Shown here: positions 1-64,000 of the stretch, piece after piece
Numbering within the stretch: the first letter of the stretch is position 1
Layout of the letters: each line of letters begins with the position of its first letter
Origin: Acidimicrobium ferrooxidans
GTDB lineage: Bacteria > Actinomycetota > Geothermincolia > Fen-727 > Anoxymicrobiaceae
Length of the DNA: 64,000 nt
NCBI GenBank assembly: GCA_020723485.1
Contig: DYIU01000001.1
Coordinates: 62,001-126,000 of the forward strand
Reading direction: 5' to 3'
The notes under the pieces: generated by a model
Told to the model about the DNA's origin: nothing
The model's input: the letters and a program-made list of their open reading frames with translations, nothing else
Database searches by the model: none
Position numbers and translations under genes: made by a program

Positions 1-1914
1 CCTGTAGCCCCGGAGCGTTGTCGCCGGCAGGTCGGAGTGCATCTGCTCCGTGTACTCGCCGAGCTCTATCTCGTAGTAGTCCTCGCCGGGATACATCGTC
101 GTGTCGGCCTCGGCCACCGGTATGAACTGTCCCAGGTCGTTGGCGCTGGCCGCGCCGAGCCCCGGCAGCCCGTTCACGAACTTCCTGATGCCGGTGCCAG
201 GGACCACCTCAGACTTGGGACCGACGATGGTGGCCCCCATGGCGTTATGCCCGCCGGTCCACAGCGGAACGCCGGAGCCGCTCGGCATGTAGTCGAAGTA
301 CATCGGACGCTCGACCACTATGTCCTGGCCGTTCGTGCAGGCCACCGAGGCGCTGAAGTCGTGCGCCGCGTCGTCGCCCGTCCCCAGGATGTCCCTCGGT
401 GACACGGTGCTCCTTGAGTTGGCCAGCACCTTCACCGCCTGCGTCGCGGTGGTCGCGTTGCCCTTCATGTAGGTGATGGTGACGTCCGCGTCGGTGGCGC
501 CCGGGTTCTGTATGGTTATGTACGGGTCGAAGTTCGGGCGGCACGTACCCTCGGCGAAGTAATAGTCGGGGCCGGGCAGTGTCGAGCCGACCACCACGTG
601 CCCGTCGGTCCAGGCGTTGTTGTAGTTGAAGTATATGGACCTCTCGGCCACAATGCCCTGGCCGTTGAGGCTTTCCACCTTTGTGCTGAAGTCGTGCGCG
701 ATGTCGGCGGAGCCGAGCACGTCCGCCGGTCGGACGGTGCCGCGCGCGTTCTTGGCGATCTGGATGTTCTGGGTCTTTATGGTGCCGTCGTCCTTCATGT
801 ACGTGAGCTTGACCTTGGCCGCGGAGCCGCCGAGGTTCACTATCGAGAAGAACGGGTCGTAGTTGGGTCGGTTTGTGCCTTCCGCGAAGTAGAAGACCTG
901 GTCGGGAGCGGTCGTGCCCATAACGTTATGCCCGCCGTTCCAGGCGTTGTTGTAGTTGAAGTACATGGGCCGCTCGGCGACTATCTTCTCTCCGTTGGTG
1001 CACTCCACCTTGGTGCTGAAGTCGTACTGGACGCCGTCGCCCGCGCCGATCGTGTCGGCGGGGTGCACCGTGGCGCGCGTGCGAGCCGGTATCTGGAGGG
1101 TCTGCTCCTTGGTGGTACCGTCGCCCCTGTAGTAGGTCAGCTTGACGTTGGCGCCGGCTCCCGCACCGTTCAGGATGGTGTAATAGGTCTCGAAGTTGGG
1201 GCGGGTGGTCCCCTCGGAGAAGTAATAGACGTTGTCGAGAGCGGTTGCCCCGACCACGTTGTGCCCGCCGTTCCACATGCCCTTGAAGTTGAAGTACGTG
1301 GGCCTCTCGACCAGGATGGACTGCCCGTTGATGCACTGTATCTTGGCGCTGAAGTCGTGAGCGTCATCGTCGCCGGTCCCCAGCTTGTTCCTGGGGATGA
1401 CCGTCGCCCTGGCGTTCTTCTTGACCGTCAGGGAGTCTGCGACGTTCCTGCCGTCACCCGTCATGTAGGTGATTGCGACGTCGGCGTCCAGGTTCCCGGG
1501 GTTCTGGATGGTGAAGTACGCGTCGAAGTTCGGGCGGCACGTACCCTCGGCGAAGTAGAAAATCGGCGAGGCGGCGGTCGTGATGACCTCGGGAAGAGGG
1601 CTGTTGGCGTAGTTTGGCATCCCGAAGTAGTCAGGCTGGTCGCCCGGCCCGATTCCCAGAGGGTTTCCCGCGGTGACATCGCGGCCCTCCGCGATGGCGT
1701 TCGCCGCAGCGGCCGTCCTGTCGGCCTGGGTCACCCGCTGCTTGCCCGCGTTGGGGTTTATCTCCTGCGAAGGTGCGGCCGCCTGCGCGACCGCTATCCC
1801 ATCACCGGAGGCGCCGTCACCACCCGAGCCCCGTCCCAGAACCGGGCTTACTCCCAGTATCAGGACCAATATCGCCAAAAGGCAGATAATGCCGGTGGTC
1901 CTACGTCCTTTCAT
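1..1914 (-). CDS. Secreted multicopper oxidase with N-terminal surface repeats (C-terminus beyond window)
   Basis: The frame is open from ATG 1914, preceded by GGGAGG, to the window edge, giving 638 visible residues. A signal peptide (MKGRRTTG followed by a hydrophobic stretch) is followed by a Pro/Ala-rich linker. Four repeats of about 110 residues begin near residues 116, 230, 336 and 448 with Y-F-[AS]-E-G-T, then [RK]PN[FY], and end with an ERP.YF.Y segment. From about residue 590 the sequence changes to one typical of the first cupredoxin domain of CotA-type multicopper oxidases: a DYYEIELGEYTEQMHSDLP stretch, then TTLRGY. No copper ligands are visible because the gene runs off the window. 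The repeats probably display the oxidase on the cell surface (inference). The oxidase call rests on this short segment only. Confidence 0.72.
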   Translation of the reverse strand, partial: MKGRRTTGIICLLAILVLILGVSPVLGRGSGGDGASGDGIAVAQAAAPSQEINPNAGKQRVTQADRTAAAANAIAEGRDVTAGNPLGIGPGDQPDYFGMPNYANSPLPEVITTAASPIFYFAEGTCRPNFDAYFTIQNPGNLDADVAITYMTGDGRNVADSLTVKKNARATVIPRNKLGTGDDDAHDFSAKIQCINGQSILVERPTYFNFKGMWNGGHNVVGATALDNVYYFSEGTTRPNFETYYTILNGAGAGANVKLTYYRGDGTTKEQTLQIPARTRATVHPADTIGAGDGVQYDFSTKVECTNGEKIVAERPMYFNYNNAWNGGHNVMGTTAPDQVFYFAEGTNRPNYDPFFSIVNLGGSAAKVKLTYMKDDGTIKTQNIQIAKNARGTVRPADVLGSADIAHDFSTKVESLNGQGIVAERSIYFNYNNAWTDGHVVVGSTLPGPDYYFAEGTCRPNFDPYITIQNPGATDADVTITYMKGNATTATQAVKVLANSRSTVSPRDILGTGDDAAHDFSASVACTNGQDIVVERPMYFDYMPSGSGVPLWTGGHNAMGATIVGPKSEVVPGTGIRKFVNGLPGLGAASANDLGQFIPVAEADTTMYPGEDYYEIELGEYTEQMHSDLPATTLRGYR

Positions 1915-2129
1915 GATGCGCCTCCCATGCATCCCGTACTACGACATGACACGACAACACGACACGAGGTCTCATTTCGGGTCTCTCCGCTGCTCTCCTG
2001 CAAGTAACACGAATATTTCCTACAGTCCCGGTAGTAATACAAGCTCCGCTCCGGGCGCCGCCACCCGGGCTCCTGCTGGTCCTTACAGGATACCCTCCCG
2101 GCCAAGACCGACATTGACATAGCACAACT

Positions 2130-2210
2130 GGGGTCAGACCATTTTCGTTGCATTGGCCACTCTAGTAAACATGCTTAACATGTTGCCGGTGCAAGAAAAT
2201 GGTCTGACCC
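2130..2210. repeat. REP-like palindrome, family A
   Basis: Inverted repeat with arms GGGTCAGACCATTTTC and GAAAATGGTCTGACCC, and an inner AACATG/ACATGTT pairing. It lies between the multicopper oxidase leader and the stop codon of the exporter gene and could act as a terminator for that gene. Family A copies recur near 11.4, 13.6 and 46.9 kb. Confidence 0.85.
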
Positions 2211-2852
2211 TCAGAGGAGCCGCGCGCCCTTGACGAAGAGGAGCACCGCGAAAATAAGAAGGATTGCGACGCCTATCTGCTTGTTGTGTTCTCCAAGCCA
2301 TTCCTTGAGGGCCGCCAGCCACCTTTCCGCCCTGCCCGGGACCGCGATATAGACGGCAACCGGGAGCAGAAGCGTCGAGAGCGTCACCACGGTCAGAAGA
2401 GCCATGTAGAACACGTTCTCCGGCAGGCTGAGCCTTGCCGAGCTGATGTAGTGAATCCCCGAGGCGTAGATGACGAGCGTCGAGTAGTTGACCAGCATAG
2501 TGAGGCATCCGATCGCGAGCGACCTCGAAGCCTTGAGGTCCTCGGGCTCGGGCTCGCTCTCTTTTGGCTTCTTCCTAATAACCGGGATAATGGCGAGCAG
2601 GCACAGCGCCCCCAGCGCCAGGTCTATGTAAGCGTCGACCGCGCTCTTCTTGCCGCTCCCCCCTGCGTGCATCAGCGTCACCGCCACTATGCCCAGCGCC
2701 ACCAGTGTGGGTGTGAAACCGAGTAGGAAGAACAGGGCGTTCTTGAGCGGGTGCTTCCGCAGCATGAGGGAGATGAGCACCATCACCGCCACGGGGCTCA
2801 CCGCGGCACCCATTCCTATCACCAGCAGCCGCACAGTAAGGGACCACGACAT
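2211..2852 (-). CDS. GAP/LysE-like membrane exporter
   Basis: About 213 residues with six predicted membrane segments. An opening MSWSLTVRLLVIGMG segment with AVSP is followed by a charged cytoplasmic loop (KKPKESEPEPEDLK) in the middle. This matches the GAP (Sap, sulfolipid-addressing) branch of the LysE-type exporter superfamily; the substrate is unknown. The frame can be extended to a TTG at 2906, but that extension is not hydrophobic and has no ribosome site, so ATG 2852 is preferred. A TATACT sequence lies about 10 bases upstream of this ATG, so a nearly leaderless transcript is possible. The stop codon abuts the 2130-2210 palindrome. Confidence 0.7.
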   Translation of the reverse strand: MSWSLTVRLLVIGMGAAVSPVAVMVLISLMLRKHPLKNALFFLLGFTPTLVALGIVAVTLMHAGGSGKKSAVDAYIDLALGALCLLAIIPVIRKKPKESEPEPEDLKASRSLAIGCLTMLVNYSTLVIYASGIHYISSARLSLPENVFYMALLTVVTLSTLLLPVAVYIAVPGRAERWLAALKEWLGEHNKQIGVAILLIFAVLLFVKGARLL

Positions 2853-3050
2853 GGAGACAGTATACAGGACGCCCTGGCTGAGGCGCATGGCACGGCTGAG
2901 AGTCAACCGTTTCGACCGGCTTTTCTCCTACTTTCAGACAGCGATAGTTGATACCAGTGCGCTATTCCTGGAAGGCTGACAATCGGGGAGAATCTGAGGT
3001 GACGAACGACCTGCTCACAATTTCATCATGGAGGCAGGAGGTTCGCTTTG

Positions 3051-3081
3051 GGAAGCCCGGCTACCCCCGGGCTTCCTTTTT
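3051..3081 (+). terminator. Intrinsic terminator just upstream of the DUF2284 gene
   Basis: Perfect 10-bp stem GGAAGCCCGG/CCGGGCTTCC, loop CTACCC, then TTTTT. It points rightward, yet the nearest gene to its left is read leftward. It therefore either ends a short leader or small RNA or controls the gene starting 16 bases later. Confidence 0.8.
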
Positions 3082-3097
3082 GATAGTGTATGTAGCC

Positions 3098-3664
3098 ATG
3101 GAGGAGTTACTGGAAAAAGCCCTGGAGCTAGGGGCCTCAGACCCCCGCCTCATACCGGTCGAGATGATCCAGGTCGACGACGACATCGTAGAGCTCTGCC
3201 TGCCGCCGCAGTGCGACGGCTACGACATGTGCGCGAACTGCCCGCCCCACGTCATGAGCCCGGCGGAGTTCAGGAAGGTCCTCGAGGGCTACGAGAGCGC
3301 CCTGGTCTTCAAGATCGAGGCGCCGATGGAGCTCCTGCTCTCAGACGAGCGTGACCACGTCGGGCGGCTCATCCAGGAGACCGCCGCCAGGCTCGAGAGG
3401 TTCGCCATCGAGGCCGGCTTCGTCAGCTCCAGGGCGCTCGCGGGAGCCTGCTGCAAGCGGCTGTTCTGCGGCGCCTACGAGAGGTGCAACGTCCTCTCCG
3501 GTGGTGGTGAATGCCGCAACCCTGATAAGGCGCGGACCTCCATGTCCGGCCTGGGGGTGAACTTCAACAGGTTGAACAGGGACCTGGGCTGGCAGATGAG
3601 TGATGCCCGGGAAGCCGGCGGTGAGGCCCTCGGCTGGATGGCGGGCATGGTCCTCATCGGATAA
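3098..3664 (+). CDS. DUF2284 Cys-rich metal-binding protein
   Basis: 188 residues. The sequence carries the features of DUF2284 proteins: CDGYDMCANCPPH near residue 42, then CCKRLFCGAYERC and a GGGECRNPDKARTSM segment near residues 115-150, followed by GLGVNFNRL. The Cys clusters suggest a metal or Fe-S site; no reaction is established for the family. ATG 3098 is chosen because upstream codons would run through a terminator hairpin. No clear Shine-Dalgarno precedes it, so leaderless translation or a processed leader is possible. Confidence 0.8.
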   Translation: MEELLEKALELGASDPRLIPVEMIQVDDDIVELCLPPQCDGYDMCANCPPHVMSPAEFRKVLEGYESALVFKIEAPMELLLSDERDHVGRLIQETAARLERFAIEAGFVSSRALAGACCKRLFCGAYERCNVLSGGGECRNPDKARTSMSGLGVNFNRLNRDLGWQMSDAREAGGEALGWMAGMVLIG

Positions 3665-3676
3665 TAAGGATTCCAC

Positions 3677-4618
3677 ATGGAAGGAAAGCGCTCACTGCGC
3701 GAGCGCGCGGAACAGAGCCTGCTGCTGCCATACCTGCTGCTGTGCGCCGCCCCGGTCGTCTGGGGCCTGAGCGGGGTGCTCGTGCGGTGGGCGGCCCTCC
3801 CCGGCAAGGAGTACGTGCTGATCTTCTGGCGGTCGGTCTTCGCGTTCGCCTTCTACGCCCTCTTCGCACTCATCATCAGGGAGCGCAGGCTCCTCCGCCC
3901 CGGTTCCGGAGTCCTGCTGCTCGTGGCCAGCGGGCTCTCCACCGCCGCCTATACGCTTTGCGCGTTCAAGGCTTACAACATGATATCCATCGGCACCGCG
4001 ACGTTCATAATCTACCTGGCCCCCGTTTTCGTCGCGCTCCTGGCGCCCCTCGCGCTCCAGGAGAAGCTCGAGCGCTCGACGGTACTGTGCCTGGCCATAG
4101 CCCTCGCCGGGACCGCCCTCATGTCCCTCGGGCAGAAGGGCGAAGGCGGCAGCTCCTGGTGGGCGGGGGCGCTGCTCGCCCTCGCGGGCGCCGTGCTGTG
4201 GGCGGTCATGATGCTCATCTGGAAGAAGCTCCGCGACACCCACTCGCCCCTGACCATCGGGCTCTGGACGCACGGTGTCTGCGGGCTTGTCTACCTGCCG
4301 TTCGCCGTCCCCGCGACCGGCAGCCTCGAGCCGAAAGGCTGGGCTTCGGTCGCGGTCTTCGGCGTCGTCGTCATCGGTGGGGCCGGGCTCATCTACCTCT
4401 ACGCGGTCCGCCGCGTGAAGGCGCAGGACGCGGCCTTGCTCGCATATATCGAACCCGTGAGCGCGATGGTGCTGGGGCTGTTACTGCTGGGAGAGGTCCC
4501 CACCTGGCTGGACTTCGTGGGAGCGGCGCTCATAATCGCGGCCGGCGTGCTCCTGCTGCGCTTGAGGACCGCGGCGGCGGAAGAGGTGGCCGAGGTCTTC
4601 GACGCCGCCGAGCGCTAG
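3677..4618 (+). CDS. EamA/DMT-family transporter
   Basis: 313 residues with about ten hydrophobic segments arranged as two EamA halves. The first includes PVVWGLSGVLVRWAAL and the second ends IEPVSAMVLGLLLLGE, both typical of drug/metabolite transporters. AAGGA lies 8 bases before the ATG. It follows the DUF2284 gene by 12 bases and is probably cotranscribed with it. The substrate cannot be predicted. The stop codon is part of the palindrome at 4615-4707. Confidence 0.85.
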   Translation: MEGKRSLRERAEQSLLLPYLLLCAAPVVWGLSGVLVRWAALPGKEYVLIFWRSVFAFAFYALFALIIRERRLLRPGSGVLLLVASGLSTAAYTLCAFKAYNMISIGTATFIIYLAPVFVALLAPLALQEKLERSTVLCLAIALAGTALMSLGQKGEGGSSWWAGALLALAGAVLWAVMMLIWKKLRDTHSPLTIGLWTHGVCGLVYLPFAVPATGSLEPKGWASVAVFGVVVIGGAGLIYLYAVRRVKAQDAALLAYIEPVSAMVLGLLLLGEVPTWLDFVGAALIIAAGVLLLRLRTAAAEEVAEVFDAAER

Positions 4619-4707
4619 CTTAAGTTGGGGTCAGGCCTCAATTTAAGCTTGGAGCCCCTTCATGCAATCGCCGACTTAAATTGAGGGTTGACCCCAACTT
4701 AAGCTAG
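4615..4707. repeat. REP-like palindrome, family C, shared by two convergent gene ends
   Basis: Arms CTAGCTTAAGTTGGGGT and ACCCCAACTTAAGCTAG, with inner CTCAATTTAAG/CTTAAATTGAG pairing. The element contains the stop codons of the transporter on the left and the radical SAM gene on the right, so it probably also serves as a bidirectional terminator. Confidence 0.85.
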
Positions 4708-6032
4708 GTGGCGTCCGGGACTGTTTCGGGGATGCCCAGGCTCTGGGTGCGCGCGGCCACGACCGTCTGCCGGTAGAGCAGGTTGAACGCGAGCCAGTAG
4801 CTCCAGTGCCGCCTGAACCTCAGGCGCTTGATGATGGAGCGGTAGGAGTAAAAGTCGAGGTGCACCTGCCGCGTGCTCTCGAACAGCCCCTGTGGGGTCA
4901 TGTTGCCCGGACTGAAGACCACGTGGCTGTCCCAGGATGGATCGAGCCAGAACTCGGGTTCGACCCGGTTCTCAGCGAGCAGCTGCTCGTAGATCCGGGT
5001 GCCGGGGTAAGGCGTCAGGTTGGCGAACTGCGCGACCTGGAGCCTGTTGTCGATCGCGAACCTCACCGTGTCCGAGAACACCGACGGCCGGTCCGTGTCG
5101 AAGCCGAACACGAACGCGCCCATGACGTGTATTCCGCTGTCTTCCAGCAGCGCCAGCGCCTCGGCGTACTCCTCGACCTTGTTCTGGTGCTTTCCCATCT
5201 CGTGCAGGCTGTCCGGCGAGAGCGTCTCCAGGCCTATGAACAGGAAGCCGCACCCGCTCTTCGCCGCGAGCCTCACCAGCTCGGGGTCCCTGGCTATGGT
5301 GATGGACGCCTGCGACCCCCAGAGTATCTTCTTCGGGATCAATGCTTCGAAGAGCTCCTTCGCCCGCGACGGGTGCGCGGCGATGTTGTCGTCTATGAAC
5401 GGGACGACGCGCTTCCTGACCCTGTTGTTCCTGGGGAGCGAATCCACCTCGGCGAGGACGCTCTCGGTGTCGCGCACCCGTATCTTCCGGCCGTTGAAGG
5501 CGGTGACAGAACAGAAGTTGCACCCGTGCGGGCACCCGCGGGAGGTCTGAACGCTGTTCGCGCTCCAGTACCGGTTTGGCTTGATGAGGTCCCTACGGGG
5601 AAGGAGCGGGTCGGTGAAGTCCTCGAACTGCTCCTGCCGGTACAGGCGCTCCATGCGCCCTGCCGCGGCGTCCGAGACCACCCGAGGCCATATCTCCTCG
5701 GCCTCACCGACCACCACCGAATCCGCGTGCCTCAGCGCCTCGTCAGGAAGCATCGACGCGTGCACGCCGCCGAGTACGACCTTCGCGCCCCTGGCCTTGT
5801 AGGTGTCAGCGATGTCGTACGCCCGCGGCGCCGTCGCCGTCATTGTGGTGATACCGACCAGGTCGGGGACGTCGTTGAAGTCGATGTCTTCAACGCTCTC
5901 ATCGATTATGCGCGTCTGGATGTCCTCAGGGGTGTGCGCCGCAAGGTACATCAGTCCGAGGGGAGCCAGGAGGCCCTTGTTGAAAAGATACGTCTCCCCG
6001 TTCTTGGTCGGGGCGACCAGGTGCAACTTCAT
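4704..6032 (-). CDS. B12-binding domain radical SAM protein
   Basis: 442 residues. The N-terminal 130 residues form a cobalamin-binding Rossmann region (PDLVGITTMTATAPRAYD, then VVLGGVHASMLP and VVGEAEE). The radical SAM core has the cluster motif SRGCPHGCNFCSVTAF, i.e. CxxxCxxC, near residue 165, followed by a GLETLS strand. The C-terminal 100 residues resemble the extra domain common in BchE/HpnR-like enzymes. Such enzymes act as methylases or cyclases on lipids, hopanoids or natural products; the substrate here is unknown. ATG 6032 with AGGA about 5 bases upstream is chosen because the longer frame lacks family similarity. Confidence 0.85.
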   Translation of the reverse strand: MKLHLVAPTKNGETYLFNKGLLAPLGLMYLAAHTPEDIQTRIIDESVEDIDFNDVPDLVGITTMTATAPRAYDIADTYKARGAKVVLGGVHASMLPDEALRHADSVVVGEAEEIWPRVVSDAAAGRMERLYRQEQFEDFTDPLLPRRDLIKPNRYWSANSVQTSRGCPHGCNFCSVTAFNGRKIRVRDTESVLAEVDSLPRNNRVRKRVVPFIDDNIAAHPSRAKELFEALIPKKILWGSQASITIARDPELVRLAAKSGCGFLFIGLETLSPDSLHEMGKHQNKVEEYAEALALLEDSGIHVMGAFVFGFDTDRPSVFSDTVRFAIDNRLQVAQFANLTPYPGTRIYEQLLAENRVEPEFWLDPSWDSHVVFSPGNMTPQGLFESTRQVHLDFYSYRSIIKRLRFRRHWSYWLAFNLLYRQTVVAARTQSLGIPETVPDAT

Positions 6033-6064
6033 GTGAGTCCTATCGACACGTGGCCCGGATTTCC

Positions 6065-6155
6065 ATAGCGCCGGCCCCTGGCCGGCCTCCAGACAGACGT
6101 AGCGCCGGCCTCTGGCCGGCATACTCTCGATATGCCGGCAGGATGCCGGCGCGAC
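6065..6155. repeat. GC-rich repeat, family D (TAGCGCCGGCC type)
   Basis: TAGCGCCGGCCCCTGGCCGG at 6066 is repeated as TAGCGCCGGCCTCTGGCCGG at 6100, followed by an inverted GCCGGC-rich unit at 6133-6154. A related copy, CGTAGCGCCGACCTC in reverse complement, occurs at 38763-38777. Confidence 0.75.
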
Positions 6156-6172
6156 ATCCTCAATGCCGGTAC

Positions 6173-6448
6173 CTAGTACCTGTAGTTGGAACGCTGCGGC
6201 CTGTCCTCGCGGGGCCTTGCCTCGTTCACGTTCATGTTACGGCCGTCAAGGTCTTTGCCGTTGAGGCCTTCGATCGCGGCCTTCGCCTCAGCCGCGTCGC
6301 TCATCTCGACGAAGCCGAAACCCTTCGACCTGCCGGTGCTGCGGTCGACTATGACGTCCGCCGAATCCACGGTACCGAACTGGCTGAAAGCCGCCCTCAA
6401 GTCCTCCGAGCTGACGGAGTAACTCAGGTTACCTGCGTATATCTTCAC
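6173..6448 (-). CDS. RRM-type RNA-binding protein
   Basis: 91 residues forming a single RNA recognition motif: RNP2-like KIYAGNLSY at the N-terminus and RNP1 KGFGFVEM near residue 45, followed by a short Arg-rich tail. This is the small bacterial/cyanobacterial Rbp type, which in other bacteria is often cold- or stress-regulated (family knowledge). GTG 6448 is chosen because GGGAGG lies 9 bases upstream. It is transcribed in the same direction as rpoD but has its own promoter and a hairpin leader. Confidence 0.9.
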   Translation of the reverse strand: MKIYAGNLSYSVSSEDLRAAFSQFGTVDSADVIVDRSTGRSKGFGFVEMSDAAEAKAAIEGLNGKDLDGRNMNVNEARPREDRPQRSNYRY

Positions 6449-6469
6449 TATCTTCCACCTCCCCTGTCT

Positions 6470-6509
6470 AAATAAAAAAGTGCCCCGAGTTTGCGATCCT
6501 CGGGACACG
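6470..6509 (-). terminator. Terminator-like hairpin in the RRM gene leader
   Basis: Read leftward: stem GTGTCCCGAG/CTCGGGGCAC with one mismatch, then TTTTTTATTTA. It lies between the likely promoter at 6542-6551 and the RRM start at 6448, so it could attenuate transcription. It could instead simply terminate read-through from rpoD. Confidence 0.75.
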
Positions 6510-6541
6510 TACAACCTACCTAAGAACTCTCACTCGCGCGT

Positions 6542-6551
6542 ATTATAGCAC
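6542..6551 (-). promoter_or_regulatory. Extended -10 promoter for the RRM gene
   Basis: Leftward sequence GTGCTATAAT contains a TGn extension and a perfect TATAAT. No good -35 box is present at 17 bases, which is normal for extended -10 promoters. It lies 93 bases upstream of the RRM start. Confidence 0.6.
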
Positions 6552-6578
6552 TTTTGGAGGGCGAACGCTTGATTACGG

Positions 6579-7766
6579 TCAACCCTCCAGGTAATCACGG
6601 AGGCATCCGCTGCGTGAGGGGTGCCTCAGCTTGTCCAGTGTCTTGGCCTCTATCTGGCGTATCCTCTCGCGGGTGACGCCGAACACATTGCCCACTTCCT
6701 CGAGCGTCCTGGGTCGTCCGTCGAGCAGGCCGAAGCGCAGCTGCACAATCCGCTTCTCCCTGAGGGTGAGGTCGTCCAGCAGGTCGTCCAGGTGTTCCTG
6801 GAGCATCGTGAACGAGGCGGCGTCCATGGGGACGACCGCGCCCGTATCTTCGATGAAGTCGCTCAAGGGCGTCTCGTCCTCCGTTCCTACAGGGGTCTCC
6901 AGGGACACCGGCTGCTGGCTTATCCTCCGTATCTCGCTCACTCTCTCGGCGGTGAGGCCCATCACCTCAGCCAGCTCCTCGGCCTCGGGTTCGTGTCCGA
7001 GCTCCTGGGTCAGGCTGAGCTGGGCCCGGGACAGCTTGTTGATGTTCTCTACCATGTGCACGGGCACCCGTATGGTCCTCCCCTGGTCGGCGATGGCCCT
7101 GGTTATAGCCTGGCGTATCCACCAGGTCGCGTATGTGCTGAACTTGAAGCCCTTCCTGTAATCGTACTTCTCCACTCCGCGGATTAGGCCGAGATTGCCC
7201 TCCTGTATAAGGTCGAGGAACAGCATGCCGCGGCCTACGTAACGCTTCGCGATGCTCACGACCAGCCTAAGGTTGGCCTCGGTAAGCGCGCGCTTGGCTC
7301 TCAGCCCATCCGATTCCTGGATCTTGAGCTCAGACTCCTTGTCGGCCTTGAGGTCTTCGCGGCCGGAGAGGGCGTCAGCCGCATTGCATCCCCTCTCTAT
7401 CCTCTTTGCCAGCGAGATCTCCTCCGAGGCCGTCAGCAGCGGGACCCTGCCGATCTCACAGATGTACATGCGGACCGGGTCCTCCAGTGAGCCGGAGCGC
7501 GTGGGCAACGGACCAACGGTCCCTGCCCGCGGCCGCCCGCGAGGCATCTTTACGGGCTCCTCCTCGATGTCGGCGTCAGCTTCCTCGACGATCTCAATGC
7601 CCTGGGAGGAAAGGTAGACGAACACGGTCTCGACCTGGTCGGAGGATAGTTCCGCCCCCTTCAGGCTCTCGAAGACGTCCTCAGCCGTGAGGAATCCGCA
7701 TTCCTTCCCCCTGGACGCGAGATCGAGGAGGTCCTCGAGGACAAGCTCGCTCAACATGTGCAGCAT
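6579..7766 (-). CDS. rpoD: RNA polymerase primary sigma factor RpoD/SigA
   Basis: 395 residues. The N-terminus is a short region 1.1. Region 1.2 starts near residue 95 ([17 protein letters not shown]). Region 2 holds [19 protein letters not shown] and [14 protein letters not shown], region 3 follows, and region 4 has the HTH segment [20 protein letters not shown]. These are diagnostic for the housekeeping sigma-70, which directs core polymerase to -35/-10 promoters. Two in-frame ATGs lie close together (7766 and 7757) with no strong ribosome site for either. It is monocistronic or cotranscribed with the downstream RRM gene. Confidence 0.95.
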
Positions 7767-8004
7767 AGGTATTTAAAGGCTCCGTCCACTCGGACGCTCG
7801 CGCCGGCCCGGCCCGAGCACAGAAGAAAAAGCCCAGAGAATCGCTCTCCGGGGCAGGCACTTCCTCCACAAAAAGGACTCTTACTCAGACCTACTCTATC
7901 ACCTTCTGAGCGCAGAGTCATGGCCGCCCCTCCCGCGGACCCCAGACACGAGGCGTGCCATGCCGGGCACAAGGAAAGGCGCGGGCCAGCGTCGAAGGGC
8001 AGCG

Positions 8005-9084
8005 ATGACTATGAAAAAGAACTCTGTTGAAACGGAAAAGATAGAAGGCGGGCTCTGGGTCAGGGAGGGCTTCGCCCGGGGCCCGGAGCCTGAGAGGCCG
8101 TTGGTCAGTGTGGTCACCGTCTGCCAGAACGACGAGAAACACCTGGAGCAGACCATCGAGAGCGTCCTCGGCCAGACCTACGGCGACATCGAGTGCATTG
8201 TCGTGGACAGGGGCTCCTCGGACGGCACACTCGACATACTCAGGAAATACGACAAGGACATCTCTTACTGGGTCAGCGAGCAGGACGACGGCCCGTACGG
8301 CGCCATGAACAAGGGGATATCGCTGGCGACCGGAGGGCTCGTGGGCATAATCGACGGCGGCGACTGGTACTTCCCGTACACGGCCGAGGCAGCCGTCGAG
8401 GCAAGTAGTGAGGACCCTGAGGCGCGTGTTTTCTTCGGCCCGCTCTACGTGACCGATGAAGAGGGCGTGCTCGAGTGCGTGTGGGAAGGAAGCGAGCAAG
8501 GCATCGAGCACAGGTCCCAGGTGAACCTTGCCACGTGCTTCGTCAGGAGCGCCGTATATGACGATTACCGGTTCAACACCAAGTACAGGCTTCTCGCCGA
8601 TTACGACCTGATGCTTCGATTGCACCTGGCGGGGATGAGGTTCCACCGCGTCGACAGGCCCCTGGCCTGGCACAGGGCCGGAGCCCGGAGCCCCGGTTAC
8701 TACCGTTCGGGAGCTGAATCTTACGACATCCGCTGGGGCAACGACCTCCTCACGCCGTGGCAGTACGTGGGAGGCCGCCTGGCCCTCGCGTTCGAAGCTC
8801 CGCTCGTGAAGCTCAGGCGTGTTGTCGCGGGTGGAGCGTACAGGGAGATATACGAGCTTCGCCGCGGGAGCGGCTGCCTGTATGCCGACAACCTCGCGTT
8901 GAAGGACGAGCTTGCGGCTGCCTCTGAGCATGTCGCCAGGGTCGATGCGGCGCTTTCAGAGCGCGATGCGGAAGTAGCAAGGCTCGACGCCGAGGTTGCC
9001 AGGCTGTCGCTTGCGCTGGAGGCGTCGTCCGCCGAGAGCTCCGTCTCCGGATACTTCAGGCGCCTCATGGGCCGCAATAGATAG
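8005..9084 (+). CDS. Family 2 glycosyltransferase with C-terminal coiled coil
   Basis: 359 residues. GT-A fold signatures are VSVVTVCQNDEKHLEQTIES at about residue 33, VDRGSSDGT, and an acidic IDGGDWYFP patch where the DxD normally lies. An EQDDGPYGAMNKG segment is characteristic of this subgroup. The last 60 residues are a heptad-like coiled coil (ERDAEVARLDAEVARLSLAL) ending in a short basic tail. ATG 8005 with AAGGGCAGCG upstream is preferred over the ATG at 7960. It likely transfers a sugar to a surface glycan. Confidence 0.82.
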   Translation: MTMKKNSVETEKIEGGLWVREGFARGPEPERPLVSVVTVCQNDEKHLEQTIESVLGQTYGDIECIVVDRGSSDGTLDILRKYDKDISYWVSEQDDGPYGAMNKGISLATGGLVGIIDGGDWYFPYTAEAAVEASSEDPEARVFFGPLYVTDEEGVLECVWEGSEQGIEHRSQVNLATCFVRSAVYDDYRFNTKYRLLADYDLMLRLHLAGMRFHRVDRPLAWHRAGARSPGYYRSGAESYDIRWGNDLLTPWQYVGGRLALAFEAPLVKLRRVVAGGAYREIYELRRGSGCLYADNLALKDELAAASEHVARVDAALSERDAEVARLDAEVARLSLALEASSAESSVSGYFRRLMGRNR

Positions 9085-9091
9085 CGGCCGG

Positions 9092-9841
9092 TCAGAGGAT
9101 TCCCAGTATGCCGACCGCGACGCCCGCGGCGGTCATAAGGCACCCAAGCGCCCAGACCAGCGCCTTTGCCCTCAGGTCGTCCACGAGCCACTCCTCGGGC
9201 TCCCAGCCGATGATGAGTGGCCCGCCGCCGCGCCTCCTTATGAGCGCGTCTCCTTCGGTCTTCCGCGCGGTGCCCAGTACGTAAGCCTCCTGGCCCAGTG
9301 GTATCAACCACTCGAACGTCCTGTACACGCCCTTGCCCCGTGCGTTTGCCATCGCCCTTATCACCGAATCGGCGGCCGCGTCAGCGCCGCGCTCCTCCGG
9401 CCTGTACCCAGGCGCCCCCTCGACCCCGTCGAGCGCGAGCTTCGGGATGAACCTCGCGCCGGAAGGGTCCACATCTATGGAGCCGGTGTCGTCGCGGAGC
9501 GCGAACGGGACGCGCATGCTCTCGTCGGCGACTTCCGCCCAGGACTCGCCCTTGTACAGCACGCCGTCCACGGTGAGGGTCACGTCGACCCTCTCCTCTA
9601 TCTTGTGCCGGAAGTAGAGGCACGGAAGGAGAGTCCCCGGGGCCCTCAGGGGCTCGGGCGCTTCTGCGGTACCGTGCAGCTGGACCCGCGCCCTCCCCGA
9701 GGCGCGCACTTTCTCGAGCGCGCCGCCTATCGTCGAGCGGCTGCTCCTCCTGACGAAGTACAGCCTGTGAGTGGGCCTCCAGAACGAAACCACGAGCCCT
9801 ACGCCGACCAGAAGTAAGATGATCCCGATTATCACCAGCAT
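9092..9841 (-). CDS. GIDE/BAM-domain membrane protein
   Basis: 249 residues. An N-terminal membrane helix (LVIIGIILLLVGVGLVVSFW) is followed by an extracytoplasmic domain of about 190 residues and a C-terminal helix (residues 225-248). The sequence (GRARVQLHGTAEAPEPLRAP, then PCLYFRHKIEE, and FALRDDTGSIDVDP) matches the GIDE or 'beside a membrane' domain known from mitochondrial MULAN. Prokaryotic homologues exist without the RING domain, and none is present here, so ubiquitin ligase activity is not implied. The function is unknown. It is divergent from the CoA ligase and shares a short intergenic region with a palindrome. Confidence 0.75.
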   Translation of the reverse strand: MLVIIGIILLLVGVGLVVSFWRPTHRLYFVRRSSRSTIGGALEKVRASGRARVQLHGTAEAPEPLRAPGTLLPCLYFRHKIEERVDVTLTVDGVLYKGESWAEVADESMRVPFALRDDTGSIDVDPSGARFIPKLALDGVEGAPGYRPEERGADAAADSVIRAMANARGKGVYRTFEWLIPLGQEAYVLGTARKTEGDALIRRRGGGPLIIGWEPEEWLVDDLRAKALVWALGCLMTAAGVAVGILGIL

Positions 9842-9847
9842 GCTCTA

Positions 9848-9873
9848 AGTATACAACCATACCGGTGTATACT
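9848..9873. promoter_or_regulatory. Palindromic operator overlapping divergent -10 elements
   Basis: Perfect inverted repeat AGTATACA, 10 bases, TGTATACT between two divergent genes. TATACT on each strand can serve as a -10 box, so the palindrome is suited to coordinate both promoters. The regulator is unknown. Confidence 0.55.
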
Positions 9874-9908
9874 ATTGGGACATCAGCGGTATCCAGGGAG
9901 GGGTCATC

Positions 9909-11390
9909 ATGAGCGTCCTTTACATCCGCCAGCCCGACGGCTCCCACGAGAAAGTCCCGGTCACGCCGGAGAACACCCGGAGTTACATAGAGAGCATCCC
10001 TCTCTACGCCGAGGACGACGACCCGCTCTTCTGGCCCGCGGACCGGGTGCGCGAGATGCAGGACGAGATGCTCAACCGGGAGCTCGACTGGGTCTTCGAG
10101 GGGCACGACTACTACAAGAGGACTTTCAAGGACGGCGGCATCGAGCGCGGCGACATCAAAGGCCTCGACGACCTCGAGAAGCTCCCGCTCACCTACAAGA
10201 AGGATTACATGGCCGACGCGGATTCCTTCAAGCTGAAGCCTGCCGAGCCCACCCTCTACGACTGGATATTCGAGGTGACTTACACCACCGGGTCCACGAC
10301 GGGAATGCCCACGCCGTTCTGGAACACCATCCACGACGCCCACGGTATCTGGCAGATGCTGTTCAGGGGGATAAAGCTCGGAGGGTTCCCGCCCTACGCG
10401 CGCGGCATAAACCTGTTCCCGCTTGGCCCGGTCCCGCACATCGGGTTCTTCCGGGCCCGGGACATCGGGATGCTGGGAATCGGCTCGCTCAACATGTACG
10501 GCTGCACCGGGATGCCGCACCCGGAGTTCCCGGTCCACCGCTCGATGGACTACGCGATGGACCTAATCGAGGGAGGCAAGGCCGAGGTCTGGCTGGGTAT
10601 CGCGAGCTTCATGCGGCGCCTCATCATGAAGGCGGAGCTCGAGGGCAGGGACTTCTCGGAGACAAAGCACATCCAGGCGCTCGGCGAGGCGTGCCCGCAG
10701 GCGATGAGGGACGACATGAAAAAGCGCCTGCAGAACATGGGCGCGGAGGACCCGTTCATCAGCAACTCCTACGGCTTCACCGAGATGCAGGGCGCCCTGC
10801 CGGAGTGCACCGACTTCAGCGGCTGCCACAACCCGGCGCCTAACCTCTACTTCTTCGAGGTGGTGGACGAGGAGACCGGAAAGCGGGTGCCGGACGGCGA
10901 GCGGGGGCTCTTCTGCATCACCCACCTGAACAGGCGGGGGACGGTGCTCCTGCGCTACGTGATAGGCGACCTGGGGGCGCTGACGCACGAGACCTGCCCC
11001 CACTGCGGGAGGACCAGCGAGCGGGCCGTCGTCGCGGTCGGCAGCACTTACGCTACGCGGACCGCGGAGCTGGTAAAGCTCAAGGGGACACTCATAAACC
11101 CGGAGATTCTCCGGGACGGCCTTGCGAAGACCCCGGGTGTGCAGGAGTACCAGATAATCTTCGACAAGAAGGACAAGGACGACCCCTACTCGCTCGACGA
11201 CCTCATAGTGAAGATAGCCCCCGAAGACGGCTTCGACCGGGCGAAGATCGAGGAAGAGGTGCAGTCGAAGATGGTCTCCGCGGTCGAGATGCGGGCGAAG
11301 GTCGAGTTCGTCGCAATGGAGGAGATATACGACCCGACCGTGGCACTTAAGGCCTACCGCGTCATCGACATGCGCCCGAAGCTCGATTAG
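9909..11390 (+). CDS. Phenylacetate-CoA-ligase-like adenylate-forming enzyme
   Basis: 493 residues of the PaaK branch of the ANL superfamily. The P-loop-like motif YTTGSTTGMPTPFWNT lies near residue 127, SYGFTEMQGA near residue 288, and a GERGLFCITHL/RYVIGD segment follows. A CPHCGR zinc-binding-like pair is present near residue 365. The C-terminal subdomain ends in KAYRVID. It would activate an aryl or other carboxylic acid to its CoA thioester; no phenylacetate pathway genes are nearby, so the substrate is open. ATG 9909 is preceded by GGGAGGGG. Confidence 0.85.
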   Translation: MSVLYIRQPDGSHEKVPVTPENTRSYIESIPLYAEDDDPLFWPADRVREMQDEMLNRELDWVFEGHDYYKRTFKDGGIERGDIKGLDDLEKLPLTYKKDYMADADSFKLKPAEPTLYDWIFEVTYTTGSTTGMPTPFWNTIHDAHGIWQMLFRGIKLGGFPPYARGINLFPLGPVPHIGFFRARDIGMLGIGSLNMYGCTGMPHPEFPVHRSMDYAMDLIEGGKAEVWLGIASFMRRLIMKAELEGRDFSETKHIQALGEACPQAMRDDMKKRLQNMGAEDPFISNSYGFTEMQGALPECTDFSGCHNPAPNLYFFEVVDEETGKRVPDGERGLFCITHLNRRGTVLLRYVIGDLGALTHETCPHCGRTSERAVVAVGSTYATRTAELVKLKGTLINPEILRDGLAKTPGVQEYQIIFDKKDKDDPYSLDDLIVKIAPEDGFDRAKIEEEVQSKMVSAVEMRAKVEFVAMEEIYDPTVALKAYRVIDMRPKLD

Positions 11391-11503
11391 GGTCAGACCA
11401 CTTTCGTTCCATTAGCAACAACAGTAACATCCGCAACGCTGATCATCGATGACGTGTTCGCTATGTTGTTAATGTTGCTAATGGAACGAAAATGGTCTGA
11501 CCC
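11390..11503. repeat. REP-like palindrome, family A (left of repeat-protein gene)
   Basis: Arms GGGTCAGACCACTTTCGTTC and GAACGAAAATGGTCTGACCC extend inward through CATTAGCAACA/TGTTGCTAATG. It is nearly identical, in the same orientation and including the central loop, to the copy at 13587-13701. It overlaps the CoA ligase stop codon. Confidence 0.9.
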
Positions 11504-11511
11504 CATTCAGT

Positions 11512-13527
11512 CTAGCGGAACATCCACTGGCCCATGCCGCTCGAGGCGCTGCCGCCCATCATCTCGTACGGCCTGATGTCCCACGGGCCGAACGGCGAGG
11601 TCCCGCGGCGGTCCCAGTACATTGAGCGCTCGACCACTATGCCGTCGACCGGCACCTGGCCGGCGTCCCGGCCGGCTCCGAACGCTACGCCCCCGCCAAG
11701 CATGTATACCATAGCCGACACCTGGAACTCGTTCGGCGCGTAGTCGGACACCCGGACTGTGCGGCGCGCCATGGCGGGCACCGCCAGGGCAACGGGGGCC
11801 CTGGGCCCCTCCTGGGTCATGAACAGGACGAAGACGTCCGCCTGCACCTCCATCGGGTTGAAGATGGTCAAAAACGTCTCGAACCCTACTCCGGTCGAGC
11901 CCTCGGGCATCATCCAGATGGTGCTCGGCATGTTGGCGCCGATTGTCGCGTGACCTTCCATCATCTCGTATGGCTGTTCGGCCTGCCTGTTGTCCCAGTA
12001 GGTGCTGCGCTCGGCCACGATGGGGACATCCGAGGTGACCTCGGTGGACACGTTGAAGTCATCCGGCACGTACTGCCCAACGCGGAAGGTGGCCCGCGAG
12101 CGCGCGGGCATCGTGGCGGTATCCTGCGCCACCACTCCGCCCCCGTTCGAGAACGACAGGGTCACCTGGGCCTCGCCTTCCTGGGGGTTCTGGAGCATCA
12201 CGTAAGTCTCGAACCCGCCACCCGTGGCGCCTTCGGCGAGCAGCCACTGGAAATCGGCGACAGGGGAGCCGGCGTCGGAGTTGCCCCCTATCATCTCCCA
12301 GGCCTCCGTTCCGGCCTCATCGGGGTCCCAGTACATCGAGCGGTCCGCGATGAGCGGGACGTCGGAGACCACCTCGGTCGCGACCTCGAAAGCGTCCGGG
12401 AGATACTCGTCGAGGTGCACCGTCCTGCGAGTGAGAGCCGGCACGACGATGTCCTTCTCGACCACCGGACCGTCCTTGGTCATCAGCGTGACCTTTGCGT
12501 TCGCTTCCTGGTCACCCGGATTCAGGAGCTGCACCCAGGTGTCGAAGCCGCCGGCGGTGGCCCCCTCCGGGAAGAAAGTGGTCCTCCCGCCGACCTCGCC
12601 CGCGCCCTTCCCGATGACAGGGAAGCTCGGGACGCCGAGGTTGGAGTGCCCGCCCTTCATCTCGAACGGCTGCGGGCTGCCCGGGGTGGAGCCGTTGCCC
12701 ATCACGTTCCTATCCCAGTAGGTGCTGCGCTCGGCCACGACGTTCGTCTCGGAGTGGACGATGGTCGAGACCCCCCACTGGTCCGGGACGTAATCGGCGA
12801 CCCTGATGGAGGTCCTGCTCTGCTGCGGCAGGGTCACGTTCACCGGGTCGAGCGGACCTTCCTCTGTCGAGAAAGTGACCCGCGCATCGGCCTCCAATCC
12901 CGGGTTCTGCAGGGTTATCCAGGTGTCGAAGCCGCCGCCGGTCGTGCCCTCGGCTATGTACCAGTCCGTGGCCCCGATGCCGGCTCCGACCACCACACTG
13001 TTGGGCTCGTCCGGGACCTCGGGGTTGCTCGTAGAGTAGTAGATGTCCACGCCGTCCGTGGCCAGGCCGGAGTTGTTGATGACCGTGCCCTGGGGCGTCG
13101 CGGGGTCGATGGTCACGGCGAACATGATGGTGACCATGTCCCCGGCCGGCACGGTGATGCCGTCGATCTGGACCGGGTCCTCCGAGACCACGGTAGCTGC
13201 TTCGTCGGAACAGTAGACACTGCCAGGGATTATCGACGTGTGCTCCGGGAGCGGGTCCATGAAGGTTATGTCCCCTTCCGGGACCTGGTTGGGATTGTAA
13301 ATGGTTATGAAGTAGCTGAAGGCGGCGCCGCTGGGGACCTCCTCCGGGGCGTACTTGTACACGACCAGTCCCGCGCTCACCGCGTCCGGCTCCCTCGGAG
13401 CCGCGTGCACCGCGCACGCCAGGGCGGCCGTGAGCATCAACGCGCACAGGAGCACTGCTCCCGCGGAGAGCGTCCTGCTGATTCGAGATGGGACGGTTCT
13501 GTGGTCACCCGGCGCAGGTGGTCTCAT
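11512..13527 (-). CDS. Secreted surface protein with DUF11-like domain and four YxAEG repeats
   Basis: 671 residues. A long signal peptide (hydrophobic core near residues 20-38, AVHA cleavage region) is followed by a DUF11-type beta domain (FSYFITIYNPNQVPEGDITF, residues about 45-180). Four tandem units of about 115 residues then begin near residues 187, 314, 426 and 534 with EG[TAS]TxxGF[DE]T, and each ends with a [ED]RSxYWD motif. The units resemble those in the multicopper oxidase at the left edge. There is no sorting signal or C-terminal membrane helix. It is probably a structural or adhesive exoprotein. ATG 13527 is chosen for the AAAGGAG site upstream. Confidence 0.8.
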   Translation of the reverse strand: MRPPAPGDHRTVPSRISRTLSAGAVLLCALMLTAALACAVHAAPREPDAVSAGLVVYKYAPEEVPSGAAFSYFITIYNPNQVPEGDITFMDPLPEHTSIIPGSVYCSDEAATVVSEDPVQIDGITVPAGDMVTIMFAVTIDPATPQGTVINNSGLATDGVDIYYSTSNPEVPDEPNSVVVGAGIGATDWYIAEGTTGGGFDTWITLQNPGLEADARVTFSTEEGPLDPVNVTLPQQSRTSIRVADYVPDQWGVSTIVHSETNVVAERSTYWDRNVMGNGSTPGSPQPFEMKGGHSNLGVPSFPVIGKGAGEVGGRTTFFPEGATAGGFDTWVQLLNPGDQEANAKVTLMTKDGPVVEKDIVVPALTRRTVHLDEYLPDAFEVATEVVSDVPLIADRSMYWDPDEAGTEAWEMIGGNSDAGSPVADFQWLLAEGATGGGFETYVMLQNPQEGEAQVTLSFSNGGGVVAQDTATMPARSRATFRVGQYVPDDFNVSTEVTSDVPIVAERSTYWDNRQAEQPYEMMEGHATIGANMPSTIWMMPEGSTGVGFETFLTIFNPMEVQADVFVLFMTQEGPRAPVALAVPAMARRTVRVSDYAPNEFQVSAMVYMLGGGVAFGAGRDAGQVPVDGIVVERSMYWDRRGTSPFGPWDIRPYEMMGGSASSGMGQWMFR

Positions 13528-13586
13528 GGTCGCTCCTTTGCTCGAGGCGGGCACGCGGTGTTTTCCATGATGAATCTATCACACAT

Positions 13587-13701
13587 GGGGTCAGACCACT
13601 TTCGTTCCATTAGCAACACCAGTAACATCCGCAACGCTAACATCGATGACGTGTTCGCTATGTTGTTAATGTTGCTAATGGAACGAAAGTGGTCTGACCC
13701 C
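13587..13701. repeat. REP-like palindrome, family A (right of repeat-protein gene)
   Basis: Arms GGGGTCAGACCACTTTCG and CGAAAGTGGTCTGACCCC, with the same interior as 11390-11503 apart from a few substitutions and a short indel. Both copies end in CCCCATTCA next to a leftward stop codon. Confidence 0.9.
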
Positions 13702-13703
13702 AT

Positions 13704-14141
13704 TCAGGCGACTGCGACCCTCTTAGGGTTCTTCGGGTCAACGGTCACGTCGATGACATTCCCGGGCTGGTACACGGGGATGTCCACCTGGTCTATCAGG
13801 CACCTAGTCTTGACCCGGTAGGGCTCACCGTTCTCGGGCTGGACCTCCAGCAGCAGCTCGATCTGCGGGTAGAACACGTTGACCTTTATCCCGGTGCTCC
13901 TGACTTCGAGGATGGTGGCCCTGGCCGGAACGCCCGTCCTCTGTATGCGGTAGCGCCTGACCTCCTTGCCGAAGAAGAACCACAGGCAGAACGCGATGAG
14001 CAGGGCCGATAATATCGTGATGACGACGCCGGCTACGGGCGACACGACGAAGACCGCCACCATCCCGATTGTGTAACCGACGAGCGCGCCGAAGGCGCCA
14101 ACCTTGGCCGGCGTACTGAACCTGGACCAGAGCTCCCTCAT
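13704..14141 (-). CDS. Two-helix membrane protein with C-terminal beta domain
   Basis: 145 residues. Two membrane helices (about residues 12-34 and 37-60) precede a soluble domain with RYRIQRTGVPARATILEV and a VIDVTVDPKNPKRVAV ending. This arrangement resembles DUF3592-type proteins. The function is unknown. ATG 14141 has GAGGAGAG 7 bases upstream. It lies 52 bases downstream of the aldolase gene and is probably cotranscribed with it. Confidence 0.6.
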   Translation of the reverse strand: MRELWSRFSTPAKVGAFGALVGYTIGMVAVFVVSPVAGVVITILSALLIAFCLWFFFGKEVRRYRIQRTGVPARATILEVRSTGIKVNVFYPQIELLLEVQPENGEPYRVKTRCLIDQVDIPVYQPGNVIDVTVDPKNPKRVAVA

Positions 14142-14193
14142 GGGACTCTCCTCTCCGACCGGGCCCGGGCCTCGCCGGGCACTGCCGCTCACG

Positions 14194-15081
14194 CTATATC
14201 AGGCCCGCCGCTGCGAGCGTGCTCCTGGCAAGCTCCTCCTGTGCGCCGGTCAGCTGCGGCAGGGGTGGTTTGACCGTGACGCTCATCTCCTGACCCAGGA
14301 GGCGTAGGGCGGCTTTCATCAAGGCGTGGGGTGTAGGTGTGGACGCCAGGAGAGGCGCAAGCATATAGAACTCGGCCTGGAGCACGGCCGCCTCCTCCGC
14401 CTGGCCAGCCTTCAATGCAGTATAAAGAGCAACCGCCTTCTCGGGAACGACGTTCGGGAGAGGGCAGATCGCCCCGCACGCGCCGACGCCCATCGTCTCC
14501 GTCAGGTTAAGGCACATGCCTGTAAACACGCTGAAGTCCGGGCCGGCGGCGCTCACCAGCGCCTCGACCTCACCCACGTCGAAGATGGTCTCTTTGGCGC
14601 CGACCACGTTGTCGAGCTGCGCGACGCGGGCTATCTGTTCGGCGTTGAACGCAAGGTGCGAATGGGTCGGGAAGTTGTAGAAGAGGATTGGGATGTCCAC
14701 CTCGCGGCACACCGACTCGTAGTGCGCGAAGACCGCGTCCTCGTCGAGCGGGTAGAAGACGTGGAGCGCGAGCAGCACCCCGTCCGCTCCCGCGCTTTTC
14801 GCGAAGCGCGCCATGGCCACCGCCGCCTCGGTGCCGCGCTCGTTGATGCCCACGATGACCGGCACCGCCCCCGCGCACTCCTCAGCAACCGACTCGACGG
14901 CCGCCTGCTGGAGGCCGCGCTCCAGGTAGGGGCATTCGCCGTTGCTGCCAAGGACGACCAGCCCGTGCACCCCGGCGTCGACCAGGCGCCTGGTCATTGC
15001 GCGCATCGCCTTCCGGTCGATGCCCCCGGAATCGTCGTACGCAGTCAACATGACAGTGAATATGCCTTCGAACCGCTTCAT
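14194..15081 (-). CDS. DapA-superfamily aldolase/lyase (not clearly DHDPS)
   Basis: 295 residues forming a complete TIM-barrel dihydrodipicolinate synthase/N-acetylneuraminate lyase fold. The Schiff-base Lys lies in VVGAKETIFD (about residue 162) and the Tyr in ILFYNFPTHS (about residue 133); GSNGECPYL is the carboxylate-binding loop. The Arg that follows the Tyr in true DHDPS (a P-[SG]-R-T pattern) is replaced here by His in PTHSH. A role other than lysine synthesis is therefore likely, with pyruvate as one plausible partner. No dap genes are nearby. Confidence 0.8.
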   Translation of the reverse strand: MKRFEGIFTVMLTAYDDSGGIDRKAMRAMTRRLVDAGVHGLVVLGSNGECPYLERGLQQAAVESVAEECAGAVPVIVGINERGTEAAVAMARFAKSAGADGVLLALHVFYPLDEDAVFAHYESVCREVDIPILFYNFPTHSHLAFNAEQIARVAQLDNVVGAKETIFDVGEVEALVSAAGPDFSVFTGMCLNLTETMGVGACGAICPLPNVVPEKAVALYTALKAGQAEEAAVLQAEFYMLAPLLASTPTPHALMKAALRLLGQEMSVTVKPPLPQLTGAQEELARSTLAAAGLI

Positions 15082-15230
15082 CTGCCGCGCCCCCCGTTAA
15101 GGATGCCGTTTCATCTGCGCTGCCTAATTGTATCCGAAGACGCTCCCTGCGGATGTCACTGCAACGCGGTAGACTGACCCTGCTGATTGCTCTGCTTGAG
15201 GTCCGAGCACATATGGTCTCAGACTGGGAT

Positions 15231-15283
15231 ATACTCAAGAGAGTATTCATATATACAATATCGATAGCATTAGATATACTATC
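15231..15283. promoter_or_regulatory. Candidate VapBC promoter/operator
   Basis: An AT-rich stretch in otherwise GC-rich DNA. It contains the palindrome ATACTC-AAGA-GAGTAT (15231-15246) and the inverted pair GATAG...CTATC (15263-15283) spanning a TATACT -10 candidate. Antitoxin autoregulation through such sites is usual for VapBC. Confidence 0.45.
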
Positions 15284-15315
15284 AGAAGAACTCATACATA
15301 CCCTGGGAGGCTCCC

Positions 15316-15522
15316 ATGGCGAAGACAACAGTAGATATCGACGAGAAGCTCCTGGCAGAGGCCAAAGCGGCCACCGGCGCCAGGACCACCAAGCAGGCCG
15401 TTAACGAAGGCCTGCGCCTCCTGGCGCGCCGGAAAAAGTTGAACGAGATCGCCGGTTTGCAGGGCACAGGGCTCACCGGGCTGACACACAGACAGCTGGA
15501 GAAGCTTCGCGAAGATGAATGA
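15316..15522 (+). CDS. vapB: VapB-type ribbon-helix-helix antitoxin
   Basis: 68 residues. The N-terminal half KTTVDIDEKLLAEAKAATG, then TTKQAVNEGLRLLARR, is the DUF2191/VapB DNA-binding region; the C-terminal half would wrap the toxin. It overlaps the PIN toxin gene by 8 bases. GGGAGG precedes the ATG. It would neutralise the toxin and repress its own promoter. Confidence 0.85.
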   Translation: MAKTTVDIDEKLLAEAKAATGARTTKQAVNEGLRLLARRKKLNEIAGLQGTGLTGLTHRQLEKLREDE

Positions 15523-15925
15523 ACAGGTCCTCATAGATACCTCGGCATGGATAGAGTTCTCACGACACGCACCGGGGCGGTCGGCCGTAGGTGACGAGGT
15601 GCGAGCGCTTATTGAGAGCGACCGCGCGGTCGTCACGCAGATAATCCTTGTCGAGCTGGCCCGGGGGGCGCGAAACGAGGAAGAGCTCGACTCATGGGCC
15701 GATATCTTCTCCGCGCTGAACGCCGTCTCGCTCGATGAAAGCGCGTGGTGGGAAGCCGCCCGGAATTCCTTCATGCTGGGACGAGGCGGTGTCAATGCCC
15801 CGGTGGTGGATACCGTCATTGCAACCGCGGCTATCTCGCATGGCATCTCTCTGCTGCACAGGGACAGGCACTTCATCGGTATCGCCCGGGTCCTCCCGCT
15901 CGAGCAATACTCGTTCACACAGTAA
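15515..15925 (+). CDS. vapC: VapC-type PIN-domain ribonuclease toxin
   Basis: 136 residues of PIN fold. The acidic residues are Asp in LIDTSAWIEF, Glu in ILVELARGA, Asp in VVDTVIATAA and Asp in HRDRHF, the complete set for a Mg-dependent RNase. It is translationally coupled to vapB. VapC toxins usually cleave tRNA or rRNA; the target here is unknown. Confidence 0.88.
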   Translation: MNEQVLIDTSAWIEFSRHAPGRSAVGDEVRALIESDRAVVTQIILVELARGARNEEELDSWADIFSALNAVSLDESAWWEAARNSFMLGRGGVNAPVVDTVIATAAISHGISLLHRDRHFIGIARVLPLEQYSFTQ

Positions 15926-16096
15926 GGGCGAGCGTCCGAGGAGCGACAGCCCACTTCAGAAAAGACCTGACCGCTGTTCAAAAGCGGCAACGAGGCCCGG
16001 TGTGTGACAGATGAGTCTAGAGGAACGTGGCGCCGGCGGGCGAAACATGATAGAAAGGCATACGAATATATTAGTTCCTTTCACGACCTTGACTGA

Positions 16097-16126
16097 TTGC
16101 AATGCGGGTCTGAATGGGTCTAATAT
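16097..16126 (+). promoter_or_regulatory. Candidate sigma-70 promoter for the lipoprotein gene
   Basis: TTGCAA, an 18-base spacer, then TAATAT, about 100 bases before the lipoprotein start. The rest of 15926-16223 shows no gene that I can support. Confidence 0.45.
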
Positions 16127-16223
16127 ACAGATGTAAAATCAGACGAAGGAGATGCTCGGTTCAGGCAATGGCCGCAGGCTACCGGTTTGGAGCCTGCCGC
16201 GTGTCCTGCAAGGAGGTCTTGGC

Positions 16224-16745
16224 ATGAGGAAGTACGTTGGGTTGCTCGTGTTGGTCACGCTGCTCGCCGGGCTCGTGGCCCTTGCAGGATGCGGCGCCAC
16301 CAAGGAAGGCGTCATCGTAACACCTGAGGGCGAGATCGAGTACAAGGAAGGCAAGATAGTCGTCACCGGCGAGGAAGGTGACGAGACCACGTGGACGGTT
16401 GATTCCCTGAGCGAGAGCGCGCTGGGAGTCCCGGTCCCCGACAACGCCGAGTTGGTCAAGGGCTCCATAGCGGTAATAGAGGCAGAGGGCACGCCCAACG
16501 AGAAATGGTCCGGCGCGACGTTCTTCACCGACGAGGCGCTCGACAGCGTCATCGCCTGGTACAAGACCGAGATGGGCGGCATGACGGGGTTCTCCGACAC
16601 TTCGACCACGCTGGACGGCCAGCAGGTCGGCCTCTTCTCCGTAGGCACCGGCAGCGAAGTGAAGTCGGTCATCGTAACGCCGGGCTTGAGTGGAGACCCC
16701 GGAAAGACGAAGATAGTGGTAGGTACCGCAGCGGGCCTGCAGTAA
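16224..16745 (+). CDS. Lipoprotein of unknown function
   Basis: 173 residues. MRKYVGLLVLVTLLAGLVAL is followed by the lipobox LAGC, so the mature protein is lipidated at Cys and anchored outside the membrane. The rest contains a segment SVIAWYKTEMGG typical of small proteins with a paired-helix 'amphipathic' region and a beta-rich remainder. AAGGAGG lies 7 bases before ATG 16224; the longer frame to 16152 lacks a signal. It is followed by another exported protein. Confidence 0.75.
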   Translation: MRKYVGLLVLVTLLAGLVALAGCGATKEGVIVTPEGEIEYKEGKIVVTGEEGDETTWTVDSLSESALGVPVPDNAELVKGSIAVIEAEGTPNEKWSGATFFTDEALDSVIAWYKTEMGGMTGFSDTSTTLDGQQVGLFSVGTGSEVKSVIVTPGLSGDPGKTKIVVGTAAGLQ

Positions 16746-16797
16746 TAGGACTCGAACCCACCGGCCGGACAGCCCGGAGGTCAAAGGGGGAGCAAGA

Positions 16798-17256
16798 ATG
16801 AAGTTCTGGATGAAGAACAAGATGGTAGCAGCGGTGGTCGCTCTTCTCCTGACCACCTGCCTGTTGTCCGTCGGTGGAGCCGCCCTGGCGGGCGACACCG
16901 ACACAGGCATCCCGGGCGTCGAAGGGCCGACGTTCACGTTCGGCGTGGTACTGCTCAGTTCAACGGGAGGCGGCGGCGACGGCGCGACAGGCGAGTTCGC
17001 CAACGCGTTCCCCTGGGCCCTCACCGGGTACGCGCTCTCCAAGAGCGACGGCTCCATCACGGTGTGGCTATCCTCCGGGAGCGAAGCCGTCCTCAAGCTC
17101 GGCTTCAAGCCCGGTGACATCATAACCATCTACTGCACGCCGGAGCAGGTCGAGGACATAAACGTGGGCGACTGGGTGATGCTCACCGGGTTCACCGCCA
17201 GGGGGCAGCTCGCTTTCGCGAGCCAGCTGGTGCTTCCCGCGCCGTTCTCTTACTAA
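16798..17256 (+). CDS. Small exported protein of unknown function
   Basis: 152 residues with a cleavable signal peptide (VAAVVALLLTTCLLSVGGAALA) and a mature domain of about 120 residues containing a Gly-rich loop (STGGGGDGATG) and beta-like stretches. I do not recognise the family. GGGGGAG lies 6 bases before the ATG. It lies 52 bases downstream of the lipoprotein gene and is probably in the same transcript, which ends at the hairpin 17284-17316. Confidence 0.65.
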   Translation: MKFWMKNKMVAAVVALLLTTCLLSVGGAALAGDTDTGIPGVEGPTFTFGVVLLSSTGGGGDGATGEFANAFPWALTGYALSKSDGSITVWLSSGSEAVLKLGFKPGDIITIYCTPEQVEDINVGDWVMLTGFTARGQLAFASQLVLPAPFSY

Positions 17257-17283
17257 GCACGAGCCATACATAGAGGTATACTC

Positions 17284-17316
17284 AGCGACCGGCGCAAGCC
17301 GGTCGCTGTTCATTTC
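17284..17316 (+). terminator. Hairpin terminator candidate
   Basis: 10-bp stem AGCGACCGGC/GCCGGTCGCT closed by a GCAA tetraloop and followed by a weak T-rich tract (GTTCATTT), 27 bases after the exported-protein stop. Confidence 0.6.
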
Positions 17317-17376
17317 CGGGGCGCCGCGAGGTTCCTCCTGTAGTAGAATCCGCGTTGCGACATACCGAGGGATACC

Positions 17377-18495
17377 TTGAAGATACTGATATTCAGCTGG
17401 AAAGACCTCCGCCACCCCTGGGCCGGCGGCTCAGAGGTGAACATGCACGAGCAGGCTGAGCGCTGGCTCGCCGCCGGCCACCAGGTCACGCTGTTCACCT
17501 CACGTCCGGCCGGCTCCAGGCGGCACGACAACATCGAAGGTGTCGAGGTGTTCCGCGCCGGGAGGCGCATCGCCGCTTTCCTGCTGGCGCCCATCTACTA
17601 CGCGCTGTTCCTGCGCCGCAAGGCGGACGTGATACTGGACATCATCAACGGGATACCTTTCGCCACCCCGCTGTACTCCAGGAAGCCGGTGGTGGCCCTG
17701 GTGCACCACGTCCACCGCGACATGTTCGTCCCGGAGCTCGGCCCGTTCCTGGGCAGGCTGGGAAGGGCTATCGAGCGGTACCTCGTCCCACTCGTCTACA
17801 GGAGGCGCCCGTTGATATGCGTCTCGGAATCGACGGCGCGAGGCGTACGCGGCATGCTGTTCAGGGGGAAACTCCTCGACACCAGGGTCGTCTTCAACGG
17901 CATCGACTGCTCGACCTACTGCACAGGCCTCTGCGAGAAGTTCGAGAAACCTACGGTGCTCTACCTGGGCCGGCTCAAGCCGTACAAGCAGCTGCCGAGG
18001 CTCATCCGCATGATGCCCACGGTACGCGAGCGCGTACCGGACGCCGAGCTGCTCATAGCGGGCGCTGGCGAGGCGATACTGGAGGCGGAGGCCGAGGTCA
18101 AAGAGATAGGGGCCGAGGATTACGTGCGGTTCCTCTGGGATGTCAGCGACGAGGAGAAGGTCGACCTGTACCGGCGCGCCTGGGTCACCGCGACCGCCTC
18201 CATGATCGAGGGCTGGGGGCTGACGGTGATCGAGGCTAACGCCTGCGGCACCCCGGCGGTGGCGTTCGACGTCCCGGGCCTGAACGAGTCGATAGTGGAC
18301 GGCAGGACCGGGATGCTCGCCTCGGACGACACGGAATTCGCGAGGTGCCTCGCCGACATACTCTCCGACGAGGGCCTGCGCGCCGGGCTTGCGGCGGGCG
18401 CCGTTGAATGGTCAAATAGCTTCGACTGGGACTCTACGGCCGGCATGACCCTTAAAATCCTGGAAGAGGCGGTTGGCAAAGACGCAGAGAGATAA
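17377..18495 (+). CDS. Family 4 glycosyltransferase
   Basis: 372 residues of GT-B fold. The N-terminal half includes HPWAGGSEVNMHEQAERW, the acceptor-side Gly loop. The C-terminal half has VLYLGRLKPYKQ and the E-x7-E motif in EGWGLTVIEANACGTPAV (about residue 277). It starts at TTG 17377 with a GAGGG site. It opens the surface-glycan cluster, with the next gene overlapping by 23 bases. A donor such as a nucleotide-hexose is likely but cannot be specified. Confidence 0.88.
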   Translation: MKILIFSWKDLRHPWAGGSEVNMHEQAERWLAAGHQVTLFTSRPAGSRRHDNIEGVEVFRAGRRIAAFLLAPIYYALFLRRKADVILDIINGIPFATPLYSRKPVVALVHHVHRDMFVPELGPFLGRLGRAIERYLVPLVYRRRPLICVSESTARGVRGMLFRGKLLDTRVVFNGIDCSTYCTGLCEKFEKPTVLYLGRLKPYKQLPRLIRMMPTVRERVPDAELLIAGAGEAILEAEAEVKEIGAEDYVRFLWDVSDEEKVDLYRRAWVTATASMIEGWGLTVIEANACGTPAVAFDVPGLNESIVDGRTGMLASDDTEFARCLADILSDEGLRAGLAAGAVEWSNSFDWDSTAGMTLKILEEAVGKDAER

Positions 18496-20611
18496 ACCAC
18501 TCGATCTCCTGGGGCCGTTGTTCTTCGCCGCGGTGGCCGCGGCGACCTGGGGCCCGGCGCTCTTCGCAAACGGGTTCGTCCTGCTCGGCGACATGGTCTT
18601 CACCCCGGCGATGCACCCCCCGGCGTCCCTTCTCGGGCCTGTGTCGGGGACCGTCAACGTGACCCTGGTCTACAACGCGGCGTGGCTGTTATCGCGGGTG
18701 ACGGGGGCGGTCCTGCTCCAGAAGCTCGTGCTCCTGGGCATGGGTTTCCTGCCCGGCTACCTGATGTACCGTTTCGTGCCCTGCCGCGGCAGGGCGGCAA
18801 GGCTTTTCGCCGGCACCGTCTACCAGGTGAACCCCTTCGTCTACACCCGCATGCTCATGGGCCAGTGGGGCCTCCTGCTCGCGTACGCGCTCCTCCCCGT
18901 GGCCGTGGCTTCTACGTTGAAGACGGTCCGCGAGCCGGGGGCGGGCCGGTGCGCGAAGACCGCGCTCTGGCTTTCGCTCATATGCGTACTGAGCCTGCAC
19001 ATGGGAGCCATCGCTCTGCTCGCGTGCCTGGTGGCGGCGCTCTTCGAGATGGTCTCCAGGCGCCCCGCGGGCCGGGCGGTCGTCGCGCTCGCCGCCGTCT
19101 TCCTCATCTTTGCGCTCATCTCAGCGTTCTGGCTCGTCCCCGCCCTGCGCGGGAGCGAGACCACGGCGTCGATAGACAGGACCGACCTGGAGGTCTTCAG
19201 GACCTCCTCAACCTCGCGGGCGGGCACCTGGCTCTCGGTCCTCGGCATGTACGGGTACTGGAAAGCGCAGATAGACTCGTTGATGCCAAGGGGCTACGTG
19301 CCGGCCTGGCCCGCGCTCGCAATCGGGTTCATACTGCTCGCGCTCTACGGGTTCTGGAGCTTCCGGAAGGACCCGGAGCTCCGCCCGCTTGTCCGGGCGA
19401 TGCTGGTGCTCGGAGTGCTGGGCTTCTTCCTGTCCCTGGGCTCGAGGGCGCCCGTCACGGGACCCTTGTTCACGTTCCTCTATGACCACGTCGGTCTCTT
19501 CAGGCTGTTCCGCGAACCGCAGAAGTTCGTCGCCCTGCTCGCCCTCCCCTATACCGTGCTGGGCGGTCTCGCTGTCGACCGCCTCTCGGGGGGGCGCGCA
19601 AGTGAAACGCAACAAAATGACCTGACCCCGATTTTGCGGGTGGTGCCCGCGCTCCTCATAGCACTGGTCTGCTTCTACTCGTTCATGATGTTCGGGGGGC
19701 TCTGGGGCCAGGCGCGGGCCGTATCCTACCCGAAGTCATGGGAGAAGGCGCAGGAGATGCTCGAGCGTGACGCCGGGGACTGGCGCGCCCTTTACCTGCC
19801 TCCTTACTGGTTCATGCGGTTCGACTTCACGGGCCACCAGCAGACCATCACATCGCCCATGCCGTTCTATTTCACCAACCGGTACGTACAGCTGAACACG
19901 CTGCAGGTCGGCCCCGTCCAGATAGACAGTCAACGCATAGACCGCTACGTGCAGGCGGCCCTCGACTCCGCCAGGCAGAACGGCAACCTCGGGGCGATGC
20001 TCGCGCCGCTCAACGTCAGGTACGTCGTGATGCCCCTCATCGACGCAAGTACCAGCTACGCGTTCGTGGAGCAGCAGGAAGACCTAAAGGTAGTGCGGCG
20101 CTGGAGCGACCTGGTCCTGCTCAAGAACCGGGTGCGCACCAGCCACCTGGGGCTCGCGAGCGCCGAGGGCTCATGGCGCTCACTCGCGCAGCTCGGGAAG
20201 CTGGTCCGCGGTGGAGACCTGCTGGGGTCCTACCTGCCCAGGGGCAGCCGGACGGAGATACCGGAGGCGGAGGGCGAGCCTGTCGCCCACGAGGACTCCC
20301 GCGCCGGGACTAGGGTCGAGGCCGAGCTCCCGGGCGAAGACGACGTTCCATCGACACTGCTCTTGAGCGAGACTTACGACCCGGGCTGGAAGCTCGACGG
20401 CTCGACGCCCGCGGTCCAGGCCGGGGTGACGTGCGCGTTCCCGCTGGACGACGTCGGCGGCGAGACGGTGCGCATTGCCTACGACGACTCCCTGGTTGTC
20501 GCGTGTTACGTCGCGAGCGCCGCCGGACTGCTATTATGTGTAGTGCTCCTTGCGCTCGACGCGTTCAGGTCGAGGCGCGACGAAGACGGTCAGAAGGAAC
20601 CAGCCCAGTGA
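18473..20611 (+). CDS. Large AftD-like/GT-C membrane protein with an in-frame REP segment
   Basis: 712 residues. Around twelve membrane helices occupy residues 10-415 and the last helix lies near residue 680. The LLGDMVFTP loop and VYQVNPFVYTRMLMGQW segment resemble the membrane domain of alpha-(1->3)-arabinofuranosyltransferase-like proteins. A periplasmic domain of about 250 residues lies between helices. Codons at 19604-19635 derive from a REP-like repeat and encode ETQQNDLTPIL in a loop between helices. The TTG start overlaps the upstream GT4 gene. It probably transfers polyprenyl-linked sugars outside the membrane. Confidence 0.7.
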   Translation: MAKTQRDKPLDLLGPLFFAAVAAATWGPALFANGFVLLGDMVFTPAMHPPASLLGPVSGTVNVTLVYNAAWLLSRVTGAVLLQKLVLLGMGFLPGYLMYRFVPCRGRAARLFAGTVYQVNPFVYTRMLMGQWGLLLAYALLPVAVASTLKTVREPGAGRCAKTALWLSLICVLSLHMGAIALLACLVAALFEMVSRRPAGRAVVALAAVFLIFALISAFWLVPALRGSETTASIDRTDLEVFRTSSTSRAGTWLSVLGMYGYWKAQIDSLMPRGYVPAWPALAIGFILLALYGFWSFRKDPELRPLVRAMLVLGVLGFFLSLGSRAPVTGPLFTFLYDHVGLFRLFREPQKFVALLALPYTVLGGLAVDRLSGGRASETQQNDLTPILRVVPALLIALVCFYSFMMFGGLWGQARAVSYPKSWEKAQEMLERDAGDWRALYLPPYWFMRFDFTGHQQTITSPMPFYFTNRYVQLNTLQVGPVQIDSQRIDRYVQAALDSARQNGNLGAMLAPLNVRYVVMPLIDASTSYAFVEQQEDLKVVRRWSDLVLLKNRVRTSHLGLASAEGSWRSLAQLGKLVRGGDLLGSYLPRGSRTEIPEAEGEPVAHEDSRAGTRVEAELPGEDDVPSTLLLSETYDPGWKLDGSTPAVQAGVTCAFPLDDVGGETVRIAYDDSLVVACYVASAAGLLLCVVLLALDAFRSRRDEDGQKEPAQ
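19604..19635. repeat. REP-like half element, family B, inside a coding sequence
   Basis: GAAACGCAACAAAATGACCT followed by GACCCCGATTTTGC matches the family B elements near 50.1, 58.4 and 61.8 kb. The reading frame of the membrane protein passes through it without a stop. Confidence 0.8.
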
Positions 20612-21807
20612 GCGAGCCCGAGTCCACAAACCGATACCGCCGGATACTGGCGCTGCTCTGGCACGCGCCCCACCAGGTCATTGCAGCCGGTGGCTTCAGG
20701 CGGACGTACGAGATATTCGCGAGGGCCCCGGACAGCGTCCGGATAGTGGCCCTCGACGACAGTCCCACGTTCATGCGCGACCTCCGGAGGCCCAACGTCG
20801 AGGTGCGCGAGTACCGTATACCGGCGGTGGTGAGGCGCCTCGAGGAGCGGCACTTCTGGCTCGAGCGCGTCATCGAGTGGCTCCTGGCGACCCTCGTGAT
20901 GTGCTTCCGGTGCGTTTCCATGAGGGCGCGCGGCGAGAGGTTCGACGTCGTCTTCGTCCCGAGCTCCGAGCAGCTGCCGGCCCTTGTCGCGGGCATCCTG
21001 GCGAAGTTCCTCTTCGGGACGCCGCTGGTGGCCTGCAACCTCAACATTGACATCTTCCCCCCCGCCGCCAGGAGGCCGATAGCCATGATGCACAACGCCG
21101 CCGACACGGTGATACCGATATCGAGGCACCTGTCCGAAGAGCTCGAGGCGTACGGGGTCCGCGCGCCGATGGTCGTGAATACTGTGGGTCTCGACACAAG
21201 CTGCATGGCCGGCATCCCGGACCCCGGTCCTCAAGGGAAGGTCTACGACGCGGTGTTCGTCGGCCGCCACGACCCGGAGAAGGGGGTCTTCGACCTCATC
21301 GAGATATGGAGCGAGGTCTCAAAAAGGATTCCGGGGGCTCTCCTGGTGATGGTGGGCAGCTGCAACCCGGGAAACAGGGCCAGGCTGGCGTCCCTCCTCG
21401 CGGAGCACGGGCTCGAGGACAACGTCCGGATGATGGGGACCGTGAGCGACGACGAGAAGTACTCACTCATAAAACAGAGCAAGATATGCCTGTTCCCCAG
21501 CTATGTGGAGGAATGGGGCCTGGTGCCGCAGGAGGCGCTCGCGTGCGGCCTCCCCGCGGTGGTCTACGACCTGCCTGTCTACCAGGAGAACATCGCCGGC
21601 TGCGACGCGGTGATGGCGGTCCCGGTCGGAGACAGGTCGGGCGCCGCGGACAGGGCTGTGGAACTCCTGAGTGGAGGCCGATACCTTGACTACCGGCTCA
21701 GCGGCCCCGCATGCGTCGGCGGCTTCAGCTGGGAAGATGTAGCGTCCCGGGAGTTTGAGATACTGCTGGGCGCAGGGCGCCGCTCCCGGTCGGTGCGAAG
21801 GCGATAG
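20608..21807 (+). CDS. Family 4 glycosyltransferase
   Basis: 399 residues. Start GTG 20608 overlaps the upstream TGA (GTGA) with AAGGA 9 bases before. The C-terminal GT-B domain has VFVGRHDPEKGVFDLIEIW and the donor motif EEWGLVPQEALACGLPAVV near residue 300. The N-terminal half includes a GGFRRTYEIF segment. It is translationally coupled to the preceding membrane protein and followed without a gap by a methyltransferase, so these act on one glycan. Confidence 0.85.
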   Translation: MSEPESTNRYRRILALLWHAPHQVIAAGGFRRTYEIFARAPDSVRIVALDDSPTFMRDLRRPNVEVREYRIPAVVRRLEERHFWLERVIEWLLATLVMCFRCVSMRARGERFDVVFVPSSEQLPALVAGILAKFLFGTPLVACNLNIDIFPPAARRPIAMMHNAADTVIPISRHLSEELEAYGVRAPMVVNTVGLDTSCMAGIPDPGPQGKVYDAVFVGRHDPEKGVFDLIEIWSEVSKRIPGALLVMVGSCNPGNRARLASLLAEHGLEDNVRMMGTVSDDEKYSLIKQSKICLFPSYVEEWGLVPQEALACGLPAVVYDLPVYQENIAGCDAVMAVPVGDRSGAADRAVELLSGGRYLDYRLSGPACVGGFSWEDVASREFEILLGAGRRSRSVRRR

Positions 21808-22503
21808 ATGGAAGCGAAGACGGTCAAAAGGATACTGGACTCGCCGCCCGGGGCCGTGCGCGAGGCGGCAAAGCGGGCGGCCGCCGGCCTGTCCCGGGTG
21901 ACCAGGACTTCGACGTTCACCTTCCAGGGGCGCGAATACCGCTACTGCTTCGACACGTACAACCTGGCCTGGCGGAACGAGCGAACGGTGGAGATACCGA
22001 TAGCCTCCCACTTCCTGCGGGAGCGCAGCGCCGGAGACGTCCTGGAGGTCGGAAACGTCCTCTCGCACTACGTGGACGTCCGGCATGACGTCATCGACCT
22101 CTACGAGGAGGCCGAGGGCGTGGTTAACGAGGACGCCGCCGATTTCGACCCGGGCAGGGAGTACGGCGCGATAGTGAGCGTCTCGACGCTCGAGCACATC
22201 GGCACCTACGAGGAGCCGCCGAACCCGGGCCGGGCGGCCGCCGCGGTCGCCAACCTGGTCAGGCTCCTGAAGCCGGGGGGCCGGCTGCTTGCGACAGCCC
22301 CGGTCGGGCTCAACCCGGCGTTCGACGATCTGGTGAGCGCCGGGGAGATACGGTTTGACGAGCTGTACGCCATGCGGCGGGCCGGGCCGGGCAACAGGTG
22401 GGTGGAGGCAGACCCGAGCTCGGTGCGGGGCGCCAGGTACCGGGACAGTAAATTCAGGGCCGACGCGATAATCGTGGGCATCGTGGAGAAGAAAGAACGG
22501 TAG
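21808..22503 (+). CDS. SAM-dependent methyltransferase (stand-alone form)
   Basis: 231 residues of class I methyltransferase type. VLEVGNVLSHYVDVRHDVIDLYE is a modified SAM-binding loop (E-V-G-N instead of GxGxG). VSVSTLEHIGTYEEPPNPGRA and LLKPGGRLLATAPVG follow. Its whole length matches the C-terminal half of the fusion protein at 28917-30497. It starts directly after the GT4 stop codon. It probably methylates a sugar in the surface glycan. Confidence 0.8.
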   Translation: MEAKTVKRILDSPPGAVREAAKRAAAGLSRVTRTSTFTFQGREYRYCFDTYNLAWRNERTVEIPIASHFLRERSAGDVLEVGNVLSHYVDVRHDVIDLYEEAEGVVNEDAADFDPGREYGAIVSVSTLEHIGTYEEPPNPGRAAAAVANLVRLLKPGGRLLATAPVGLNPAFDDLVSAGEIRFDELYAMRRAGPGNRWVEADPSSVRGARYRDSKFRADAIIVGIVEKKER

Positions 22504-22510
22504 GACAGCG

Positions 22511-25303
22511 TTGAAAGACAGTGGCAACAGGAAACGGTTGATACTGTGGCACTCGCTCGCTGTCGCCGCGATACTCCTCATATCATGCGTTCTCTTCTAC
22601 AAACACTTCTACACGAGCGGCACCCTCATCCACGTCGACATGACCTACCCGACCTCGATAGACCGCAACATCGCGCTCTACTTCAACTCCTGGTGGCAGT
22701 ACGGGAGCGTCACCAACATCTGGAACCTCCAGCGTGTGTTCTGGTCTTATCCCCTGCTGCTGGTCTCGAAGGTCCTGGGCCTGAGCGTGAGTAGCTACCT
22801 TCTGGTGATGTACATCGGGACGTTCTTCCTGGCGGGAGTCACCATGTACGCCCTCGCCTTCTCCGTCATCAAGTCAACGAGGCTCGGGGTCGGAAGCCGC
22901 CTTGCCCCCTACGCGGGGGCGGTCTTCGCCGCGGTAGTCTACATGTACAACCCGTGGTCACTCAGCCACTTCTGGCCGTACTTCGGTTACCCTGGATACG
23001 CGCTCCAGCCCCTGGTGTTCCTGCTGCTGGTGAAAGCCGTCGCCTCGCCGAGGGCGAGGTACATCGTGCCGCTGGCGGTCGTCATCGCCGTCGCCAGCAC
23101 CGGGCCTATCTGCATCGTTTGGTTCTGGTTCCTGATACTGACCTACCTGCTATTCCACCTGGTGGTGAAGCGGTTCAGCAGGCAGAGCCTGCTCGCGGCG
23201 GTAAAGGTGGTCGTGCCGCTGGGGGTCCTCTACGCCCTGCTGTCGGCGGCGTGGGTCCTGCCGTACGCCTGGTCGCGCCTGTCGGGCAAGCCGTTCTCTC
23301 CCTCGTACCTCCCGGAGATGTCCGAGCGCATGCTCGACATGTTCTCGGCGACCAACTCCGTCATGAACAACATGCGCCTTGCTTCCGGGTGGGGAATGCC
23401 CGTGGAGCCGCAGGTAACGGGGTGGTTCTGGGTGCTGCTCAGCTTCGCCCTGCCTGCCCTGTCGATCCTGGCGCTGGTCGTGCTATACAGGCGCCTGCGC
23501 CGCAACGGCACCATCATCTACTGGGCGCTCATGTTCGCCGTCTCGGTTTTACTGGCGACCGGTACCGTCTTCATCCTGCGGAAGCCCTACTACTACTTCA
23601 TCCTGCGCGGGCCCGGCTCGTCTTCTTTCGGTTGGATACTCCGGGCATTCGACAGGTGGCTCTACTACGCGCCGGTCTTCTTCGCCCTGATGCTTGCCCT
23701 TCTGGTCGCGCGCCTGCTCTCCTCCCGCAGGGCGGCGCAGGGGCTGGCGGCGGCGCTGGTCATCCTGGTCGTGCTCATATCGTTCTGGCCCATAGCCAGG
23801 GATTACGCGAACACCGTCTATAACCCGACGAAGATACCGGACGATTACGCGCAGGTGGATGAGTTCGTCGACGAGAGCACACCCGGCGCTCGGCCGGTGT
23901 GGCTGCCGTTCGCCAGGAGCGGCTTCCAGTACTACTGGGCCCCGGAGAAGCGCATCGCCCCGTTCAACGTCATATCGTCCAACCCGAACCTCAACAACCT
24001 CCAGGACCTCTTCGCCGAGGACAACTTCTACTTCTGGCTTGAGTCCCTCTACTCCCAGGTGGCGGCGGGGCCTTTCAAGGTTATGGACCGGCGCGTCATG
24101 CTGCGGAAGGACCTGGCCTCGAGGCTGTTCGTGCCGTTCTCCGCGAAGTACCTGGTGCTGGACACCTCAGTCCCGGGTTACCAGTTCGCGAACAACTTCA
24201 ACATGGACCCGAGCCTGAAATCGGTCAAGAAGACCTCGCTCCTGGAGGTCTTCGAGTTCGACGCGACCGCGGCTCACCTGAGGCCGGCGCCCAGGACGCT
24301 CAGGATAGACAACCACTACGACGAGCTCGCTGTCGCCCAGCGGCTCACGCCGGAACAGCTGGCCCGGATATCGTTCATGGACAGGAACCCCAAGTCTGAC
24401 ATGGAGCCCGGATACGGGGTGCTCGACATCCGCGACTTCAAGGAGCCGTACGACATAGACGGGGATTTCGAGGGAGGGGCAGGCCCTGGCGGTGCGCCGC
24501 AGGGCTGGGCGCTTCAGAAGGCGGACCCCAGGTTCGAGGTCTCGACGGACTCCGGCTCGAAGAGGAGCGGTCAGCGGAGCCTCTACGTGCGCAATGCCTC
24601 GTCCCAGGACTACACGACCGCGCGTCTAGTAGGCAGGGAGGTCGGGGTGGCCGAGGGCGAGGTCTACTCCATGGAGACGAGCATAAGGTACAGGAACGCC
24701 GAGTGGACGAACGCCTCGGTCGAGGGCCTGGATACGAAGAGCGGCGAATGGGTGACCATCGTCAACTGCCCCCCTGTCTCACTGGGGAGGACCGAGGGCT
24801 GGAAGCGGCACACCTGCTCCTTCTACATGCCGGCCGGGTTCTCGATGATAAGGCTGGTGCTCTCCGCCGGCTGGAGCGCCAACCTGCGAAGGGGCCCCGG
24901 AGAGAGCTGGTTCGACGACATAAAGCTTGCGCGCTTGAGCGATCGGCTATATGCCGAGCTCACGGCGGGAGACGGCGCGTCACCCGAGGTGACCTGGGAG
25001 CAGGTGAGCGCCCAGAGGTACAGGGTAAAGGTGCGCGGCGCCTCCGAGCCTTTCATCCTCGTATTCGGAGAAGCATTCGACCCACTGTGGCTCGCCACGA
25101 CCTCAGACGGGAGAAAGATAGACCCGGTCAGGCAGTACTCTGTCATCACGGGATTCCCGATGGAGGCCGGGGACACGGACCTGGTCATCGAGTACATCCC
25201 GCAGGCGCCTTTCTGGGTGGGGTTGGTCGTCTCCAGCGTGGTCCTCGTCCTGTGTATAATCTATTGTCTGGTTGTCGCGTTCAGAAGAAGGCGAGAAGTG
25301 TGA
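22511..25303 (+). CDS. Large AftD-like membrane protein with carbohydrate-binding domain (one-piece form)
   Basis: 930 residues. About 11-12 helices fill residues 10-420, with a conserved TLIHVDMTYPTSIDRN loop after helix 1 and YMYNPWSLSHFWPYFGYPGY. An extracytoplasmic region includes VYNPTKIPDDY and a jelly-roll CBM-like domain (about 650-810, ending WFDDIKLARL). A last helix (898-922) and a short basic tail close it. TTG 22511 has AGGACAG upstream. It resembles AftD-type GT-C proteins with C-terminal CBMs; the exact sugar is unknown. A paralogue is split over 32289-35590. Confidence 0.72.
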   Translation: MKDSGNRKRLILWHSLAVAAILLISCVLFYKHFYTSGTLIHVDMTYPTSIDRNIALYFNSWWQYGSVTNIWNLQRVFWSYPLLLVSKVLGLSVSSYLLVMYIGTFFLAGVTMYALAFSVIKSTRLGVGSRLAPYAGAVFAAVVYMYNPWSLSHFWPYFGYPGYALQPLVFLLLVKAVASPRARYIVPLAVVIAVASTGPICIVWFWFLILTYLLFHLVVKRFSRQSLLAAVKVVVPLGVLYALLSAAWVLPYAWSRLSGKPFSPSYLPEMSERMLDMFSATNSVMNNMRLASGWGMPVEPQVTGWFWVLLSFALPALSILALVVLYRRLRRNGTIIYWALMFAVSVLLATGTVFILRKPYYYFILRGPGSSSFGWILRAFDRWLYYAPVFFALMLALLVARLLSSRRAAQGLAAALVILVVLISFWPIARDYANTVYNPTKIPDDYAQVDEFVDESTPGARPVWLPFARSGFQYYWAPEKRIAPFNVISSNPNLNNLQDLFAEDNFYFWLESLYSQVAAGPFKVMDRRVMLRKDLASRLFVPFSAKYLVLDTSVPGYQFANNFNMDPSLKSVKKTSLLEVFEFDATAAHLRPAPRTLRIDNHYDELAVAQRLTPEQLARISFMDRNPKSDMEPGYGVLDIRDFKEPYDIDGDFEGGAGPGGAPQGWALQKADPRFEVSTDSGSKRSGQRSLYVRNASSQDYTTARLVGREVGVAEGEVYSMETSIRYRNAEWTNASVEGLDTKSGEWVTIVNCPPVSLGRTEGWKRHTCSFYMPAGFSMIRLVLSAGWSANLRRGPGESWFDDIKLARLSDRLYAELTAGDGASPEVTWEQVSAQRYRVKVRGASEPFILVFGEAFDPLWLATTSDGRKIDPVRQYSVITGFPMEAGDTDLVIEYIPQAPFWVGLVVSSVVLVLCIIYCLVVAFRRRREV

Positions 25304-26154
25304 CGGAACCTCTTGTTTCAGTGGTGATACCGACACGGAATTCGGAGAATACAGTGGATACCTGCCTGGCCTCAATCAAGGAGCAGGATTACCCGAGTAT
25401 CGAGATAATCGTGGTCGACAATCATTCCGACGACAGCACCGTATCTATCGCCCGCCGCTACACGGACAATGTCTTCTCGGCCGGGCCGGAACGATCAGCC
25501 CAGAGGAACTTCGGCGCCGAGCGGGCCAGTGGGGAATACATCCTGTTCCCCGACAGCGACATGGTCCTGACGCCGAGAGTTGTTTCGAGTTGCGTAGAGC
25601 TTGCAGAGCGGGACTCCTCGGTTCTTGCCGTCGTGGTACCCGAGGAATCGTTTGGCGTAGGATTCTGGTCCAGGTGCAGGAGGCTCGAGAGGCTATTCTA
25701 TAAGGGCATCGATTGGCTGGAGGCAGCCCGTTTCTTCAAGCGCGCCACCTTCATGGACATGGGCGGCTACGACCTCCAGAACACGGGCACGGAGGACTTC
25801 GACCTGCCCCAGCGAATCAAGGCAAGTCACGGGCAGGGATCGGTGGCCAGGACCACCGAGCTGGTCATGCACGACGAACAACGGCGCAGTCTTCTTGGCG
25901 CGTGCAGGACCAATTATTACTACGGTCACGGGCTTGACGCCTACAGGTCTGTCGAGGCCAACCGGGAGAACTTTCAGAAGCAGTACAACATATTCAAGCG
26001 ATACAGGCTGTTCTTCTCGAATCCCCGCATGCTGTTCGAAGACCCGCTGCTTGGTATCGGGGTGCTCTTCATGAAAGCCTGCGAGTTCTCGTCGTGGGGA
26101 GCCGGCTTTCTGATGGGAAAGGCTAGCTCGCTCTGGCGCCGGGCCTCGGGCTGA
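25300..26154 (+). CDS. Family 2 glycosyltransferase
   Basis: 284 residues. GTG 25300 overlaps the upstream stop (GTGTGA). VSVVIPTRNSENTVDTCLAS opens the GT-A domain, VVDNHSDDST follows, and the metal-binding acidic motif lies in FPDSDMVLTP near residue 85. GTEDFDLPQRI matches the family ED motif. The C-terminal 60 residues have two hydrophobic segments that may contact the membrane. It is the last gene of the rightward run that began at 17.4 kb. Confidence 0.85.
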   Translation: MTEPLVSVVIPTRNSENTVDTCLASIKEQDYPSIEIIVVDNHSDDSTVSIARRYTDNVFSAGPERSAQRNFGAERASGEYILFPDSDMVLTPRVVSSCVELAERDSSVLAVVVPEESFGVGFWSRCRRLERLFYKGIDWLEAARFFKRATFMDMGGYDLQNTGTEDFDLPQRIKASHGQGSVARTTELVMHDEQRRSLLGACRTNYYYGHGLDAYRSVEANRENFQKQYNIFKRYRLFFSNPRMLFEDPLLGIGVLFMKACEFSSWGAGFLMGKASSLWRRASG

Positions 26155-26163
26155 GGGCGGCGT

Positions 26164-26919
26164 TCAGAACCTGGTGGGGCGTCTTCCCTTGAAAAGCGAA
26201 AAGAGGTTGGCCAGTTCGTTGGCCTGCAGCCTCAATGCCGCCGGGAGATTCTGTCTCGAGGGCGAGAAGACAAGAGCGCCCAACTGCCTGAGCTTTGCCA
26301 CTGCTATCTTTGCAAACAACTTGGCCTTGCGAGTGCCGTCGAGGTCCAGGCTCACCTCACGGAGGTTTGTGACCATACAGAATAGCGATATTCCAGACAG
26401 GTCCCTCTCCTGAAAATCGAGCGGCTTACGGACGCTTGCGAACACCCCCGGTTCCTCGGGATCGCGCTCCAGGGCGAGCAGTTCGCAATCGGCGAATATC
26501 GCCTCCACATCTTCGGTCTCGAACCTCCAGAAATCATAAGGTGCCGCATGGTAGCGATACCCCCTGGACCGGGTGGTGAATATCATCATGCCGTTGGGCT
26601 TACAGACTTTCTTGATGTTCGATATCACTTCCCGCCAGTCGCGGACATGTTCGAGCAGTTCTGCGGCTAGCACAAGATCGAATGACCCTTCGCCGAACTC
26701 GTCTGCGAGGTTCTCCGCGTCGCAGACCCTGTCGATCCCGGGCCCCTCTCTGATATCAACACCGACATACTCTGAAAAGCCACCGTGGAGTTCGGTGAGA
26801 CTACGAAAGCCGCCGTTCGGATCCCAGGCTCCGACCTCAAGCGCCCTCAGCTGTTCACCTGCCGGGAGCCCGCGCAACAGGCTCCTAGCAACGAACAGAA
26901 TGCACGCTCCATGCGGCAA
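26164..26919 (-). CDS. Class I SAM-dependent methyltransferase
   Basis: 251 residues. LRALEVGAWDPNGGF and VGVDIREGPGIDRVCDAE form the SAM site, with FDLVLAAELLEHVRDWREV and KPNGMMIFTTRSRG after it. TTG 26919 has GGAGG 7 bases upstream. The 18-base gap from the TylF-type gene suggests one leftward transcript. The substrate is probably a sugar or glycan end group. Confidence 0.78.
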   Translation of the reverse strand: MPHGACILFVARSLLRGLPAGEQLRALEVGAWDPNGGFRSLTELHGGFSEYVGVDIREGPGIDRVCDAENLADEFGEGSFDLVLAAELLEHVRDWREVISNIKKVCKPNGMMIFTTRSRGYRYHAAPYDFWRFETEDVEAIFADCELLALERDPEEPGVFASVRKPLDFQERDLSGISLFCMVTNLREVSLDLDGTRKAKLFAKIAVAKLRQLGALVFSPSRQNLPAALRLQANELANLFSLFKGRRPTRF

Positions 26920-26937
26920 ATCTTTCCCTCCTCGCCA

Positions 26938-27807
26938 TCAATCCGGAACGTCAGCAGAGCCGTCCCGCGGTTCGCCACGGCAGGGCTTCACTCCTATTCT
27001 TCCGGTGTAGTCAATCCTGTTCAGCAGCATCCTGATCCCCTGTCTGGCAAAATACTCATCTACTGCCTCGCGTGCCCCGGCCCAGACGCCATAATCATCC
27101 ACGAGCAGTACACCACCATCAGCGAGAAGAGGATAGAGGTGCGTCAACTCGTGTATCGTCGAGGCATACCAGTCAGTGTCGAGCCTGAGTACGGAAACGC
27201 CACGTGGAACGACTCCGGGAATCGTATCTTCCACCCTGCCCTTGACGAACACCAGCCTCTCCTCCGGGAAGCCGGTTGACAGGATGTTCTCACGCACTTC
27301 CTCCATGGGGACGGCGAGCCATCGGCTCTGCACGGCATCGCCGGAGCCCTTCCACATGTCCAACGCCTTGCGCCCGTCCTTGAGAAAGAAGTCCTTTTCG
27401 GTGGGGCTCGTCATGCCGGTGAATGTATCATATAGATATATGCGCCTGCTGGTGTCTCTATGGAGCATCAGCGTCATCGCCATCAGCATGCAGCTTCCAC
27501 CCCTCCAAACGCCACATTCGACAAGGTCCCCCCCAATTCCTGAATGGACAACGTGCTCCACCGCCTTGTACAGGGCATACATCCGCTCCGGAGTGGATTC
27601 GGTGTAGGCCCTGCAGGACTTATATAGACTGTTGAACTCCTCCTCCATATCGAACATCGATTCCGAGATTGGTATGACACGTATTCCCAGCCTCTCCGAA
27701 ACGCGCTTAAGCTGAACGAACAGGCGGGATTGTAGCCTGCCGCTGCGGGATGTCGCCCCTAGAAGCTTTTCGAGAAGAGTCTTGTGGTCACCGGTCTGCA
27801 AGCGCAT
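26938..27807 (-). CDS. TylF/macrocin O-methyltransferase-family protein
   Basis: 289 residues. GGDLVECGVWRGGSCMLMA, YLYDTFTGMTSP and LRLDTDWYASTIHELTHLYP, then GGVLLVDDYGVW, are the family hallmarks. The acidic pair binds Mg2+ in characterised members, which methylate sugar hydroxyls. ATG 27807 with GGAAGGG 6 bases upstream is preferred to GTG 27828. It lies within the glycan cluster and is probably a deoxysugar methylase. Confidence 0.85.
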   Translation of the reverse strand: MRLQTGDHKTLLEKLLGATSRSGRLQSRLFVQLKRVSERLGIRVIPISESMFDMEEEFNSLYKSCRAYTESTPERMYALYKAVEHVVHSGIGGDLVECGVWRGGSCMLMAMTLMLHRDTSRRIYLYDTFTGMTSPTEKDFFLKDGRKALDMWKGSGDAVQSRWLAVPMEEVRENILSTGFPEERLVFVKGRVEDTIPGVVPRGVSVLRLDTDWYASTIHELTHLYPLLADGGVLLVDDYGVWAGAREAVDEYFARQGIRMLLNRIDYTGRIGVKPCRGEPRDGSADVPD

Positions 27808-27930
27808 CACTGCCCTTCCGCCCGCCACCTGGGTTTTTCGAGCACCTTTCTATTTTATGTAATAGCACCACAGAATGTGCAGGGCCGGCCGAAAGAGGTT
27901 CGTCGGGCATCCGCAAGCGACTCTGGGTCA

Positions 27931-27959
27931 TTCACGATCTGTTGCGATATTCTTTATAT
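27931..27959 (+). promoter_or_regulatory. Candidate promoter for the SPASM radical SAM gene
   Basis: TTCACG, 17 bases, TTATAT, within a marked AT-rich stretch (TTTATATATACT) upstream of the ATG at 28020. Confidence 0.4.
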
Positions 27960-28019
27960 ATACTGCAGTCAAATCCATTTCGGCAGCAGGTCCAGAGGGG
28001 GAAGTAAGAGTGTGAGAGC

Positions 28020-28889
28020 ATGAACATACGCAGCGCGCTGATGAAGAACGAAACCCTCTATTCAGGGGCAATGAAAGTATCCGAGCGCCTGTTCAACGAG
28101 ACGGCTTACGTCTACGCATCCAGGTTGGTCCACACTGCCTACCGGGTTTATAGCTTACTCAAGTACCGTTATGCCGATTTCTTCTGGGGTGTAAACATCG
28201 AGATATCTACTTTCTGCAACAGGCGGTGCTCCTACTGCCCGAATTCCATCTACGGGACGCCGCGCGAGTTCATGGATGAAAAGGTATTCAAGAAAGTCAT
28301 CGAAGACCTTAAGCGTATCAATTACTCGGGCAGCGTAGCGTACGAGTTCTATGGGGAACCGCTCTTGGACAAGCGCTTGGTCGATTTCGTTAGATACACG
28401 AGGGCTCAGTTACCGAAATCAACCTACCTGAAAGTATTGAGCAACGGCGATGCGCTGACAATGGACGTCATGCGGGACTTGATCGAAGCAGGCCTGCAGG
28501 AAGTAGCTGTAACAATCCACGATTTGGAGCCCGAGAAGATGATGAGAAAGCTGCAGCCGATAATCGAGAAGTACCCGTCGCACTTGAGAGTCAAGTCGAA
28601 TTACCAGTCGAAGTATCTTTCGGATCGGGGCGGTGCGATCAATATCCCAGGTGGAAAGAAGATGAAGAGATGCTTCTACTCCGGAAAGGTCATCATCGAT
28701 TACCGGGGCGACGTCTTGCTCTGCTGCAACGACTACTTCCATTCGCATAAGTTCGGAAACGTAACTGACGAGACTGTGGTCTCGATCTGGAAGAAGCGGG
28801 AATTCGCAAGAATCCGCAGGGAAGCTCGTCGGGGACGACCAACAACGGATATTTGCAGGCAGTGCCTTGATACTGCGGACAGCCAGTGA
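28020..28889 (+). CDS. Radical SAM/SPASM-domain protein
   Basis: 289 residues. The cluster motif CNRRCSYCPN (CxxxCxxC) lies near residue 63. A shortened barrel follows, with FYGEPLLDKRLVDF. A C-terminal SPASM-like set of Cys (CFYSGK, LLCCNDYF, ICRQCLDT) binds auxiliary cluster(s). Members of this type in polysaccharide loci are usually of unknown substrate. Base composition looks less GC-rich than in the flanking genes, which suggests transfer. Confidence 0.85.
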   Translation: MNIRSALMKNETLYSGAMKVSERLFNETAYVYASRLVHTAYRVYSLLKYRYADFFWGVNIEISTFCNRRCSYCPNSIYGTPREFMDEKVFKKVIEDLKRINYSGSVAYEFYGEPLLDKRLVDFVRYTRAQLPKSTYLKVLSNGDALTMDVMRDLIEAGLQEVAVTIHDLEPEKMMRKLQPIIEKYPSHLRVKSNYQSKYLSDRGGAINIPGGKKMKRCFYSGKVIIDYRGDVLLCCNDYFHSHKFGNVTDETVVSIWKKREFARIRREARRGRPTTDICRQCLDTADSQ

Positions 28890-28916
28890 TGCGACCATTC
28901 CCGGGGGCTCAGAGAC

Positions 28917-30497
28917 CTAGCCAGAGACCCGGCTCTTGTCAATCAAGATAATGGCCACCGCGTTCAGCCAGAAATACCGCCCTTTTCTTGCGGCTAGAAA
29001 CGCGGACTGGGCGTCAGCCTCCCGCCACGTGTTCCAGTTGGAGACCTTTACAAGATATTGAACATCGGCCATCTCCGGCCAACCCTCAGCAAGCAGGGAG
29101 TCGATCTCCGGATTGTAGCCCAGCGGGACGGTGATAACCGCTTCACCCCACGGCGCCAAGAGATCGACCAGCCGGTTCATTGCCTTACTGATCTTCCCTG
29201 GCTCTGCGATATCCTCATCGAAGCCGATGTGCTCTACCGTCGAGACGCTTACAATTAGGTCGTACTTCTTCCCGGGATCGAACTCAACCAGGTCCTGGTT
29301 CAGAACACCCGGTGCGACTTCGTACTTGTCCAGGACTTCGTGCTCCAACTTGGAATAGTGGTTCAGAACGTTGCCGACCTCAAGTATCCTCTCGCCCCGG
29401 TGCGCCTCTAAATACCCGAGGACAATCGGAATCTCGACGCCTCTCTCGGTCAGCCAGGTCAGCTTGTATCCTCTGTTAAGGTAACGGTATTCGGTTCCCA
29501 TGAAACTGAACCGCCTCCACGGCAGTAGAACTCGATAGAAAGCAGCGCCAAAGCCCCCGACCAATTTCTTGATCGGGTCGGGCACCTGGGGCGCGCGAAG
29601 AAGTCCGGCGCGATCGTCGATCTTAAGTGAGTTCTTTAGGTCTTTGATCTGCCAGGCCTTGTCCACGAGCACTTTCGCGAACGTTTCAACCTGGTGCTTT
29701 CTTCTCGCGGAAAGCAAGCTGTCAAGCATGTAGTGCATGTACATCGAGGCTCGTTCGACGGCGCTCAGCCTGACGCCGAACTCCTCGATCACGCTTTTCT
29801 TTATCCGAAAGCTCGTTGCGCCCTTTTCCTTGAAACGCTTGTCCGAGCTCTCGGGGTGAACCCTGTACTTCACCAGCGGCAGTTGGATGTTATCGGTCAC
29901 GAACCCGGAGAGAATCAATCGAAAATACAGGTCGACGTCCTGGCACACATCATAGTCGCGGTATCCCCCGATGCTCTCGACAGCCTGCTTCCGGAACATT
30001 ATTGTGGGATGCCTGTGGGGCCCGTAAAAGAAATAAACCTTCCTTATGCTCTCCGGCCCCGTGACAACACTCCTTACGCCATGCGACCTTCCACGCTCGT
30101 CGATGAACTCTACACTGCTGCCGACCAGCGCGATGTCGGGGTGTTCCTCCAAGAAACGGTACTGGATCTCCAGCCTTTCGGGCACGGATATGTCATCCGC
30201 GTCCATCCTCGCCACTACGTCTGCCTTCGCCAATCCTATCGCCCGATTCATGCTGAAGCTGACACCCATCCTGGAATCGTTCGCAACGTAAACCAGTCTC
30301 GGGTCGTCCGCGTAGCTCCGGATGATCTCATCGCTGCGGTCAACTGAGCCATCATTTACGACGATCAACTCGAAGTCCTGGAACGTTTGACTGAGTATGC
30401 TCGAAATCGCCTGATCGAGGTAGCGCTCACCGTTGTATACCGGTATTGCGACGCTGATGCACGGCGTCCGCGACCGATCATCGCCTCTAACGGTCAT
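28917..30497 (-). CDS. Bifunctional GT2 glycosyltransferase-methyltransferase fusion
   Basis: About 526 residues. Residues 10-240 are a GT-A family 2 domain (ISVAIPVYNGERYLDQAI, VVNDGSVD, ARMDADDIS, CQDVDLYFRL). A helical linker leads to a methyltransferase domain from about residue 335 (RILEVGNVLNHYSKLEHEVL, VSVSTVEHIGFDED) that matches the stand-alone enzyme at 21808-22503 over its length. ATG 30497 has GGAG 6 bases upstream; an ATG two codons earlier (30503) is the alternative. Fusion implies that sugar transfer and methylation are sequential on one chain. Confidence 0.85.
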   Translation of the reverse strand: MTVRGDDRSRTPCISVAIPVYNGERYLDQAISSILSQTFQDFELIVVNDGSVDRSDEIIRSYADDPRLVYVANDSRMGVSFSMNRAIGLAKADVVARMDADDISVPERLEIQYRFLEEHPDIALVGSSVEFIDERGRSHGVRSVVTGPESIRKVYFFYGPHRHPTIMFRKQAVESIGGYRDYDVCQDVDLYFRLILSGFVTDNIQLPLVKYRVHPESSDKRFKEKGATSFRIKKSVIEEFGVRLSAVERASMYMHYMLDSLLSARRKHQVETFAKVLVDKAWQIKDLKNSLKIDDRAGLLRAPQVPDPIKKLVGGFGAAFYRVLLPWRRFSFMGTEYRYLNRGYKLTWLTERGVEIPIVLGYLEAHRGERILEVGNVLNHYSKLEHEVLDKYEVAPGVLNQDLVEFDPGKKYDLIVSVSTVEHIGFDEDIAEPGKISKAMNRLVDLLAPWGEAVITVPLGYNPEIDSLLAEGWPEMADVQYLVKVSNWNTWREADAQSAFLAARKGRYFWLNAVAIILIDKSRVSG

Positions 30498-31281
30498 CGT
30501 CATCTCCGTGCTTCACGCCCTCACACACCGCGAGAAGGTTTCTGCACCTGTACAGGTTCACTGTGTGCAAAATCTCGGGGCTGTCGTCAGTGACCAGCTT
30601 GTTCTTCGTCCTCGAAAGGGCCCGGAGCACCAACCCTGGAAGAAAAAGTCCTCCGAGCCTGTTCACCCTCGCTATGAGCCTCGCGGACGTGGACATCTCT
30701 TCCTGGCCGAACATATCCACGTGTTCGAAGCGCGGCAAGAGCGCGGCTGAGAACTCCTCAATAGTGAAAGCAGAGACGTGAAGAGGATTCCTCGAATCGT
30801 ACCTCAGGTTCGGGGTGGAAATCACGAGCACGCCATCTTTCCCCAGGACCCTTGAGACCTCGTCCAGGAAACAACTGTAGTCGGCGATATGCTCGATCGT
30901 TTCGAGTGATACTACGACATCGAAGCCGGCGTCGGTGAATCCAAGTCTCAGGGCGTCACCTACCATGAAAGCAAGTCCCGGCCGCGAGTAATGACCTGAA
31001 GCGAAAGCAATCGCTTCTTCGGAGCAGTCCACCCCGGTCACCGACGAGGCCTCACCGAGCCGGGACAGCATCTCTGCTCCGTACCCGATGCCCGTTGCCA
31101 AATCGAGGACGCGCTTACCACGCACGTACCTGCAGGCGAACATGTAACGCGCCAGCTGTCTATCATCTCGAACTTCGTCTTTCTCGGGATCTTTCACCTC
31201 AGAGATACGCAACCGCTCCTTCCAATGAAGCGCACGAAGGACCGTGCACGTCTTATAGTTTAGTCCATCAGTTCCCAGCAC
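30487..31281 (-). CDS. Class I SAM-dependent methyltransferase
   Basis: 264 residues. VLDLATGIGYGAEMLSRLG and VTGVDCSEEAIAFA form the SAM site, with VVVSLETIEHIADYSCFLDE and GVLVISTPNLRYDSRN, the UbiE/glycan-methylase pattern. GTG 31281 is 9 bases after AAGGA; TTG 31287 is possible. Its end overlaps the start of the GT2-methyltransferase fusion, so the two are translationally coupled. Confidence 0.8.
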   Translation of the reverse strand: MLGTDGLNYKTCTVLRALHWKERLRISEVKDPEKDEVRDDRQLARYMFACRYVRGKRVLDLATGIGYGAEMLSRLGEASSVTGVDCSEEAIAFASGHYSRPGLAFMVGDALRLGFTDAGFDVVVSLETIEHIADYSCFLDEVSRVLGKDGVLVISTPNLRYDSRNPLHVSAFTIEEFSAALLPRFEHVDMFGQEEMSTSARLIARVNRLGGLFLPGLVLRALSRTKNKLVTDDSPEILHTVNLYRCRNLLAVCEGVKHGDDDDR

Positions 31282-31418
31282 TGACAACGATCCTTGGGAA
31301 ACTGTTATACGACCAACACCTGCAGTATGAATCCTTAGAGCCAGCCGCTTCAGTCATTGATAGCTGCATGCATATGTGATTAACTCCAGAAAACCGCTCA
31401 AAAGACCGGAATACGCAC

Positions 31419-32264
31419 GTGGAGAAAGCCAGGTTCAAGTCATCTGTTGGAGAGTATAGACGTCTGATGGATAGCGTCGCACAATCCATCGGGTGGAAAT
31501 CGGCGGATTGGCTGTCCGATGTGTGGCTCGAGGGCTCCCGCAGGTGCTTGGAGATTACAGGCTCGGTGGTCCCAGGCGGCGCGAGGGTTCTAGACTACGG
31601 ATGCGGCGTCGGCTTCCTAGCCGTTCTACTAGCCGAGATGGGTTACCGAGTCGCGGGAATCGACCTTGATGTTGGCCAGCAGCCAGAGGCAGTTGAGAGC
31701 GCTTTTTCCGCCCCGTGGGGCACGCGTCAGCTGGAGCGGGCTAATCCCGGATTTATGGGCGACTGCTGGCGGCGGTCCATGGACCGGTATCATGTCTCCT
31801 TTCAGAGCTTTGACGGCACTACAATCCCCTTTCCGGACGGCTCATTCGAGGCGGTAATGGCGCATGCTGTCCTCGAGCACGTGAAACCCGATGTACTACC
31901 GAGGGTGATTCAAGAGATCAAGCGGGTTCTCACTGTCGGGGGTTTGCTGCTCGTGTTCAGGACCCCCAGAAAAGGCGCGTACCTGGAGAAGCTGTTCAGG
32001 CTTCCACCCCTTAGGAAGTACGCGCACCAAATACTCTATAATGAATCCGAGCTGATGAGCTTGATGACCGCGGAAGGATTTTCTCTGGAATACGAATGCG
32101 TATCGGACATGTTCCCCGCGTTTCCGCCTCGCGGGATGAGGTATTACAACCTTGCGGCGCCATTGATAACACGATTGGACTCACTTCTTCTTCGAACCCC
32201 CATGCGGCGGTTCGCTCATCATATGACCATGGTATTCCGCAAAGAAGCTGCAAATGACACATGA
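31419..32264 (+). CDS. Class I SAM-dependent methyltransferase
   Basis: 281 residues. RVLDYGCGVGFLAVLLAEMG and VAGIDLDVGQQPEAVE bind SAM; FEAVMAHAVLEHVKPDVLPR and GGLLLVFRTPRKGAYLEKLF follow. GTG 31419 starts the frame with only a weak CCGGA upstream. It is divergent from the previous methyltransferase across a 137-base gap and 24 bases before the split membrane protein pair. The substrate is unknown. Confidence 0.78.
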   Translation: MEKARFKSSVGEYRRLMDSVAQSIGWKSADWLSDVWLEGSRRCLEITGSVVPGGARVLDYGCGVGFLAVLLAEMGYRVAGIDLDVGQQPEAVESAFSAPWGTRQLERANPGFMGDCWRRSMDRYHVSFQSFDGTTIPFPDGSFEAVMAHAVLEHVKPDVLPRVIQEIKRVLTVGGLLLVFRTPRKGAYLEKLFRLPPLRKYAHQILYNESELMSLMTAEGFSLEYECVSDMFPAFPPRGMRYYNLAAPLITRLDSLLLRTPMRRFAHHMTMVFRKEAANDT

Positions 32265-32288
32265 GACGGTCGTCAGGCACGGTGAGAA

Positions 32289-33641
32289 ATGAGCACAAGC
32301 ACACCAGGTGCCGACGACGGGAATAACACCGGTAGCCTGACTTCAAGAATCGCGTCCGCACCGGCGAGGATCTGGTGCGGTGTGGTCGCCCGGGAATACA
32401 GGCCCCTGTTACATATGCTGGCCTGCGCGGTAATAATCGCCGCGTCTTGCCTCCTTTTTTATCAGAACTTCACCAAGCGCGGCATCCTCATGCATGTCGA
32501 TATGACGTGGGCTACGTCGCTGGACCGGATAAACGAGATATACAGGCACACCTGGCTGCAGTACGGGAGCGGGGTCGGTACATTCTACTTGATGGCAATG
32601 CTGTGGGAATATCCGCTTCTTCTCCTGGCCCAACTGCTCCATCTGTCGACTTCCTCGTACCTGCTCATAATGTTCGTCAGCACCGTAAGCCTGGCCGGGA
32701 TCTCGATGTACGCGTTCGCCTACACGACTATTTCCTCTTTCGACTTCACTGACACCTGGAGATATGCGCCGTTCCTCGGGTCTGTGGTAGCGGGTTTGAT
32801 CTACATCTATAATCCTTGGTCGCTCGGGCATCTCTGGCCCTACTACATGTACCCTGCTTACGCTTTGATGCCGCTGGTGCTGATCGTCCTGGTCAGGGCT
32901 TACAGGTCTCCGAGGCCTGGGTACGTCATACTGCTTGCGTTTCTACTTGCTCTGGCGACTAACGCACCGATCAATGTAATATGGCTCTGGCTGCTGGTGC
33001 TTGGCTATGTACTGTTCAGGCTCCTGCAGGAGAGATTCCGAAAAGAGAGCCTGTTGCGTGCCCTTAAGGTCGCCGGGGGGTCCCTTCTTCTCTATGTATT
33101 GATTGAAGCTTACTGGATATTTCCATACATGTGGACAAGGTTCTCAGGCAACGCCCCCATTCCCAGCTATACGGTTGACCAGAGCATGCTCGGCGGTCTC
33201 TCTATGAACAATACCATCCTCAACAACTTGCGTCTGGTCGCCGGTTGGGCCTACCCCGTTAAGGTCAATCCGGACAACACCCTCGCGCTCTTCCTCACAA
33301 TGACGCTTCCACTTCTGACGATACTCGGCCTAATACTCATGCGCGGTAAGATCAAGGAGAACGGGACGGTTATTTACCTCGCGGCATTGTCCCTGGTCGC
33401 CATCACTCTCGCGACGGGCACCTCCTTCTTCGCCAGGAGGCTCTACACATACGTCACTCTCGAGATGCCCAGCGCACAGTCGCTCGGTTGGCTTATCAGG
33501 GTGCCCGACAGGTGGCTTGTTTACGTGCCCATGTTGTACGCGCTCATCATTGGAGCGCTCTGCGCAATGCTGTTACGCAAGAGGCCGCGGTCGACCCTCA
33601 GCGAGGACTCTGACGGCGACTTGGAAACGGCGGCATCATGA
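32289..33641 (+). CDS. AftD-like membrane protein, N-terminal half (two-gene form)
   Basis: 450 residues with about ten helices. It aligns with residues 1-410 of the one-piece protein at 22511-25303: RGILMHVDMTWATSLDRIN versus TLIHVDMTYPTSIDRN, and YIYNPWSLGHLWPYYMYP versus YMYNPWSLSHFWPYFGYP. A hydrophilic N-terminal extension of about 35 residues is extra. The C-terminus ends in a charged tail where the one-piece version continues into the last helix before the extracytoplasmic domain. ATGA overlap with the next gene couples translation. Confidence 0.75.
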   Translation: MSTSTPGADDGNNTGSLTSRIASAPARIWCGVVAREYRPLLHMLACAVIIAASCLLFYQNFTKRGILMHVDMTWATSLDRINEIYRHTWLQYGSGVGTFYLMAMLWEYPLLLLAQLLHLSTSSYLLIMFVSTVSLAGISMYAFAYTTISSFDFTDTWRYAPFLGSVVAGLIYIYNPWSLGHLWPYYMYPAYALMPLVLIVLVRAYRSPRPGYVILLAFLLALATNAPINVIWLWLLVLGYVLFRLLQERFRKESLLRALKVAGGSLLLYVLIEAYWIFPYMWTRFSGNAPIPSYTVDQSMLGGLSMNNTILNNLRLVAGWAYPVKVNPDNTLALFLTMTLPLLTILGLILMRGKIKENGTVIYLAALSLVAITLATGTSFFARRLYTYVTLEMPSAQSLGWLIRVPDRWLVYVPMLYALIIGALCAMLLRKRPRSTLSEDSDGDLETAAS

Positions 33642-35590
33642 CCGACGAACGACGGCTGCAAGAACTGGAAGAGACCAATAAGAGACTGCTGGAGGCAAAT
33701 ACCTCTCTGAGGCGAAGCCTCACCCGGCTGGAAGCAATCGTTGCCGGGGCGAGGTACAGAATCTCCGTGTTCCTGGCCGCCCTTATCGTGATACTCCTGC
33801 TCGTGTCGGCCTACCCACTTGCCCTGTCGTATGCCCAGACCGTGTTCAATCCGACCAGGATCCCGAAGGACTACGACCGGGTAAACGACTTCGTCAGGGA
33901 AAACGGCGTAGAAGGGACAAAGGTCTTCTGGCTGCCTCCGTACAGGCAGGGATTCAAGTACGCGTGGGCTCCGGAGAAAAGAATCGGTCCGTTCAATTCC
34001 CTGTCCTCAAACCCATCCCTGGGCAATATTCACGACTCGTTCAATCCGAACTCGTACATCAACTGGCTCGAAAAGATCTGGCGCCCATACTTCCCGGATG
34101 TGACACTCAAGAGCGAAGAGATAATGTACAAACCGGACCTGGCTTCCCGGCTCCTCGTCCCGTTCTCTGCACGCTACGTTATCGTGGACTCGTCGGTCCC
34201 AAATTATGACTACGACGGGCTCCTGGCCTTTGACAAGAGCCTGAAGCCCGTCTTCAAGAGCGGGAAGTTGCAGGTCTACGAGATATCGGCTCCCGTTGAC
34301 AACGTCTGGCCGGCCGTTCAGACGCTCAAGGTACACGACTACTGGGACAATCTCGCGATAATGCAGAAGTTCTATGGGGATTCGATGAAAGGAGTGACGT
34401 TCATCGATGGTCGGGGCTCGGTCGGCAAAGAGTACGGCCAGTTGAACATGCGTGATTTCGAGAGCGACAACCTCATCCAGAATCCCGGGTTCGAGGACGG
34501 ATACGGGCTCATACCCTTCCTTCACTGGAGCCAACCCAGGACTGGAATCCCATACGACATCTCGCCGGACAAGAAGGTGAAGGCCTCTGGAGCCCAGAGC
34601 CTCAAAGTGGTGAACAAGTCTACCAAGACCTACGAGACTGGGTGGATTTTGAGCGACGAAATCCCCGCTGTGGGAGACAGCGTCTACACATTTTCGAGCA
34701 AGATAAAATACAGGAACTCGAACTGGTCCAACGTCTCTATTGAGGGCTTCAACCAGAGGACCGGGAAGTGGGTTCTCCTCGCACAAAGTCCCAGCATCAG
34801 GTCCAGGACCGCAGACTGGCGCAGGTATTACATCTCTTTCTATCTACCGCAGACGATAACCAGGCTGCGCGTCCTTGCCGGGGCGGGGTGGAGCTTCGAT
34901 GCGGACAAAGGTCCGGCCGTCACCTGGTTCGACGATTTTCGTCTGACCAGGGTGGACGAGATGTTCTTCACGGCGGTACGGAACAGGAGAGACCCGGAAG
35001 ATATCAAGGTCACGTACCGGAAGCTCAGCCCCACTAAGTACTCGGTCAAGGTGAGGAATAAGGCCGGGCCCTTCGTCCTGGTCTTCGGGGAGGCACACGA
35101 TCCGTGGGTCGCGAAGCTGCCCGGCGGAGAAAAGGTCCAGGCCGTCCCGCTCTACGGGACCACTTGCGGATTTCCCATCAACCGGAAGGGCACATTCGAG
35201 CTCATCATCGAGTACCCGCCGGAGAACTGGTTCCACATCGGGTTCGTGGTGTCCATGTTGACCCTTCTTCTGTGCGTCGTTTATCTCGCCTGGGGACGCA
35301 AAGCGGATTACGGGGCGCTTGCAAGATCAGTCGGTGACGGCGCCAGAAGACTCAAGGTGGCCTGGCGTGAGGGCGCCGCTCCACCGCCGGCGGTCCGCTC
35401 CCGGGAGTACGGGCCACAAGCCGAGGAAGAGCCGAGGCTTGAGCGCCGGCCTGCTGAAACACCCCGCAAGTCGCGGCGGTATGAAGGGGAGCATGATAGG
35501 AGTAGGGCGCCCGGGTCCAAGTCGGGCTTGACGAAGCTCGTAGCCCGGATAAGGGAAGCGATAGAGGCGCCTCCGCGAAGGAAGCTTTGA
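33638..35590 (+). CDS. AftD-like protein, C-terminal half with CBM (two-gene form)
   Basis: 650 residues. A short coiled coil (LQELEETNKRLLEANTSLRR) replaces the missing helices; one membrane helix (about 43-65) follows. The extracytoplasmic part aligns with residues 410-930 of the one-piece paralogue (VFNPTRIPKDYDRVNDFV, KYAWAPEKRIGPFN). A CBM4-like jelly roll spans about 278-435 (NLIQNPGFEDGY to WFDDFRLTR), and a last helix near 532-553 precedes a 90-residue Arg/Pro-rich cytoplasmic tail. It presumably assembles with the 32289 product. Confidence 0.75.
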   Translation: MTDERRLQELEETNKRLLEANTSLRRSLTRLEAIVAGARYRISVFLAALIVILLLVSAYPLALSYAQTVFNPTRIPKDYDRVNDFVRENGVEGTKVFWLPPYRQGFKYAWAPEKRIGPFNSLSSNPSLGNIHDSFNPNSYINWLEKIWRPYFPDVTLKSEEIMYKPDLASRLLVPFSARYVIVDSSVPNYDYDGLLAFDKSLKPVFKSGKLQVYEISAPVDNVWPAVQTLKVHDYWDNLAIMQKFYGDSMKGVTFIDGRGSVGKEYGQLNMRDFESDNLIQNPGFEDGYGLIPFLHWSQPRTGIPYDISPDKKVKASGAQSLKVVNKSTKTYETGWILSDEIPAVGDSVYTFSSKIKYRNSNWSNVSIEGFNQRTGKWVLLAQSPSIRSRTADWRRYYISFYLPQTITRLRVLAGAGWSFDADKGPAVTWFDDFRLTRVDEMFFTAVRNRRDPEDIKVTYRKLSPTKYSVKVRNKAGPFVLVFGEAHDPWVAKLPGGEKVQAVPLYGTTCGFPINRKGTFELIIEYPPENWFHIGFVVSMLTLLLCVVYLAWGRKADYGALARSVGDGARRLKVAWREGAAPPPAVRSREYGPQAEEEPRLERRPAETPRKSRRYEGEHDRSRAPGSKSGLTKLVARIREAIEAPPRRKL

Positions 35591-35609
35591 CGGGAAGGCT
35601 GGGATTGCG

Positions 35610-35987
35610 ATGAAAGCATCGGAGTTTCTCTCCTCCAGGAAGTCGGTTGTCATGTGGGCTGCGGTCGGCCTGGGATTCATCCTGCTGGCTGTGCTGGTCA
35701 GCCTGACATCCGCTGTCGTCTTTGCACTGTTTTTCGCGTTCCTGATACTTGACGTGGACAGGGGTGTTCCCCTGGCAGCATCATTCGTGCTCCTGCTCAT
35801 AGCCGCTTTCCTTCTTGCGATGAAGCAGAACACAAGCGCCGGAGCACTTTCGGAGTGGTCCTACTTCTTCCTGAGCATCGGCGTGATACTGATGCTGGTA
35901 GACTACCTTGTGAAGGGAAAGCGGGGGGTCGAGAAGAGCGTGGAAGCATCGGGCGCAGAAATCGAACTGGGCCGCGGAGAGGTCTAG
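35610..35987 (+). CDS. Small four-helix membrane protein
   Basis: 125 residues with four hydrophobic segments (about 13-32, 35-50, 55-70, 80-98) and an acidic tail ([14 protein letters not shown]). It has no recognisable family. It follows the split membrane protein pair by 19 bases and ends 4 bases inside the convergent acetyltransferase gene. It may be an accessory of the glycan machinery (inference from position only). Confidence 0.6.
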
Positions 35988-36613
35988 TCCGCCAGTTCTT
36001 CCAGCTTTTCGATGTCGGGACTGCACAGGACAGCAATGTTCCTGCGAATCTTCTCCTCGGGCCAGTCCCACCACCTTATTTCGAGAAGCCTGCCTATGAC
36101 CTCGTCGCTGAAGCGCTTCTTGATCACGCGCGCTGGATTGCCCCCTACGATCGCGAACGGCTCGACATCGTTCGTCACGACCGAACCAGCCGCCACTACG
36201 GCGCCGTCGCCGATGGTCACCCCGGACATTATCAGGACGTCGCTGCCTATCCAGACATCGTTGCCGACATTGACGTCACCACCCGAGGTCAGGAACTCCT
36301 CGACGCCCTCCGCCTCGGGCCAGCGCGGATCGTCCGAGCTGAACGGATAGAGCGCGATCCAGTCGACCCTGTGATTCCCACCCAGGTAGACGGTCACGTT
36401 CCATGCGATTGAGCAGAACTTCCCTATCTTGAGCTTGCCGTGGGGGAATACCACAAGGGGCGCGCCGTACGTATACTCTCCAACTTCGTAACCGAGTGTC
36501 TTATTTCCCCAGGCATTCAGTGCCTTGTACGGCTTGACCCCGAGCCTCAATATCCAGATGGCTGCTTTCTTCTTCCATCGGGTGAATCCACCCGTCTCTG
36601 CGGCGGAAGACAT
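35984..36613 (-). CDS. CatB-type hexapeptide O-acetyltransferase
   Basis: 209 residues. A left-handed beta-helix is built from repeats such as [31 protein letters not shown] and [13 protein letters not shown]. The C-terminal [17 protein letters not shown] segment is the classic xenobiotic/CatB end. The His in GGNHRVDW is in the catalytic position. GGAGG sits 4 bases before the ATG. In this cluster it probably acetylates a sugar. Confidence 0.88.
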
Positions 36614-36622
36614 CTCGCCTCC

Positions 36623-37327
36623 TCAGCGGTCTCTTTCAGCCAGTATAAGGCAGTTCATGGTAAGGAACTCCCGGATAATCGGTACCCTGGCTATGAACGG
36701 CACCTCAGGGGTATATCGAGGCAGCACCCTGAGTATTTCAAGGCATTGGTTAGCTTGTACCATCCTCAGTATCCCACCGATGCTCGTCGGGAACAGTGTC
36801 ACGTACGGAGTATGGGTCCTAGGGTGACGGACCAGCTTGTCGAAGACCAGATGACCGTACCGGGGCCCGAGGTAGTGGAACGGCGTGAACTCGTGCCCAC
36901 CCCAGGGAGACAGCCAGTTCACCCAACTCAAGTACAACAACCCGCCCGATTTCAGCAGGCGGTGGACGTTCGTGATCAGGTGCTCCGGCCTCCGGATGTG
37001 CTCCAGCAGGTTTGAGCATACGACCAGGTCGTATTCACCAAGCTCCCCGTAGTCACCGCTCTCGACGTCGAACTCCCGGTAATCGTAGCCCCGATACTCC
37101 GGCAGCAGGCTGTTCTCCACATCGGCGAAGACGACCCGGCATCCCTTCCTGGCTAGCTCCCCACCAATCATTCCGTGGCCGCAACCCAGGTCGAGGACCG
37201 AGGTCCCATCGCCCAGCTCGATGCTGCTTCTCTCAAGCCATCGGACCGTATCCAGGGCCTGGAGCATGTAGAAGCCGGGGTCGTCCCCGTACTTCAGGTA
37301 TCTATAGACCAGCTTGTGCAGGATCAT
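36623..37327 (-). CDS. Class I SAM-dependent methyltransferase
   Basis: 234 residues. VLDLGCGHGMIGGELARKG and VVFADVENSLLP form the SAM site, then DLVVCSNLLEHIRRPEHLI and GGLLYLSWVNWLSPWGGHEF. It has a GGAAGG site before ATG 37327. It lies 9 bases upstream of the acetyltransferase and is probably cotranscribed with it. It is the last gene of the glycan island. Confidence 0.8.
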   Translation of the reverse strand: MILHKLVYRYLKYGDDPGFYMLQALDTVRWLERSSIELGDGTSVLDLGCGHGMIGGELARKGCRVVFADVENSLLPEYRGYDYREFDVESGDYGELGEYDLVVCSNLLEHIRRPEHLITNVHRLLKSGGLLYLSWVNWLSPWGGHEFTPFHYLGPRYGHLVFDKLVRHPRTHTPYVTLFPTSIGGILRMVQANQCLEILRVLPRYTPEVPFIARVPIIREFLTMNCLILAERDR

Positions 37328-37481
37328 CGAGGTGCCTTCCAGCGTACCCGTGCTATAGAGGACTCCGATTGGATTTTAGCAAATGTGTGTGTCACTAGGC
37401 TCCGTCTGCAATGAGAAACCACGCCCGGAGGAGGTATTTATTCGTGTCGGTATCCGTCATGCCTGCGCCTCCTGTCATGCT

Positions 37482-37490
37482 ATAATGTGA
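37482..37490 (+). promoter_or_regulatory. Extended -10 promoter
   Basis: TGCTATAAT with a perfect TATAAT, about 180 bases upstream of the DUF3068 gene and pointing at it. Confidence 0.5.
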
Positions 37491-37599
37491 CCGGTACTTC
37501 AGCCTCCAGAACCGACCCGAGGGGTGAGTGCGCCGGGTGGCGAGCTTAACGACAGCGGTGTCTAGTAGAGGTAGGTTTCCAGCCTTAGCGAATCAATTA

Positions 37600-37630
37600 T
37601 TGACGACAGTCTACCTGTCGTTGATATAGT
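37600..37630 (+). promoter_or_regulatory. Promoter/operator of the DUF3068 gene
   Basis: TTGACG (37600-37605) and TATAGT or GATATA (about 37623-37630) flank the perfect palindrome ACGACAG-TCTAC-CTGTCGT (37603-37621), which fills the spacer and is well placed as a repressor site. Confidence 0.45.
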
Positions 37631-37671
37631 ATCTGTGTGGGAACAGGTTGGCACGGCCATAGGAGGTTACA

Positions 37672-38658
37672 GTGAAACGTTCTAAAGTGGGCCTGGTGTT
37701 GATCATTATCGGGGCTCTGGTGATCGCGCTGGCGCCAATCTGGAAGTGGGGTTTGGGGCCCATGCTCCTGAAGATTCCCGACACCATCGACACTGTCTCC
37801 TACTACGAGGGCGTGCTGACGCTCTATGTAGACCCAGGCTCCCTGTCGCCTCTCCCCGAGGAGATGGCGGTGAAAATACCGCTTGCCATCACCAGAACTG
37901 ACAAGAGCGCACCTGAGAGGAGCTCCGGCGATGTCGCCGTCATCAAGGAGACCCAGCTCGCGAAGGGCCCGGGCGGCCAGGCCTTCGTGGATGAGACCTT
38001 GTACTACGCGCTCGACCGCAAGACGGCCGAGAACGTCACCAGCACCGAGGCTTCTCCAGTAGAGGACCGCACCGGTTACTCCATCCTCCTCGGATTCTAC
38101 GTCGACAAGGACGGCACGTATCCGATCTGGGACGATGACACCCGGAAGACCGGCGACCTCGAGTTCGTCGAGGAGACCACGCTCAACGGCTTCACGTCCA
38201 AGGACGTGCCCGCCATCGTGTGGAGGGGCGCAGGCAAGGAGCCGACCGTAGGCCCGGTCCTGGGCCTTCCCGGGGAGGTCTCCGGCGCCCAGATAAAGTC
38301 CCTGCTCAACAATCCGGCCCTGCCGTTCGTCGACACCCAGATGTACCCGATACAGTACATCAAGTCGACTGAGGCGACGGTCATCACCGGCATCAAGGTC
38401 GGACAGTTCCTGTCGGTGCCGGAGTACAAGGAAGAGTACTTCATCGATGCCACTGAGGCCGGCCTGGGAGAGATAAAGATAGCGACACTCGAGTACGGGC
38501 AGACCCCGGCCAGCATAAAGACATCGACCGATGAGGGGACCGAGGCTTACGCGTTGCTCGACGCGGTGGCTATATACATCCCGCTGGGGCTGCTGATAAT
38601 CGGCCTCATCATCCTCGGCATCGGGCTCGCCCTGTTCCTGCGCAAGAAAGAGGCCTGA
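37672..38658 (+). CDS. DUF3068 (PorA-family) membrane-anchored protein
   Basis: 328 residues. Membrane helices lie at residues 6-24 and near 300-322, with a beta-rich extracytoplasmic domain between. It includes SYYEGVLTLYVDPGSL and the EDRTGYSILLGF/YPIWDDDTRKT stretch that mark DUF3068 proteins, which are typical of actinobacteria. The function is unknown. GTG 37672 is 6 bases after AGGAGG. A strong hairpin follows the stop. Confidence 0.85.
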   Translation: MKRSKVGLVLIIIGALVIALAPIWKWGLGPMLLKIPDTIDTVSYYEGVLTLYVDPGSLSPLPEEMAVKIPLAITRTDKSAPERSSGDVAVIKETQLAKGPGGQAFVDETLYYALDRKTAENVTSTEASPVEDRTGYSILLGFYVDKDGTYPIWDDDTRKTGDLEFVEETTLNGFTSKDVPAIVWRGAGKEPTVGPVLGLPGEVSGAQIKSLLNNPALPFVDTQMYPIQYIKSTEATVITGIKVGQFLSVPEYKEEYFIDATEAGLGEIKIATLEYGQTPASIKTSTDEGTEAYALLDAVAIYIPLGLLIIGLIILGIGLALFLRKKEA

Positions 38659-38681
38659 AGGCCCGGGCTTTAGAACGTGAC

Positions 38682-38714
38682 AGCGGGCGCCCGCGAGGGC
38701 GCCCGCTTCTCTTT
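38682..38714 (+). terminator. Terminator of the DUF3068 gene
   Basis: Perfect 10-bp stem GCGGGCGCCC/GGGCGCCCGC with a GCGA tetraloop, followed by TTCTCTTT, 24 bases after the stop. Confidence 0.75.
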
Positions 38715-38753
38715 GGCAGGAATCCTTACTCCCATCCATAATTCCCCAAAAGA

Positions 38754-38793
38754 GCCGACCGGAGGTCGGCGCTACGCACCGGCCCTTACCGGT
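38754..38793. repeat. GC-rich repeat, family D, and adjacent hairpin
   Basis: GCCGACC-GGA-GGTCGGC followed by ACCGG/CCGGT. The reverse complement of 38763-38777 (CGTAGCGCCGACCTC) matches the element at 6098-6113. A TGGTAGAAT extended -10 for the dodecin gene follows directly. Confidence 0.6.
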
Positions 38794-38840
38794 GGTAGAA
38801 TGAGACCCCACAGCGGCAAGCGGCACAAGGAGGAACTGCC

Positions 38841-39056
38841 ATGGAGAGTGTCTACAAGGTCATCGAGCTCGTGGGTACGAGCGAGAACTCCTGGGAAGAG
38901 GCGGCAAAGAACGCCGTAGACATGGCGGGCAAGAGCCTGCAGGAGCTCCGCATAGCCGAGGTCTCGCAGCTCGACCTCAAGATCGAGGACGGCAAGGCGG
39001 TCGCCTTCCGGGCCAGGGTCAAGGTCTCCTTCAAGTACATGGGCAAGGAAGCATAG
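38841..39056 (+). CDS. Dodecin flavin-binding protein
   Basis: 71 residues, the usual dodecin length. MESVYKVIELVGTSENSWEE and KNAVDMAGKSLQELRIAEV match the beta-alpha-beta-beta fold that builds a dodecameric flavin-storage shell. AAGGAGG precedes the ATG. It is monocistronic, with a TAGAAT -10 candidate immediately upstream. Confidence 0.92.
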   Translation: MESVYKVIELVGTSENSWEEAAKNAVDMAGKSLQELRIAEVSQLDLKIEDGKAVAFRARVKVSFKYMGKEA

Positions 39057-39134
39057 AGACCAGGACTGCTGGAACTTAACCATTCAACGAGGTGATTCGG
39101 CGCGCCATCACGTCGCGGGGCACCGCCCGCGGCG

Positions 39135-41916
39135 TCAGGCGGCGACCGCGGCGTCGCGCGGCTGTTCGCGTCTCTTGAGGCGGCGGACCACGGCCTTCCT
39201 GCCCTCCTCGGCGAACAGTATCACGAACGGCCAGGCGAACATGAACGCCCAGACGTAGCCGCTCACCGGCGCCGTGCCGAACAGGGTCTGCAAAGGCGGG
39301 ATGTAGAAGAGCGCGAGGACCACGCCGAGGGCGACCGCCACTCCCCACAGATACAGCCGGTTGGTGAAAACCCCTATCTTGAAGATGGATTCGGTGGTGC
39401 TGCGGCACGATAAGCCGTTTCCCATCTGCGTTATGACGATCGCCGCGAAGCACGCGGAGGTCGCCATGACGTACACGTGCCCCGAATCGGCCATCGCGGT
39501 GACTCCCTGCGAGAACCTCCACCCGTCCAGGTAGTAGACGAGCAGGTAAGCCGACATCGCCGCCGCGGCCTCGATAAGACCGAGCCAGCCGTACACCCGC
39601 GCCACGACCTTCCTGTCCAGCAGGCGGTCAGAGGACTTTCTGGGCGGGCGGTCCATGACGTCGGGCTCAGGGGCTTCGGTCCCGAGCGCCAGCGCCGGGA
39701 GCATGTCCGAGCCGAGGTCTATCGCCAGTATCTGCATCACCAGGATGGGCAGCGGTATCCGGAGTACGACGAACAGCAGGTAAGGTATCCCCTCGGCGAT
39801 GTTGTGGGTCAGGATGTAGGTCAGGAAGCGCCTGATGTTGTCGTATACGGCCCGTCCCTCCTCCACGGCGCTCACTATCGAGGCGAAGTTGTCGTCGGTC
39901 AGTATCATGTCCGCCGCTTCCCGCGCCACGTCCGTGCCGGTGATGCCCATCGCGACGCCGATGTCGGCGGCCTTCAGGGCCGGCGCATCGTTGACGCCGT
40001 CCCCGGTCATGGCCACGACCTCGCCCATCTCCTTGAGCGCGAGCGCCACCCTCATCTTGTGCTCCGGGGAGACCCTGGCGAAAAGAATGTCGGGATTCGC
40101 GAGCGCCTCCTCCAGCTGCCGGGCGTCCATCCCGTCTATCTCCACACCCGTTATCACGCGTACGTCCCCGCCCCTCACCAGCCGGATGCGCCTGGCGATG
40201 GATTCGGCGGTGACACCGTAGTCGCCGGTTATCATGATGACCCTGATGCCGGCGTCGTGGCACCTGTCGAGCGCGTCCGCGACCTCCGGGCGCGGCGGGT
40301 CCATCATCGCGGCGAGCCCCAGGAACACCAGGTCGCGCTCCGTCTCCTGCGTCTCGTAGTGCCTGGACTCCTGCCCAATGTCGCGGTAGGCGAAGCCGAG
40401 CACGCGGAGGGCCTGCTGTGCGTAATCGTCGTTCTGCTTTCTAAGGGTCTCGCGGTCGGCGTCGGTGATGGGGCGCGCCCCCCGGCTCCCATATCTTCGT
40501 GCAGAGCTCGAGCACCTCCACGGGAGCGCCCTTGACCATGGCCCGGGCACCGCCGTCCACCCTGTGGATGGTGGTCATCATCTTGCGCCGGGAGTCGAAC
40601 GGCAGCTCGTATCTCCTGGGGGTGCGGCGCAGCTCCTCCTCGTAATCGAGCCCCGATTTTTTCGCGACCACCAGCAGGGCCGCCTCTGTGGGATCGCCCA
40701 GGACGGTCCACCTCTCCTTCTCAGCGTCCGGCGGCAGGAGCCGGGAGTTGTTGCAGAGGGCGGCCGCGAGCAGGAGCTCCCTCACGGCGGCGCGGTCGTC
40801 GTCCGAGAGCGCGCTCCCCGCGACCGAGAGCTCCCCTTCCGGCTCGTAGCCGTTGCCGCCTACCGCGACGGCCCTCCCAGCCGTCCAGAGCTCCCTGACC
40901 GTCATCTCGTTGGTGGTGAGAGTGCCGGTCTTGTCCGTACATATGACGGTGGTCGAGCCCAGGGTCTCGACCGAGGAGAGCTTCTTTATGAGAGCGTGCC
41001 TTCTGGCCATGCGCTGAGTTCCCATGGCCAGGGCGAGGGAAACCGTCGGCAGGAGCCCTTCCGGGACGTTGGCGATGATGAGCCCGATGGCGAAGATGAA
41101 CGCGTCGGTCCCTGGCAGCTTGACCACGAAGAACCCGAGGAAGAAGAACACGAGGCCGACCGCGACGGCTATCGCGGCGATTATCTTGGAGACGGTGCTG
41201 AGCTCCTTCTGCAGGGGGCTCGGCTCCTCTTTGACGCCCTGGGTGAGGTCGGCTATCTTGCCTATCTCCGTCGACATGCCGGTCGCGTACACCACCGCCA
41301 TCCCGCTGCCGTTGGCTACGCTCGTCCCCGCGAAGAGCAGGTTGGGCAGGTCGGCGAGCGCCGCGGTCTCGACGTCCAGCCCCTCCGAGCGCCTCACCTG
41401 GGGCTCCGACTCGCCGGTAAGGGCGGAGTTGTCGACGGTCATCTCCATGACCCTTACCAGGCGCGCGTCCGCGCTGATGCTGTTGCCGGCTTCCAGGAGC
41501 ATCACGTCGCCCGGGACCAGCGTCTCGGCGTCTATCTCCTCCTCGGCGCCGTCGCGCAGGACCCTGGCCTTGACCGGCAGTATCTTCGCGAGGCTCTCCA
41601 CCGCCTTCTCGGCCCTGAACTCCTGCCAGAACGAGAACGCGGCGTTAATGACGATGACGGCGAAGCAGGCGATGCCGAGGGGGACGCTGTCGCTTACTAT
41701 GGCGAGTATGCCCGCTACCCACAGCAGGATAGCGAGCAGGTGCGTGAACTGCGCCAGCAGCCGCCTCCAGAGCGGCACGCCGGCCTTCTTCTCGAGTACG
41801 TTCGGGCCGTAACGGGTGAGCCTGTGCCCGGCCTCGTCGGGCCTGAGGCCTTCAGGTGATGTCTCGAGCAGTCCGAAGACGTCCTGCTCGCCGGTTTGAA
41901 ATATGTCGCTGTCCAT
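39135..41916 (-). pseudogene. Na,K-ATPase-like (type IIC) P-type cation ATPase, interrupted by a frameshift
   Basis: Two overlapping leftward frames together give a full-length ATPase of about 910 residues. The first (from ATG 41916) has the cation ATPase N-domain, the TGES loop, IIANVPEGLLPTVSLALAMG in M4, and the phosphorylated Asp in CTDKTGTLTTNEMTV. It leaves frame at the run of six C at 40478-40483. The second frame continues from ITDADRETLRKQN with MITGDYGVTAESI, MTGDGVNDAPALK and the M5-M6 segment LAIDLGSDMLPALALG, then EPDVMDRPPR. VPEGLL and both Asp of IDLGSDM follow Na,K-ATPase rather than SERCA. Removing one base at the run restores the frame, so either a sequence error or a recent mutation is likely. 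Confidence 0.85.
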
Positions 41917-41991
41917 TTACGGTTTTCCGGTAACAGGATAACTGACCGAAATGATACAACAGCGTATCTCGAGGTTGTTACGACTTTGTAA

Positions 41992-43545
41992 CTAATGCCT
42001 GAAATGCCGGCGCCCGGTGAAGACCATCGCGACACCGTGCCGCTCGCATACGGCCAGCGCGTCCTCGTCGCGCTTGGAGCCCCCGGGCTGCACGATTGCG
42101 GCCGCGCCCGCGCCGATGACCTTCTCGACGGCGTCCGGGAACGGGAAGAACGCGTCCGAGCCTACCGCGCAGCCGGCCGCCTTCCCGCCCGCCTTCTCCA
42201 CGGCTATCATCGCCGAGTCCACCCGGCTCATCTGGCCGGCGCCCACGCCGACCGTGGCTCCGCCCTTCACAAGCACTATCGCGTTCGACTTGACGTGCTT
42301 GGTGATCTTCCAGGCGAAGAGCAGGTCTGCCCACTGCTCGTCGGTCGGCGCCTTGCTGGTCTTGACCTCCCATGCCGAAGTGTCGAACGGGTCGGTATCG
42401 TAGTCCTGGACCAGGAGCCCCCCGTGTAAGCGCCTGAAGTCCCTGCCCGGGTGTGACCTGTCCAGGGCTCCCATGCCGATTATGCGCAGGTCCTTCTTGG
42501 CCGAGAGGATATCCAGCGCGTCGTCATCGAACTCCTCTGCGAGCAGGAGCTCTATGAAGTTGCCCTTCATCGCCTCTGCGCACCTGGAGCAGACCTTGCC
42601 GTTGAACGCTATGACCGAGCCGTACGCTGAGACGGGGTCGCAGTCGAACGCCTTCTGGTAAGCGATGGACCGGTGGTCGGCGGTCGCGGCGCCGCACGGA
42701 TTGTTGTGCTTGATGATGACGCATGCGGGCTCCTCGAACTCGAGCACACACTGCCAGGCGGCCTCCCCGTCGAGGATGTTATTGAACGAGAGCGCGGGGC
42801 CGGCTATCTGGGGCGCCGTGGCGAGCGACTGGCCGGAGTAACCCTTCTCGGAGTAGAGGGCGGCGGTCTGGTGCGGGTTCTCGCCGTAGCGCAGTGGGGT
42901 CACCCTGTCGAACGACAGGGCGAGAGCGCCGGGCAGGGCGTCGGTCCCACCTTCAGCCTCGGCTGCCAGGTAAGCGCTTATCATCGAGTCATACTCGGCG
43001 GTGTGCGCGAACGCCTCCCGGGCCAGGGCCTGGCAGGTCTCGTCGCTGAGCACCGCGCTGTTCGCCCGGAGCTCGTCGACGAGCTCCCTGTAGCGCGCCG
43101 GGTTCACCACTATCGCCACGTGGGCGTGGTTCTTGGCCGCGGCCCTCACCATGGTGGGGCCGCCGATGTCTATGTTCTCAATGGCTTCCTCGCGGGTGAC
43201 GCCAGGCTTGGCTACCGTCTGCGCGAAGGGGTAGAGGTTGACCACGACCAGGTCGATGGCCCCTATCTTCTGGAAGTCCAGCTGCCTCAGGTGCTCCGGC
43301 TTGCTGCGGTCCGCCAGGATGCCCCCGTGTATCTTCGGGTGGAGCGTCTTGACCCTGCCGTCCAGCATCTCCGGGAAGCCCGTGACCTCCGCCACCGGCG
43401 TTACGCTCACGCCCTCCTGGCTGAGGAGCTTGTAGGTGCCGCCCGTGGAGATGAGCTCGATCCCCATGGTCTCGAGCTCCTGGGCCAGCCATACGACGTC
43501 GGTCTTGTCCGAAACGCTGATGAGCGCCCTCTTCACCCTGGGCAT
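41992..43545 (-). CDS. purH: Bifunctional AICAR transformylase/IMP cyclohydrolase PurH
   Basis: 517 residues, the usual length. The N-terminal IMP cyclohydrolase domain has ALISVSDKT, STGGTYKLL and GRVKTLHPKIHGGIL. The C-terminal transformylase has VIIKHNNPCGAA, containing the catalytic Lys-His, and ends FTGRRHFRH. It catalyses the last two steps of IMP synthesis. AAAGGAG precedes the ATG. It is the last pur gene of the leftward cluster. Confidence 0.97.
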   Translation of the reverse strand: MPRVKRALISVSDKTDVVWLAQELETMGIELISTGGTYKLLSQEGVSVTPVAEVTGFPEMLDGRVKTLHPKIHGGILADRSKPEHLRQLDFQKIGAIDLVVVNLYPFAQTVAKPGVTREEAIENIDIGGPTMVRAAAKNHAHVAIVVNPARYRELVDELRANSAVLSDETCQALAREAFAHTAEYDSMISAYLAAEAEGGTDALPGALALSFDRVTPLRYGENPHQTAALYSEKGYSGQSLATAPQIAGPALSFNNILDGEAAWQCVLEFEEPACVIIKHNNPCGAATADHRSIAYQKAFDCDPVSAYGSVIAFNGKVCSRCAEAMKGNFIELLLAEEFDDDALDILSAKKDLRIIGMGALDRSHPGRDFRRLHGGLLVQDYDTDPFDTSAWEVKTSKAPTDEQWADLLFAWKITKHVKSNAIVLVKGGATVGVGAGQMSRVDSAMIAVEKAGGKAAGCAVGSDAFFPFPDAVEKVIGAGAAAIVQPGGSKRDEDALAVCERHGVAMVFTGRRHFRH

Positions 43546-43601
43546 CCGGCTTCTCCTTTCGTCGTGTCCTTATACGCGGCGGGCCCCGGGAGGCCCCCCG
43601 C

Positions 43602-44234
43602 TCAGGTCCGCTCGGGGAGGACGCGGACGACGCGCCCCTCCCGCTCCAGGCGGCCCTCCGCGAAAAGCCTTATCACGAGCGGGTACGCCTCGTATTCCAC
43701 TTCATGGATGCGGTTGTGCAGGGTCTCCTCGCTGTCGCCCTCCTCCACCGGCACCGCCCGCTGGACGATGATGGGACCGGTGTCGAGCCCTTCATCCACG
43801 AAGTGTACCGTCACGCCGCTCACCTTGACCCCGTGCTCGAGGGCGTCGCGCACCCCGTGCTCTCCCGGGAAAGACGGCAGGAGCGCCGGGTGGATGTTCA
43901 TTATCCGCCCGCGGAACGCCTCGACGATCTCAGGGCCGACGAGCTTCATGTAGCCGGCGAGCACCACCAGGTCGACGCCGGCGCCCTGCAGCTGCTCGAG
44001 CACGGCCCTGTCGTACGCGGGCCTGTCGGGGTAATCCTTGAGCTCCACCACGGCCGTGGGGATTCCCCGGCGGCGGGCCCGGTCGAGCGCGAAGGCATAG
44101 GGATTGTCGCTCAGGACCAGGGCGATGCGGGCGGGCACCTCGCCGTCCTCTATCGCGGCTGCGATTGCCTCGAGGTTCGTCCCCGAGCCTGACGCGAGCA
44201 CGGCGATGTCTATCTTGCTTTCAGCTCGGGACAA
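43602..44234 (-). CDS. purN: Phosphoribosylglycinamide formyltransferase PurN
   Basis: 210 residues. IAVLASGSGTNLEAI is the phosphate loop, MNIHPALLPSFPG carries the catalytic Asn-His, and VHFVDEGLDTGPII the catalytic Asp. It transfers formyl from 10-formyl-THF to GAR. TTG 44234 lies 8 bases after GGGAG. It sits between purM and purH. Confidence 0.96.
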   Translation of the reverse strand: MSRAESKIDIAVLASGSGTNLEAIAAAIEDGEVPARIALVLSDNPYAFALDRARRRGIPTAVVELKDYPDRPAYDRAVLEQLQGAGVDLVVLAGYMKLVGPEIVEAFRGRIMNIHPALLPSFPGEHGVRDALEHGVKVSGVTVHFVDEGLDTGPIIVQRAVPVEEGDSEETLHNRIHEVEYEAYPLVIRLFAEGRLEREGRVVRVLPERT

Positions 44235-44313
44235 ACTGCCATCTCCCAGTGCCGCCCGGCGGCTCCGACCGCCCTGCGCTCAAAGGCGCCGCGAGGACGC
44301 GGCGCCGGACTGC

Positions 44314-45366
44314 CTATCCGTACATCACAACGCCCCGGCCGGGGGCTATCTCTCCGATCTCGTACGCGTGGTAGAGGTTCATGTCGAGGACCTGCAGCGC
44401 CTTCCGCGCGTCGCCGGCGGCCACGACCAGGATCATGCCGATGCCCATGTTGAACGTCTTGAGCATCTCGAAGAGGTCGATGTTCCCCACCTTCTGGAGG
44501 AAGCTGAATATGTTCTTCACCGGCCAGGTCCCCGTGCTTATCACCGCGTTGAACCCGTCGGGAAGCACCCGGGCCAGGTTGTCCGTTATCCCGCCGCCGG
44601 TGATGTGCGCCGCCGCCTTGACGTCGCACTCCGCCGCTACCTTGAGAACCCCGGGGGCGTAGATGATGGATGGGGTGAGGAGCTCGCGCCCGAGGGGGTT
44701 CGCTATCTCCTTGGTCTGGTCGTCGAGGTTGAAGTCCCCCGAATCGAAGAGAAGCTTGCGCGCCAGCGAGTAACCGTTTGAGTGGAGGCCGGAGGACACT
44801 ATGCCTATCACCCTGTCCTCGACCTTCATCCTGGAGCCGTCGATTATGCTGTCCTTCTCGACCACCCCGACGCAGAAACCCGCGAGGTCGTAGTCGTCGG
44901 GGTCCATGACGCCGGGGTGCTCCGCTACCTCGCCGCCTATGAGCGCGCAGCCGGCCTTCCTGCAGCCTTCGGCCACTCCGCCGACGATATCGGCTATCCT
45001 CTCGGGGACGACCTTCCCGCAGGCGATGTAATCCTGGAAGAAAAGCGGCTCGGCCCCGCACGTGACGACGTCGTCCGCGCACATGGCCACGAGGTCGATG
45101 CCCACCGTGTCATGCCTGTCCATCATCCGGGCGAGCTTGAGCTTTGTCCCGACGCCGTCGGTGCCCGAGACCAGGACCGGGTTCTTATACCTCGACAGGT
45201 CGAGCTCGAAGAGCGCGCCGAACCCGCCTATGCCCCCCAGCACCTCGGGGCGCAGGGTCGACGCGACCTTCTCCTTGATCATCTCGACCGCGCGGTCGGC
45301 GGCCTCGATGTCCACCCCGGCCCACTTGTAGTCCCTTGCCTCGGGCCGGTCGCTGTCCTCGGGCAT
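44314..45366 (-). CDS. purM: Phosphoribosylformylglycinamidine cyclo-ligase PurM
   Basis: 350 residues. GGFGALFELDLSRYKNPVLV, GTDGVGTKLKLA and VAMCADDVVTCGAEPLFFQD are the AIR synthetase signatures; GGEVAEHPGVM and HITGGGITDNL follow. It makes AIR from FGAM with ATP. ATG 45366 is used because AAAGGAG lies 8 bases upstream; the frame extends six codons further. Confidence 0.96.
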   Translation of the reverse strand: MPEDSDRPEARDYKWAGVDIEAADRAVEMIKEKVASTLRPEVLGGIGGFGALFELDLSRYKNPVLVSGTDGVGTKLKLARMMDRHDTVGIDLVAMCADDVVTCGAEPLFFQDYIACGKVVPERIADIVGGVAEGCRKAGCALIGGEVAEHPGVMDPDDYDLAGFCVGVVEKDSIIDGSRMKVEDRVIGIVSSGLHSNGYSLARKLLFDSGDFNLDDQTKEIANPLGRELLTPSIIYAPGVLKVAAECDVKAAAHITGGGITDNLARVLPDGFNAVISTGTWPVKNIFSFLQKVGNIDLFEMLKTFNMGIGMILVVAAGDARKALQVLDMNLYHAYEIGEIAPGRGVVMYG

Positions 45367-45393
45367 GGCGCCCGCTCCTTTCACCCGCCGCGT

Positions 45394-46803
45394 TCAGGCG
45401 CGGCTCTTCTCCTCGAGCCGGAACTTCGACATCTTCACGTCGTCGGGGACCGCGATGCGGTAGGCGCCGTCGAAGCAGGCGGTGCAGAAGATGTCCTTGG
45501 GGGCCATGCACGACTCGAGCAGGTTCTCCATTGTCAGGTAGTGGAGTGAGTCCGCCCCCAGGAACTCCTGTATCTCCGGGACCGACAGGCGCGACGCGAT
45601 GAGCTCGCTGCGCACCGCGGTGTCGATGCCGTAGAAGCACGGGCACTTGATGGGAGGCGAGCTGACCCTCATGTGCACCTCCGCCGCCCCCGCTTCCTTT
45701 AGTATCTCCACTATCTTCCGGCTGGTGGTGCCCCTCACGATGGAGTCGTCGACGACGACGAGCCTCTTGCCTTCGATGGCCGCCGTCAGGGGATTGAGCT
45801 TGAGCCTTACCCCCAGCTGCCGGATCGACTGCGTCGGCTGTATGAACGTGCGCCCGATATAGCGGTTCTTGATGAGGCCCTCGCCGAACGGGATGCCGGA
45901 CCTCTCGGCGAAACCGATGGCGGCGGGCACGCCGGAGTCCGGGACCGGAACCACGATGTCGGCCTCGACCGGCGCCTCTTCCGCGAGGTGCTTGCCCATC
46001 TCCTTGCGGGCGTCGTAGAGCACTCGGCCGTTGATGAGCGAGTCGGGGCGCGCGAAGTATATGTACTCGAAGATGCAGAGGGCCGGGTCCGGCTCGGCGA
46101 ACCTGCGGGCGTGCAGACCCTCCGAGTCTACGTGCACGAGCTCTCCCGGCTCGACCTCCCGCACGAACCGGGCGCCCACCACGTCGAGCGCCGCGGTCTC
46201 GCTCGCGATGAACCAGGCATTGTCCTTTCGCCCGATGCACAGCGGGCGTATGCCGTGCGGGTCCCTGGCCCCGAACAGGCCCTCCTCGGTGAGGAGCACC
46301 ACGGAGTAGGCCCCCTTCATCTTGGGGAACGCCTCGGCGATGGCGTCGGCCGTGGTGGGGGCGCTGGAGCGGTTGAGCAGTACGGCGATGACCTCGGTGT
46401 CGGTGCTGGAGGCGAACGTCGCCCCGCGGGCGGTCAGGTCCTCCCTGAGCTCGTCGGTATTGACTAGGTTGCCGTTATGGGCAACGGCCAGGGGGCCCCT
46501 CGGGGTTATCTCGTAGACGGGCTGGGCGTTCTCCCAGTGGGTCGAGCCGGTGGTGGAGTAACGGACATGGCCGATGGCGCAGTCTCCCTGCAGGGTGACG
46601 AAGCTCGCCTCGTCGAACACCTGCGAGACGAGTCCCATGTCCTTGACGACCAGTATGCCGTCGCCGGACGTGACGGCTATCCCGGCGCTCTCCTGCCCGC
46701 GGTGCTGCAGCGCGTACAGCCCGAAGTAGGTGACCCTGGCCACCTCCTCGCCCGGGGCGTATACGCCGAATACCCCGCAGGCTTCCTCGGGTGAGTCGCT
46801 CAT
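45394..46803 (-). CDS. purF: Amidophosphoribosyltransferase PurF (Fe-S type)
   Basis: 469 residues. The catalytic N-terminal Cys lies after a short propeptide (EEACGVFGVYA). The glutaminase half has QHRGQESAGIAV. The PRTase site is RLVVVDDSIVRGTTS. Cys residues in ALCIFEYIY, CPCFYGIDT and FCTACFDG fit the 4Fe-4S cluster of the B. subtilis-type enzyme. It commits PRPP to purine synthesis and lies directly upstream of purM. Confidence 0.96.
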   Translation of the reverse strand: MSDSPEEACGVFGVYAPGEEVARVTYFGLYALQHRGQESAGIAVTSGDGILVVKDMGLVSQVFDEASFVTLQGDCAIGHVRYSTTGSTHWENAQPVYEITPRGPLAVAHNGNLVNTDELREDLTARGATFASSTDTEVIAVLLNRSSAPTTADAIAEAFPKMKGAYSVVLLTEEGLFGARDPHGIRPLCIGRKDNAWFIASETAALDVVGARFVREVEPGELVHVDSEGLHARRFAEPDPALCIFEYIYFARPDSLINGRVLYDARKEMGKHLAEEAPVEADIVVPVPDSGVPAAIGFAERSGIPFGEGLIKNRYIGRTFIQPTQSIRQLGVRLKLNPLTAAIEGKRLVVVDDSIVRGTTSRKIVEILKEAGAAEVHMRVSSPPIKCPCFYGIDTAVRSELIASRLSVPEIQEFLGADSLHYLTMENLLESCMAPKDIFCTACFDGAYRIAVPDDVKMSKFRLEEKSRA

Positions 46804-46912
46804 GCTTCCGCCCGTCGGTTGTGCTTCACGTACCTATTATCCATCAACCTCGCGCCCGCCGTCTTGATATCCCGCAATGCTCCGGCCCGGAAGTTCGGGC
46901 GCCCCGGCCCCG

Positions 46913-46962
46913 TGTTGCTGATGTTGCATATGTTGCTAATGGAACGAAAATGGTCTGACCCT
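46913..46962. repeat. REP-like half element, family A
   Basis: ATGTTGCTAATGGAACGAAA and ATGGTCTGACCC, i.e. the right arm of family A without a matching left arm. It overlaps the purL stop codon. The purL-purF gap of 157 bases otherwise shows nothing. Confidence 0.75.
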
Positions 46963-49156
46963 ATCTGGTCGCGCCGGCTATCAGCTTCTCGAGGGAGGTG
47001 TCGTACACCTCGGACATCTCGTCTACGCCGAGCTCGAGCATTCCCTTTATCTCGAGCGAGGTGCCGCCGGTGGTCCCGAGGATGTGGAGCGGCACGTCCA
47101 GCTCCGCCGCGATGTCCTCGAGGTCCGCCAGGCGCTGTGCCGGGACGCTCACCACGGCGCGCGACTGAGACTCGCTGAAGAGCGCCGCGGGCGCGGGGAG
47201 TGTTCCGGGGAGCTCCAGGTGGGCGCCTGTACCGCCCTGGACGCAGCACTCGGCCAGGGCCACCGCGAGCCCTCCCTCGGAGAGGTCGTGGGCCGATGCG
47301 AGTGCGCCGGCCCCCGCGGCGCGCACCAGGCACTTCTGCAGGGCCTTTTCAGCCTCCCAGTCGAGAGCGGGGGGCTTCCCTTCTACCTTGCCGTGGAGCA
47401 CCTTCAGGTACTCGCTGCCGCCGAACTCCGCGGCGGTGTCCCCGAGCAGGACAACGTGGTCGCCCTCCCGGGAGAAGGCGGAGCCCACGCGGGCCCGGAC
47501 GTCCTCCAGGATTCCCAGCATCCCTATGACCGGGGTCGGATATATCGCCTCGCCGAAAGACTCGTTGTAGAAGCTCACGTTTCCGCCCACCACGGGCGTG
47601 TCAAGCTGCCGGCACGCCTCGGCGAGCCCCTCCACCGACTGCACGAACTGCCAGAAGATGGTGGGCTTCTCCGGGTTGCCGAAGTTCAGGCAGTTGGTGA
47701 GCGCGACCGGGGTCGCGCCGGTGCAGGCGACGTTTCGGCCGCTCTCGGCGACCGCGATCTGCGTGCCGAGGTTCGGGTCGAGGTAGCAGAAGCGCCCGTT
47801 GCAGTCGCAGGAGAGCGCTATGCCCTTGCTGCTGCCCATCACCCGGAGCACTCCCGCGTCGCCCCCGGGCAGGAGGACCGTGTTCAGCCGCACCATGTGG
47901 TCGTACTGCTCCCAGACCCAGCGGCGGCTGCAGATGTTGGGTGAGCCCAGGAGGTCCATGAGGGCGGCCCCCAGGTCATCCGGGGCGGGCAGGGCGCCCG
48001 GGTCCGCGGACTGGACCTTGTCGATGTAGGCCGGCTTCTCAGCGGGCCGGTGGTACTCGGGGCCCTGAGCGAGCGAGCTTGCCGGGACGTCCGCGATTAC
48101 CACGCCGTCCAGGAACAGTCTCAGCCTGTCGCCTTCAGTGACGGTCGCCAGAGGGGTGGCGTCGAGCCCCCACTTCTCGCAGATGCCGAGTACCTCGTCG
48201 AGGTTGTCGGGGCTCGTCAGCGCCCACATCCGCTCCTGGGACTCTGACATCATGATCTCTATTGGCTCCATCCCGGGCTCGCGGAGAGGCACTTTTCCAA
48301 CGTCGACGTCCATGCCGCAGCCGCCGCGCTCAGCGGTCTCGCAGGTTGCGCAGGTGAGCCCGGCGCCGCCCAGGTCCTGCAGGCCGAGAAGGAGTCCCTT
48401 GTCTAGCATCTCCAGGCACGCCTCTATCTCGAGCTTCTCGGTGAACGGGTCGCCGACCTGGACGCTCGGGCGCTTCGCGGCGGACGTCTCGTCGAACTCC
48501 TGGGACGCGAGAACGCTCACGCCGCCTATGCCGTCGCGCCCGGTGCTCGAGCCGATGAGCACCCCGATGCTGCCGGGCTCGGAAGCCCGACCCAGTATGA
48601 GCCTCTCCCTGGGCATTATCCCCAGGCACATCACGTTGATGAGCGGGTTCTCCTCGTAAGCCTCCTCGAAGTACAGGTCGCCCGCCACCGTGGGTATCCC
48701 GAGGCAGTTACCGTACGAGGCGATGCCCGCCACAACGCCGTCGAAGAGGTAGCGCGTGCGGGGGCTCTCGAGCGAGCCGAACCTCAGCGGGTCGAGGCTC
48801 GCTATGGGCCTCGCTCCCATCGTGAAAATGTCGCGGACGATGCCGCCCACGCCCGTCGCCGCGCCCTGGAACGGCTCGACGGCGCTGGGGTGGTTGTGGG
48901 ACTCGAGCTTGAAGACCACGGCGAAGCCGTCGCCGATATCGACGACGCCCGCGTTCTCCCCCGGGCCCATAAGGATCCTCGGCCCCTCAGTGGGGAGCTT
49001 GCGGAGCTGCTCCTTGGAGCTCTTGTAGCTGCAGTGCTCGGACCACATGACCGAGTACATGCCGAGCTCCACCTTGTTCGGCTCGCGGCCCAGTATCTCG
49101 CAGATGCTGTCGTACTCGTCCCGCTTCAGTCCGAGTTCCTCGAAAAGCTCCGGCAA
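46961..49156 (-). CDS. purL: Phosphoribosylformylglycinamidine synthase subunit PurL (small type)
   Basis: 731 residues, the length of the PurS/PurQ-dependent PurL. EYDSICEILGREPNKVELGM, MWSEHCSYKSSKEQL (with the key His) and FKLESHNHPSAVEPFQGAAT are diagnostic. No purQ or purS is in the window. TTG 49156 starts the gene 17 bases downstream of the MoaD/ThiS gene. Its stop codon lies in a REP arm. Confidence 0.96.
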   Translation of the reverse strand: MPELFEELGLKRDEYDSICEILGREPNKVELGMYSVMWSEHCSYKSSKEQLRKLPTEGPRILMGPGENAGVVDIGDGFAVVFKLESHNHPSAVEPFQGAATGVGGIVRDIFTMGARPIASLDPLRFGSLESPRTRYLFDGVVAGIASYGNCLGIPTVAGDLYFEEAYEENPLINVMCLGIMPRERLILGRASEPGSIGVLIGSSTGRDGIGGVSVLASQEFDETSAAKRPSVQVGDPFTEKLEIEACLEMLDKGLLLGLQDLGGAGLTCATCETAERGGCGMDVDVGKVPLREPGMEPIEIMMSESQERMWALTSPDNLDEVLGICEKWGLDATPLATVTEGDRLRLFLDGVVIADVPASSLAQGPEYHRPAEKPAYIDKVQSADPGALPAPDDLGAALMDLLGSPNICSRRWVWEQYDHMVRLNTVLLPGGDAGVLRVMGSSKGIALSCDCNGRFCYLDPNLGTQIAVAESGRNVACTGATPVALTNCLNFGNPEKPTIFWQFVQSVEGLAEACRQLDTPVVGGNVSFYNESFGEAIYPTPVIGMLGILEDVRARVGSAFSREGDHVVLLGDTAAEFGGSEYLKVLHGKVEGKPPALDWEAEKALQKCLVRAAGAGALASAHDLSEGGLAVALAECCVQGGTGAHLELPGTLPAPAALFSESQSRAVVSVPAQRLADLEDIAAELDVPLHILGTTGGTSLEIKGMLELGVDEMSEVYDTSLEKLIAGATR

Positions 49157-49173
49157 CCTGTATCACTCCCTGC

Positions 49174-49425
49174 TCATCCGCCGCCGAGGGGCGGGTATAT
49201 GGAAACTATGTCGTCCGGCTTGAGCCTGGTGTTCTCGCCCTTCAGGTACCTGATGTTCTTGTTGTTGACCAGCACCGTGCTTACCTTCACGTAACGCTGG
49301 AGTTTCCCTTCGTACATGCCGGCAAGGGTATCGAGGATTTCTTTGACTGTGGCTCCGGGGACCTCGGCTTCGCGGGTCTTCGTGATCTGCCTGAGCGTGG
49401 CAAAGAATTTTACAGTCGGCAACAA
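49174..49425 (-). CDS. MoaD/ThiS-family ubiquitin-like sulfur carrier
   Basis: 83 residues of beta-grasp fold ending in PPLGGG, the C-terminal Gly-Gly that is thiocarboxylated. The N-terminal VKFFATLRQITKTRE and IYPPLGGG match MoaD. The neighbouring mobA and fdhD support a molybdopterin role, although tungsten or other sulfur-transfer use is possible. AAGGAGCC precedes TTG 49425. It is in line with purL. Confidence 0.85.
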   Translation of the reverse strand: MLPTVKFFATLRQITKTREAEVPGATVKEILDTLAGMYEGKLQRYVKVSTVLVNNKNIRYLKGENTRLKPDDIVSIYPPLGGG

Positions 49426-49478
49426 CCGGCTCCTTACACTATCTCCGCGGTGATTATATCAGTAAGCCGCGCTTAAAT

Positions 49479-49555
49479 ACCGGGGTCAGGCCTGAATTTT
49501 AAGCCGGCGGCCGTCCGGGCGGATTTCCAACTTAAAGATCAGGCCTGACCCCGGT
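49479..49555. repeat. REP-like palindrome, family C
   Basis: Arms ACCGGGGTCAGGCCTGA and TCAGGCCTGACCCCGGT, with inner TTTTAAG/CTTAAA pairing. It lies between mobA and the MoaD gene. Confidence 0.85.
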
Positions 49556-49563
49556 TTCTAAGC

Positions 49564-50763
49564 CTAGAAGCAGCCGAGCTGGCAGTGGACTATCTTTATC
49601 TGGAGCAGGTCGAGGGCGCGCCCGACCTCGGGTATCGGGACCCCCAGCTCGCCCGCGAGCTCCTGGGCCCGCTCGCACGCTATCTTCCCCTCGACGGCCG
49701 CCTCTTTTACAGCGTCCAGCACTTCCTGTGAGATGTCTTCGGGCATCTGCCCACCCCCGGTTCTCGATAGAGCCATGTCGTACACCTTTTCGAACGCGCG
49801 GAGCCGCCCGGCGTCGTCACTGTATATGAGGACCTTGGCCGCCCCTGTGGCCGCCTTGAGGTCCGCCTCGAGCCCCAGCTCGCTCACGCCCTCGAAGGCT
49901 GGGCCGAGCTCAACCAGCACGATGTCAGCCTTCCTTGCGGGCGGCACAAGCCGCTCGAGAGGCTCCTCGAGCAGGAGGACGGTCAGTCCGGGCCCGCCGG
50001 CTTCGGCACCCGCGCCGCCTGGAGGGCCCCCGCCCGGGCCCGCGAGGGCAACCGCTCCTGGGGGCAGGCCCCCGGCTGAGCTCATGTGCTCGGCAAGCCT
50101 GGTCCTTCCCGCGGTCCCGTCGACCATGACCGCACCCGAAAATGCAACAAAGTGACCTGACCCCGATGTTGCAATTCCGGCGGCGCGCTTCATGTCCTCC
50201 GGGGAGTTTATGTTGAGGAGGAGCCTGCCGGTGGGGTCGAACCGCTTCATCTCCTCCCAGGGTATCTCCCTGGTGGCCACCTGGCCGAAGAAGTCGGTGA
50301 CCTTGAGGTTGCCCTCACCGAGCTGCCGGGCGATGACGGGCTCGCAAGACCGGCGGTACGCGGCGTGCAGGGGCTCCAGGCCCTTCGGCGTGCGCGGCAC
50401 GGCGACCTGGTACCCCTCCAGGCACTCCACGACGTAGGCCGCGGCCTCCCGGTTGACGAACGGCATGTCGCAGGCGAGCACGAAATTCTCATCCGTATGG
50501 GAGAGCCTGAGCCCGCTCAGGATGGCCCCTAGCGGGCCTTTCCCGGCGACCGGCTCCTCGGCCACCCGTACATTACCGGATTCGTACGGCGCGAGCTGCG
50601 AGACCCGGCCGGCGTTCACTACCAGGATGATCTCGTCGAAAAGGCCATCGAGTGCCTCGAGCTGTATGTCCAGCACCCTGCGGCCGGCCACTTCCATGAA
50701 CGCCTTGTCACCCGGCATCCGGGTGCTCTGGCCGCCCGCCAGGATGATGCCGGTCGCCATCAT
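49564..50763 (-). CDS. mobA: MobA-type nucleotidyltransferase with extra C-terminal domains
   Basis: 399 residues. Residues 1-195 are a complete MobA: GIILAGGQSTRMPGDKAFME, then VLACDMPFVN and LLNINSPEDM. Family B REP sequence (50138-50177) encodes the linker GIATSGSGHFVAFSG. Next comes a MobB-like but degenerate nucleotide-binding region (VMVDGTAGRTRLAEHM, ADIVLVELG) with a Gly/Pro-rich insert. The last 60 residues are a helical domain ending IKIVHCQLGCF. It would attach GMP or CMP to molybdopterin. ATG overlaps the fdhD stop (ATGA). Confidence 0.85.
   Translation of the reverse strand: MMATGIILAGGQSTRMPGDKAFMEVAGRRVLDIQLEALDGLFDEIILVVNAGRVSQLAPYESGNVRVAEEPVAGKGPLGAILSGLRLSHTDENFVLACDMPFVNREAAAYVVECLEGYQVAVPRTPKGLEPLHAAYRRSCEPVIARQLGEGNLKVTDFFGQVATREIPWEEMKRFDPTGRLLLNINSPEDMKRAAGIATSGSGHFVAFSGAVMVDGTAGRTRLAEHMSSAGGLPPGAVALAGPGGGPPGGAGAEAGGPGLTVLLLEEPLERLVPPARKADIVLVELGPAFEGVSELGLEADLKAATGAAKVLIYSDDAGRLRAFEKVYDMALSRTGGGQMPEDISQEVLDAVKEAAVEGKIACERAQELAGELGVPIPEVGRALDLLQIKIVHCQLGCF
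50138..50177. repeat. REP-like element, family B, inside mobA
   Basis: AAAATGCAACAAAGTGACCT, then GACCCCGATGTTGCA; TGCAACA and TGTTGCA are inverted. It is in frame and encodes a flexible linker of mobA. Confidence 0.8.
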
Positions 50764-51590
50764 CCGCCGCCTATCCGCTCTGGATGCGTGTAGACGTTGA
50801 AGCTGCCCCCCCTGAGGAAGCCCACTATGGTGAGCCCGGTCCGCTCCGCCAACTCGACGCCCAGGGCGGTCGGGGCCGATACCGAGCAGACGAGCGGGAT
50901 GCCGGCCCTTGCCGCCTTCAGCACCATCTCGTAGCTCAGGCGCCCCGAGAGCATCAGGCCCCTCTCCTCCGGCGCCTCGCCGGCCAGGAGCATGTAGCCC
51001 AGGACCTTGTCCACCGCGTTGTGGCGGCCGACGTCTTCCTTGACGACCAGCACGTTTCCATCGCGGTCGAAAAGCCCCGCTCCGTGTGTGCCGCCGCTGA
51101 GGCGGAAGACCTCCTGGCCCTCCAGGAGCTGGTCCGGTACCCGGGTTATCGCCCCGGGCGAAAACCTGGCGCCGCTCTCCACGCGTATGCCCTCGAGGTC
51201 GACCTCCCTGGCGAGGTCGGCCCCCCCGCAGCCGGTCCTTATGACCCTTGCCGCGTCAAAGCGCCCGGCGCCCTGCGCCAGCTTCACTGAGAGCTCGACG
51301 AGGTTCCCGGGGCCGGCTTCTCCCTCCCCGCCAGGCCCGGCGCCGTCGGTGCAGTGCCTGATGAGCTCGATCTGGCCTCGGTCGGTGACGAGGCCTTCGC
51401 TGAGGCAGAAACCGGCCGCCAGCAGCTTGTCGTCCCCCGGGAGCCTCATCAGGTAGACGAGGGTCTGTCCGTTGACCCGCACCTCCAGCGGCTCCTCGCG
51501 GGCGACCACGTCGTCGACCGGGTACCCTTCGGACTCGTGGTACCTGGTTATCCCGAACTCCTTCAGGAACGGGGCGTCTTCTTCGTCCAA
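50760..51590 (-). CDS. fdhD: FdhD-type sulfurtransferase for formate dehydrogenase
   Basis: 276 residues. ARVIRTGCGGADL carries the conserved Cys near residue 120, and VVKEDVGRHNAVDKVLGYML and GRLSYEMVLKAARAGIPLV are FdhD signatures. It moves sulfur to the Mo-bis-MGD of formate dehydrogenases. The second Cys of the CxxC loop is Ala here. TTG 51590 is chosen because GGAGG lies 4 bases upstream; a TTG at 51632 has no nearby site. No formate dehydrogenase lies in the window. Confidence 0.88.
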   Translation of the reverse strand: MDEEDAPFLKEFGITRYHESEGYPVDDVVAREEPLEVRVNGQTLVYLMRLPGDDKLLAAGFCLSEGLVTDRGQIELIRHCTDGAGPGGEGEAGPGNLVELSVKLAQGAGRFDAARVIRTGCGGADLAREVDLEGIRVESGARFSPGAITRVPDQLLEGQEVFRLSGGTHGAGLFDRDGNVLVVKEDVGRHNAVDKVLGYMLLAGEAPEERGLMLSGRLSYEMVLKAARAGIPLVCSVSAPTALGVELAERTGLTIVGFLRGGSFNVYTHPERIGGG

Positions 51591-51678
51591 GCGACCTCCG
51601 ATCGCTGCGCGGTTTACCCGGTGAATATACAACAGAGGGGCCTGTTCTCCAATGAGGGGCTGTGAACCGTGGAGGCGG

Positions 51679-52074
51679 TCAGGCGACGGCCCCGGTCACC
51701 TCGCATATCTTGTCGATGAGGTCGTCCGGGCCGAAAGGCTTTGTGATATACCCCTGCGCGCCGAGCGAGAGACCGCGGTCTATGTGCTCCTGGCCGGTGC
51801 GCGCGGTCACGAAGATGACAGGGATGTCCTTTGTGGCGGGATTGAGCTTGAGCTTCCTGCAGACCTCGAAACCGTCTATGTCCGGCATCATGATGTCCAG
51901 CAGCACCGCGTCCGGGAGCTCGCGCTTCACGAGAAGGTAGCCGGTAACGCCGCTTATCGCCTCGAACACCTCGGCGCCGGCCAGTTTGAGCATCATCTTC
52001 ACGGCCTTGACCATCTCCGGGTCGTCGTCCACGACGGCGACCTTTATCGGAGCGCCAAACCTCTTATCCGACAA
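51679..52074 (-). CDS. Single-domain CheY-like response regulator
   Basis: 131 residues of receiver domain only. VAVVDDDPEM carries the acidic pair, LLDIMMPDIDGFEVCRKL the phosphorylated Asp near residue 58, VTAR the Thr and ITKPFGPDDL the Lys. No histidine kinase or output domain is nearby. TTG start follows GGGGAAATAG. It lies 88 bases upstream of fdhD. Confidence 0.9.
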   Translation of the reverse strand: MSDKRFGAPIKVAVVDDDPEMVKAVKMMLKLAGAEVFEAISGVTGYLLVKRELPDAVLLDIMMPDIDGFEVCRKLKLNPATKDIPVIFVTARTGQEHIDRGLSLGAQGYITKPFGPDDLIDKICEVTGAVA

Positions 52075-52280
52075 CTATTTCCCCTTCCCTAGCACCTCCC
52101 TCGAGCAGGCCCGCCCACCACAGGAGCCTGTAGTCAGTTTCTGGCAATATTATAGGGAAGGCCGGGGGGACCGACAATGAGCTGGCGCATCCTCGCCGGT
52201 GGGGCGGCCTCAACTTGACCGCTCGAAACGTCGAAAGTAGCATAGGACACCAGGGCCGGCGCTGACCGCCGGCTTATGAC

Positions 52281-53012
52281 ATGGGAGAGGAAGCCTTGGA
52301 CGAGAATACGACGGTGCTGCTGGAGAACGTGTCCAAGACCTACCAGATGGGCGAGGTCGAGGTGAAAGCCCTGAAGGACGTCGACCTGACCGTCACCAAG
52401 GGAGAGTTCCTGGTGGCGCTGGGGCCCAGCGGCTCCGGCAAGACGACCATGCTCAACCTCATCGGGGGCATAGACTCGCCCACCAGCGGGAAGATCGTCG
52501 TCGGAGGCCACGATATCTCGACGCTCAGCGAGAAGGAGCTCACCGGCTTCCGGCGGGAGACCGTGGGCTTTATCTTCCAGTTCTTCAACCTGATACCGAC
52601 GCTGACCGCAAAAGAGAACGTGGAGTTCGCCCTCGACCTGGTCCCCAAGGAGAAAAGGGGGTCGGCGCTCGAGGTGCTCGAGCAGGTCGGTCTCGGCGAG
52701 AGGGCGGACCACTTCCCGAGCCAGCTCTCGGGCGGCGAGCAGCAGCGGGTGGCCATAGCGCGCGCGCTGGCGAAACGGCCCCCGGTCGTGCTCTGCGACG
52801 AGCCCACCGGCGAGCTCGACTACGATACCGGGATAATGATCCTGCGGCTGATGCGCGACATCTCACGCCAGGAGCAGTGCAACTTCCTGATGGTCACCCA
52901 CAACTCGGCCATCGCCAAGATCGCGGACAAGGTGGTGCACCTCCACTCAGGCGAGATATCGGCCATCGACGTCAACGAGGAGCCGGAGGACCCGGAGAAC
53001 CTCGTCTGGTAG
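52281..53012 (+). CDS. LolD/MacB-type ABC transporter ATPase (no adjacent permease)
   Basis: 243 residues. The Walker A is [10 protein letters not shown], the signature LSGGEQQR, and the Walker [28 protein letters not shown] includes the switch His. The C-terminus is acidic. ATG 52281 has no site, whereas TTG 52296 (five codons later) follows GGAGAGGAAGCC and may be the true start. These ATPases normally work with FtsX/MacB-type permeases; none follows, so its partner must be elsewhere. Confidence 0.88.
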
Positions 53013-53071
53013 TCACAGTCGGAGTCAGACCCCATGCATGACTATCCTGCGCGAAACTCGCGCTGCCTCAG

Positions 53072-53467
53072 TCAGGACTGCTGCTTCTTCGAGCGCACCT
53101 CATAGCGCGACAGGACCTCTCCCACTCTGTGCTCCACAATGTCCCCTATCCGTGAAATCAGGCGGTCTTCAGAACTCCCGCCGCTCTTCGGAGTACCGGA
53201 GTGCTTGTCTATCAGCTCCTCGATGCCGCGGTAGATCCAATCCCGCAGCATGTCGGACATCTCAACACCGTCCAACCGGGCGTACCTCTCCAGCTGCGCC
53301 TTGACCTGGGGCTCGATGCGGAGGTTCAGTACTTCGGATTTCGGCCCTCCGAGGATAAGGACGTCCGTTTCATCCTCGTCGTCGAAATAGTCGGTGGTAT
53401 CGTGGGAGTCCCAGAATTCGGCTTCCTCCTCCCAGGTCTTGAATGTGGGGATCTTCTTCTTAGCCAA
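53072..53467 (-). CDS. CopG/BrnA-type antitoxin
   Basis: 131 residues. FKTWEEEAEFWDSHDTTDYF is the typical N-terminal toxin-binding motif of CopG-like antitoxins paired with BrnT-like toxins. A ribbon-helix-helix region follows (EVLNLRIEPQVKAQLERYA, then VEMSDMLRDWIYRG). The extra C-terminal helix is unusual. It begins 3 bases after the toxin gene. Confidence 0.75.
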   Translation of the reverse strand: MAKKKIPTFKTWEEEAEFWDSHDTTDYFDDEDETDVLILGGPKSEVLNLRIEPQVKAQLERYARLDGVEMSDMLRDWIYRGIEELIDKHSGTPKSGGSSEDRLISRIGDIVEHRVGEVLSRYEVRSKKQQS

Positions 53468-53470
53468 CGG

Positions 53471-53752
53471 TCAACCTCGCCTTCTGTCACAGGCCTTCCT
53501 GTAGGAAGCCCTTTCCCTGTCGGTCATCAGCCGGCAGGTCGCCGCGTACAGCACGCCGTTCCTGTCATCGCCGATTATCATCACGTACTTGCCCGAGACG
53601 TCGTCCCTTCCTCTTACGAGCAACCTGTCCCGCCGGATCACCTGCCTGTCCGGTTCACGGAACGCGCGCTCGACCTCGTCCGGTGTCAATCCGTGCTTGG
53701 TGGCGATCTTTCTCCTGACCCTGGCATCAAGGTGAAGGTTTCTCAGTCTCAC
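53471..53752 (-). CDS. BrnT-like RNase toxin
   Basis: 93 residues. KHGLTPDEVERAFREPD, then LLVRGRDDVSGKYVMIIG and a Thr-Asp-RERASYRKA ending, follow the order of elements in BrnT/RelE-fold toxins. It is encoded upstream of its antitoxin, as in brnTA. GTG overlaps the stop of the DUF192 gene (GTGA), so the pair is embedded in a longer leftward operon. Confidence 0.7.
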   Translation of the reverse strand: MRLRNLHLDARVRRKIATKHGLTPDEVERAFREPDRQVIRRDRLLVRGRDDVSGKYVMIIGDDRNGVLYAATCRLMTDRERASYRKACDRRRG

Positions 53753-54141
53753 CGGCCCCGCCTGTCATACATTGTATCACGCATCAGGAGTATACCACAG
53801 TCGAGGCGGTCGCCACTGCTCGTCCCGGTCCGCGCGATGGTGCCCTCCGGGAGCTCTATCACGTCACGGGCCCGCAGGACGAATGGGGACATGCGGTGGG
53901 GTGAAAGGCTGAGCGCTTTCCGAACTGTCCCCCCACTGTCGACGAAAACGGCGTCTATGGGGAACCTCATGCCGAAAGTGTGGACCTGACGGCACCTGGT
54001 GATTATGAGCGCCTCACCGGGGGCGAGCGCTGCGCGCCCGAGGAGACCGCGGCGGCGTTCGCGGTTCGTCACAGCCCGCATGGCACAGCTGGCGAGCTCG
54101 GTGGCGCGAGTCACGTTGCGGATGCGCCCCGCGGGTGTCAC
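53749..54141 (-). CDS. DUF192 family protein
   Basis: 130 residues. RRRGLLGRAALAPGEALII, HTFGMRFPIDAVFVD and ALSLSPHRMSP, then VIELPEGTI, are the DUF192 signatures. GTG 54141 overlaps the acyltransferase stop (GTGA), and its own end overlaps the toxin start. The family function is unknown; members are small and beta-rich. No signal peptide is present with this start. Confidence 0.8.
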   Translation of the reverse strand: MTPAGRIRNVTRATELASCAMRAVTNRERRRGLLGRAALAPGEALIITRCRQVHTFGMRFPIDAVFVDSGGTVRKALSLSPHRMSPFVLRARDVIELPEGTIARTGTSSGDRLDCGILLMRDTMYDRRGR

Positions 54142-54767
54142 GTGCGCTCTTTGAGGGCGCAGCATGGAGCGCCGGCGGCGATGGTGTACGGCGGGATGTC
54201 GCGCGTCACCACGGAGCCTGCGCCGATGACCGCCCCGTCCCCGATGGTGACGCCCCTTGTGACCACCACCATCGAACCCAGCCAGCAGTCCTTCCCGATG
54301 GAGACCGGGCCGTACTCGCCGTACTGCTCGCGCATGGGCGTGCCGAGCTCCATGCCGTGGTCGGCGCAGTTGATGTTGATGAACGGCCCGAACATGGTGT
54401 CGTCGCCTATGGTCAGGTCGTCGAAAGCGTTGAAGATGTTGTAGGGACCGATGCCGACCCTGTCGCCCACCCTCAGGGTGGCCTTGTTGGCGGCGTGCAG
54501 GCGGGCCCCGGTGTCGATGGTGACGTTGTCGCCGACCTCGAGCCGCCCGTCGTCGATGCCGCGGATCTCGATGGGGCGCGGGATGAAGACCCCCTTCCCT
54601 ATCGAGCACGAGGAGCGCCCGGCGAGCGCCAGGTCGACCCAGCCGGATATCCAGGCCGCCTCGCCCAGCTCGACGCCCTTGCGGCGGAGGTACCACGGGC
54701 AGAACAGGACCCTCGGGTTACTGAGCGCGAACGGCACGGCGCGCGCCATGTGCGATAAACTGCCCAA
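54138..54767 (-). CDS. Hexapeptide-repeat acyltransferase
   Basis: 209 residues. A left-handed beta-helix is visible from about residue 50 (RLEVGDNVTIDTGARLHAAN, VGIGPYNIFNAFDDLTIGDD). The His in NCADHGMELG is the likely catalytic residue, and GDGAVIGAGSVVTRDIPPYT ends the domain. TTG 54767 lies 4 bases after GGGGGA; ATG 54749 is the alternative. It is probably an O-acetyltransferase for a surface sugar. Confidence 0.82.
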   Translation of the reverse strand: MGSLSHMARAVPFALSNPRVLFCPWYLRRKGVELGEAAWISGWVDLALAGRSSCSIGKGVFIPRPIEIRGIDDGRLEVGDNVTIDTGARLHAANKATLRVGDRVGIGPYNIFNAFDDLTIGDDTMFGPFININCADHGMELGTPMREQYGEYGPVSIGKDCWLGSMVVVTRGVTIGDGAVIGAGSVVTRDIPPYTIAAGAPCCALKERT

Positions 54768-54810
54768 TCTTCCCCCTGGTTCTCCGGCCCGGGGCCGGGG
54801 TACACCGTCT

Positions 54811-55506
54811 CTATCGCAATACCATACCACGGTAGCCCGCTGACTGCGGCTCGAGGTCACCCGCGTCGGCGAAGCTGTAGTAGGCGCTGTCGGCCCCGAT
54901 TATCACGTGGTCGAGCAGCGGGATGCCGAGGATGCGGCCGACCTCCTCGAGGCGGCCGGTTATGCGGCGGTCCTCGTCGGAGGGGACCGGGTCGCCGCTG
55001 GGGTGGTTGTGCGCGAAGATAACCCCCGAAGCGGCGCTGCGCACGGCCGGACGGAACGCCTCGCGGGGGTGGACTATGCTGGCCGTGAGCGTGCCCCGCG
55101 ATATTACCTCTGTGCGGATGAGCCGGAGCTTGGCGTCGACCATGGCGCAGCTGAAGACCTCTATCCTCTCGGAGACCATCCAGGGCCAGAACGCGTTGTA
55201 GACGTCACAGCTCGAGGACATGCGCGCGCCGGGCACGACCCCCGACAGGGCCCTGCGGCCGAGCTCTACCGCGGCCACCACCGACGCCGCCCTGGCCGGC
55301 CCGATGCCCGGGAGCCGCCGCAGCTCCTCGAACGAGACCTCGGCAAGGCCCCGCGCGCCGCCCGCCGAGTCGATGACCGCCCGGGAGAGGGCCTCGGCGC
55401 ACGAGCCGCCCGAGATGACGAGAGAAAGGAGCTGGACGTCGGTGAGAGAGCCGGCTCCTCCGGCTGCCAGCCTGCCGCGGTTTGCCGTGTTCTCGCTGTT
55501 TCCCAA
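54811..55506 (-). CDS. radC: RadC-family JAB/MPN-domain protein
   Basis: 231 residues. The N-terminal helix-hairpin-helix RRLPGIGPARAASVVAAVEL is followed by the JAMM metal site IFAHNHPSGDPVPSDED and LLDHVIIGADSAYYSF. RadC proteins are widespread; their cellular role is not settled. It starts at TTG 55506. Confidence 0.92.
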   Translation of the reverse strand: MGNSENTANRGRLAAGGAGSLTDVQLLSLVISGGSCAEALSRAVIDSAGGARGLAEVSFEELRRLPGIGPARAASVVAAVELGRRALSGVVPGARMSSSCDVYNAFWPWMVSERIEVFSCAMVDAKLRLIRTEVISRGTLTASIVHPREAFRPAVRSAASGVIFAHNHPSGDPVPSDEDRRITGRLEEVGRILGIPLLDHVIIGADSAYYSFADAGDLEPQSAGYRGMVLR

Positions 55507-55620
55507 GTAGACCCCCGTAACGCCGACCCGGAGCCGGCCTCACTCGAACTAGCAATACAAGCAAATGGATTGTAGCACAGGAGTCGGACAGTAAAAAGGT
55601 CCAGTCTCGATACGGGCGGC

Positions 55621-57150
55621 TCAGGTGTTGAGCTCGCGGTATACCGGGGCCAGGCCCGCGTAGAGGCGCTTGAAGCTCGCGAACAGCTCGTCGTAGACGA
55701 CCTTGCTGGAGGGCTCGGGTTCGAAGGACTTCCTCACCTTGACCACTTCCTCGACGGCGCGGTAGTCCTTGAACATGCCCAGGGCGAGCGGGACCACCAG
55801 GGCCGCTCCAAGCGCGCCCGCGTCCTGCGCGCCCACGACGGGCTCTATCCGCCTTCCCGTGACGTCGGCGAAGATCTGCATCCAGGCGTCGGACTGCGCG
55901 CCGCCGCCTATGGCACGCACCGTGGGGCAGGGAAGTCCCTTGGTCGCCGCCGCCTCGAAGCACCAGCGGAAGTTCATCGCAACGCCCTCGTACACCGAGC
56001 GCAGCATGTCCTCGCGCTTGTGGTCCAGGTTGAGGTTCACGAATCCTCCCCGGAGGGAGTTGTCGGTCACCGGGGCCCTCTCGCCGAACATCCACGGCGT
56101 GAATATGAGCCGGCGAGAGCCGGGGGGCACGCCGCTTATCACCCTGTCCAGCTCGGCGTAGATGCCGCCCAAGGGTTCCGCCCGCCTGCGCTCCTCCTCA
56201 GTGATGAGCTGTTCGGTGGCCCACTTCAGGCAGCCTCCGGCGGTGATGAGCTCCGCGGTGAGAAGCCACATTGACGGGTCGGCCGCCGCGATAGAGGCCA
56301 TCCCGAACTTGCCCAGGTTGACCGATTTCTCGGAATGGATGAGGAGCAGGCCCGATGTGCCGATGCTTATTACGCACTCGCCGTGCTCCATCGCGCCGCC
56401 GCCTATCATTGCGGCGGGCGCGTCTCCCATCCCGCTCACCACGGGGGTCCCGGGCGCGAGGCCCATCTGCTTGGCGGCCGCTTCCGTGAGCCCGCCCGCG
56501 ACCTCGGCGGACTTCGTGACCGGTGGCAGCTTACCGGCGTCGCCGCCCAGCACTTTTATCATGAGGCTCGACCAGCCGCGGGTCTTCTTGTCCATGTATC
56601 CCGTGACCGACGCGGCGGTCTGGTCGGAGTTGAACGCGCCGGTGGCCCTGTAGACAATGTATCCCTTCACGTCCAGGAAGACGTGCGTGCGCTCGAATAT
56701 CTCGGGAGCCTCCTCCTCAACCCACTTGTACTTGCACATGACGTCCTTGCCCGAGGGGACTACCCCGACGGCGGCCATCAGCACGCGCCTGCCGCCCAGG
56801 CGCCTCACCACGCGGTCAGCCTGTGCCTGGGCCCGGGAGTCCATCCATATCATGCAGTTGCACAGCGGCTCGCCGTCGCCGGTCACCGGGAGCACTCCCA
56901 GCATCTGGGAGGCGAACGAGAGGCCGAGGACGTCGGAGGGGTCTATTCCGGTACGCTCCACGAGGCGCCGGGTGGTGCCCACGACGGCGTCCCACCAGGT
57001 CTCGGGCTCCTGCTCTGCGCAGTGGTCCCGCGGGAACATCACCTCGTAGGGCTCGAACTCGGTCGCCACTATGTTTCCCTCGGGGGTCGCCAGCACGGCC
57101 TTGCACCCTCCCGTGCCGACGTCGTAGCCGAACATGTACTGCTCGCTCAC
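55621..57150 (-). CDS. FGGY-family carbohydrate kinase (xylulokinase-like)
   Basis: 509 residues. FGYDVGTGGCKAVLATPEG is the N-terminal phosphate-binding loop. The catalytic base Asp lies in MIWMDSRAQAQ/GMGDAPAAMIGGGA. The second FGGY domain has VRAIGGGAQSDAWMQIFADV. GTG 57150 lies 4 bases after GAGGAGGTAG, and ychF ends 10 bases upstream. It phosphorylates a pentulose or related polyol; no sugar operon is nearby to indicate which. Confidence 0.88.
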   Translation of the reverse strand: MSEQYMFGYDVGTGGCKAVLATPEGNIVATEFEPYEVMFPRDHCAEQEPETWWDAVVGTTRRLVERTGIDPSDVLGLSFASQMLGVLPVTGDGEPLCNCMIWMDSRAQAQADRVVRRLGGRRVLMAAVGVVPSGKDVMCKYKWVEEEAPEIFERTHVFLDVKGYIVYRATGAFNSDQTAASVTGYMDKKTRGWSSLMIKVLGGDAGKLPPVTKSAEVAGGLTEAAAKQMGLAPGTPVVSGMGDAPAAMIGGGAMEHGECVISIGTSGLLLIHSEKSVNLGKFGMASIAAADPSMWLLTAELITAGGCLKWATEQLITEEERRRAEPLGGIYAELDRVISGVPPGSRRLIFTPWMFGERAPVTDNSLRGGFVNLNLDHKREDMLRSVYEGVAMNFRWCFEAAATKGLPCPTVRAIGGGAQSDAWMQIFADVTGRRIEPVVGAQDAGALGAALVVPLALGMFKDYRAVEEVVKVRKSFEPEPSSKVVYDELFASFKRLYAGLAPVYRELNT

Positions 57151-57160
57151 GTCTACCTCC

Positions 57161-58255
57161 TCACGTCGCGAACTTGAAATGGATGACGTCGCCGTCGTGG
57201 ACCACGTACTCGCGGCCTTCCACCCGCAGCGCCCCACCGTCACGCGCCGCGTGGAAACTGCCGCACCTCACGAAGTCGTCCTGGTGGACCACCTCGGCTT
57301 TCACGAATCCCTTCTCGAAGTCCGTGTGTATCCGGCCGGCCGCAGACGCCGCGCTGGAGCCCTCGGGTATGGGCCACGACCTGCACTCGTTGGAGTCGAT
57401 GGAGAAGAACGTTATGAGGCCGAGCAGCTCGAAGCCGGCCCGCGCTATCCGCGCCAGGCTCTCCTCCTCGATGCCCATCTCGGCCTCGAACTCCGCCGCT
57501 TCCTCGGGCTCGAGCTCGGCGAGCTCGGCTTCGGTCTCCGCGTTGGCGACCAGGACGGGGAAGCCACGCTCGGCGGCCCACTCCCGGATGCCGGCCTCAT
57601 GCTTCGCGGCGCCGCCGGGCGACTCTCCGACGTTCAGGACCACCATAGTGGGCTTCAGGCTCAGCAGGCCCGTCTCCAGGGTGCAGTTCGCCTGGAGCTT
57701 GAGCGCCCTGTCGCGGTCGATCAGGCACTCGCCGCCGATGAGCTCCTCGAGGCCCGCCAGCGCCTCGGCCCGCGCCGTCTTGTCGCGTGCTCCGCTCTTG
57801 GCCGCCTGCCTTGCCTTCGATATCTCGCGGCCCAGTATCTCCAGGTCCGCGAGCAGGAGCTCTGTCTCGATGAGCTCCGCGTCCCGCACCGGGTCTATGC
57901 CGCCCGTTACGTGGGCTACACCCCCGGCCTCGAACGCCCGCACCACGTGAACCAGGGCGTCGACCTCGCGTATGTTGGCGAGGAACTTGTTGCCCAGGCC
58001 TTCGCCCTTGCTCGCGCCCTCCACGAGCCCCGCGATGTCCACGAAGCTCACCGTCGCGGGGACCCGGCGGTCGCAGCCGGCGAGGTCCGCCACCCTGTCC
58101 AGGCGGGGGTCCGGGACGGGGACGACGCCTACGTTAGGCTCCACGGTGGTAAAGGGGTAATCCGCCACGAGCGCGCCGCACCTTGAGAGCGCGTTGAACA
58201 GCGTGGTCTTGCCGGCGTTGGGGAGGCCGACTATTCCGACCTTGAGTGAGCTCAT
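57161..58255 (-). CDS. ychF: YchF/OLA1 family P-loop ATPase
   Basis: 364 residues, the usual length. [20 protein letters not shown] is the P-loop, and [11 protein letters not shown] carries the N-x-x-E motif that gives ATP preference. [20 protein letters not shown] is the G3 region and the C-terminal TGS domain ends [14 protein letters not shown]. It binds ribosomes in other bacteria. ATG 58255 follows GGGAGGTTCGGAGC. Confidence 0.96.
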
Positions 58256-58384
58256 GCTCCGAACCTCCCTCCGAGGAGCGCGCTTTTCAGGCTCAAGCCT
58301 ACTACAGAGCGAGCTCCAGTTGGAGTCCGCCGGGTCCAAATCCCGGGACGGCTGTATAATATGCCGGGAAATCCGGTTGCGTCA

Positions 58385-58416
58385 GAAAAACGCAACAAAG
58401 TGACCTGACCCCATTT
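58385..58416. repeat. REP-like element, family B
   Basis: AAAAACGCAACAAAGTGACC then TGACCCCATTTGTG. It lies directly upstream of the selenoprotein ribosome site. Confidence 0.7.
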
Positions 58417-58434
58417 GTGCGGCGAGGAGGGGGA

Positions 58435-59355
58435 ATGAGTACGGGCGACGTTAAGAAGCTCTCTGCGACGGCCCGCTGGAGGCTGGTCCGCTACGTCAAC
58501 TGAAGCCAGGCGAGCTTCGGTACCGTCGTGGACGGTACGGGGGAAAGCGACCGTGGCCTGATGAGGCCTGCCTGCCCTCTGGAGGGCGGGGCTGTCAGCA
58601 TGGGCTCGACGTGCGGCGTGGTCTCCGGGGGCTGCCTCGCTCTCGCGCTGCATTTCGATGACGAGGTCGCTTCACGCGACCCGGAGAAGGCGGCCGTGCT
58701 CTACGACCGGATGCGCACGTACACGCGGTGGTTCGAGACCGAATTCGGCAGCACCATCTGCAGGGAGCGCTCCGGGGTCGAATTCAACCGTCTGCCCGGG
58801 CTGGTCGACTACCTCTTCACCGGGAAGTTCCTGACCCGCTGCGTGGCCCACGTGGGCCCCGCGGTAGAGCATGTTGTCGAGATGTGCTCGCGGCCCCTGG
58901 AGGGTGCGGGCACTGAGGCGAAAGGCGGATACTGCGCGGCGCCCGTGATACGGCGCCTCAGCGGCGAGGGGGATGACGCCGGCCTGCTGGAGCGGGTGTC
59001 CGTGGCGCTCGACGGCGGCATCGGCCTGAGCGGAGGCCTCTGCGGCGCCCTCGCGGGAGCGCTGATGCTCATAGGGGGGCGCTACGGCGCCGACCCCAGG
59101 GAATCCCTTTTCCGCGGCACGCTCGTCCCCACCCTCAAGGGACACGTGAACATGTACAGGCGCCTGGACCGTCCGGAGCTGTGGTCGTTAGGAGGCCCGC
59201 TCGCCAGGGGATTCAGGAAAGAGTTCGGCTCCATGGAGTGCCGCGAGATAACCGGCCGCACATTCGAAACCGCGGGCGAACTCGAGGATCACATGTCGGG
59301 CTCAGAGGTCTGCGCCCGCATCCAGGACTGGCTGACCTCGAGGCCGCTGTCATAG
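58435..59355 (+). CDS. Duplicated C_GCAxxG_C_C redox protein, predicted selenoprotein (Sec at TGA 58501)
   Basis: 306 residues if the in-frame TGA at 58501 is read as selenocysteine (residue 23). ATG 58435 follows AGGAGGGGGA. Two tandem C_GCAxxG_C_C-type domains are visible. Domain 1 has Sec23 in YVN-U-SQASF (where the family has NC-[AS]QAV), Cys60 in STCGVVSGG and Cys109 in FGSTICRERSG. Domain 2 has Cys167 in GGYCAAPV, Cys203 in GLCGALAGALMLIGG and Cys269 in FGSMECREITG. The TGA sits exactly where the first redox Cys is expected and a SECIS-like hairpin follows. Starting at GTG 58528 instead would delete that position and has no ribosome site. The family is thought to be redox-active; partners are unknown. 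Confidence 0.85.
58520..58538 (+). promoter_or_regulatory. Predicted bacterial SECIS element
   Basis: Perfect stem GTACCGTC/GACGGTAC with loop GTG. The loop starts 24 bases after the TGA and its first base is G. Both match the known constraints on bacterial SECIS hairpins (short apical loop with an early G, within roughly 16-37 bases of UGA). Confidence 0.8.
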
Positions 59356-59533
59356 ACCGGGGTCAGGTCCGTTTCTCGAAGCCAGTGGTGCCCAGCACCA
59401 GCTCAGGAGATGATGACCGGGCCGACCTTATGTTGAAATGGGGGAGGAGGCGTCGCCAGGAGCCCTTGACCGCGCTATATTCAATTTGCCTCACTCCCCC
59501 AATCAACACTTTGAGCCGCGCCTGCCGGGCACG

Positions 59534-61363
59534 TCATTCCCCGCCGCTCCCCGGGGCGCCAGCCAGCGAGGCGAGCGCTTCAGTCAGCTCGCCGGCGGAA
59601 AATACGGGCTGGCATCGCCCGGGAGAGCACACGACCGCGGGAGGTGGGGTGGTATCAGTGTCGATCGGCAGGAAATCCTCCACGGTCTCGAGCCTTACAA
59701 GCTTGCGGGGATTGAACGCGGCGGCAGCCGCGGCTGTTATCTCTTTCTTCAGTTCGTTCGAGCCTTCCGGCGCCACGCGGACTTCGACCAGCCCCTCCAG
59801 GAGCAGCTCGACGGCCAGCGCGTACTCGGCGGCAAAGTAAGTGTACGAGCGGTACTTGTCCGAAAGCGACGCGAGCATTCTCCTTGCCGCATCCTCGAAC
59901 CCGTGCCCCGGGGACAGGGACTCCAGCGCCAGCAGGCAGCGCGCGCAGCTGCCGTTGACCACGACGTCGGGGAGGTCGGTCGGGATATCGCCCAGCACGC
60001 CCGGCACGTCGTCTCCGCCGGCCTCCGGCGGGGCCTCCCGGATCCAGCCCGGGCCCGCCAGGTAGCGCTCCAGCACCAGCCTGCCCATCTCTACCGCCCT
60101 TTCGAGGAAGCGGCCGTCCGTGGTGGCCTGGTACAGGTCTATCATCGCCCTCAGGTAGTTCACCTGGTCGGCGGGCTGGCCCCAGAGCGCCGGTGAGCCA
60201 TCCGGGAGCTCGAAGTAGTGGCACACCCCGGCGCCGTGCCTGAACCCCTCCCGCCATATGAAATCAGCCGAGCGCTCCGCTATCCCCAGCAGCCCCGGGT
60301 CATCGAGGACCGTCGAGGCCAGCGCGAGGGCCGATATCATCTGCGACGTGGAATCGGTATAGATAGTGCGGTCGACTGCGGGCGGCTCCAGGGCTTCCCT
60401 GCCCGCCTCGTCGCGGTGGTAATACTTCTCGTCGGCGTCCTGGCTTCCGAAGAAGCCCCTCTGCTCGTCGTCGAGCAGGCGGCCCAGGACGTAGTCCAGC
60501 GCTCCACGGGCCGTCTCGGAGTAATCGGGCCGGCCGAAGAGCTGTGAAGCTGCAAGGTAAAGGTAGATGAGGGCGGCGTTGTCGGAGAGCATCTTCTCGT
60601 AGTGCGGGGCGCTCCAGTCACGCGCGGTCGCGTACCTGAAGAACCCGCCTTCGACACGGTCATAGAGCTCGCCCATGTTCATCGCGTCCAGCGTCGAGAC
60701 CACGAAAGATCTCAGCGCCTGGCTGCCGGCCCCCAGGTACCGGGCCATCGCGAACTCGAGCGGGCCCACGGGCGGGAACTTCGGGGCCTCCCCCACTCCC
60801 CCGCAACCCCTGTCCCAGGATTCCAGTATCGCCGCCTCGACGTTCGCAGCCGTCGCCGGGTCGACTTCCCCGTCCACTGCCGCGCTCTCCACGAGCTCGC
60901 GCTCCTGGACGGCCGCCGCGGCCGCCTCGACCTCGATCTCGTCACGGCGGTCCCGATACACGGTCGCGAGCCTCTCGAGGAGGCTCTTCATCTGCTCGGG
61001 CGGGGCGTAGGTGAGCCCGGCCACCGCGCGCCCGGACGGCAGGAGGAAAGCGGTCGTGGGCCAGCCGCCCTGGTTGTAGCGCCTGTTGATGTCGGGCCGC
61101 CTGTCGCTGTCGACCCTCACGGGTATGTAATCGCGGTTGACCCTCTCGATGACTTCGGGCTCGGAGTACGAGGTCTCGTCCATGACGTGGCACCAGTGGC
61201 ACCAGACGGCCGATATGGAGAGGAGCACGAGCTTGCCCTCGCGCTCAGCCTCTTCGAAGGCCCCGGCGCCCCAGACGCGCCACTGTATGTCCCCCGCCCT
61301 GTTGGGCCTCGGGCTGAACCTGAACTCTTCCTCACCGCTGTGCGCGGCATCCATGTCGCTCAT
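59534..61363 (-). CDS. DUF255 thioredoxin-fold protein (YyaL/SSP411 type)
   Basis: 609 residues. The N-terminal thioredoxin-like domain has LLSISAVWCHWCHVMDETSY, i.e. CxxC, near residue 55, and GGWPTTAFLLPSG. The rest is an alpha/alpha-barrel with GGFFRYATARDWSAPHYEKM and DNAALIYLYLAAS, as in YyaL and SPATA20 proteins. The role is unknown. ATG 61363 is used; TTG two codons upstream is possible. It converges on the selenoprotein gene across 178 bases, which hold only a short GGGGTCAGGTCC fragment. Confidence 0.9.
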   Translation of the reverse strand: MSDMDAAHSGEEEFRFSPRPNRAGDIQWRVWGAGAFEEAEREGKLVLLSISAVWCHWCHVMDETSYSEPEVIERVNRDYIPVRVDSDRRPDINRRYNQGGWPTTAFLLPSGRAVAGLTYAPPEQMKSLLERLATVYRDRRDEIEVEAAAAAVQERELVESAAVDGEVDPATAANVEAAILESWDRGCGGVGEAPKFPPVGPLEFAMARYLGAGSQALRSFVVSTLDAMNMGELYDRVEGGFFRYATARDWSAPHYEKMLSDNAALIYLYLAASQLFGRPDYSETARGALDYVLGRLLDDEQRGFFGSQDADEKYYHRDEAGREALEPPAVDRTIYTDSTSQMISALALASTVLDDPGLLGIAERSADFIWREGFRHGAGVCHYFELPDGSPALWGQPADQVNYLRAMIDLYQATTDGRFLERAVEMGRLVLERYLAGPGWIREAPPEAGGDDVPGVLGDIPTDLPDVVVNGSCARCLLALESLSPGHGFEDAARRMLASLSDKYRSYTYFAAEYALAVELLLEGLVEVRVAPEGSNELKKEITAAAAAAFNPRKLVRLETVEDFLPIDTDTTPPPAVVCSPGRCQPVFSAGELTEALASLAGAPGSGGE

Positions 61364-61386
61364 CTGCAACCGTTCCCGATATGCGT

Positions 61387-61416
61387 CCGGCGGGGCGCAC
61401 TATGCGGCCCCGCCGG
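61387..61416. repeat. Perfect inverted repeat
   Basis: CCGGCGGGGC, 10-base loop, GCCCCGCCGG, 24 bases upstream of the DUF255 start. There is no T-run on either side, so it is more likely regulatory or structural than a terminator. A second hairpin lies at 61482-61505 (CTGACCGGGGC/GCCCCGTCAG). Confidence 0.55.
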
Positions 61417-61529
61417 GGAAAGGTACTCCTCCCGAGTGCCCGGCAGCAGGAGATGGCACTGGGGGCTGCTCGTGGCTCGATCTGACCGGGGCTTGCGCCC
61501 CGTCAGGCAGCACCCGGGAGGAGGGGCCT

Positions 61530-61685
61530 TCATGATTCTTTTTTCTCTTTCAACTCCGGCCTGGCCCCGCCGCTCTCGCTCCTCATGGACTTCTCCATAT
61601 TCACACAGGGAAACTTCGAGTCCGCGCAGTGCGGGCAGCAGAGACCCTGGCCGGTCGAACTTTTCAAAGACTTGCTCTTGCCCAT
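61530..61685 (-). CDS. Small Cys-rich protein
   Basis: 51 residues: MGKSKSLKSSTGQG, then LCCPHCADSKFPCVN and a Lys/Glu-rich tail ending EKKES. Four Cys in a CCxxC...C pattern could form a zinc knuckle or cluster. AGGGGAAGAAGGAG immediately precedes ATG 61685, a good ribosome site. I do not recognise the family. It lies in an otherwise gene-free 515-base stretch (61370-61884) and is read towards the DUF255 gene. Confidence 0.5.
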   Translation of the reverse strand: MGKSKSLKSSTGQGLCCPHCADSKFPCVNMEKSMRSESGGARPELKEKKES

Positions 61686-61782
61686 CTCCTTCTTCCCCTA
61701 TCGCTTCGACGCGACTTTCGCTTTCGTGGTTTCAGGATACGCCCGGGGTCGTGTAATCGCATTGATAACTATCAATTCAGTA

Positions 61783-61825
61783 GGAAAACGCAACATTGGG
61801 GTCAGGTCACTTTGTTGCGTTTTTA
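61783..61825. repeat. REP-like palindrome, family B (complete)
   Basis: GAAAACGCAACA and TGTTGCGTTTTT flank a GGGGTCAGGTCAC core. Rightward it ends in a T-run and would work as a terminator. It is the complete form of the half elements at 19.6, 50.1 and 58.4 kb. Confidence 0.85.
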
Positions 61826-61884
61826 CCCGGGTGCATATGTCACAATAGAATGTCCCCATTCGAGCCGGACCTCCTGGAGGGCGC

Positions 61885-62904
61885 ATGAGAGAGGCGGGCG
61901 CGGCGGCGCCGGCAAAGATAGTAGCCATATCGGATACCCATTTCGGGGACAGGTCGATGCTGCTTGACGACGCGGAGCTGGTCGACCGGTTCACGGCGGT
62001 CCTCTCCGAGCGGGGGGAGATATCAGAGCTCATCCTGCTGGGTGACATCCTGGACCTTTGGGTGAAGACCCCGGTCCCGGCACTCCGGAAGGCCCATCAT
62101 TTGATCGAAGCACTCTCGCGCCTGGAGAACGTGGAGAAGATAATCTACGTCCCCGGCAACCACGACCACCAGATGTTCCTGGATGCGTTCCGCCTGGAGC
62201 AGGACGTGCGCCTCATGCAGGGAGACCTCACAGCCCCGAAGTTCATGCCGGCGCGGCATTACGGCGAGACTGTCATCAGCGGGCTCGCCGACCCGGGTGC
62301 GCGGCCGCGCTTCTCGATGACGTACCCTTTCCTTGTGCGCAGCGTCGGCGGCAGCGAAGTGGTCTTCGCTCACGGCCACCACCTCGATTTCTACGCGACG
62401 TCACACGGGTGGGCACGAACGTTCTGGCTCGGCCGCCACATCATAAAGAAGCGGCGCCGGAAAGCCACGCTTCACGATATCGAGATGGCTAACATCCCCT
62501 TCTGCGGGGCGATGTCCATGGCCCCCTGGGTCCCCGAGCTGGTCAACGAGGGGCTTCGCTACTACCGGATAATAAGCTTCTTCTCGAAGCTGTTCCGCTC
62601 GGAGAGCCTGCAGGTGTCGCCCCTGCGCGACTCGCTCATAAGGGAGAACTACGAGGAGATATCCCAGCTGCTGCCCCAGCTAGGCCACCCGCGGCCGGCG
62701 TGCTTCATCTACGGGCATACCCACCGGCCCGGGGTCGGCAGCCTCCCGGACAGCGGCGTTGTGATAGCCAACACCGGCTCCTGGACGCACGTGGAAGACG
62801 ACGAAGTACCCACCCGTACCTGGGTGGAGCTGGATGGAGACGTGAAGCTCTACAGGCTCGCGCGCTCCGGCGCCGAACTGCTCGAGGCGGTGGCAGTCGA
62901 ATGA
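61885..62904 (+). CDS. Calcineurin-like metallophosphoesterase
   Basis: 339 residues. All motifs of a dinuclear phosphoesterase are present: [37 protein letters not shown] and [11 protein letters not shown]. The DLW and GNHDHQ arrangement resembles UDP-2,3-diacylglucosamine hydrolase-like enzymes, but the lipid-binding cap differs and the substrate is open. GGAGGGCGC precedes the ATG. It overlaps the DUF6485 frame. Confidence 0.88.
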
Positions 62905-62915
62905 AGGAGAACGAA

Positions 62916-63107
62916 ATGGAGTGCCCGAACCTGGGCAGGAACATGGAGTCCTGCACCTGCACCTACGAGCCGTGCAGCAGGAAGGGGAAGTGCTGCGAGT
63001 GCATCCAGTACCACCTGAAGAACCGCGAACTGCCAGCCTGCGCTTTCCCGCCCGAGGTGGAGCGCACGTACGACAGGAGCTTCGACCGCTTCAAGCAGTG
63101 CCGGTGA
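62916..63107 (+). CDS. DUF6485 small Cys-rich protein
   Basis: 63 residues. [20 protein letters not shown], then [20 protein letters not shown], gives nine Cys in a conserved spacing, followed by [19 protein letters not shown]. It is probably a metal-cluster protein. ATG 62916 is 6 bases after AAGGAG; an ATG at 62901 overlaps the upstream stop and is the alternative. Confidence 0.82.
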
Positions 63108-63109
63108 GG

Positions 63110-63511
63110 TCAGGGCTGGACGCGCCGTATCCCTTCGAGGCGGTCGAAGTCGCGGTCGTAACTGTATATCTCGCCCAACCCTTTCTTCCTCATCAGGCTC
63201 GCGTTGTAGGCATCGGCGAACGACAGCCTGCCTGAAGCGTATAGTCCGAGCGCCTCGCGGAAGACGTCCTTGTTGTCGAGCTGAAGACCGCGAAGCTCGA
63301 CCAGGGGCAGGACCAGGGACGACACTCTTTCCCTCGGCATCGAGTAGTAGCTTTCAAGAGTGAACACGATCTCGAATATCACGAGGGAGCTCGTTGCGAC
63401 GCGTTCATCGTTGCCCTCGACCCTCTTTAAAAGGGCGAGGGCTCGCCGGGCTTTCCTCTCGTCGTCGGCGGTGAGGTAGCGCAGGAACACGTTGGTGTCA
63501 ATGAAGCGCAC
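63110..63511 (-). CDS. vapC: VapC-type PIN-domain toxin
   Basis: 133 residues. PIN acidic residues are in MRFIDTNVFLRYL, IFEIVFTLESYY, SFADAYNA and SYDRDFDR. It is preceded by an AbrB-type antitoxin gene 4 bases upstream. It is probably a ribonuclease toxin of a second TA locus in this window. Confidence 0.87.
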   Translation of the reverse strand: MRFIDTNVFLRYLTADDERKARRALALLKRVEGNDERVATSSLVIFEIVFTLESYYSMPRERVSSLVLPLVELRGLQLDNKDVFREALGLYASGRLSFADAYNASLMRKKGLGEIYSYDRDFDRLEGIRRVQP

Positions 63512-63515
63512 GTTC

Positions 63516-63779
63516 TCAGCTCTCCCCGGCGGTCTCGTCGGCCACGCCTGCCTCGAACGCTTTCCGCGCCTTGCGGAAGTCCTCCGGACGGGAGCGGGGC
63601 GGTACGGAACCGTAGTTCGCCTCGAGCGAAGAGGGGAGCGGCACGACGACGACCTCGCCCCCGGTGACCCTGAAGCTCACCTGGTCACCGGGACCGATCC
63701 CCAGAAAATCCCTTATCTCTTTTGGCAGGGTTACCTGCGACTTGCTGGTCAGCTTCACGCGTTCGGCTCTTCGACCCAT
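63516..63779 (-). CDS. AbrB/MazE-type antitoxin
   Basis: 87 residues. The swapped-hairpin DNA-binding domain is KLTSKSQVTLPKEIRDFLGI then GDQVSFRV; the C-terminal part would bind the PIN toxin. Three direct repeats in the upstream DNA are the likely operator. Confidence 0.87.
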   Translation of the reverse strand: MGRRAERVKLTSKSQVTLPKEIRDFLGIGPGDQVSFRVTGGEVVVVPLPSSLEANYGSVPPRSRPEDFRKARKAFEAGVADETAGES

Positions 63780-63790
63780 TTCCGCTCCAA

Positions 63791-63834
63791 TGTAATACTA
63801 TCCGTCATTGTAATACCATCGTATATTGTAATAC
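63791..63834 (-). promoter_or_regulatory. Triple direct-repeat operator of the AbrB/VapC locus
   Basis: TGTAATAC occurs at 63791, 63809 and 63827, spaced exactly 18 bases. The third copy extends to the palindrome GTAAT-AC-ATTAC. The stretch is AT-rich and adjacent to the antitoxin start. Confidence 0.65.
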
Positions 63835-63861
63835 ATTACGAGCGGTTTCGCTATCCGAATG

Positions 63862-63975
63862 AAACGCCGCGCCTTGGCCAAGGGGGCCCCGGCGCGACGC
63901 CTCTCCCGTTTTCAATGCCTGCCTCAGAAGCAGTGCAAGCTATGTGAGGATAGCAGACCAAGCAACGCGTGTCAA
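63862..63975 (-). ncRNA. Candidate short transcript or leader with consensus promoter and strong hairpin
   Basis: Read leftward: TTGACA (63975-63970), 17 bases, TATCCT (63952-63947), then after about 45 bases a 9-bp stem CGTCGCGCC/GGCGCGGCG (63899-63865) followed by TTTCATT. It may be a small RNA, or the distal promoter and leader of the AbrB/VapC locus. No known RNA family is recognised. Confidence 0.35.
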
Positions 63976-64000
63976 GTCAGGTTGCGGTCGTCTTTTCAAT

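Follow-up and report, generated by a model that had tools for sequence, protein, structure and literature searches.

Selenoproteins of the C_GCAxxG_C_C type have been listed in two forms, form 1 (MGD8741185.1) and form 2 (WP_012158890.1), for which the motif is given as '-' and no position of the selenocysteine (Sec) is stated (PMC13188914, PMC9312934). The family is represented by the models TIGR01909 and PF09719, and its NCBI name, 'C-GCAxxG-C-C family (seleno)protein', already recognises Sec; in the text of the GOS paper the family is not mentioned. Acetone induces a PF09719 protein in Desulfococcus biacutus (PMC4103992), and a C_GCAxxG_C_C protein of Clostridium ljungdahlii belongs to a set that also includes a CCG-domain oxidoreductase (PMC5640608). 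By analogy, both cases give a hint of anaerobic electron transfer, neither protein having been shown to belong to the subfamily described below.

Here, we analyze a member of this family encoded in a stretch of 64,000 nucleotides, referred to as the window. Judged from its sequence and that of its homologues, the gene starting at position 58435 very probably encodes a two-unit C_GCAxxG_C_C selenoprotein in which UGA codon 23 would be decoded as Sec via SelB and a downstream hairpin. Both strands of the 64-kb window were scanned for the combination of a Shine-Dalgarno sequence, a start codon, an in-frame TGA, a long downstream frame and a SECIS-like hairpin, and this single locus was returned (Table 1).

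Table 1. Features of the selenoprotein locus and copies of the dispersed repeat, in window positions
Feature	Position	Strand	Basis
Ribosome-binding site, Shine-Dalgarno-like AGGAGGGGGA, 5' of ATG 58435	58425..58434	+	sequence
Predicted full selenoprotein coding sequence: 306 residues, Sec at 23, TAG stop	58435..59355	+	frame and PF09719 profile matches
Unit 1, about residues 1-155: Sec23, Cys60 (CGxxxG), Cys109, Cys136	58435..58899	+	alignment, profile match
In-frame TGA, codon 23, read as Sec at the first Cys of C_GCAxxG_C_C	58501..58503	+	Cys or Sec in homologues at this column; one Ala
Predicted bacterial SECIS hairpin: 8-bp stem GUACCGUC/GACGGUAC, loop GUG	58520..58538	+	stem comparison, recoding null
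GTG chosen as start by default ORF caller; in hairpin loop; not conserved as start	58528..58530	+	ORF calling, homologue codons
Unit 2, about residues 156-306: Cys167, Cys203 (CGALAG), Cys269, Cys293; all-Cys	58900..59352	+	alignment, profile match
AAAGTGACCTGACCCC repeat copies	13686-13701, 19614-19629, 50149-50164, 58397-58412	+	
AAAGTGACCTGACCCC repeat copies	13587-13602, 59359-59374, 61798-61813	-	

Reading frame and two-unit organization

The sequence-only reading had described a Shine-Dalgarno sequence, a start at ATG 58435, a TGA at codon 23 and 283 open codons behind it, and all of these are present. The TGA is embedded in the peptide YVN-U-SQASF, and the frame continues without a further stop or frameshift up to TAG 59353-59355. 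The read-through product matches PF09719 over residues 22-149 with 106.3 bits (gathering cut-off 27; E=1.3e-30), and a second match to the same model is located in the C-terminal half, so that both halves of the protein match the family; TIGR01909 is likewise passed, with 53 bits at a curated cut-off of 47.4. The two units are internal paralogues (24% identity, E=9e-7). The motif C...CGxxxG...C...C is found twice, as U23-C60-C109-C136 (TCGVVSG) and as C167-C203-C269-C293 (LCGALAG), with Sec23 of unit 1 occupying the place equivalent to Cys167 of unit 2. This tandem arrangement, and the confinement of Sec to unit 1, add to what had been read from the DNA before. In an alignment of 38 sequences, in which Sec was written as C and the one Ala homologue was left out, C23, C60, C109, C136, C167 and C203 are invariant and C269 nearly so. 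The AlphaFold model of the full protein (pLDDT 93, pTM 0.93) is nearly all helix and places residue 23 at a helix start; a search of the PDB gave neither a relative by sequence nor a fold match (all E above 1).

Mechanical ORF calling picks GTG 58528, within the hairpin loop, exactly as had been anticipated for default gene callers. If this GTG or another internal codon were the true start, the product would be a protein of 275 residues without the first Cys. We consider such a start very improbable, since no Shine-Dalgarno sequence lies 5' of 58528 and GTG at this codon is confined to the window and the homologues L056 and L062, with GTA, CAG, GCA and other codons elsewhere. Moreover, the Cys homologues run unbroken through the N-terminus, most of them with a good ribosome-binding site at the upstream ATG. 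A conserved internal start, which the sequence-only reading had named as an observation that would speak against Sec, was not found among the homologues.

The gene is located within the order radC-like, FGGY-like kinase, ychF-like GTPase, selenoprotein gene, thioredoxin-domain (DUF255-like) protein and phosphoesterase-like (54811-62904). This order is kept over the whole locus in a close relative, the related actinobacterial MAG carrying L062, and not in the other relatives examined, among which no neighbouring partner is conserved across phyla. The window also contains seven copies of a dispersed repeat, AAAGTGACCTGACCCC, with up to 2 mismatches (0.02 copies expected by chance). Two inverted copies flank the selenoprotein gene, one some 20 bases ahead of the start codon, the other directly after the stop.

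Alternation of selenocysteine and cysteine at one column

A TGA at the identical codon position, accompanied by a comparable hairpin, recurs in 29 further genes spread over several phyla. Within the same class, 20 genes carry TGA (12), TGC or TGT (7) or GCA for Ala (1) at the codon-23 column, other internal stops are absent, and the class-wide alignment shows a conserved peptide on either side of the TGA. Among the named records, obtained by a profile search of contigs, Sec occupies this column in 28 of the 42 readable loci; a truncated record, L083, is unreadable there. A search of the genome contigs with the single protein gave no matches, homologues being found by the profile search. The Sec-bearing loci belong to Actinomycetota, to deltaproteobacterial lineages (NCBI Thermodesulfobacteriota, Myxococcota and Pseudomonadota) and to one spirochaete. 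Ca. Solincola is included among the Sec-form Actinomycetota, and Ca. Geothermincola has Cys. On the maximum-likelihood tree, switching between Sec and Cys requires 7 changes, at least 6 of which are forced by well-supported branches. Such alternation at a single column is the pattern sought by the classic Sec/Cys homology criterion.

The proposal that the TGA coincides with the first Cys of the motif is therefore borne out by homologues with Cys or TGA at the exact column. Calling this Cys catalytic, as the sequence-only reading did, goes further than a family without established enzymatic activity allows. The interrupting TGA would also be expected in a pseudogene, where it would represent a nonsense mutation or a sequencing error in front of a decaying frame. 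This is hardly credible: the same codon is TGA in the 29 genes mentioned above, the flanks are conserved on both sides, the downstream frame is intact and Sec and Cys have been exchanged without other decay.

The single Ala belongs to the two-unit homologue of Ca. Solincola sediminis (L034/L077), which has GCA at the Sec/Cys site and has lost nearby motif residues (YTSATYAN). From its sequence, this homologue suggests that the active site of unit 1 has been lost with unit 2 still intact, and the presence of Ala counts against a function for Sec. The listed one-unit paralogues of the window genome and of the class have no TGA. One of them, a C_GCAxxG_C_C paralogue of the same genome outside the window (L123, G000:C3:265000-265377), is free of in-frame stops.

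The putative SECIS hairpin and the decoding machinery

The perfect 8-bp hairpin claimed downstream of the TGA is indeed present, as GTACCGTC-GTG-GACGGTAC, and hairpins are retained together with Sec in the homologues. Its stem begins 17 nt past the last base of the TGA and its GUG loop follows 24 nt after the UGA. Each of the Sec genes has a hairpin of 5-8 bp in which G is the first or second loop base and the loop begins 17-26 nt downstream of the UGA; in one Sec-form gene, L060, the perfect stem is only 5 bp long. A stem score of at least 6 combined with a G at the loop start in the expected place distinguishes 28 of 29 Sec genes from the non-Sec genes, where it occurs in 2 of 13 (Fisher p=2e-7, with phylogenetic dependence not removed). 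In the Cys-form L055 an 8-bp stem persists, probably left over from a recent Sec-to-Cys change, the close relatives L050 and L052 of this gene being Sec forms. The Cys-form L063 has a strong hairpin as well, and given these two genes the stem alone is not diagnostic of Sec.

Synonymous recoding of the same peptide equalled the window stem in 11 of 10,000 cases; the corresponding values are 1 of 1500 for L056 and 6 of 1500 for L062. For the deltaproteobacterial genes the recoding null mostly gives about 4-15%, and peptide conservation accounts for part of the hairpin. The stem sequences differ by group, being GTACC-based in Actinomycetota and CCTGGAA..TTCCAGG in the deltaproteobacterial genes, with a third type, GATTGCA GGA TGCAATC, in L085. 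In the actinobacterial set, changes on both sides affect 3 of 7 stem pairs, a result attained in 8 of 500 shuffles; in the deltaproteobacterial set, 5 of 7 pairs never vary, so that covariation within it carries no information. When the 8-bp register of the window is imposed on all actinobacterial Sec genes, 54% of the positions pair, against 87% in a 7-bp register, as the stem of most relatives is 7 bp long and their loop begins one base earlier. An Rfam search of the window found no RNA family.

The genome search proposed in the sequence-only reading yielded selA, selB, selC and selD. The genes selD, selA and selB and the tRNA-Sec, with anticodon UCA, form a single adjacent cluster (G000:C5:592965-598104), with profile scores above the cut-off for selB (369 bits, cut-off 242), selA (571, cut-off 268) and selD (355, cut-off 125). 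Across the class, selA and selB are both present in 27 of 31 genomes, including every TGA-form genome, and one Cys-form genome (G024, 82% complete) has neither. The selD gene itself (L048, G000:C5:592965-593885, outside the window) contains an in-frame TGA near its start, in the context RAGUAAKIG.

Any explanation of the frame needs a sense reading of TGA, and a general reassignment or suppression, e.g., as Trp, Gly or Cys, would provide it independently of SECIS and SelB. The probability of this is negligible. TGA terminates 5 of the 7 neighbouring window genes examined and is thus not generally reassigned, the sel cluster is complete, a SECIS-like hairpin accompanies the TGA and Cys is the residue that alternates at the site. 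In combination, the recurring TGA at a single column, the hairpin and the machinery exclude a pseudogene, a sequencing error and a general reassignment.

Proposed function and relation to described C_GCAxxG_C_C proteins

In the mechanism we propose, SelB together with Sec-tRNA-Sec would bind the hairpin, and UGA codon 23 would direct the incorporation of Sec without termination. In the predicted product of 306 residues, Sec would replace the first Cys of the unit 1 motif, with Cys kept in unit 2. Sec23 may form a low-potential selenol/thiol redox centre with Cys60, Cys109 and Cys136, conceivably as part of an anaerobic reaction of the electron-transfer or reductase type. Alternatively, Sec23 might be real but coordinate a metal or an Fe-S cluster that unit 1 holds through its four Cys/Sec residues, as would suit the four strongly conserved Cys/Sec residues of each unit in the 38 sequences. 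We regard this role as unlikely, although deserving of more weight than the explanations discussed above, since repeated exchange of Sec and Cys suits a redox residue, and Sec is uncommon as a structural metal ligand. With the redox centre as the preferred role, the recurrent exchange points to a probable functional redox role of the first motif Cys in an as yet uncharacterised family, whose chemistry becomes testable. At the level of annotation, a gene that would be truncated at GTG 58528 becomes a complete selenoprotein, with its Sec residue and SECIS defined.

Tentatively, and with somewhat less than even confidence, we suggest that the gene represents a two-unit selenoprotein subfamily that is as yet undescribed and whose fold is absent from the PDB. 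Its Sec-containing unit 1 and all-Cys unit 2 might create an asymmetric redox (or metal) site used for anaerobic electron transfer in Actinomycetota, deltaproteobacterial lineages and spirochaetes.

Two narrower NCBI models were considered and rejected. The HUGP/GUXX-star fusion selenoprotein (NF045501) matches weakly at residues 47-151, its 35.1 bits being far below the cut-off of 325. The DVU_1555 family C-GCAxxG-C-C protein (NF045669), a model of 140 positions or about one unit, matches unit 1 at residues 21-114 with 61.8 bits, below its cut-off of 103.

Form 1 and form 2 are predicted selenoproteins of the same Pfam family as the window protein. Form 1, which originates from a deltaproteobacterial worm symbiont, may well belong to the subfamily of the window protein, and it is possible, but not certain, that one of the two forms is the two-unit type with Sec in unit 1. 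Sec in the C_GCAxxG_C_C family is already known, and the window gene is a new, well-supported member. In comparison with TIGR01909/PF09719, whose cut-offs it exceeds, the window protein consists of two tandem units with Sec in the first and only Cys in the second, and it is this architecture, together with the exact Sec position, the taxonomic spread and the SECIS evidence, that is new here.
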